Source of the DNA: Thalassotalea sp.
Lineage (GTDB): Bacteria > Pseudomonadota > Gammaproteobacteria > Enterobacterales > Alteromonadaceae
Length of the DNA: 32,633 nucleotides
Assembly (NCBI GenBank): GCA_029237915.1
Contig: JAQWHD010000026.1
Span: 1-32,633, forward strand
Reading direction: 5' to 3'
Shown: positions 1-32,633 of the stretch, in pieces
How the letters are laid out: each line of letters begins with the position of its first letter
Numbering within the stretch: the stretch's first letter is position 1
Made by a program: the position numbers and the translations under genes
The notes under the pieces: model-generated
Seen by the model: the letters and a program-made list of their open reading frames with translations, nothing else
Database searches by the model: none
Told to the model about the DNA's origin: nothing

Positions 1-34
1 GTAGGACTTTTTATAAGCTCTTTATATCTGAAGA

Positions 35-67
35 GGGTTCCATCCAAACGCACGATGGAATGACGGC
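35..67 (+). repeat. Hairpin repeat, copy 1
   Basis: The arms TTCCATC (38-44) and GATGGAA (54-60) enclose a 9-nt loop and are followed by TGACGGCG. This is the left-most member of a family that recurs at 173-206, 276-309 and 31078-31115. The layout resembles REP-type extragenic palindromes. Confidence 0.75.
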
Positions 68-172
68 GCTATTTTTCTAAGATTGTGTTTACTTTTTTGG
101 TGCTTTTTAACAGGTTATGCTTTGTCGGCGAATGGCACAAAATGCTCGTTCGAGTCACCCTAAAACTGATGG

Positions 173-206
173 AGGTTCCATCCAAAAGCATGATGGAATG
201 ACGGAG
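173..206 (+). repeat. Hairpin repeat, copy 2
   Basis: The arms TTCCATC (176-182) and GATGGAA (192-198) enclose the loop CAAAAGCAT. The element is flanked by GGAGG on the left and TGACGGAGT on the right. It lies inside the first 103-bp tandem unit. Confidence 0.8.
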
Positions 207-275
207 TATTTTTTCTAATATCGTATGTCGGCGAATGGTACTGAATTGCAGTTCGAGTCACCTTCAAATTGCATG

Positions 276-309
276 ATATTCCACCCAAAAGCACGGTGGA
301 ATGACGGAG
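276..309 (+). repeat. Hairpin repeat, copy 3 (compensated stem)
   Basis: The arms are TTCCACC (279-285) and GGTGGAA (295-301) around the loop CAAAAGCAC. Relative to copy 2, one base has changed on each side of the stem and the pair is preserved (T-A to C-G). The right flank TGACGGAGT is retained. Confidence 0.8.
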
Positions 310-375
310 TGGTTTTCTAATTTAGTATGGAACCTCATGGTACAGCGGACATAAGGGGTTAGTAATATTGCTATT

Positions 376-415
376 AAAAAGCCCTCTGCCAAATATCTGG
401 CTGAGGGCTTTTTTT
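376..415. terminator. Strong bidirectional rho-independent terminator
   Basis: AAAAAGCCCTC (376-386) pairs with GAGGGCTTTTT (403-413), and an inner GCCA/TGGC stem follows after a T-T mismatch. A run of seven T follows on the plus strand and five on the minus strand. It lies about 110 bp beyond the rlmM stop, so it can end the gcvA-rlmM transcript. It may also end a plus-strand gene left of the window. Confidence 0.85.
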
Positions 416-525
416 GTAAAGCTGGATGCTTAAGGTCCAATGACAATAAAATGCACACGAAAGGTCAATAGCTTGACGGTAAGGTCCTTTTTAGCTTTGT
501 AATAATAAACGCCTGATGTTGGGCG

Positions 526-1620
526 TTAAACCGATCGATTTAATTTACGCAAATGTACGGTTACTTCTTCACGGTCATAGTATAAATGTTTAGCGTACAT
601 TTCGTACCAAATTTCATTTTTACTTAAAATATCTTTAATCGTTTGTAAGTCTTTCATCACTTGCTGATAACGGCCTTTAACAGGCAGTTTTAAGTTAAAC
701 ATAGCTTCTTGACAGTCACCATCAACAAGCCACTGTGCCATTAAGTTAGCTACTCGTGTAGGTCGTTCAATCATGTCGCACACTAACCAGTAGTTATTCT
801 TTTTACGTGGTCGATATTTAAATCCATCTTCCTCAAGATGCTTCACTTGACCAGTTTCCATTAATGACTCTGCCATAGGGCCATTATCAATGGCTTTAAC
901 CATCATGCCACGGCGCACTAATTGATATGTCCAACCACCAGGTGCTGCACCTAAATCTACTGCATTTAAACCAGAACACAAACGTTCATGCCACTCATTT
1001 TTTGGAATAAAGTAAATAAATGCTTCATCGAGTTTTAATGTTGAGCGACTTGGTGATGCACTTGGAAATTTTAAACGAGGTATACCATTTACGTACGCTG
1101 AAGTATTACGAACAAAAGAGTAACCTAGTATCGCCTGCTGACCTGATAAAAATAAAATATGTAAAATGGCACCACGGTCATCTTCAACATCACCTTTACT
1201 TTGCGGCTCTAATGTACCCACCTTACGCAAGTGTTGACGCAAAGGAACTGATAATTTACGAGAAAACTTAGAAAGCTCTTTCCCTTCATTAGTATCAAGT
1301 AATTCAACGCGCATATCTTTGTAACGAAATTCTTCGCCTAAAGCTTCTGAGATCGCCTCTACTCGGTTGTATTCCGGTAATTCAACAGGTTCATCAACAA
1401 TTGTCGCGAACCATTGACGAGCAAAAATAAGGCGGCTTAAAGGCAATTTTCTCATCAGCTGTTCAGCTTGACTCGGATCATTTAAATGGAAATAAACTAA
1501 ACCTTCATTTTTAGTTAGTTTTAAATAACCGAACACTTCACTATACGCAGCTTTTTCTTGTATCTCTGCACCACATTCTTTTTCAAAACCTGGGCGACAA
1601 TAAAGGACTATTGATGTCAT
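526..1620 (-). CDS. rlmM: 23S rRNA (cytidine(2498)-2'-O)-methyltransferase RlmM
   Basis: SAM-dependent 2'-O-ribose methyltransferase that modifies C2498 in the peptidyl-transferase region of 23S rRNA. The 364-residue product matches the family length (about 366 in E. coli). It opens with VLYCRPGFEKECGAEI, the conserved start of the RlmM N-terminal THUMP-containing part. The C-terminal Rossmann-fold methyltransferase domain carries the SAM motif DLGAAPGGWTYQL near residues 222-234, the motif VCDMIERP, and the late motif FNLKLPVKGRY. ATG start. It is the last gene of a minus-strand group, 12 bp after the DUF423 gene, and the ygdD-rlmM neighbourhood agrees with the E. coli order. Assignment is secure from motifs, length and context. 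Confidence 0.96.
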   Translation of the reverse strand: MTSIVLYCRPGFEKECGAEIQEKAAYSEVFGYLKLTKNEGLVYFHLNDPSQAEQLMRKLPLSRLIFARQWFATIVDEPVELPEYNRVEAISEALGEEFRYKDMRVELLDTNEGKELSKFSRKLSVPLRQHLRKVGTLEPQSKGDVEDDRGAILHILFLSGQQAILGYSFVRNTSAYVNGIPRLKFPSASPSRSTLKLDEAFIYFIPKNEWHERLCSGLNAVDLGAAPGGWTYQLVRRGMMVKAIDNGPMAESLMETGQVKHLEEDGFKYRPRKKNNYWLVCDMIERPTRVANLMAQWLVDGDCQEAMFNLKLPVKGRYQQVMKDLQTIKDILSKNEIWYEMYAKHLYYDREEVTVHLRKLNRSV

Positions 1621-1632
1621 AAAATTTTAAAC

Positions 1633-2016
1633 CTACTCTTTGGGTTGTACAAAAGCGAGGATCAACCAGCCCAGTACGAATGCCATGCCGCCAATTGGTG
1701 TTAGTTTTGCTAACACGCCTACAGCCACAAAAGCTTTTAATATTAATACGCCACTAAAGGCGCAGATGCCAAACAAAAATAAATAACCACTATAAAGTAA
1801 GGCGACTCTTTTGGTTTGATTAAACAGTATTACTACAATAAATATGGCAAGCACATGGATGAATGCAAATAACAGTGAGGTTTCAATATTATTTTGGCTT
1901 GCTAATGGTAACTCTTTGCCAGCATGGCTTAACCAAGCGGACAATAATACAGCAATTGCTGCGAATATACCCCCAAAAGCTTGTATTATTCTGATCTTCA
2001 TTGCATTTGCTGCCAT
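1633..2016 (-). CDS. DUF423 family inner-membrane protein (YgdD-like)
   Basis: A 127-residue, strongly hydrophobic protein with about four predicted transmembrane segments and the conserved C-terminal stretch LTPIGGMAFVLGWL typical of DUF423/YgdD proteins. The molecular function of this family is unknown. It sits directly upstream of rlmM in transcription order, as ygdD does in E. coli. Two in-frame ATG codons compete: position 2016 and position 2001 (giving MKIRIIQAFGG). Neither has a strong ribosome binding site, so the true N-terminus may be five residues shorter. Confidence 0.88.
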   Translation of the reverse strand: MAANAMKIRIIQAFGGIFAAIAVLLSAWLSHAGKELPLASQNNIETSLLFAFIHVLAIFIVVILFNQTKRVALLYSGYLFLFGICAFSGVLILKAFVAVGVLAKLTPIGGMAFVLGWLILAFVQPKE

Positions 2017-2025
2017 TGGTTGCCG

Positions 2026-2652
2026 TTATTTACTATTTATTAGTGATTGCACGAATTCAGCAATAGCATTTACCGCACTATCTTTATGCTGCTGATGTTT
2101 AAAGCCCGACTTTACTCTTGGCTTTAAATCATGATCACCATCTTCTAAAAATTTTAAATTGATATTATCAGCTAGTTTATAGCTAATAATTTCATCTTCA
2201 TTACCTAATGCATCACGAGTCCCCTGCACTATAAGTACTGGCTTTGTGCATGCTTGCAGTGGCTCCAGTCTTAATTTCTCAGGCTGTTTTTGCGGATGAA
2301 ATGGATAACCAATACAAAACACACCTTGAACTTTGTCTTCATTCGCTAGTGTTGTCGCCACACGGCTGCCCATAGACTTACCTCCAATAAATAAAGGTAA
2401 TGCGTCACTATAGTCATTAATGTGCTTTAAATACTCTTCTAGTAACTGTGGCATACGATTAGGTGGCCTGCGCTTACCATCTATTTTACGCTGCACCATA
2501 TAAGGAAAGTTAAAACGTATTACATTAAGGTGTTGTGCCACTAATGCCTTTGTCATATTTTCAATATAATCACTGTCCATATCGGCACCAGCGCCATGAG
2601 CAAAAATTAATGTGGCAGTAGGTTTTTCTGCTAAATCTATTTTACGATCCAT
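2026..2652 (-). CDS. Alpha/beta-hydrolase of the KANL3/Tex30-like family
   Basis: A 208-residue cytosolic alpha/beta-hydrolase. Visible are the oxyanion-type HGAGAD motif (residues 19-24), the nucleophile elbow GGKSMGS with Ser93, an acid candidate in GTRDALG (Asp147) and a catalytic His in DGDHDL (His174), so the triad looks complete. The early Arg/Pro-rich stretch after RFNFPYM is typical of the KANL3/Tex30 (Abhydrolase_11) group, which has poorly defined substrates. It lies 20 bp after gcvA and 9 bp before the DUF423 gene, probably in one transcript. It interrupts the gcvA-ygdD adjacency known from enterobacteria. The substrate cannot be inferred. Confidence 0.88.
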   Translation of the reverse strand: MDRKIDLAEKPTATLIFAHGAGADMDSDYIENMTKALVAQHLNVIRFNFPYMVQRKIDGKRRPPNRMPQLLEEYLKHINDYSDALPLFIGGKSMGSRVATTLANEDKVQGVFCIGYPFHPQKQPEKLRLEPLQACTKPVLIVQGTRDALGNEDEIISYKLADNINLKFLEDGDHDLKPRVKSGFKHQQHKDSAVNAIAEFVQSLINSK

Positions 2653-2672
2653 TAAATTTCTATACTCATTAA

Positions 2673-3611
2673 TTATCCCTGCATTTTATCATGGCTATCA
2701 TCTGCATCTAAGATATCATCGCCTTCGTTTTGTACGGTTGCCAAAACCCAATCCCTAAAGGGAGCTATGCGAGCCATATCCAATTGATTATCTCGACAAG
2801 CAATATAGAATCCATCTTGGTTAACTAACACTTTATTAAATGGCACAAGTAAGCGCCCAGCGTCAATCTCGGGCTTTGCTAAGATATTATTCACTAAAGC
2901 AATGCCTTGACCGTGAATTGCTGCTTGTAAAACCATAGCTGAATGACTAAATATCGGACCGTGATCAACCTTATTACTTTTTATGCCAACAGATTTATAC
3001 CATCTTTTCCAATCACTGCGAGAGGTATCATGTAATAACGTTTGCTGTTGCAAACTACTGATATCAACAATTGCATTGTCAGCGGTTAAGAGCAATGGTG
3101 AGCATACCGGCTGTAAATATTCGCTAATGATTTTGTCTGCAATAATACCCGGCCAATGACCATGGCCATAATAAAATGCAATATCTACATCATCTGTTAA
3201 GGTGTCATCATCCCTATCATCGGCTTTAATACGAACTTCAACATCTGGATGAAGTTTGTTGAACTCACTAAGCCTAGGGACTAGCCATTGAATTGCCAAA
3301 CTTGCTTGGATACAAACAGTAATAGTGCCTTTCGCACCTTTAGCTAATAGCCTTTGTGTTGACTCTTGTAACGATTGAAAAATATCTTTGATGTCTAAAT
3401 AGTAAGACTGCCCCTCTTCTGTTAATAACAAGGTGCGATTTTTGCGCATAAAAAGCTTAAGGCCCAAATGGTTTTCTAATAACTTTATTTGATGAGAGAC
3501 TGCTGCCTGGGTGACAAACAATTCATTAGCCGCTTTAGTAAAACTCAATAACCGAGCCGATACTTCAAAAGCCTTTAAAGCGTTTAATGGGGGTAACCTT
3601 TTGGACACCAT
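2673..3611 (-). CDS. gcvA: LysR-family transcriptional regulator GcvA
   Basis: LysR-type regulator. In E. coli, GcvA controls the glycine cleavage operon in response to glycine and purines. The 312-residue product begins KRLPPLNALKAFEVSARLLS and carries FVTQAAVSHQIKLLE, the recognition helix region of the N-terminal winged helix-turn-helix (about residues 10-68). The C-terminal effector domain keeps GPIFSHSAMVLQAAIHGQG, a highly characteristic GcvA stretch. The acidic tail (EGDDILDADDSHD) has no counterpart I recall in E. coli. It is the first gene of the group ending in rlmM and diverges from the small exported protein at 3839. No GcvB-like sRNA is recognisable in the divergent spacer. Confidence 0.93.
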   Translation of the reverse strand: MVSKRLPPLNALKAFEVSARLLSFTKAANELFVTQAAVSHQIKLLENHLGLKLFMRKNRTLLLTEEGQSYYLDIKDIFQSLQESTQRLLAKGAKGTITVCIQASLAIQWLVPRLSEFNKLHPDVEVRIKADDRDDDTLTDDVDIAFYYGHGHWPGIIADKIISEYLQPVCSPLLLTADNAIVDISSLQQQTLLHDTSRSDWKRWYKSVGIKSNKVDHGPIFSHSAMVLQAAIHGQGIALVNNILAKPEIDAGRLLVPFNKVLVNQDGFYIACRDNQLDMARIAPFRDWVLATVQNEGDDILDADDSHDKMQG

Positions 3612-3838
3612 TTATGATCTTTTATGTAAAATATTTTTATATGGCGGCTATTATAAAGCAAGCTTTAACATTATGCTAACCGAACTATTTTTTAACATTT
3701 ATTCACGCCAACTAAGCTATTGTTTTAATTACTTAAAACAGGCAATTACAAAACTTTACACTCGAGAACAATCCGTTACTTGTTAATCTAATGTTGCACT
3801 GGTTTAATAGCACCATATTAATTACTAGGTACACACTT

Positions 3839-4123
3839 ATGACAACTATTAAAAAAACTTTATCAAGCACCGTTTTAGCATTAGCAACGGCATCTTTATT
3901 CTCATTTGGTGCTGTAGCAGAAGAATCAGCAGTAACAGTGGCACAAGCACAACAGATTCGTGTTGCAGCAGTTTCTTTTGAAAACGAATTAGCAGTAATG
4001 ATGGATTCTATGGACGAGCAAAACGAAATGGAAATCGCAGCATTAACTCAAGACAGCATTAAGCAAATGGATGTAGAAGCAGAAATGAGCGTTGCTAACA
4101 GCGAAACTATGATTGCTGAGTAA
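3839..4123 (+). CDS. Small predicted exported protein, family not recognised
   Basis: A 94-residue protein. The start at 3839 is preferred over an in-frame upstream ATG at 3791 because an AGG lies nine bases before it and because translation then opens directly with a signal peptide. That peptide has KK at residues 5-6, a hydrophobic core rich in A, L and T, and FSFGAVA before a likely cleavage after residue 27. The mature part of about 67 residues is acidic and rich in Met, Gln, Glu and Ala, looks largely helical and lacks Cys. I recognise no domain. It stands alone between gcvA (divergent) and a terminator at 4159-4188. A periplasmic location is inferred from the signal peptide. Confidence 0.7.
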   Translation: MTTIKKTLSSTVLALATASLFSFGAVAEESAVTVAQAQQIRVAAVSFENELAVMMDSMDEQNEMEIAALTQDSIKQMDVEAEMSVANSETMIAE

Positions 4124-4158
4124 TCTTTTTTAAGATAACTAAATAAAATCAAATTCAT

Positions 4159-4188
4159 AAAAAAAGCTGCAAATTGCAGCTTTTTTTT
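4159..4188. terminator. Bidirectional rho-independent terminator
   Basis: GCTGC (4166-4170) pairs with GCAGC (4176-4180). The stem is flanked by seven A on the left and eight T on the right, so it works on both strands. It separates the convergent small exported-protein gene and kdsA. Confidence 0.85.
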
Positions 4189-4212
4189 CGTCTTGGATTT
4201 ACTAAAAACAAA

Positions 4213-5067
<855 letters not shown>

Positions 5068-6312
5068 TTAAGCAACAACTTGTAAAATTTGACCACAGAA
5101 CCATGCCATCACAGTACCAACGGTGTAACCTAATACAGCTAATAATACACCAACAGGAGCTAGTGAAGGATGAAAAGCTGAAGCAACAATTGGCGCCGAG
5201 GCAGCGCCACCAACGTTAGCTTGCGAGCCAACCGCCATATAAAATAAAGGCGCTTTAATTAGCTTCGCAACCAATAACATTAATCCCGCATGGAAAAGCA
5301 TCCATATCATACCAATAACAAAATAAATTGGCGCATCAAATATCATGGTGATGTCCATCTTCATACCGATAGATACAATTAAAATATACAGCATAGCTGA
5401 ACCAACACGAGATGCACCTACCCCTTCTAATTTTCGTAATGGTGTAAAAGATAAAGCAATACCGACAGCAGTAGAGAAAATTATCATCCAGAAGAATTTG
5501 CTGTGAAAGCTTAATCGATCAAGAGTTGGGTAATTTTCTACCATATATGGGGTAATAGAATCGGCAAACATATGAGCAAAGCCGGTAACACCTAAACCAA
5601 CCGCTAAAATTATCATTAAATCGTTTAATACTGGAATACGTGCATTTGCTGATTGAAAAGTTTCGACCTTTTCTTTTAAGCGAGTAATTGCTGATGTATC
5701 AGCGCCGGCCTTAGCATCGATTTGCTTAGCATTTGATGCCATCACCAATAATACCGCCATCCAAAGGTTAGCAACGATAACGTCAACGGTGATCATTGCC
5801 GAGAATATTTTATCGCCTGCGCCGTAAATTTCTTTCATCGCAGCTTGGTTTGCACCGCCACCAATCCAACTACCAGCAACCGTTGTTAAACCACGCCATA
5901 CCGCTTCAGGACCTTCAACACCAAGTAAGTCGGGTCTAAAACTTGATACAATTAGTAGCGCTAATGGACCGCCGATAACAATACCCGCAGTACCGGTGAA
6001 GAATAAAATAAGGGCTTTAGGGCCTAAACCTGCAATAGACTTTAAATCAACGCTTAGAGTGAGTAAGACTAAACAAGTCGGTAATAAATAACGCGATGCA
6101 ACAAAATATAAATTAGACTCTTCGCCATTAATAACACCAAACGTATTTAACAATGACGGTAAGAAATAACACAGTAATACCGCAGGTACGATAGAGTAAA
6201 ATTTTTGTAATTTACTATTACTACTGTTAGCGGTGTAAAAGACTAAGCCTAATAAAATTGCTAATAAACCAAGGACTGAAGCGTCATTGGTGATTAGAGC
6301 TTGATGTTGCAT
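5068..6312 (-). CDS. DUF819 family integral membrane protein
   Basis: A 414-residue polytopic membrane protein with roughly ten hydrophobic segments. DUF819 (YjcL-like) hallmarks include VAGSWIGGGANQAAMKEIYG near the middle and GSQANVGGAASAPIVASAF near the C-terminus. These two Gly/Ala/Asn-rich re-entrant-like stretches suggest an inverted-repeat transporter fold. The family is functionally uncharacterised, so transport is inferred only from architecture. A charged loop (about residues 195-225) separates the two halves. It is inserted between sirB1 and kdsA, which are adjacent in E. coli, with a 12-bp gap to kdsA, so it is probably co-transcribed with kdsA. Confidence 0.88.
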   Translation of the reverse strand: MQHQALITNDASVLGLLAILLGLVFYTANSSNSKLQKFYSIVPAVLLCYFLPSLLNTFGVINGEESNLYFVASRYLLPTCLVLLTLSVDLKSIAGLGPKALILFFTGTAGIVIGGPLALLIVSSFRPDLLGVEGPEAVWRGLTTVAGSWIGGGANQAAMKEIYGAGDKIFSAMITVDVIVANLWMAVLLVMASNAKQIDAKAGADTSAITRLKEKVETFQSANARIPVLNDLMIILAVGLGVTGFAHMFADSITPYMVENYPTLDRLSFHSKFFWMIIFSTAVGIALSFTPLRKLEGVGASRVGSAMLYILIVSIGMKMDITMIFDAPIYFVIGMIWMLFHAGLMLLVAKLIKAPLFYMAVGSQANVGGAASAPIVASAFHPSLAPVGVLLAVLGYTVGTVMAWFCGQILQVVA

Positions 6313-6387
6313 AAGTTCTCCACTTACATTGTTTTTGTTTAATTGAGCTTAATTGCTTAATTGAATTATTATAGTTATCGCTAAAAA

Positions 6388-7200
6388 TTAATGGAACTTG
6401 GTTTCTATGTGACTGATCATATCTAGTTGCTGTTGTAATAACTTTGCTGCGGGATCTTTTGGACAACGCTCAACAAAATATCGGTAATCATCAAAAGCTA
6501 CCTTATAACAATCAAGCTGTTGTAGCAAAAAGCCACGGTCACGGCGATGATATGGATCGTCAGGATTTAATGCCAAAATTAAATCAACACACTTTAGTGC
6601 TAAGGTAAATTGACCTTCTCTGATCAAAGACGTTTTTAATGACACCAAGTATTGTACGATTAATTTTTTATCGTCAATTGCAGCTAAACTTGGCTCTTCT
6701 TCATTATCATCTAAATTATTAATACGCTGTTCAAGCTCTAACCAGTTGATTGGGCAACCGGTTAGTACGTCAAAAATAATCGCATAATCATCATCACAAA
6801 TAATGCGTAACATAACTTCGTCAGGCACATAAACTGCGTTTATTTCAAAACCACAACAACGGATAATATGGATTATAAGCAAACATTTAAGTGCAGGTGC
6901 AAAACAACGATAGTTCAACGCATGCTCTAAACAATGGCTATTAACAGACCAGCTGTCTCTTGTGATATCAAGAAAAAGATTATCGATAAATAACAACTCT
7001 ATCAATTTTTCAGCACGCTCGAGTGCGTCACTAGTGTCTTCTATCTCTAGCTGACAAAAAGTAATGAGTTCGTTAATTTGTGATAAGTCTATAAGGGTTT
7101 TATTTTCTTCTTGAGAAAATAATTCCTGCTCAATTAAACCAATCATTTGTAATAGGTCAATTCGCTCAGAGTTTATCTCTGATAATAATAGTTCGTTCAT
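6388..7200 (-). CDS. sirB1: SirB1 family protein (transglutaminase-like plus TPR), divergent
   Basis: A 270-residue protein with the SirB1/YchA layout. An N-terminal helical part is followed by a Transglut_core2-type core (about residues 90-165, including CLEHALNYRCFAPALKCLL and AIIFDVLTGCPINW) and a C-terminal TPR pair (RDRGFLLQQLDCYKVAFDDYRYFVERCPKDPAA). Family members keep a GNP-type motif at the start of the core, but here it is degenerate (NYRCFAPAL), so catalysis looks doubtful. Biochemical function is unknown; family members lie beside kdsA in many gammaproteobacteria. It follows sirB2 by 69 bp. ATG start without a strong ribosome binding site. Confidence 0.82.
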   Translation of the reverse strand: MNELLLSEINSERIDLLQMIGLIEQELFSQEENKTLIDLSQINELITFCQLEIEDTSDALERAEKLIELLFIDNLFLDITRDSWSVNSHCLEHALNYRCFAPALKCLLIIHIIRCCGFEINAVYVPDEVMLRIICDDDYAIIFDVLTGCPINWLELEQRINNLDDNEEEPSLAAIDDKKLIVQYLVSLKTSLIREGQFTLALKCVDLILALNPDDPYHRRDRGFLLQQLDCYKVAFDDYRYFVERCPKDPAAKLLQQQLDMISHIETKFH

Positions 7201-7269
7201 TTAGCTTTAAAATTCTCTTTCTCTAGCAAGTAGCTTACTAGGACAACAAATAGATTTGAAACATGGCAA

Positions 7270-7638
7270 TTAAAATAAATATGTTTGTTTATTAGTGGCT
7301 ATTAATACGATCAAGGCAATACAGCTCATAGCACCTAAAAAACCAATAAATTGCTTGGTTGTGTTGCGAGCAAGTTTTAAGGTGTAATAACCCATAATAA
7401 TATAGGTAAGTACCAATAAAAGCTTTTCGCTTATCCAGCTTACATGCCATGGATATAACGACAAGTTAATCACCATAATGATACCTAAAGTAAATAAAAC
7501 GGTATCTATGACATGAGGGGTTATTTTTAACCACTTACTATTAAGTGCTTTATTATTATTTATTAATAAAATAAAACGGATAATAAATAAAATAACAGAG
7601 CATGCCGCTACTAGCATATGTGCGTGTTTAATTAACAA
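7270..7638 (-). CDS. sirB2: SirB2 family inner-membrane protein
   Basis: A 122-residue protein with four predicted transmembrane segments and the SirB2 pattern: KHAHMLVAACSVILFIIRF at the N-terminus and HVIDTVLFTLGI in the second helix. The role is unknown; the name comes from early Salmonella work, and the gene travels with sirB1 and kdsA. The start appears to be TTG at 7638 with AGG seven bases upstream. An ATG at 7617 would remove the conserved KHAH stretch. The prfA-prmC genes that usually precede it are absent; instead a 452-bp non-coding region with DnaA boxes lies upstream. Confidence 0.85.
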   Translation of the reverse strand: MLIKHAHMLVAACSVILFIIRFILLINNNKALNSKWLKITPHVIDTVLFTLGIIMVINLSLYPWHVSWISEKLLLVLTYIIMGYYTLKLARNTTKQFIGFLGAMSCIALIVLIATNKQTYLF

Positions 7639-8090
7639 GCCTTGACCTAAACCATAATAAAATCAGCTGCGCATTCTAACATAGATAAAGCTATTTAGTA
7701 AGTTAAGCAAGAGCGCTCAAATCATCTACATGTCTCTATTAACATGATCGTTTGCCGATCATATTTTTCACAATTTTTTTCATCATTGATCTTAATAAAG
7801 CAGTATTTTAGTACGAAAATAATACAATATTTTTACAACATCTTAAATTGTTCATAAATTAAGCGCATGCTGACAGTTCAAGCTGTATCAAGGGTGCGAT
7901 CATTTGCACCAAGCTAACACACAAAGTTATCCACAGATTGAGTGAATAACTTATGATAATGTGAATAATTAATTGGCAAAAATTAAGATCAAAGGATCTT
8001 ATCAACGAAAAACGCCATTAATAAAAATTAATGGCGTTTAAATGTGAATAACTTTAGGCTAATACCTAAAGCATTAACCTCAAGTAGTGA
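7639..8090. other. Non-coding region with DnaA-box cluster and GATC sites
   Basis: A 452-bp gene-free stretch between sirB2 and sstT. It contains three sites matching TTATNCACA exactly: TTATCCACA at 7927-7935 (plus), and TTATTCACA on the minus strand at 7960-7968 and 8043-8051. A near-match lies at 7941-7949. Six GATC sites fall within 253 bp (7746, 7757, 7788, 7898, 7987, 7995), several inside short inverted repeats: 7744-7762, 7893-7910 and 7985-8000. A very AT-rich stretch (7761-7860) adjoins. The make-up recalls a replication origin or a DnaA-titrating or DnaA-reactivating site. No origin-marker gene is nearby, so its role is undetermined. Confidence 0.6.
8008..8038 (-). terminator. Rho-independent terminator of sstT
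   Basis: AACGCCATTAAT (8011-8022) and ATTAATGGCGTT (8027-8038) form a perfect 12-bp stem with a 4-nt loop. On the minus strand it is followed by a T run. It lies about 50 bp past the sstT stop, inside the DnaA-box region. Confidence 0.85.
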
Positions 8091-9314
8091 TTAGTTATTT
8101 GATTGTAGTGATTTTTCAATATGATGCGAAGCCGCCGCTGAAAATACCACATCAGTCGAGCTATTTAACGCAGTTTCAGCTGAATCTTGAATAACGCCAA
8201 TAATAAAGCCGATTGCAACAACTTGCATAGCAACATCATTATTTATACCAAATAAACCACAAGCTAAAGGAATAAGTAGTAAAGAGCCACCGGCAACACC
8301 AGAAGCACCACAAGCTGAAACAGAAGCTATAACACTTAATAATATTGCTGAGCCTATATCAATATTAATATTTAAAGTGTGGGCAGCTGCTAAGGTTAAT
8401 ACCGTAATTGTGATTGCAGCCCCTGCCATATTGATGGTGGCACCTAAAGGAATAGATACTGAGTAGGTATCTTCGTGTAAGTCTAGCTTTTTACATAACG
8501 CCATATTTACAGGGATATTAGCGGCTGAACTACGAGTAAAGAATGCGGTAATACCCGACTCTCTTAAACAAGTAAATACTAACGGGTATGGATTAGTGCG
8601 GGTAACTAAATAAACAATCAATGGATTAACCACTAAAGCGATGATCAACATTGAAGACACCAACACTAGCACCAATTGACTGTATTCAGCTAAAGCACTA
8701 AAACCAGTTGTCGCAATTGTATTAGCAACTAAACCAAAAATACCGATTGGCGCTAACTTTATAACAAATCGAACTAATGCAGAAATCGCTTCAGCCATAT
8801 CATGAACGGTAGATTTAGTCGTATCTTTGGCTTGTTTTAAGGCAAAACCTAAACCTAAACCCCAAGCTAAGATACCAATAAAGTTACCTGTAGCTATGGC
8901 ATTAATTGGGTTATCAACGATTTTAAAAATTAATGTGGTCAGTACTTCTTGCAGTCCTTTAGGTGGATTAGCAGTTACACCGGCTAAATCTAATGTGAGC
9001 GAGGTTGGAAATAAAAAGCTCATCATAACCGCGACTAGCGCAGCACTTAATGTACCAATTAGGTATAAACCAACAATAGGTTTTAAATTAGCGTCACTGT
9101 TGAGCTTTTGATTTGCTATTGATGAAACAACTAACACAAAAACTAATATTGGTGCCACAGCTTTTAGACCACTAACAAACAGATCACCTAATAGTGATAC
9201 TGACTTAGCGGTATCTGGTGCTATAACAGCAACAACACAGCCTAAGAAAATACCGATGACAATTTGGCCTACTAAGCCAACCGATTTTATTTTTGTAAAT
9301 AATGAAGTACTCAT
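8091..9314 (-). CDS. sstT: Na+/serine-threonine symporter SstT
   Basis: Sodium-coupled importer of serine and threonine in the inner membrane (dicarboxylate/amino acid:cation symporter family). Starting at the ATG at 9314 the product has 407 residues; E. coli SstT has 414. That ATG is chosen because AGAGGA lies six bases before it; an in-frame TTG five codons upstream overlaps this site. Family landmarks include [36 protein letters not shown] (the serine-rich re-entrant loop), [19 protein letters not shown] and [21 protein letters not shown]. Eight or more transmembrane segments are evident. It is a single gene with its own terminator at 8008-8038. Confidence 0.95.
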
Positions 9315-9391
9315 TATTATTCCTCTCAATGTAATTTAGTTTAATTTAAAATTATTATTATTTTGTGGTTAATATATTTTTTGGTTTGTCG

Positions 9392-10876
9392 TTATATGTT
9401 TAGCCAAGTGATCTTTAAATAAACATGAGTTTCAACATTTATATTGTCAATCGCATCTAGATTTTGCTCTGTGTTACTTAATTTACTGCTAATAAATTCT
9501 TTAGCACCGAACTCTCTACATACAAATAAGGGTAACACAGCAGCTAAGTCATTTTCGACGAAGATAAAAGGTAAACGATTACGTAGCCATGTTGCAACGC
9601 CCTGCTCTTGTAAGACCTTTTTTAACGGTCTGCGCTGCGCTCGATAATCAGGCCAGCACTTAGGGTTATTATGTTGAAATTTAATAGTTAATTGCTGCGT
9701 ATCAGCCGATATCGCGATAACACAAGCGAAGTTATTAGAGTCTTGTTCTGTTATTTTTAAATCACTTAACCGAGTTATACGCTGTAATTGCAACTGCCCA
9801 AGTCCATCGGGTAAGTCTATTGTTTCATTAGTAAGTTGTTGTAAAGATAACGACTTTTGCCATTGGCTAATGTCTGCATAATTTCGAGTAAAAAATAACG
9901 CATTATTAAATCGTCGCAGCGAATAGTCAGTTAAGCTAATGTGTGGATTTTTATCAACACTAGCGACAAAACAAGCATTGTAAACTTGCTCAAGTTGCTG
10001 GGTTGACGGCATTAAACCACCATTTACTTTAATAAAATGACGCAGTAAATTATTGATCCTTTCAAGCGATAGGCTCGACATTTCAGTAATAGATAAACTA
10101 TCTGGGCTCAGCTGACACTGGCGTAAATCGACGTCAGCTAATTGCTCTAATAAATTTTGAGCTTGCTCACAATGATTTGCACTGCGCGCTATAGTCTGGT
10201 TTATTGCTGGCCAACGCTGTTTTAATAAGGGCAAGACCTCGGCGCGGATAAAGTTTCTATCAAAACGTTGGTCGCTATTCGATTCATCTTCAATCCATTG
10301 TAAGTCATGCATGCTTGCATAGCTCTCAATGTCTTCACGACTTACATTAAGTAAAGGTCTGGCGAGAAGCTTATGTTGTTCTGGCTGAGTATTATTAAGG
10401 GTTCGTAGCGCTTGCATAGCTGATAAACCTTGAATACCCGCACCGCGCTTTAGAGCCAGTAGAAAAGTCTCAACCTGATCATCTAAATGATGGCCAGTAA
10501 GTATGACACTATGGTTAACGCAAGTTTGTTGCAAAGCTTTATATCTTGCGTCACGAGCTAGCGCTTCTAGACTTTGCGGGCTTTGCTGGTCGATAACCAC
10601 AGCAACCGCCTGAAATGGAATAGATAATTGCTCAGCTTGCTGTTGACAAAATAACGACCAATTAGCCGCATTAACACTTAAACCGTGGTTGATATGAATA
10701 GCATTAACAGTAACTGCTAATAAGTTTGCTTTGCTCAACTGGGCAACCGCATGCAATAAAACCTGCGAGTCCACGCCGCCACTGTATGCAACAGTTAAGG
10801 TTTTATTGACGATTTCCGCTTGCTGACAAAAATTTAAAATTTGCTGACAAATAGGATGCAAACAGTCTTTACTCAT
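9392..10876 (-). CDS. tilS: tRNA(Ile)-lysidine synthetase TilS
   Basis: ATP-dependent enzyme that converts C34 of the CAU-anticodon tRNA-Ile to lysidine, switching both codon reading and aminoacylation. The PP-loop ATPase motif AYSGGVDSQVLLH lies near residue 30. HHLDDQVETFLLALKRGAG and RPLLNVSREDIE follow in the N-terminal catalytic domain, and RRPLKKVLQEQGVATWLRNRLPFIF marks the C-terminal TilS domain. The ATG at 10876 gives 494 residues (E. coli 432). A TTG three codons upstream is an alternative with a closer GGA. It follows accA but is separated from it by a terminator at 10932-10955, so it needs its own promoter or read-through. Confidence 0.95.
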   Translation of the reverse strand: MSKDCLHPICQQILNFCQQAEIVNKTLTVAYSGGVDSQVLLHAVAQLSKANLLAVTVNAIHINHGLSVNAANWSLFCQQQAEQLSIPFQAVAVVIDQQSPQSLEALARDARYKALQQTCVNHSVILTGHHLDDQVETFLLALKRGAGIQGLSAMQALRTLNNTQPEQHKLLARPLLNVSREDIESYASMHDLQWIEDESNSDQRFDRNFIRAEVLPLLKQRWPAINQTIARSANHCEQAQNLLEQLADVDLRQCQLSPDSLSITEMSSLSLERINNLLRHFIKVNGGLMPSTQQLEQVYNACFVASVDKNPHISLTDYSLRRFNNALFFTRNYADISQWQKSLSLQQLTNETIDLPDGLGQLQLQRITRLSDLKITEQDSNNFACVIAISADTQQLTIKFQHNNPKCWPDYRAQRRPLKKVLQEQGVATWLRNRLPFIFVENDLAAVLPLFVCREFGAKEFISSKLSNTEQNLDAIDNINVETHVYLKITWLNI

Positions 10877-10931
10877 TAAATACAAAGTCCATCAATTAAG
10901 CATACAATAAATACAAAAACATTAAATACAA

Positions 10932-10955
10932 AAAAGGAGAGTAACCTCTCCTTTT
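10932..10955. terminator. Terminator between accA and tilS
   Basis: AAAAGGAGAG (10932-10941) pairs perfectly with CTCTCCTTTT (10946-10955) around a 4-nt loop. A/T flanks allow use on either strand. It lies 39 bp after the accA stop and probably ends the long cluster transcript. Confidence 0.8.
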
Positions 10956-10993
10956 ATATTAGTGCTTAGCAGTTAAAGTTTAACGACTAAAGC

Positions 10994-11950
10994 CTAACAG
11001 TAGCCGTAAGTCATTAAGCGTTGGTAGCGTTCTTCAATAAGCGCTTGTGCTTCTTTACCTTCAAGTTTAGCTAAGTCGGCTTTAAGTGATTGCTTTAAGG
11101 TATTCGCCATTAAATCGAAATCACGATGCGCACCACCTAATGGTTCATCAATAATATTATCAATTAAACCTAACTCTTTAATTCTAGGAGCGGTAACACC
11201 CATAGCTTCAGCAGCAGTTGACGCTTTTTCAGCTGTTTTCCATAAGATTGATGCACAACCTTCTGGAGATATAACTGAATACGTTGCGTACTCAAGCATG
11301 TTTACTTTATCGCCTACGCCGATTGCTAATGCACCACCTGAACCGCCTTCACCAATTACAGTACATACGATTGGCACAGTAAGACGAGACATAACTTTTA
11401 AGTTACGAGCGATAGCTTCAGATTGACCACGTTCTTCAGCACCAATACCTGGGTAAGCACCCGGTGTATCAATGAAAGTAATGATTGGCATTTTAAAACG
11501 TTCTGCCATTTCCATTAGACGCAATGCTTTACGGTAGCCTTCTGGACGTGGCATAGCGAAATTACGACGAACTTTTTCGGTAGTACCACGGCCTTTTTGA
11601 TGACCAATAACCATTACCGGAACGCCGTCTAAACGTGCAGTACCTGCAATAATAGCTTCATCATTAGCGTACGTACGGTCACCAGCTAATTCATTAAAAT
11701 CTGTGAAGATCCTATCGATATAATCTTGTGTATATGGACGTCCTGGATGACGAGCTACACGACAAACTTGCCATGGCTCAAGATCAGAAAAAACTTTCTT
11801 AGTTAGTTCTTCACTTTTTTTGTTTAACTGGGCGATCTCTGATTCAAGGTCAAGATCTAAGTCTTGTCCTTGGTTTACCAATTGTAGTTCTTCTATTTTT
11901 GCTTGTAATTCTGCAATTGGTTGCTCAAAATCTAAAAAATTGAGTGACAT
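10994..11950 (-). CDS. accA: Acetyl-CoA carboxylase carboxyltransferase subunit alpha
   Basis: Alpha subunit of the carboxyltransferase that, with AccD, transfers the carboxyl group from carboxybiotin to acetyl-CoA, the committed step of fatty acid synthesis. The 318-residue length equals the usual 319 within one. Conserved parts are [58 protein letters not shown] and [16 protein letters not shown] (oxyanion region), then [17 protein letters not shown] start. It is the last gene of the lpx-dnaE cluster, 200 bp after dnaE, the same order as in E. coli and Pseudomonas. Confidence 0.97.
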
Positions 11951-12118
11951 ATAAATTTACCTAATTAATTGTACTACTACCTAAAACAATATTAGTTTTA
12001 ATATTTTGTTTTAACAGTATAAACGTTACTTAAAACACTGCTCAAAAAAGCAATGTTACTATATATAATGGCTAGCTTAAAGTTTTGCTAACGAATTTTC
12101 GTAAAGAGGGTATAAATA

Positions 12119-12137
12119 ATAGCAATTTAATTGCTAT
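12119..12137 (-). terminator. Possible weak terminator after dnaE
   Basis: ATAGCAAT (12119-12126) and ATTGCTAT (12130-12137) form an 8-bp hairpin just after the dnaE stop. The minus-strand tail is TATTTAT rather than a clean T run, so termination would be partial at best. The rest of the accA-dnaE spacer (11951-12152) shows nothing recognisable and may hold an accA promoter. Confidence 0.35.
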
Positions 12138-12152
12138 CCCCCTGTGCTCTCG

Positions 12153-15100
12153 CTAAAAATTTAACGAGACGCTATCCTCACCTAACAATATCTTTAATTC
12201 ATGTATCAAAGTATCGGACGGTGTGACCCGCCATTGTGTACCTAACTCCAGCGTTACTTTCGCTTCATCACGCTGATAATGCAGTTTTACTGGGCAACTA
12301 CCTTCTTTATATTCTGATAATACCTTAGTAAAACCTGATACAAATTGCTTATCTACCTGACTTCGCTGTAACTGAATATCGATAGATTTAATAAAACTTT
12401 CCCGAGCTTGTGAGATTGTCATGATGTCTCGGGCGGTCATTGTAATACCTCCAGAGTAATCATCAAAGCTGACCTGTCCCTTACAGACTAAAATAGCGTC
12501 TTTTTCTAGTATTTCTTCAAACCTGTCATAGTCATCAGGAAATAATCGCACATCAATACGAGCGCTTTTATCGTCAAGGGTTACCAGTGCCCACCGGCGA
12601 TTGCGCTTATTAACTAATACGCGAACGCCAAGAACCAAACCAACCGCAGTCGATATTTGATCTTTACCACCGGGTTGTAAATTAACTAAACGGTTACCAC
12701 CGTATTGCTTAATTTCTTTTAAATAACGATCGATTGGGTGGCCAGTTAAGTATAAACCTAAAGTTTCACGTTCACCTTCTAACCAAACTTCTTCTTGCCA
12801 AAGTGGTACTTCTTTAAATGTTTGACGCTCATCTTCTTCAGCAACATTGATAAGACCAAATAAATCATCTTGCCCTAGGGCTTGTGCTTTGGCGTGTTGA
12901 TCCGCAGCTTTAATCGCTTCAGGTAAAGTCGCAAACAGGGCTGCTCGATGTGGACCTAAATTGTCCATAGCACCTGATTTGATTAACTTTTCTAAGATAC
13001 GTTTATTGATTTTCTTTAAATCAATTCGCGCGCAAAAATCAAACAAATCTTTAAATGGACCGCCTTCGGTTCGGGCAGCAATAATGGCATCAATAGGCCC
13101 TTCACCAACACCTTTAACGGCGCCAATACCATAAACAATTTGATTATCATCATTTACCGCAAACTTGTATAAACCTGCATTTACATCCGGCGGGAGAAGA
13201 TCTATGCCCATATTTGAACATTCATCTACCAAGGTAACAATTTTTTCAGTGTTATCCATATCCGCAGACATTACCGCTGCCATAAATGGTGCAGGAAAAT
13301 GAGTTTTCATCCACAGCGTTTGATATGACACTAATGCATAAGCTGCAGAATGCGATTTGTTAAAACCATAACCAGCAAATTTTTCTACCAAATCGAAGAT
13401 TTTCATCGCCAATTCGCCATCAACACCGCGGTTTATTGCTCCCTGTTCAAAGCCTGCTCGTTGTTTGGCCATTTCTTCTGGTTTTTTCTTACCCATGGCT
13501 CGACGTAACATGTCGGCACCACCAAGTGAGTAGCCAGCAAGAACCTGAGCAATTTGCATTACTTGTTCTTGGTATAAGATGATGCCGTAAGTAGGCTCAA
13601 GAATTGGTTTTAAATCTATGTGTTGCCATCTTTCGTCGGGGTAACTAATTGCCTCATTACCAAGTTTACGATCGATAAAGTTATCTACCATTCCCGATTG
13701 CAGTGGACCAGGACGAAATAATGCAACTAAGGCGATCATATCTTCAAAGCAATCAGGTTTTAATTTTTTAACCAGTGACTTCATGCCGCTCGACTCAAGC
13801 TGAAACACTGCCGTAGTTTCAGCGCGTAACAGCAAGTCAAAACTAGGCTGATCGTCTAATGGAATGGCCGTGATATCGATCGGCTCTTTGCCTGCTCTGA
13901 GTAATTTTTCATCGGCAATTTCAATGGCCCACTGTAAAATAGTAAGCGTTCTTAAGCCTAAGAAATCGAATTTTACCAGACCCGCTTCTTCAACATCATT
14001 TTTGTCAAATTGAGTTACCGGGTTATTACCTTCATCATCACAATATAGAGGTGCAAAATCGGTAATTGTAGTCGGTGAAATAACCACCCCACCAGCATGT
14101 TTACCGGCATTTCGTGTTGTGCCTTCTAAAATTCGGCACATATCGATAAGGTCTTTTACATCATTATCTTGTTGATACGCTTCAGGGAGCTTAGGTTCAA
14201 CCTCAAAGGCTTTTGCTAAGGTCATTCCTGGGTCGCCAGGGATCATTTTAGAGATCCGGTCAACAAAACCATACGGGTGACCAAGCACTCGGCCAACATC
14301 ACGTATTACCGCTTTTGCAGCCATAGTACCAAAGGTGATGATTTGCGATACCGCATCGCGGCCATAAAGTTCGGCAACATGATCGATTACTTCATCGCGT
14401 CTATCCATACAGAAATCGACATCGAAATCGGGCATTGATACACGCTCAGGGTTTAAGAAACGCTCGAACAGTAAATCAAACTCTAATGGGTCAAGATCGG
14501 TGATTTTAAGGGCATAAGCCACTAAAGAGCCGGCACCAGAACCACGTCCTGGTCCCACTGGAATATTATTATCTTTTGACCATTGGATAAACTCCATAAC
14601 AATCAAGAAATAACCGGGGAAACCCATGTTATTAATAACGTTTAATTCAATGTCTAAACGTTCGTCATATTCTTTACGGATTTCGGCAAAATCTGCGGCA
14701 TCTTTATCAAATAAAAACTCAAGACGCTCCTGCAAACCTTCTTCTGAGACTTTGACTAAAAAGTCTTTAATATCTAAGTCATCTGTAGGAAAGTCAGGTA
14801 AGAAATATTCTCCTAAACGCACGGTTACATTACAGCGTTTGGCTATTTCAACACTATTCGCTAATGCTTCTGGGATATCGGCGAATAGCTCGCACATTTC
14901 ATCTTCAGAGCGTAAATACTGTTGATTAGAGTATTTTTTCGGGCGGCGTTTATCATCTAAAGTAAAACCATCATGAATGGCTACGCGAATTTCATGAGCG
15001 TCAAAACCTTCCGGTTTAATAAACATCACTTCGTTAGTTGCAACAACCGGAAAATTTTCTTTGCCAGCTAAGGCCACAGCCATGTGTAAATAATCTTCTT

Positions 15101-15632
15101 CTTGCGCTCGACCTGTGCGGATCAATTCAACAAAAAAGCGATCATGGAAATGCTCTTGATAGAAACTAACCATAGCATCAACTAAAGCAGTATTACCTTT
15201 AAGTAAAGCTTTACCTAGGTCACCTTCACGGGCGCCAGATAATAAGATAATACCTTTGCTATGCTCTACTAGCCATTGCTTATCAATTACCGGTTTATCT
15301 TGAATAGAGCCACGTAAATAAGCTTTCGAAATTAATTCGGTTAAGTTTTTATAACCATCATTATCACTCGCCAAGACAACAATTCTAGAGAGTTCATCGC
15401 CAAGCTCTTCGCTTTTAACCCAAAAATCAGAGCCGATAATTGGCTTAACACCAGCGCCATGTGCCGCGCCATAAAACTTCACCAAACCACAAAGGTTCGT
15501 TTGATCAGTTAATGCAATCGCCGGCAGTTTCATCTCACTACATTTAGCTATGATAGGTTTAACTTTATTTAAACCATCACACATCGAGAAATCACTGTGC
15601 ACACGCAAATGTACAAATTTAGGATCTGTCAT
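12153..15632 (-). CDS. dnaE: DNA polymerase III subunit alpha
   Basis: Catalytic subunit of the replicative DNA polymerase III. It has 1159 residues, against 1160 in E. coli. The N-terminal PHP domain begins [15 protein letters not shown]. The polymerase core shows [16 protein letters not shown] and the catalytic [15 protein letters not shown] motif near residues 397-411, with the third catalytic Asp in VKFDFLGL near 555. Later come [17 protein letters not shown], helix-hairpin-helix elements, an OB-fold ([15 protein letters not shown] region) and the tau-binding C-terminus. Its ATG overlaps the rnhB stop by one base (TAATG), implying translational coupling. Nothing is missing. Confidence 0.98.
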
Positions 15633-16237
15633 TAACCTTGTTCTCGATCGTTGATAACTTTGGCGACTGGCTTAAAGCTTTTTCGATAGCAGTCTAAAAC
15701 GCCTAACTCTGCAATTTTTTCAAAATGAAATTTGGTAGGATAGCCTTTATGCTTGGCAAAGCCGTATTCTGGATAAAGCTTATCAAGAGCTAACATTTCG
15801 TCGTCGCGGGCAACTTTTGCAATAATGGAGGCGGCGCTAATTTCAGCAACTTTTAAATCGCCTTTAATTACTGATTGACAAGGCAAACCGAAGTCAGGAC
15901 AGCGATTGCCATCAACAAGGACATAATCTGGACGAACGGTTAAACCAGCGACCGCACGTTGCATGGCAACCATAGTAGCTTGCAGTATGTTTATTTGATC
16001 AATTTCTTCAGGCTCACTTCTGCCTAAACTCCAAGCTAGGGCTTTTTCTTTAATTTCGATAGACAGTGCTTGGCGCTTTTTATCTGATAGTTTTTTAGAA
16101 TCGGTTAAGCCTAGAATGGGGTTGTTAGGATCTAATATAACCGCTGCAGTTACCACAGCGCCAACAAGTGGACCGCGCCCTACTTCATCTACACCAGCAA
16201 TAAACTGGGCATTAGGACGAATAAAATCATCACTCAT
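15632..16237 (-). CDS. rnhB: Ribonuclease HII
   Basis: Removes ribonucleotides and RNA from RNA/DNA hybrids; important for ribonucleotide excision repair. The 201-residue product shows [16 protein letters not shown] with the first acidic pair (DE) and the GRG motif, then [21 protein letters not shown] and [13 protein letters not shown] with further acidic residues. ATG start. It lies between lpxB and dnaE and overlaps dnaE by one base. The 122-bp spacer upstream carries the heptanucleotide array described separately, so it may be less tightly linked to lpxB than the remaining lpx genes are to each other. Confidence 0.96.
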
Positions 16238-16298
16238 TGTCTACTTTCTCCTGATATACCACGAAGGGAATTTATTATTATTTTTGTTGCTCACTTGA

Positions 16299-16375
16299 AG
16301 CCTATAGCTTCTAGTTCCTAGCTTCTAGCTTCTAGCTTCTAGTTCCTAGTTTCTAGCTTCTAGTTCCTAGCTTCT
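16299..16375. repeat. Heptanucleotide tandem array overlapping the lpxB 3' end
   Basis: Ten uninterrupted 7-bp units (16306-16375), each AGCTTCT, AGTTCCT or AGTTTCT on the plus strand, preceded by a degenerate unit AGCCTAT (16299-16305). Successive units create CTAG at each junction. The last two units (16362-16375) lie inside the lpxB coding sequence, and the lpxB stop TAG (16362-16360, minus) is formed at a unit junction. The rest fills the lpxB-rnhB spacer. Confidence 0.9.
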
Positions 16376-17505
16376 AACAACTCTACCACTGCATCAGCGG
16401 CTTTTACACTAGCATTTTGTTTTAGCATCGTATGGATGTTGGTAAATTGATCAATTAACTCAGTTTGATCTTGATAAAGCAGAGGTTCAACAGTAGCTGC
16501 TAAGTTTTCAGGCGTTACTTGCTCTTGCAATAACTCAGGTATTAAACTTTTACTGACTAATAAATTAGGTAATGAGAACCACTTTAATTTAACCATAATT
16601 CGGCCAATTATAGCAGTTAACCAATTAAACTTATAAGCAACTACCATAGGTCTTTTAATTAGTGCAGCTTCAAGAGTAACCGTACCAGAGGCAGTTAATA
16701 AGCAATCAGCACTCGCCATCACTTGCTGGGCATTATTATTAACTAAAAGAATGTCGAGCTCTGGCGCTACTTGCTGCTTAATTTCATTAAACTGTTGCTC
16801 GCGAATATCATTAATCACTGGCGTGATAAATTTGATATCAGGGTGGTTATTTTTGATTATTTGCGCAGTCTTTAAAAAATCTGGTAGTAAAATAGCTAAT
16901 TCACTGCCCCTTGAACCGGGCATAATGGCTAAATATTTATCGTCTAAATTTATGCCTAATGCTTGTCTTGCAGCAGCTTTGTCGTTGTACATAGGAATAT
17001 CATCAGCCAGTGGGTGACCAACAAAAGTACAAGCAACGTTATGTTTATCATAAAACGCCTTTTCAAAAGGTAATAAAGATAACACCATATCGGTGGCTTT
17101 ATCTATTTTGAAAATACGTTTCTCACGCCAAGCCCAAACCGAAGGGCTCACATAATGCACAGTTTTAATACCTTGGTCTTTTAATTTAGCTTCTAAGCCT
17201 AAATTAAAGTCTGGGGCATCAATACCAATAAATACATCAGGTTTGTTTTCAGTAAAGTAATTAAATAATGATTTACGTACGTGCATCAAGCGTCGTAAAC
17301 GCCCTAAGACTTCAACGATGCCCATTACGGCTAACTCTTCCATTGAGAACAGGCTGTTAAAGCCAAGCTTATTCATTTTTGGGCCACCGATACCAACGAA
17401 ATTAGCATCAGGGTAACGATGTTGTAATTCTTTAACTAAGCCAGCACCCAGAGTATCTCCAGAGTGCTCGCCAACAACAATTGCAAAGGTAGGTTGTTTA
17501 CTCAA
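16360..17505 (-). CDS. lpxB: Lipid-A-disaccharide synthase
   Basis: Glycosyltransferase (GT19) that joins UDP-diacylglucosamine and lipid X to make the beta-1,6 disaccharide of lipid A at the inner membrane face. It has 381 residues (E. coli 382). It shows [14 protein letters not shown] at the N-terminus, [27 protein letters not shown] with the catalytic Asp, [11 protein letters not shown] and MPGSRGSE. The start is TTG at 17505 with AAGGA five bases upstream; no ATG is available without losing conserved sequence. It starts 8 bp after the lpxA stop. The last residues (EARN) and stop are encoded by the heptamer array at 16306-16375. Confidence 0.96.
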
Positions 17506-17513
17506 AATGATCC

Positions 17514-18284
17514 TTAACGGATTATGCCACGGCTTGAATTTTCGATGAACGATAAGAAACCTTGGACCGCTGGGAAACCTTCAGACAAGGCCGCAATAGC
17601 AGTTTTAGCTTCTGCTAAAGTTAAACCTTTACGATAAATTTCTTTATAGGCACGTCGTACTTGTAAGATTTCGTCTTTGTCAAAACCGCGACGTTTTAGA
17701 CCTTCAGAATTCAAACCAAATGGGGTTGCAGGATGACCTGAAGCCATAACATAAGGAGGTATATCTTTTAATACGATGGCACCACCAGCAACAAAGGCAT
17801 GTGAGCCAATATTACAAAATTGATGCGCGCCAGACATGCCGCCCATAATCACATAGTCACCAATATGAACATGACCAGCTAAGGTAACATTATTAGCATA
17901 AATGCCATGGCTGCCAACGACACAGTCATGAGCTACATGAGCACCGGCCATAAATAAATTATCATCGCCAATAATAGTCACATTATCGTCCTGAACAGTA
18001 CCGCGGTGGATAGTACAGTTTTCACGAAATACATTGTTGTTACCTATCTCTAATCGGGTAGGCTCACCAGCGTACTTTTTATCTTGGCAATCTTCACCAA
18101 CGGATGCATATTGAAAAATAGTATTATTTGCACCAATGGTGGTTGGCCCTTTAATAACAACATGGGAATGAATAACACAGTCATCACCGATAACCACATC
18201 ATTACCAATATAAGTCCAAGGACCTACTTTTACATTGTTGCCTATGCTAGCACCGGGCTCTATTATTGCTTGAGGATGAATCAC
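17514..18284 (-). CDS. lpxA: Acyl-ACP--UDP-N-acetylglucosamine O-acyltransferase
   Basis: First enzyme of lipid A synthesis; transfers 3-hydroxyacyl from ACP to UDP-GlcNAc. A left-handed beta-helix of hexapeptide repeats runs through the N-terminal two thirds. [26 protein letters not shown] and [10 protein letters not shown] (catalytic His) are characteristic, as is the C-terminal helical [11 protein letters not shown]. Two GTG starts are possible: 18284 (256 residues, AAGGA upstream, just past the fabZ stop) and 18308 (264 residues, overlapping fabZ by 20 bp, no visible ribosome binding site). I prefer 18284. Coupled to fabZ upstream and lpxB downstream. Confidence 0.94.
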
Positions 18285-18288
18285 TAAT

Positions 18289-18735
18289 TTATTGTCCTTT
18301 TCTTGCACACATTAAATCAGCGCTGCAGACAACTTTGCCATCAACTCGCGCTTCAGCGTAAAATTTCCACATACCTCGACGTTCTTTTATGAAATCTAAA
18401 TGCAAATGTACGGTATCACCCGGATGTACAGGACGTTTAAACTTGGCGTTATCTATTGAGGCGAATAAAAACATTTCACCTTCAGATTTATTATCTACCG
18501 ATTTAAAGCCTAAAATACCACTTGCCTGAGCTAACGCTTCAAGTAAAAGTACACCTGGAAAAATAGAATAACCAGGAAAATGCCCCATAAATGCAGGTTC
18601 GTTAACGGTAACATTTTTAATCGCATGGATGCTTTTTCCAGGTACGAAATCTAGCACTCGGTCAACGAGTAAAAATGGGTAACGATGAGGGATTAATGTT
18701 TTAATCTCTTCAATATCTATGACATTTTTGTCCAT
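18289..18735 (-). CDS. fabZ: (3R)-hydroxymyristoyl-ACP dehydratase FabZ
   Basis: Dehydrates beta-hydroxyacyl-ACP in fatty acid elongation, competing with LpxA for hydroxyacyl-ACP. The 148-residue hot-dog fold protein contains [14 protein letters not shown], the catalytic His in [18 protein letters not shown] and the catalytic Glu in [13 protein letters not shown] start with AAGGA about 12 bases upstream. It sits between lpxD and lpxA, the standard arrangement that co-regulates membrane phospholipid and lipid A supply. Confidence 0.97.
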
Positions 18736-18782
18736 GTGTAAATACGATCCTTACAACAATTTATATTTATTACTATATTAGA

Positions 18783-19811
18783 CTATTTTGAATTTTGTAA
18801 TTCTGCAACAGTCTTTTCTAATTCAGTTATTTTACGATACATTGTGTCTAAATGCTTGTAACGCGAGGCATTTTTTCGCCACTCTTTATTCGGTAAGCTT
18901 GGCATACCCGAAGAGTAAACACCTGCTTCAGTCGTCGCTTTAGTGACCATAGACATACCAGTAATAATAGTACCGTCAGCAATTTTTATATGGCCATTAA
19001 TGCCCACCAAACCAGCAATAGTACAATTTTTACCAATAGTTGTACTACCAGCAACAACAGTACAAGCCGCTATTGCAGTACCTGAACCAATAACAACATT
19101 ATGGGCTATTTGTAATTGATTATCTAAAATACAGTTATCTTCGATAATGGTATTTTCAAGCGCACCACGATCTATTGTAGTACATGCACCAATTTCGACA
19201 CGATTGCCAATAATAACAGAGCCAAGTTGTGGTATTTTCACCCACAAGCCTTTATCGTTAGCATAGCCAAAACCATCACTACCAATAGCTGTATTAGCTT
19301 GTACTAAGCAATCTTCGCCGATTTCAACACGATGATAAACACTGATATTTGACCATAATTGCGTGCGAGCACCAATTTTAGCCTGTTTACCAATAAAACA
19401 ATTGGCTCCAATGGATACACCATCTGCAAGCTCTACGCCAGATTCAATAACCGAGTTAGCGCCAATACTTACATCTGCACCGATAATGGCATCCGTAGCA
19501 ATAATTGCGCTATCCGCTATACCTTGTGCAGATTTAGGTGTGGTATCAAGTAGCTGGGCAACAAGAGCAAAACCTAAGTAAGGATTTGGCAAAACTAAGG
19601 CATTGGTTTGACAATATTTTGCACTCGCTTCTGCAAGTATTACGGCAGAAGCTTGAGTGAACTCAAGATGAGGACGATATTTTGCATTGGCTAAAAAAGC
19701 GATTTGCCCCGCTTTAGCATCGATTAACGTTGCTAATGACGAAATTTGGCAATGTTCATCACCAATAACATAACCGCCTAGCTTTTGTGCTAATTCACCT
19801 AAAGTTACCAT
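18783..19811 (-). CDS. lpxD: UDP-3-O-(3-hydroxyacyl)glucosamine N-acyltransferase
   Basis: Third step of lipid A synthesis: adds the N-linked hydroxyacyl chain to UDP-3-O-acyl-GlcN. It has 342 residues (E. coli 341). An N-terminal uridine-binding domain (to about residue 100) precedes a long left-handed beta-helix of hexapeptide repeats (for example [17 protein letters not shown]). The active-site His lies in [16 protein letters not shown], and a C-terminal helical extension ends the chain. ATG start 8 bp after the skp stop, so the two are likely translated from one message. Confidence 0.97.
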
Positions 19812-19819
19812 AAATATTC

Positions 19820-20338
19820 TTATTTAATTTTCGCTGCTTGCTCAACAACTTTTAAAGAAATATCAGCATCTGGCTTAGCAAAAGCAACAGCTGACTGTTG
19901 TAATACTAGATCATAGCCTTCTTTTTTAGCAACCGCATCAACCGCTTCTTTAACGATAAGAAGAATTTTTTGCTGCTCTTCTTGCTCACGACGCTTTAAT
20001 GACTGTTGTAAAGGCTGTGCTGTAGCTGCGTATTCTTGACGTAAGCCACTGATAGTAGCTTCTAATGCTTCAATCTCTTTTTTACTCATGATGGCTTCGT
20101 CACGTTGACGCTTTTCCATGTTGTATTTGATATCACCTTCCATTTTTTTAAGAGCATCGATTTGCTCTTTAAATTCACTGGTGATAGTCGCTTGAATATC
20201 AGCCATTTGTGGAAGTTGTGCAACTACTTGCTGTACATTAACTGTTGCAATTTTTTGATCTGCTGCTAATGAATTCCCTGCAAATAACATGCTTGTCGCT
20301 GCTGCAGTAAATGCAAGAGACTTAATTAATTTTTTCAA
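19820..20338 (-). CDS. skp: Periplasmic chaperone Skp/OmpH
   Basis: Trimeric periplasmic chaperone that holds unfolded outer-membrane proteins for BamA. The 172-residue precursor has a signal peptide ([14 protein letters not shown]..., likely cut after NSLA, residue 25) and a mature N-terminal strand [12 protein letters not shown] long charged coiled-coil region (about residues 50-135) forms the tentacles. The start is TTG at 20338 with an excellent AGGAG seven bases upstream; no ATG lies near. It stands between bamA and lpxD as in most gammaproteobacteria. Confidence 0.93.
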
Positions 20339-20405
20339 CCTACTTCTCCTAAATAATAGTAATTTTATATTATACGCCAGTCTTTGCTGACTATTAATGT
20401 TAAAA

Positions 20406-20445
20406 ATGTACTGAGCAATAACATATTGTATATTCCTCAGTACAT
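20406..20445 (-). terminator. Hairpin/partial terminator between bamA and skp
   Basis: ATGTACTGAG (20406-20415) and CTCAGTACAT (20436-20445) form a perfect 10-bp stem with a 20-nt loop that can itself pair. On the minus strand it is followed by TTTTTAAC. It lies 12 bp past the bamA stop, so it could reduce read-through into skp or protect the bamA message end. Confidence 0.55.
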
Positions 20446-20457
20446 AATGAAATGGTA

Positions 20458-22920
20458 TTAGAACGTTTTACCTATGTTGAAACTGAAGAACTCAGTATCA
20501 TCACCGTCTTCACTTTCAAGTCGTTTGGCAAAGTTAAATACCATAGGACCCATAGGTGATAGCCACTGAATTGATAAACCTGAGGATATACGAATTCGTT
20601 TCGGGTCAGAGAAATCATCTAACTTCTCAAATTCTTTCGGCTCTAACGAACGATAATCGTCTAAAGTAAATTCAGTATCCCATACGTTACCAGCATCAAC
20701 AAAGAAACTAGTACGTACACTGTTGCTATAACCTTCATCTAAAAATGGCGTTGGTACAATAAGTTCAATACCGGCAATCGCTATAGCATTACCACCGACA
20801 CTTTGGTCAGACACGTCGATTGCATCTTGACTTGGTGGTAATACTTCTCCACCTTCACCAGGGACACCAGGTGCTTGGCTTGGGAAGCGGTATATTGCTC
20901 TTGGACCAACCGTGTTATTTTCAAAACCACGTAATGTATCAGAGCCACCTGCTCTATAGTTTTCCCAGAAAGGTAATAACTGGTCATTACCATCTATCGT
21001 ACTATAACCATTACCATAGCCAGCTTCAAATCGAGCTAAGAAAGTCCAACGATGATCGCGTGATATCGGGAAATAGTACTTTGAGTTATATTTCAATTTG
21101 AAATATTGAACATCTGAGCCTGGTGTTGTTATCTTACCATTAAGTACTTGTGACGAACCCGCCGTAGGGAAGGTACCACGGTTTAATGTTACTCTCGATA
21201 ATGTTGCATTAATATCGAAGGTTTCAAAGTTTAACTTAGCATCAGGATTGTTTGGATCTTGATATACTTCGTAAAAGCTTTTGATTTGCTCATAAGTTTG
21301 TAGGTTTGAAATATCACTACTCTTATAGCCAACACCTAAGTTTAGTCGTACGTATTCATTGATTGGGAAACCAAGGTTAACGCCTGCACCGTAAGTGGTA
21401 TTGTTGTAGTTTACAAGGTTAGCTTGACCAGCATCAAATTCACTGTAGAAAATATTACCACCTAGAGATATAGCATCTATGGTGAAATATGGATTAGTGT
21501 AAGATAAATTAATACTTTCAGAATACTTCATGGTATTAACTTGTAATGCTAAGCGATTACCAGTACCTAAGAAGTTATTTTGTTGTACACCAGCATTTAA
21601 ACTTAAACCCGAATACGAGCCGTAACCAACACCAGCAGTAAATGAACCAGATGGTTGTTCTTTTACTGTAAAGTCGATATCAACTAAATCTTCTTCGCCA
21701 GGAACTTGCGTAGTTTCAAATTCTACAGATTCAAAATACGGTAAACGTTGCACACGCATTTTAGACGCTTCAACCCAGTTGTTTGACAACCAAGCGCCTT
21801 CCATTTGACGCATTTCACGACGTAAAACTTGCTCTGATGTAACATCATTACCAGTAAAGTTAATGCGATTTACATAAACGCGCTTACCTGGGTCTACCGA
21901 AACAATTAACTTAACGGTTTTATCATCGTCGTTAATTTCTGGCATAGTACGAACTTCAGGATAAGCATAACCAAATCGACCTAAAAACTTACTGATTAAA
22001 TCTTCGGTATATGTAACTTCTGCGCCATTATATAATTCATTAATACGCAGTGGGCTGATGGCTTCAATAGTTTTATCGTAACCGGCCATATCGCCAATAA
22101 ACTCAACTTCACTTACGGTGTACTGCTCACCTTCAGTAACGTTCATTGTTATGTAGACACCTTCTTTATTTGGTGTCATTGAAACTTGAGTCGAATCAAT
22201 TGCAAAACGAAGGTAACCCCTATCAAGATAATAACTCTCGATAGTTTCCATATCACCTTGTAAAGTTTGCTTTTGATATCTGTCTTGCGCCATGAAATCC
22301 CACCATGGAGAATCATAGGTAAGCTCTATTTTGTCTAATAATTGCTCATTAGTGAATATTTCATTGCCAACTACGTTGATTTGCTCAATCGCGGCTGCAT
22401 CGCCTTCCTCAAATTCAAACTCAAGGTTGATACGATTACGAGGTAAATGAGTGATTTTTGTGCTTACAGTAGCGTTATATTTACCAACACTATGATAGAA
22501 ATCTTCTAAGCCACTTTCGATGCCCGTTAATACCGAACGATCTAATGTTTCACCAACGCGAATATTACTGCCGTCTAGGCTTTCTTGTAATTGTTCGTCT
22601 TTAATATCATCATTACCTTCAAAGATAATGCTTGAGATAGTTTCACGCTCTTTAACTTTAAAGATTAGGCGATTACCATCTCTAAAAACTTCGATATTAT
22701 AGAAGTGACCGGATTTGTATAAAGACTTGATCGATTGCGAAATACGAAAGTCATTTAATTGATCGCCTACGCCCACAGGAATGTGAGTTAATGCTGCACC
22801 TAGAGCAACACGCTGCAAACCTTTTACTTGTATATCTTCAACCACAAAATCATTCGCTGCTTGAGTATTGCAACCAATGCTGCCTAGTAATACTGCTAAG
22901 GCGAGTTTTCTTCTTATCAT
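20458..22920 (-). CDS. bamA: Outer membrane protein assembly factor BamA
   Basis: Core of the BAM complex that folds and inserts outer-membrane beta-barrels. From the ATG at 22920 the product has 820 residues (E. coli 810). An in-frame TTG four codons upstream is a weaker candidate. A signal peptide ends near NTQA (residue 21). Five POTRA domains fill roughly residues 25-425 (first: FVVEDIQVKGLQRVALGAAL), followed by a 16-strand barrel. Barrel landmarks are SFTAGVGYGSYSGLS, GGSDTLRGFENNTVGP (loop 6) and GGNAIAIAGIELIVPTPF, ending in the beta-signal-like FFSFNIGKTF with terminal Phe. The loop-6 motif reads LRGF instead of the usual VRGF/Y. Context rseP-bamA-skp is standard. Confidence 0.97.
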   Translation of the reverse strand: MIRRKLALAVLLGSIGCNTQAANDFVVEDIQVKGLQRVALGAALTHIPVGVGDQLNDFRISQSIKSLYKSGHFYNIEVFRDGNRLIFKVKERETISSIIFEGNDDIKDEQLQESLDGSNIRVGETLDRSVLTGIESGLEDFYHSVGKYNATVSTKITHLPRNRINLEFEFEEGDAAAIEQINVVGNEIFTNEQLLDKIELTYDSPWWDFMAQDRYQKQTLQGDMETIESYYLDRGYLRFAIDSTQVSMTPNKEGVYITMNVTEGEQYTVSEVEFIGDMAGYDKTIEAISPLRINELYNGAEVTYTEDLISKFLGRFGYAYPEVRTMPEINDDDKTVKLIVSVDPGKRVYVNRINFTGNDVTSEQVLRREMRQMEGAWLSNNWVEASKMRVQRLPYFESVEFETTQVPGEEDLVDIDFTVKEQPSGSFTAGVGYGSYSGLSLNAGVQQNNFLGTGNRLALQVNTMKYSESINLSYTNPYFTIDAISLGGNIFYSEFDAGQANLVNYNNTTYGAGVNLGFPINEYVRLNLGVGYKSSDISNLQTYEQIKSFYEVYQDPNNPDAKLNFETFDINATLSRVTLNRGTFPTAGSSQVLNGKITTPGSDVQYFKLKYNSKYYFPISRDHRWTFLARFEAGYGNGYSTIDGNDQLLPFWENYRAGGSDTLRGFENNTVGPRAIYRFPSQAPGVPGEGGEVLPPSQDAIDVSDQSVGGNAIAIAGIELIVPTPFLDEGYSNSVRTSFFVDAGNVWDTEFTLDDYRSLEPKEFEKLDDFSDPKRIRISSGLSIQWLSPMGPMVFNFAKRLESEDGDDTEFFSFNIGKTF

Positions 22921-22950
22921 ATGAATAGTCAACTTTTCTAATTCTTATTT

Positions 22951-22975
22951 ATAACATTGGAACAACCAATGTTAT
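22951..22975 (-). other. Hairpin in the rseP-bamA spacer
   Basis: ATAACATTGG (22951-22960) and CCAATGTTAT (22966-22975) form a perfect 10-bp stem with a 5-nt loop, touching the rseP stop codon. No T run follows on the minus strand, so it is not a standard terminator. It may stabilise or process the message ahead of bamA. Confidence 0.5.
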
Positions 22976-24333
22976 TAGAGCCGGGAGAAATCGTTAAAAA
23001 TAGCTATGCTCATTAACGATAGTAAAATCAGTGCTCCTATTTTAAATCCTACTTCCTGAAATTTTTCTGGTACGGGTTTACCGCTTATAAGCTCGATAAA
23101 GTAATAAAGTAAATGTCCGCCATCAAGTATCGGTAACGGTAAAAGATTTATAATGCCCAAATTTATACTAATTAACGCTAAAAAACTCAAGAAATAAACT
23201 AGGCCGTAACCTGCACTATTACCTGCGCCTTGCGCAATTGATATTGGTCCACTTAAATTATCTACACTTACATGGCCGGTAATTAACTTACCTACCATAT
23301 CAAAACTCAGCGTGATTAAATTCCATGTACTCGCTGTCGCTTTGCTTATTGCCTCTATCGGGCCATATGAAATCTCAATTCGATGTTCATCTGGCCAAGC
23401 CTCGACAATTGGTGAAACACCAATATATCCAACCTTGTGACCATCAGATTGCGCACGAGTTCCCACAAATATTTCAATAGTCAGTTTTTCGCTATCCCTG
23501 AATAGCTCAACTGGTATTAAGGTGTTCGGATTTTGTTGAATAATATCAACAAATCCCTGCCAATTACCATATATATTCTCACCATTTGCCGAGATAATTT
23601 CATCGTCTAATTTTAAGCCAGCTTTATCCCCTGCTGCACCGGCTTCTATACGGGCTACTTTTGTTAGAGTATTTGGTATAAAAGGTTTGATACCTAAGCT
23701 AGCCATAGCCGATTCTTTACTCGGTTCGAACTGCCACTCGCTAGTGTTAAGCTGTTGTTTATTAATGTAAGTTGAGTCTAAGTTCTGAGTTGATATGCTG
23801 ACATTAGGCTCACCTATTTGACCAACCAAGGCCATTTGTACGGCGTTCCAGTCTTGCGTCTGTTTATCATTAATAGCAACTATCTGGGTATTAGGTTGTA
23901 ATTGTGCTTGGCTAGCAATTGAATCGGCTGTTACCTCACCGATGATAGGTTTTACGCTACTCATGCCAATAAGAAACATTAAATAGAATGCTACGATGGC
24001 AAATAAAAAATTAGCAATAGGGCCAGCAGCAACAATCGCAATGCGCTGATAAACAGATTTATGATTAAATGCGAACTGTTTTTCACTTTCAGTAATGTCA
24101 TCAACTCGGCCATCAAGCATTTTTACAAAACCGCCTAAAGGCAATAAGGCTATAACAAATTCGGTGCCATGTTTATCATGGGTTCGCCATAGAGTTTTAC
24201 CAAAGCCAATAGAAAAACGCTCAACTTTTACCCCACACTTTCTTGCTACCCAAAAATGCCCATATTCATGCACAGTAACAAGCAAACCTAGAGCAACAAT
24301 AAAAGAGCCTAAATTCCATAATAAATCGAACAT
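22975..24333 (-). CDS. rseP: Site-2 regulated intramembrane protease RseP
   Basis: Zinc metalloprotease in the inner membrane that cuts RseA in the sigma-E envelope stress response and clears signal-peptide remnants. It has 452 residues (E. coli 450). The zinc motif VHEYGHFW sits in the first transmembrane helix (His22, Glu23, His26). Two PDZ domains occupy about residues 115-310 (the second around IEAGAAGDKAGLKLDDEII). The third zinc ligand lies in LPLPILDGGHLLYY near the C-terminus. ATG start one base after the dxr stop. Order dxr-rseP-bamA-skp matches Pseudomonas. Confidence 0.97.
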   Translation of the reverse strand: MFDLLWNLGSFIVALGLLVTVHEYGHFWVARKCGVKVERFSIGFGKTLWRTHDKHGTEFVIALLPLGGFVKMLDGRVDDITESEKQFAFNHKSVYQRIAIVAAGPIANFLFAIVAFYLMFLIGMSSVKPIIGEVTADSIASQAQLQPNTQIVAINDKQTQDWNAVQMALVGQIGEPNVSISTQNLDSTYINKQQLNTSEWQFEPSKESAMASLGIKPFIPNTLTKVARIEAGAAGDKAGLKLDDEIISANGENIYGNWQGFVDIIQQNPNTLIPVELFRDSEKLTIEIFVGTRAQSDGHKVGYIGVSPIVEAWPDEHRIEISYGPIEAISKATASTWNLITLSFDMVGKLITGHVSVDNLSGPISIAQGAGNSAGYGLVYFLSFLALISINLGIINLLPLPILDGGHLLYYFIELISGKPVPEKFQEVGFKIGALILLSLMSIAIFNDFSRL

Positions 24334-24334
24334 A

Positions 24335-25537
24335 CTAAGTCACATCCAGTGTTTTTATTGTATTTTTAGCGAACGTTCTCGCATCAGAGTCAAGCTTAAT
24401 GACATCATCAATAGTGGCTATTTCAACATCATAAAAATGTTTCATCACCGCTTCATTGACCACACTAATTTCGGTAAATTTAATTTCAGTATTTAAAAAT
24501 GCCGCAACCGCAATTTCGTTAGCTGCATTTAAAGCGGTACAAGCACCTTGTCCTTGGCGACAAGCATCAATGGCGAGTTTAAGGTTGGGATAGCGATTTA
24601 AATCGGCAGGAGAAAATTCAAAATTCTTACAGTTAAAGAAATCAAACGGCTGCACGCCTGACTCAATACGCTGTGGATAGGATAAAGCATGTGCAATTGG
24701 TGTACGCATGTCTGGGTTACCCATTTGCGCAATAACAGAGCCATCTACATACTGCACCATAGAATGAATTGTACTTTGTGGATGCAAAACCACTTGAATA
24801 TCATCAACAGCTAAGTTAAATAACCATTTAGCTTCAATTAACTCTAGGCCTTTATTCATCATAGTCGCTGAGTCGACAGATATTTTACGACCCATATCCC
24901 AATTAGGATGTGCGCAAGCTTGATCTGGGGTTATGTCATCAAACTCAGTTAGTGGCGTCTCTCGAAAAGGCCCACCTGAGCCGGTCAGTAATATCTTACT
25001 AATCCCGTAATCAGCAATATTTCCGTGCCCAACTTTAGACTGCATGCCTAAAGGTAAACTTTGAAAAATAGCATTATGTTCAGAATCAATTGGTAGTAAT
25101 TCAGCTTTAGAAGCCGTTAAAGCATCAATAAATATTTGACCAGAAGTGACTAATGATTCTTTATTAGCAAGTAACACTCGCTTATCAGCTTTTATTGCAG
25201 CGAGTGTTGGCAGTAAGCCAGATGCGCCGACAATGGCAGCCATTACAGTATCGATACTAGGACAGCTAGCAAGGTCGGTAAGGGCTTGGGTACCGGCGAG
25301 AACCTCAATGTGATGATAATCTTGGGCAATTAACTTTAACTTAAGTTGCTCTGCACAATATTCATCAACCATAACCACTGTTTTAGGAGAGAATTCGACA
25401 CATAAGTCATACATAGCATCAACACGTGTATGTGCTGACAAGCTTACTATATTGTATTTATCAGGGTGGCGCCTAACAACATCTAACGTGCTCAAACCTA
25501 TTGATCCGGTAGCACCAAGCACACATAAATTTTGCAT
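24335..25537 (-). CDS. dxr: 1-deoxy-D-xylulose-5-phosphate reductoisomerase
   Basis: NADPH-dependent second step of the MEP isoprenoid pathway, converting DXP to MEP. The 400-residue product opens with the nucleotide-binding LGATGSIGLSTLDVVRRHP. It shows LLANKESLV, the metal-binding LLPIDSEHNAIFQ, LTGSGGPFRETPL and HPNWDMGRKISVDSATMMNKGLELIEA, then the C-terminal helical domain with ALNAANEIAVAAFL. ATG start. It lies between cdsA and rseP, unlike E. coli where dxr lies between frr and uppS; the order here is the Pseudomonas-type one. Confidence 0.98.
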   Translation of the reverse strand: MQNLCVLGATGSIGLSTLDVVRRHPDKYNIVSLSAHTRVDAMYDLCVEFSPKTVVMVDEYCAEQLKLKLIAQDYHHIEVLAGTQALTDLASCPSIDTVMAAIVGASGLLPTLAAIKADKRVLLANKESLVTSGQIFIDALTASKAELLPIDSEHNAIFQSLPLGMQSKVGHGNIADYGISKILLTGSGGPFRETPLTEFDDITPDQACAHPNWDMGRKISVDSATMMNKGLELIEAKWLFNLAVDDIQVVLHPQSTIHSMVQYVDGSVIAQMGNPDMRTPIAHALSYPQRIESGVQPFDFFNCKNFEFSPADLNRYPNLKLAIDACRQGQGACTALNAANEIAVAAFLNTEIKFTEISVVNEAVMKHFYDVEIATIDDVIKLDSDARTFAKNTIKTLDVT

Positions 25538-25544
25538 CTATTAA

Positions 25545-26408
25545 TTACCAGCCGAATAATGCAAAGCAAAGGGCGAATACAGGAGCTGTTGCAGTTAAGC
25601 TGTCAATACGATCAAGTATACCGCCATGGCCAGGTAAAATTGAACCACTGTCTTTAACACCAGCTTGGCGTTTTAACATACTCTCGGTTAAATCACCGAC
25701 AACAGATACAGAGCTAATAAGTAATGCTAAACCTACAGACATCATTAACTGCTCATTACTCCAAGAGAAATAAACGCCAGTAATGATAGCAACAGCGGCT
25801 GCGGCTATATTGCCACCAATAAATCCTTCAATGGTTTTACCAGGGCTGACATTAGGCATTAATTTATTTTTGCCAAAACGTTTACCTGCAAAATAAGCAC
25901 CGATATCGGCACTCCAAACAAAGGCAAATAGCAACATTAATAAATAAGCGCCATCAAATTCTGCAAAGATAATATTATTTGAACGTAAAACCAAAAAGGC
26001 AACCCACATAGGTGCTAAGGTAATTAAGCCAAACAAGCCTCGAATAGTGCGATGACCAGTCCAAAATGCGCTGTATCTAGGATATTTAAATATCATAAAT
26101 ATACAGAGTGCCCACCAAACTGATGCGCCAATAAGGATGGTTTCAGCCAGAGGATTTAAACCACCTACTTGCCATAGCTGCTCTGGCGGTAAAATGTACC
26201 ATAAACCGGCAATAGCTAAGGCAATAAAAGTAACAAAACCAATTCGGCGCTTAGTGGTATCGAAGCCCATTAAAGGCCCCCATTCCCATGCACCAATGGC
26301 AATAATGGCTAACACTACCCCTGCAAATGCTTGCAGAGATAAAAAGAAAATGGCAGCAATAGCAAGAGGTGCTAGTATCAATGCCGTTAAAATACGTTGC
26401 TTTAACAA
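25545..26408 (-). CDS. cdsA: Phosphatidate cytidylyltransferase
   Basis: Makes CDP-diacylglycerol from CTP and phosphatidic acid, the branch point of phospholipid synthesis. The 287-residue polytopic membrane protein has about eight hydrophobic segments and the C-terminal signature SVVGDLTESMLKRQAGVKDSG, followed by LPGHGGILDRIDSL. The start is TTG at 26408 with AAGGA seven bases upstream. It starts 3 bp after the uppS stop and ends 7 bp before dxr. Confidence 0.96.
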   Translation of the reverse strand: MLKQRILTALILAPLAIAAIFFLSLQAFAGVVLAIIAIGAWEWGPLMGFDTTKRRIGFVTFIALAIAGLWYILPPEQLWQVGGLNPLAETILIGASVWWALCIFMIFKYPRYSAFWTGHRTIRGLFGLITLAPMWVAFLVLRSNNIIFAEFDGAYLLMLLFAFVWSADIGAYFAGKRFGKNKLMPNVSPGKTIEGFIGGNIAAAAVAIITGVYFSWSNEQLMMSVGLALLISSVSVVGDLTESMLKRQAGVKDSGSILPGHGGILDRIDSLTATAPVFALCFALFGW

Positions 26409-26411
26409 ACG

Positions 26412-27176
26412 TTAATCCTTTTCAGTTTTCGATTGTACCTGTTCACCAGTTTTACCAAAGCGTCGCTCTCTATCAGAGAATGACGCTAATGCTTGTTTAA
26501 ACGGTTCTGCTTTAAAGTCAGGCCAGAGTAGTTCGGTAAAATAAAATTCTGCGTAAGCGGCTTGCCACAGCAAAAAATTACTAACCCGAAAGTCACCACC
26601 AGTTCTGATCAATAAATCTAATTCAGGAACATTCGATAAATTAATATGATTATTGAGCATGTGCTCATCTATGTCATTAACGTTAACATCACCGTTTACG
26701 GCGAGTTGAGCAATTTTTTTCGAAGCTTGAGCTATATCCCAACGGCCACCATAATTGGCGGCAACGGATAACACCATGCCATCGTTATTTTTAGTTAGCT
26801 GCTCTGCGTCAATGATCTTTTGTTGTAACTTTGTCGAAAAGCGAGATTTATCGCCAATCACTTGAAAACGAATATTGTTTTTATGTAAACGCTTAACTTC
26901 ACGAGTTAGCACAAACATAAATAAATCCATTAAAACACTAACCTCACTTGCTGGTCTTTGCCAGTTTTCACTACTAAAAGCGAATAGAGTTAGTGCCTTG
27001 ACACCAAGTTCCCGTGCTGTAGTTACACATTCCCGCACTGACTCAACGCCAGCTTTATGCCCTGCTACACGGCCTTTGCCTTGTAGCTGTGCCCAACGCC
27101 CATTACCGTCCATAATAATAGCCACATGTTGTGGTAACGCTGCAGGTTCACTATTTAAAGTATCAATAGTTGTCAC
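26412..27176 (-). CDS. uppS: Di-trans,poly-cis-undecaprenyl-diphosphate synthase
   Basis: Cis-prenyltransferase making the C55 lipid carrier for peptidoglycan and other glycans. The 254-residue product carries [11 protein letters not shown] (catalytic Asp), [26 protein letters not shown] and [15 protein letters not shown], then FTELLWPDF. In the last motif the usual GGE-x-R reads GGDFR; the essential Arg and Ser are kept. The start is GTG at 27176 with TGGA upstream. It begins about 17 bp after a terminator-like structure that follows frr. Confidence 0.96.
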
Positions 27177-27192
27177 GAAACATCCATCTTAT

Positions 27193-27252
27193 AAAAAAGC
27201 CGTAAACTCTGCGAATATATCAATTAAATAAAATAACGACTAGGTTTACGGC
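27193..27252 (-). terminator. Long-loop terminator/attenuator between frr and uppS
   Basis: GCCGTAAAC (27199-27207) and GTTTACGGC (27244-27252) form a perfect 9-bp stem with a 36-nt loop. On the minus strand six T follow at once. It lies just upstream of the uppS ribosome binding site with no room for a promoter between them, so partial termination or attenuation is more likely than a full stop. Confidence 0.55.
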
Positions 27253-27274
27253 GATTAGCTAAAAAATCTAAAAA

Positions 27275-27832
27275 TTAGATTTCCATTAATTCTTTTTCTT
27301 TTGCAGATGCAATTTCATCAGCTTGTTTAATGAATTCATCAGTGATCTTCTGAATTCCATCTTCACCATTTCTGGCTTCATCATCACTAATATCTTTGTC
27401 TTTGTTTAAAGATTTAATGTCTGAGTTAGCATCACGGCGGATATTACGAATAGCAACTTTACCTGCTTCAATTTCACCACCAACAACTTTAACTAAATCA
27501 CGACGGCGCTCTTCAGTTAATGGCGGTAATGGAATGCGGATAAGCGTACCTTGCGATGAAGGGTTTAAACCTAAATCTGATTTCAATATTGCTTTCTCAA
27601 CTAAGCCAACCATAGACTTGTCAAAAACAGAAATAGAAATAGTACGCGCATCAGGAGTTGATACGTTACCAATTTGCGCTAAAGGTGAATCTACCCCGTA
27701 ATATTCTACGGTGATATTATCTAATAATGATACGTGAGCACGGCCAGTTCTGATTTTATTTAATTGGCTTTTTAATGCTTCGATACTTTTACCCATACGG
27801 CTTTTGGCATCTTGTTGAATTTCGTTAATCAA
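27275..27832 (-). CDS. frr: Ribosome recycling factor
   Basis: With EF-G, splits post-termination ribosomes. The 185-residue protein matches the family length and shows the three-helix/beta arrangement: [21 protein letters not shown], the conserved [33 protein letters not shown] and [11 protein letters not shown]. The start is TTG at 27832 with AAGGA eight bases upstream. It lies about 90 bp after pyrH. A weak 7-bp inverted repeat (ACGAGTT/AACTCGT, 27883-27906) occupies that spacer. Confidence 0.97.
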
Positions 27833-27922
27833 AACCTTGATCCTTTTTGCTAAAATTTAAAATGTTTTCTGAAATAAATTAAACGAGTTATTTAGTCACA
27901 ACTCGTCGACAGCGGCTAATGT

Positions 27923-28663
27923 TTATTTAGCATCTGCGTTATGGTTAATGGTAGTACCTTCACTGCCACCCATAACAATTGACTTTAATGCACCTTCTTT
28001 ATTCATGTTAAATACACGAATAGGCATTGAATGGTCACGAGCTAAAGTGAAGGCAGCTAAGTCCATTACCTTTAATTCTTTCTCAAGTACAGTGTCATAA
28101 GATAAGTTAGTGTAAAGCTCTGCATCAGGGTTAGTTACAGGGTCTGCCGAATAAATACCGTCTACTTTAGTACCTTTAAATACGGCATCTGCTTCAATCT
28201 CAATACCACGTAAACAGGCTGCTGAATCCGTAGTAAAGAATGGGTTACCTGTACCTGCGCTGAAAATAACGACACGACCAGACTTTAACAAGCTAATCGC
28301 TTCAGCCCAGTTATAGCTATCACATACACCAGTTAAATCAATTGCAGACATTAAACGTGCATTAACAAATGCTCGATGTAAAGCATCGCGCATCGCTAAA
28401 CCATTCATCACGGTAGCTAACATGCCCATTTGGTCGCCAACAACACGATTCATACCAGCTTGAGCTAAACCTGCGCCACGGAATAAGTTGCCGCCGCCAA
28501 TGACTAAGCCTACTTGTACGCCCATTTCAATCAATTCTTTAATTTCTTGAGCCATACGGTCTAATACTTTAGGGTCTATGCCAAAGCCTTCATCTCCCAT
28601 TAGGGCTTCACCGCTAAGTTTTAATAAAATGCGACGATACGTTGGTTTAGGGTTAGTGCTCAT
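27923..28663 (-). CDS. pyrH: UMP kinase
   Basis: Phosphorylates UMP to UDP; the hexameric bacterial enzyme is activated by GTP and inhibited by UTP. The 246-residue product shows [71 protein letters not shown] and [15 protein letters not shown] start with AGGA about 12 bases upstream. A strong terminator separates it from tsf, and a chain of hairpins fills its 5' region (28694-28794), so it probably has its own promoter there. Confidence 0.97.
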
Positions 28664-28937
28664 AAAGTAAACAATCCTGTATAAAGTGAGAAAATACTAA
28701 TCTTAATATTATTGAAATTGATAATAACATTAAGATTAGTATAGAAAATAATTTGGTTTAAATACAAAATTTAAACCGCAGGTATTTTAATACCAATTGC
28801 ATTTTTTATCTACCGACTGAGCAACATAATTGTAAATTAAGGAGTTTAAGTCGTTAATATGCTCAATTTTAGTACAAACAAGAATAAGCTGTTACTCGGC
28901 GTTAATTAATTAGGTGTAAATTCAAGCACAAAAAAAA
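28664..28937 (-). promoter_or_regulatory. pyrH leader with successive inverted repeats
   Basis: The AT-rich spacer between the tsf terminator and pyrH carries a 20-bp inverted repeat with one mismatch (28694-28713 and 28723-28742, loop 9 nt). A 9-bp one, GGTTTAAAT/ATTTAAACC (28755-28777), and GGTATT/AATACC (28781-28794) follow. The largest lies about 30 nt before the pyrH start and is not followed by a T run. Promoter elements could not be placed with confidence. Confidence 0.5.
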
Positions 28938-28967
28938 CCCGGTCATCAAAGATGACCGGGCTTTTTT
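28930..28967 (-). terminator. Rho-independent terminator after tsf
   Basis: CCCGGTCATC (28938-28947) and GATGACCGGG (28951-28960) form a perfect, GC-rich 10-bp stem with a 3-nt loop, flanked by A and T runs on both sides. It lies 24 bp past the tsf stop and ends the rpsB-tsf transcript. Confidence 0.92.
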
Positions 28968-28983
28968 ACAACGTTAAAAGCTT

Positions 28984-29859
28984 CTAGCTAGATGCTTTTG
29001 CCGCAGCGATTTGTGCTTCTACTTCAGCAGCAAAATCTTCTTCTTTCTTCTCGATTCCTTCACCTACTTCTAGACGAACGAATGCAGAAACAGTTAAGCC
29101 TTTCTCTTTTAAGATAGCGCCAACAGTTTTCTTAGGTTCCATGATGAAAGCTTGACCTGTTAAAGAAATTTCACCAGTAAATTTCTTCATACGACCAATG
29201 ATTATTTTTTCAAGTAATTCAATTGGCTTTTTCTTCTTTTCATCAAGAGCTTCATTTTCAGCTTTTAAGATTTCAAGTTGAATTTCAGTTTCTTTTGCGA
29301 TTACTTCAGCAGATACGTCTTCAGCATTGATGTACTCAGGCTTAGAAGCCGCAACGTGCATTGCAATGTGCTTTAATGATTCAGCATCACCAGTACCAGC
29401 AACTACAACACCAATGTTGCCACCGTGAATGTAAGATGCAGCAGCACCGTCTACATAAGATACACGACGAACGTTGATGTTTTCACCGATTTTAGTTACT
29501 AAAGCAATACGCTTTTCTTCGAATTGAGCTTGTAGCTCTTCGATAGAAACGTTTGCGTTAGCTGCAGCTTCAGCTACTTCGTTAGCAAATGCTAAGAAGT
29601 TGCCATCTTTAGCTACGAAATCTGTTTGACAGTTAACTTCAACTAATGCAGCAACACCATTATTTTCTTTAATGATGATTGCGCCTTCAGCAGCAATGTT
29701 ACCTGCTTTTTTAGCAGCTTTAGCTTGACCAGACTTACGCATGTTATCAATTGCAAGTTCGATGTCACCGTCAGTTTCTTGTAAAGCTTTTTTACAATCC
29801 ATCATGCCCGCGCCAGTGCGGTCACGAAGTTCTTTAACTTGTTTAGCAGTAATTGCCAT
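28984..29859 (-). CDS. tsf: Translation elongation factor Ts
   Basis: Guanine-nucleotide exchange factor for EF-Tu. It has 291 residues (E. coli 283). The N-terminal domain [24 protein letters not shown] is followed by the core with [20 protein letters not shown] (EF-Tu contact) and [10 protein letters not shown], and then the coiled-coil insertion and C-terminal module. ATG start. It follows rpsB by 91 bp; the spacer holds an attenuator-like hairpin. Confidence 0.98.
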
Positions 29860-29892
29860 GAGTTAATTCCTCAAATATCTGTAATTAATTAG

Positions 29893-29918
29893 AAAGAGGC
29901 TCAAATGTGAACCTCTTT
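29893..29918 (-). terminator. Attenuator-like hairpin between rpsB and tsf
   Basis: AAAGAGG (29893-29899) pairs with CCTCTTT (29912-29918), and an inner TCA/TGA stem follows after one mismatch. The minus-strand tail is TTTCTAATT, so termination would be partial. That would fit lower tsf than rpsB transcription, as reported for E. coli. A second small hairpin (29932-29951) abuts the rpsB stop. Confidence 0.45.
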
Positions 29919-29950
29919 TTTAGAAGATAATATTAAATCGAAAGATTTAA

Positions 29951-30679
29951 TTATTCAGCTTCAACAAAACCATCTTTTTCAGCAGCTACAGCAATGTTTT
30001 GCTCGCGACCTTCGATTACAGCGTTAGCAGCTGAATCTAAGTAAAGGCTGATTGCACGGATAGCATCATCGTTACCAGGAACGATATAGTCTACGCCGTC
30101 AGGGTTTGAGTTAGTATCAACTACAGAAATTACTGGGATACCTAAGTTGTTAGCTTCTTTGATAGCAATGTGTTCATGATCAGCATCGATGATGAATAAT
30201 GCATCAGGAAGACCGCCCATGTTTTTGATACCACCAAGGCTTTTCTCAAGTTTTTCCATTTCACGAGTACGCATTAATGCTTCTTTCTTAGTAAGAGCAT
30301 CGAAAGTACCGTCTTGGCTTTGAGATTCTAAATCTTTAAGACGTTTGATAGATTGACGTACTGTTTTCCAGTTAGTCAACATACCACCTAACCAGCGGTG
30401 GTTAACGAAGAATTGATCAGATTTGATTGCAGCTTCTTTAACAGCTTCGCTTGCAGCACGCTTAGTACCAACAAATAATACTTTACCTTTCTTAGTAGAA
30501 ACACCTGATAAGAAAGTTAGAGCTTCGTTGAACATTGGAACAGTTTGTTCTAAGTTGATGATATGAACTTTGTCACGTGCACCAAAAATGTATGATTTCA
30601 TTTTTGGGTTCCAGTAACGAGTCTTATGACCGAAGTGAACACCTGCTTTTAGCATGTCGCGCATTGATACGTTTGGCAT
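29951..30679 (-). CDS. rpsB: 30S ribosomal protein S2
   Basis: Component of the 30S subunit needed for S1 docking. It has 242 residues from the ATG at 30679, chosen because it yields [18 protein letters not shown], matching E. coli S2 from its N-terminus, and has AGAGGA eight bases upstream. An open frame extends 26 codons further but runs through the leader RNA and is not expected to be translated. Conserved stretches are [25 protein letters not shown] in two overlapping blocks, [33 protein letters not shown] and [10 protein letters not shown]. Heads the rpsB-tsf operon, divergent from map. Confidence 0.98.
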
Positions 30680-30783
30680 TATAAATTCCTCTGGGGTTAA
30701 GCGTTCATACATTCCATAATTCCGACCTATGGTTACCATCATGCTGGTAACAGGCACCCCGGAATATGTTTGCCGAATGTATG
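30680..30783 (-). promoter_or_regulatory. rpsB leader RNA, likely S2 autoregulatory element
   Basis: The 5' untranslated region folds into nested helices: CATACATTC/GAATGTATG (30706-30714 with 30775-30783), ATTCCG/CGGAAT (30719-30724 with 30760-30765) and GTTACC/GGTAAC (30732-30737 with 30746-30751, 8-nt loop). Gammaproteobacterial rpsB leaders are known to mediate feedback by S2, so this is likely its counterpart. The assignment rests on position and fold; I could not compare it to a covariance model. Confidence 0.75.
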
Positions 30784-30992
30784 TGAGTTTAATAATAAAT
30801 TACTACCCACTATTGAGCAGTAAAATTTGCTTAAAATTAAGCGTTTTTCATTGAAGGTCAAAATGACTTTTTCAATGAGCGGCGTTTTATACCACTTTAA
30901 CGCTAAAAAGGGAAGTTATTTTTGGCTTTATTTGCTAAAAGTAGCTCTAATATTTGTTAACTTACACCACATATATATATCTAGAAAAAGTA

Positions 30993-31035
30993 CTCCGTCA
31001 TTCTGTACGAGCTCAAGCGAGATACAGGACCTCCT
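30993..31035 (-). repeat. REP-like element, inverted orientation
   Basis: It begins CTCCGTCATTC, the reverse complement of the GAATGACGGAG end of the hairpin family, and ends GGACCTCCT, the reverse complement of the AGGAGGTCC start. The internal stem is CTGTA (31003-31007) with TACAG (31023-31027) instead of the TTCCATC stem. It is therefore a variant of the same family with a different hairpin core. Confidence 0.65.
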
Positions 31036-31077
31036 CACGCATACGGTGGCTATGACGATTAAACCACAGCACGCTGC

Positions 31078-31115
31078 AGGAGGTCCCATCCAAAAGCACG
31101 ATGGGATGACGTGGT
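31078..31115 (+). repeat. Hairpin repeat, copy 4 (compensated stem)
   Basis: The arms are TCCCATC (31084-31090) and GATGGGA (31100-31106) around the loop CAAAAGCAC, the same loop as copy 3 some 30.8 kb away. Relative to copies 1 and 2, one base changed in each arm and pairing is preserved. AGGAGG precedes and TGACG follows. Paired head-to-head with the element at 30993-31035 through a 9-bp inverted repeat (31027-31035 / 31078-31086). Confidence 0.8.
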
Positions 31116-31264
31116 GTAAGTTAACAGGAATAGCAGTGCTACATTTATTAGCCGTTATAGCATAACCTTATAATTTAAGTTATTATTGCGATCATCAAAT
31201 TTTAGTAATAATTGAAGTCATCAATAAGAGATAACTTCACTTAAGAAACCCTTGAAGGAAAAGC

Positions 31265-32110
31265 ATGAGTATTGCCATAAAAACTCAAGATGAAATAGAA
31301 AAAATGCGCGTTGCCGGTAAATTAGCTGCAAGCGTATTAGATATGATTGCAGAGCACGTAAAAGTTGGTGTAACTACAGCTGAATTAGACGCTATTTGTG
31401 CGAAATTCACTAGCGACCATAACGCCCTATCGGCTCCATTAAACTACGGCGCAGATCAAAACGGTGAAGGTGGCTTCCCTAAGTCAATTTGTACTTCAGT
31501 AAATCATGTGGTTTGTCACGGAATTCCGTCAGAGCAAGTATTGCAAGATGGCGACATCGTAAACATTGATATTACTTGTAAAATTTGTCTTGATGACGCA
31601 GACACAGCAGAAGCTGATAAAAAGTATTATCACGGTGATACTTCTAAAATGTTTTTACTTGGCAATGTCTCTCCTGAAAATCGTCGTTTATGTCGTGTTA
31701 CCCAGGAAAGCTTGTACGCAGCTATTCGTAAAGTAAAACCAGGCACTAAGTTTTCTGAGCTTGGTGGCACAATCCAAAAGCACATCAAAAAAGCCGGCCG
31801 TTATGGCATAGTAAAAGACTTTTGTGGCCATGGTATTGGTTATGTATTCCATGAAGAACCGCAAATTTTGCATTATAAAAACTCTGATGACCGTAAAATG
31901 AAAGAAGGTATGATTTTTACCATCGAACCTATGATTAACTTAGGTAAAGGTGGTACGAAATTAGATAAAGACGACGGTTGGACCGCCTATACCGTTGATG
32001 GTAAAAACTCAGCACAATGGGAACATACTTTAGTAGTAACCAAAACAGGTTGTGAAATTTTAACCCATCGTAGTGAAGAAAAAGAAATCAGTAAAATATT
32101 AAATAATTAA
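31265..32110 (+). CDS. map: Type I methionine aminopeptidase
   Basis: Removes the initiator Met from nascent proteins. It has 281 residues (E. coli 264). The five metal ligands are Asp102 (NIDIT), Asp125 (HGDTSKMF), His189 (CGHGIG), Glu221 (FTIEPM) and Glu253 (QWEHTLVV); His85 in VVCHGIP is the substrate-side His. Between the first two ligands there are 23 positions instead of 11, because of an acidic insertion (CKICLDDADTAEADKKYY region). A smaller insertion precedes FPKSICTSVN. ATG start with AAGGAAA upstream. Divergent from rpsB, followed by a strong terminator. Confidence 0.96.
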   Translation: MSIAIKTQDEIEKMRVAGKLAASVLDMIAEHVKVGVTTAELDAICAKFTSDHNALSAPLNYGADQNGEGGFPKSICTSVNHVVCHGIPSEQVLQDGDIVNIDITCKICLDDADTAEADKKYYHGDTSKMFLLGNVSPENRRLCRVTQESLYAAIRKVKPGTKFSELGGTIQKHIKKAGRYGIVKDFCGHGIGYVFHEEPQILHYKNSDDRKMKEGMIFTIEPMINLGKGGTKLDKDDGWTAYTVDGKNSAQWEHTLVVTKTGCEILTHRSEEKEISKILNN

Positions 32111-32127
32111 TCCTATTTAATATAGAG

Positions 32128-32157
32128 ATCCTCAACCTTAAGTTGGGGATTTTTTTT
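32128..32157 (+). terminator. Rho-independent terminator after map
   Basis: ATCCTCAAC (32128-32136) pairs with GTTGGGGAT (32142-32150), with one T-G wobble and a 5-nt loop, followed by eight T. It lies 18 bp past the map stop. Confidence 0.88.
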
Positions 32158-32353
32158 GCCCTTTTTATAGCAACCAAACATTTATAAAACCGGCTTAAAT
32201 ATGTGTTCTATTTTTAGTTATATACTTATGCAGCTTAGTATTATTTAATAAAAATCTATTAACTGGTCTTATCTAGAGTTAAAACACTAGAAATGTCTGC
32301 CCTATTAATGTTAACTTCTTTAAGCTAATAACTATAAAGGAAGTATCAACGTC

Positions 32354-32633
32354 GTGTTATCAAATCCTATATTGCCCTGCTCATTTACAAATAAATTGGC
32401 TACGGCTGCCGCACCACTTTCCACCAAAGAAATCGTAGCTCTTGGTGAAGAATTTCACCTTTGGTTAAAACAAAGCTTTAATCTCTATGAAGTTGACGAG
32501 TTAGTGCGGGCTAGAGCAGATTACGTTGATCACGTGTTACAGAAAGTTTGGTGTCAACACCACCTCGACGAACATCAAATATCTCTACTTGCCGTTGGCG
32601 GTTATGGCCGCGGGCAATTACACCCACAATCAG
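32354..32633 (+). CDS. glnD: [Protein-PII] uridylyltransferase GlnD, N-terminal part (truncated by window)
   Basis: Bifunctional uridylyltransferase and uridylyl-removing enzyme that modifies PII proteins according to glutamine level. Only the first 93 codons are inside the window. The frame starts at GTG 32354 with AAGGAAG about 10 bases upstream. It reads through LVRARADYVDHVLQKVW to LLAVGGYGRGQLHPQS, the start of the nucleotidyltransferase domain (GGYGRGEL in E. coli). The map-glnD adjacency agrees with the E. coli order. The gene is open to the window end; the active-site aspartates and the HD and ACT domains lie beyond it. Confidence 0.93.
   Translation, partial: MLSNPILPCSFTNKLATAAAPLSTKEIVALGEEFHLWLKQSFNLYEVDELVRARADYVDHVLQKVWCQHHLDEHQISLLAVGGYGRGQLHPQS

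Follow-up and report, generated by a model that had tools for sequence, protein, structure and literature searches.

A probable DARS1-type DnaA-reactivating sequence between sirB2 and sstT in Thalassotalea

The window, by which we mean the whole stretch of 32,633 bases analysed here, contains a gene-free region bounded by sirB2 and sstT, both encoded on the minus strand (Table 1). This intergenic stretch holds the only exact DnaA boxes (TTATNCACA) of the window, at 7927 (+), 7960 (-), and 8043 (-), which together span 125 bp (7927-8051). Two boxes with one mismatch lie beyond the core described below, at 7764 (+) and 7849 (-). Six GATC sites (7746, 7757, 7788, 7898, 7987, and 7995) fall within 253 bp and form the densest GATC cluster of the window. 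An earlier note on this DNA had counted three exact boxes, one near-match, and six GATC sites in 253 bp, and our recount gave exactly the same numbers. It had also claimed that boxes and GATC sites exceed the expectation from base composition, and 5,000 dinucleotide shuffles of positions 7640-8090 agree: exact boxes average 0.05 per shuffle and reach three or more in none of them, and GATC sites average 0.99 and reach six or more in a single one. The AT-rich segment mentioned in the same note corresponds to positions 7760-7859, which are 80-82% AT.

The near-match of the earlier note is box I of a three-box core, which reads TAACACACA-AAG-TTATCCACA-GATTG-AGTGAATAA. The weak box III and the regular geometry of the core (box III, 3 bp, box II, 5 bp, inverted box I) had been overlooked, and they belong to the part of the stretch that is conserved. 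Between the core and sstT lies a perfect inverted repeat with 13-bp arms, which is kept in the closest relative (G013). It is absent from the output of our terminator scan and is possibly the stem of the sstT terminator, outside the DnaA site.

Table 1. Features in and around the sirB2-sstT intergenic stretch (positions in the window; station C is the site beside sirB2).
Feature	Position	Strand	Sequence	Basis or conservation
DnaA box III (core), weak, 2 mismatches to TTATNCACA	7915..7923	+	TAACACACA	geometry fit
DnaA box II (core), perfect	7927..7935	+	TTATCCACA	identical in 14/14 station-C loci
DnaA box I (core), inverted, 1 mismatch	7941..7949	-	TTATTCACT	one mismatch in 14/14 station-C loci
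Fis-like palindrome, starts 65 bp before box III	7850..7864		GTTCATAAATTAAGC	at most 1 mismatch to GNNYANNNNNTRNNC in 14/14 loci
Further exact DnaA box	7960..7968	-	TTATTCACA	same place only in closest relative (G013)
Further exact DnaA box	8043..8051	-	TTATTCACA	same place only in closest relative (G013)
Six GATC sites	7746..7998			without conservation across the genus
Perfect inverted repeat, directly after sstT	8010..8039		AAACGCCATTAAT-AAAA-ATTAATGGCGTTT	read from sequence
sirB2, gene on box III side	7270..7638	-		PF04247, 3.4e-34
sstT, gene on box I side	8091..9329	-		NF010151, 1.3e-191

We searched the intergenic stretch as DNA in 59 genomes, including the one under study, and found matches in 22 of them. 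Apart from this genome and G013, the matches are 28 to 60 bases long, and nearly all lie around 7915-7950, with a common motif consisting of a weak box, 3 bp, TTATCCACA, 5 bp, and an inverted box. The exceptions are one locus matching another part of the stretch (L021) and one with a poor inverted box of 3 mismatches (L013). Within the genus, sirB2 was found in 14 of the 15 genomes, the fifteenth, which is 78% complete, giving no sirB2 match. The core is present on the upstream side of sirB2 in all 14, always with spacers of 3 bp and 5 bp, and with one or two mismatches in box III (see Table 1 for boxes I and II). These loci are mutually related, and their agreement does not amount to 14 independent events. 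The gene beyond the core is sstT in 13 genomes; in G002 it encodes another protein, only 26% alike. Information per base across the 14 loci is 1.0-1.7 bits in the core blocks, 0.4-1.1 on the box III side, and 0.15-0.26 on the box I side. Beside sirB2, no other part of the stretch is as well conserved across the genus as the core. Conservation of the boxes between sirB2 and sstT in relatives had been set beforehand as the sequence half of the test of a DnaA-regulatory locus, and it is this core, with matching geometry, that the relatives have kept. We discarded the GATC cluster as a functional part of the site: the loci carry 0-7 GATC sites, and six or more are found only in our genome and in G013. 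A local role of GATC at the window site is conceivable because SeqA is present in our genome.

Excerpts of PMC5742627 describe the DARS core as three boxes, with box I opposite to boxes II and III and with equal spacing in DARS1 and DARS2. The window site has three boxes in this arrangement and with the spacing of DARS1; it is non-coding, placed between oriC and the terminus, and kept at a conserved place within the genus. Escherichia coli DARS1 (NC_000913, reverse strand) reads TAATACACA-TGG-TTATCCACA-GGAAT-AGTGGATAA. The two sites share the order, orientation, and spacing of the boxes, most of their letters, and the pattern of strengths (weak box III, perfect box II, box I with one mismatch). 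In both, the box III side points towards the start of the neighbouring gene. They differ in their neighbours (bioD-uvrB in E. coli, sstT-sirB2 in the window), in box III, which has one mismatch in DARS1 (TAATACACA) and two in the window, and in the Fis-like palindrome, which stands at 64-65 bp from box III and has no counterpart at -65 in DARS1. DARS2 (rppH-mutH) has the same core geometry with weaker boxes, as read by eye, the automatic geometry fit having chosen another place in the DARS2 locus. According to passages of PMC4245941, DARS2 requires Fis and IHF; the window too has a Fis-like site, and its IHF-like matches do not exceed chance. The Fis-like matches of DARS2 fall between +102 and +272, on the box I side, apart from a poor one at -112, whereas that of the window lies on the box III side. 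DARS2 is also a longer element, of 455 bp in the description given in PMC5742627, against roughly 100 bp conserved at the window site.

We conclude that the window site is probably a DARS1-type DnaA-reactivating sequence, and the case for its membership in the DARS family, as judged from sequence, is strong. The corresponding part of the earlier reading, a DARS-type regulatory locus, is supported; its alternatives of an origin or relict origin and of a datA site are not. DARS sites are described as preferring ADP-DnaA, with boxes I and II holding two DnaA molecules head to head, upon which ADP leaves and the apo-DnaA binds ATP (parts of PMC5742627, PMC8682772, and PMC4245941). In the window core, box II and the inverted box I, 5 bp apart, form a head-to-head pair, with the weak box III in tandem 3 bp behind box II, and by analogy with E. 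coli the same nucleotide exchange would take place there. Conversion of ADP-DnaA to ATP-DnaA is the best reading of the site's putative function. With less assurance, binding of Fis to the palindrome that lies 64-65 bp from box III might tune the exchange with growth. The DnaA of our genome is identical to that of E. coli at 359 of 449 aligned residues and keeps R281, R285, L290, and R334, and Hda (TIGR03420) and SeqA are present. Against the DARS reading stand the weakness of boxes I and III in the window and the conserved flank on the sirB2 side, which could serve a sirB2 promoter. IHF-like matches at no more than chance level also count against it, as does the lack of a Fis-like site at -65 in both E. 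coli DARS1 and station A, a second core place in the genus.

To place the core on the chromosome, we computed replichore fractions with dnaA as the origin and the opposite pole as the terminus, for eight of the nine closed genomes (G008 was left out). In these eight relatives, the replichore fraction of the site beside sirB2 (station C) is 0.63-0.80. Two further places carry a core in the genus: station A, at a MATE gene and tRNA-Asn, at 0.88-0.95 (7 genomes), and station B at 0.72-0.92 (7 genomes, including a poor core in G002). The values for E. coli are 0.66 for DARS1, 0.41 for DARS2, and 0.20 for datA. GC skew, sampled in G001 alone with symmetry assumed for the other genomes, reverses its sign at 1.64-1.72 Mb on a chromosome of 3.37 Mb, close to the halfway point, some earlier samples being near zero or slightly negative. 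A consensus search for dif sites as markers of the terminus gave none in the 15 genomes.

These positions bear on the other ways of explaining the cluster. The joint presence of boxes, GATC sites, and AT-rich DNA would suit a chromosomal origin or its relict, as the earlier note had suggested. Yet our genome has an oriC-like cluster at another place, flanked by mioC and mnmG on the contig that carries dnaA (C25:29437-29551), and therefore the window site is no origin. It fails as oriC on gene context (mioC/mnmG and dnaA nearby) as well as on position, being displaced towards the pole opposite to dnaA in the closed relatives. Nor does it qualify as a site controlling a chromid, such as crtS, the trigger of Vibrio chromosome 2. 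Nine of the 15 genus genomes are single contigs, all nine carry the window-type site, and there is therefore no second chromosome for it to control in them; our own genome, in 71 contigs, falls outside this argument, which covers those nine. Origin, relict origin, and chromid control are thus scarcely credible. A site that soaks up DnaA by titration, or that speeds ATP hydrolysis in the manner of datA, seems improbable. In its favour are the four boxes, counting the near-match, in an AT-rich neighbourhood, and the two or three exact boxes in six of the 14 loci (three loci each). The other eight loci have a single exact box (the G002 stretch being taken to 420 bp in this count) and are therefore a poor fit to pure titration. 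Like the window site, datA is a gene-free cluster of DnaA boxes, but its essential boxes all point in the same direction and are accompanied by an IHF site, as excerpts of PMC5742627 have it. In the window, box I is inverted and no IHF-like site stands above chance, and we accordingly rejected the identification with datA.

A different kind of explanation is that the core is a promoter element of sirB2-sirB1-DUF819-kdsA, controlled by DnaA (and Fis) without nucleotide exchange, DnaA acting as a transcription factor as has been proposed for E. coli uvrB and nrdA. The distance from box II to the start of sirB2 similarity is 236-330 bp in 14/14 loci, compared with 36 to 386 bp to sstT in the 13 loci with that gene, and it is the flank towards sirB2 that is conserved. 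Arranged in tandem 3 bp apart, boxes III and II also resemble the double boxes with 2-3 bp spacing that PMC11317965 describes as targets of DnaA in general, nrdA, polA, and purH among them. The window adds a third, inverted box at exactly 5 bp, which is foreign to the double-box site of that source and is nonetheless kept. Moreover, the three-box unit precedes unrelated genes at the other stations, and the region has no more promoter-like matches than chance would give (6 against 3.9, sd 2.1). We therefore regard exclusive promoter control as rather unlikely. The DARS and promoter roles are not mutually exclusive, and the site could possibly have both at once; DnaA regulation of uvrB, the neighbour of E. 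coli DARS1, is reported (PMC6015884). Read by eye, the side of box III is turned towards the start of an adjacent gene at station A (MATE), at station C (sirB2), in DARS1 (uvrB), and in DARS2 (mutH), an orientation that may hint at shared promoter control. Finally, the inverted boxes II and I can be drawn as an 11-pair stem of an RNA hairpin or transcription terminator, and the terminator scan does flag a stem at 7924-7952 on the minus strand. Its tail is not T-rich in that scan, and box I varies while box II is invariant over the 14 loci, so that the changes break the stem. A hairpin is thus a most improbable account of the core.

A scan with the three-box pattern, allowing at most 3 mismatches, gave matches in 142 of the 147 genomes scanned in the family and in 149 of the 197 in the order, where the reversed pattern used as control gave 2 and 0 hits, respectively. 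At most 30 loci were fetched from each scan. The pattern was absent from the sampled genomes of eight families (f3, f4, f7, f13, f14, f19, f23, and f24). In the loci fetched from other genera, cores are mostly found at stations A and B. Three genomes of other families (L009, L015, and L018) have the core beside uvrB, the neighbourhood of E. coli DARS1, and one genome of the same family (L014, G034:C7:171729-174757) has it between rppH and mutH, the neighbourhood of DARS2. Within the genus, station A has a core in 12 of the 15 genomes. Station B was met in at least nine, without a dedicated search of the rest, with a good core in eight and the poor one in G002. It is flanked by an ACT-domain gene, an arsC-like gene, and dapE on one side and by a methyltransferase gene on the other. 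Our genome carries all three stations (A at C35:15335, B at C65:17741, and C at C61:7920). At station B, the core lies upstream of the ACT-domain gene (L205, from our genome's C65, and L193-L200), and box I is perfect in 9/9 loci, unlike at stations A and C.

As a control on spacing, we left the spacer free from 0 to 25 bp between TTATCCACA and the following GTGNATAA in the 15 genus genomes, counting palindromes once. The inverted pairs occupy 40 distinct places: the spacer measures 5 bp in 25 of them, 24 bp in 8, and 17 bp in 4, the remaining three being single cases of 4, 7, and 18 bp. Of the eight 24-bp pairs, the seven whose distance was computed (all but that of G008) lie within 12 kb of dnaA, and the oriC-like cluster of our genome carries a pair of this class. 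The four 17-bp cases are station B cores in which the matched pair consists of boxes I and III.

The presence of the core beside sirB2 is associated with gene order. A query with the DUF819 gene gave 290 named loci, of which we took the best 80 (the SirB2 query confirmed no named relatives). Four of these have the core with 1-2 mismatches of 23, and the other 76 have at least 6. The carriers are Thalassomonas sp. M1454, Thalassotalea sp. ND16A, Thalassotalea sp. 42_200_T64, and Thalassotalea litorea, and they are not all new cases, since at least M1454 and 42_200_T64 are also among the genus genomes. They are the only ones of these best 80 loci with a match to tilS or sstT in reach; T. litorea has the 26%-alike relative. 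Of the 76 loci lacking the core, 62 have sirB2 and 14 gave no sirB2 match, in some cases because the contig ends. In both core-free loci that we checked (L091 and L092), prmC is directly upstream of sirB2. In the named loci examined, the core is found only where sirB2 adjoins sstT/tilS, which ties it, at sirB2, to an arrangement of genes peculiar to this group. One group of marine bacteria seems to have acquired it as an additional copy, and the third station has so far been seen only in the Thalassotalea genus set.

Stations B and C share a second element. We searched for Fis-like sites with a loose 15-base pattern (GNNYANNNNNTRNNC) of the form found in excerpts of PMC8682772, and the resulting counts come from related loci and are not independent. 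At station C, a match with at most one mismatch lies at -65 from box III in 12/14 loci and at -64 in the other two, whereas an offset has on average 0.26 loci (360 offsets scanned) and the next best has 5. It has no mismatch in 5/14 loci, including the window. At station B, the match is at -64 or -63 in 8/9 genus loci; in other genera it is at -63 or -64 in 6/11 loci, at -66 in one, and none is near in four. This agreement between B and C despite different neighbours is the stronger point in favour of a putative Fis arm. At station A, no Fis-like site stands at -65 (20 mismatches, where shuffles average 21.7 and 257 of 1,000 are as good), and the commonest offsets are -19 (7/12) and -141 and -121 (6/12 each), which speaks against a universal Fis arm. 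Of the features of the DARS2 subtype, the window has a candidate Fis-like site at a fixed distance, and its IHF-like sites remain at chance level. At station A, an IHF-like YAANNNNTTGATW (at most 2 mismatches) recurs at -97 in other genera (14/24 loci) and at -96 within the genus (8/12 loci). At station B, WATCAANNNNTTR recurs at -29 in 8/11 loci of other genera.

To our knowledge, most experimental work on DARS sites concerns E. coli, which has two known ones. Sequence comparisons extend to its near relatives (PMC4245941, PMC8682772). Among the matches listed for the open-licence literature, there is no DARS report for Colwellia, Thalassotalea, or Alteromonadales, and none of the matches listed reports a DARS1-type core at the present place, one of three in these genomes. 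Since the pattern finds cores in three-quarters of the genomes of the order and its control finds none, the number, place, and neighbours of the core can be compared over many genomes. We tentatively propose, with somewhat less than even confidence, that three stations serve the DnaA cycle of the genus, that the third arose when the sirB2 cluster came beside sstT/tilS, and that it is of a mixed type. By this we mean a DARS1-style core with a Fis arm 64-65 bp away on the box III side, the side opposite to that of E. coli DARS2, in an arrangement common to the ACT/dapE station. If so, the number, place, and wiring of the stations of the DnaA clock would be open to evolution. In E. coli, relocation of DARS2 disturbs the timing of initiation, as described in part of PMC5742627. 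A genus with a third station, and with one as far along the replichore as station A when the two of E. coli are at 0.66 and 0.41, would offer a natural test of how the dose and position of reactivation sites relate to initiation timing.

Two minor observations concern other DnaA-related loci in the genus. In G002, three equal-scoring DnaA-domain-like matches of 254 aa (C1:1056649, 2965353, and 3000278) occur in addition to DnaA and Hda, and they are perhaps the ATPase of a repeated mobile element. In our genome, a cluster at G000:C43:105994-106202 (L203, 1495-1703) has a weak inverted pair with the 5-bp spacer, together with a double box, TTACTCACA-AAG-TTATCCACA, and an inverted TTATTCACA; it could be a datA or a promoter site.
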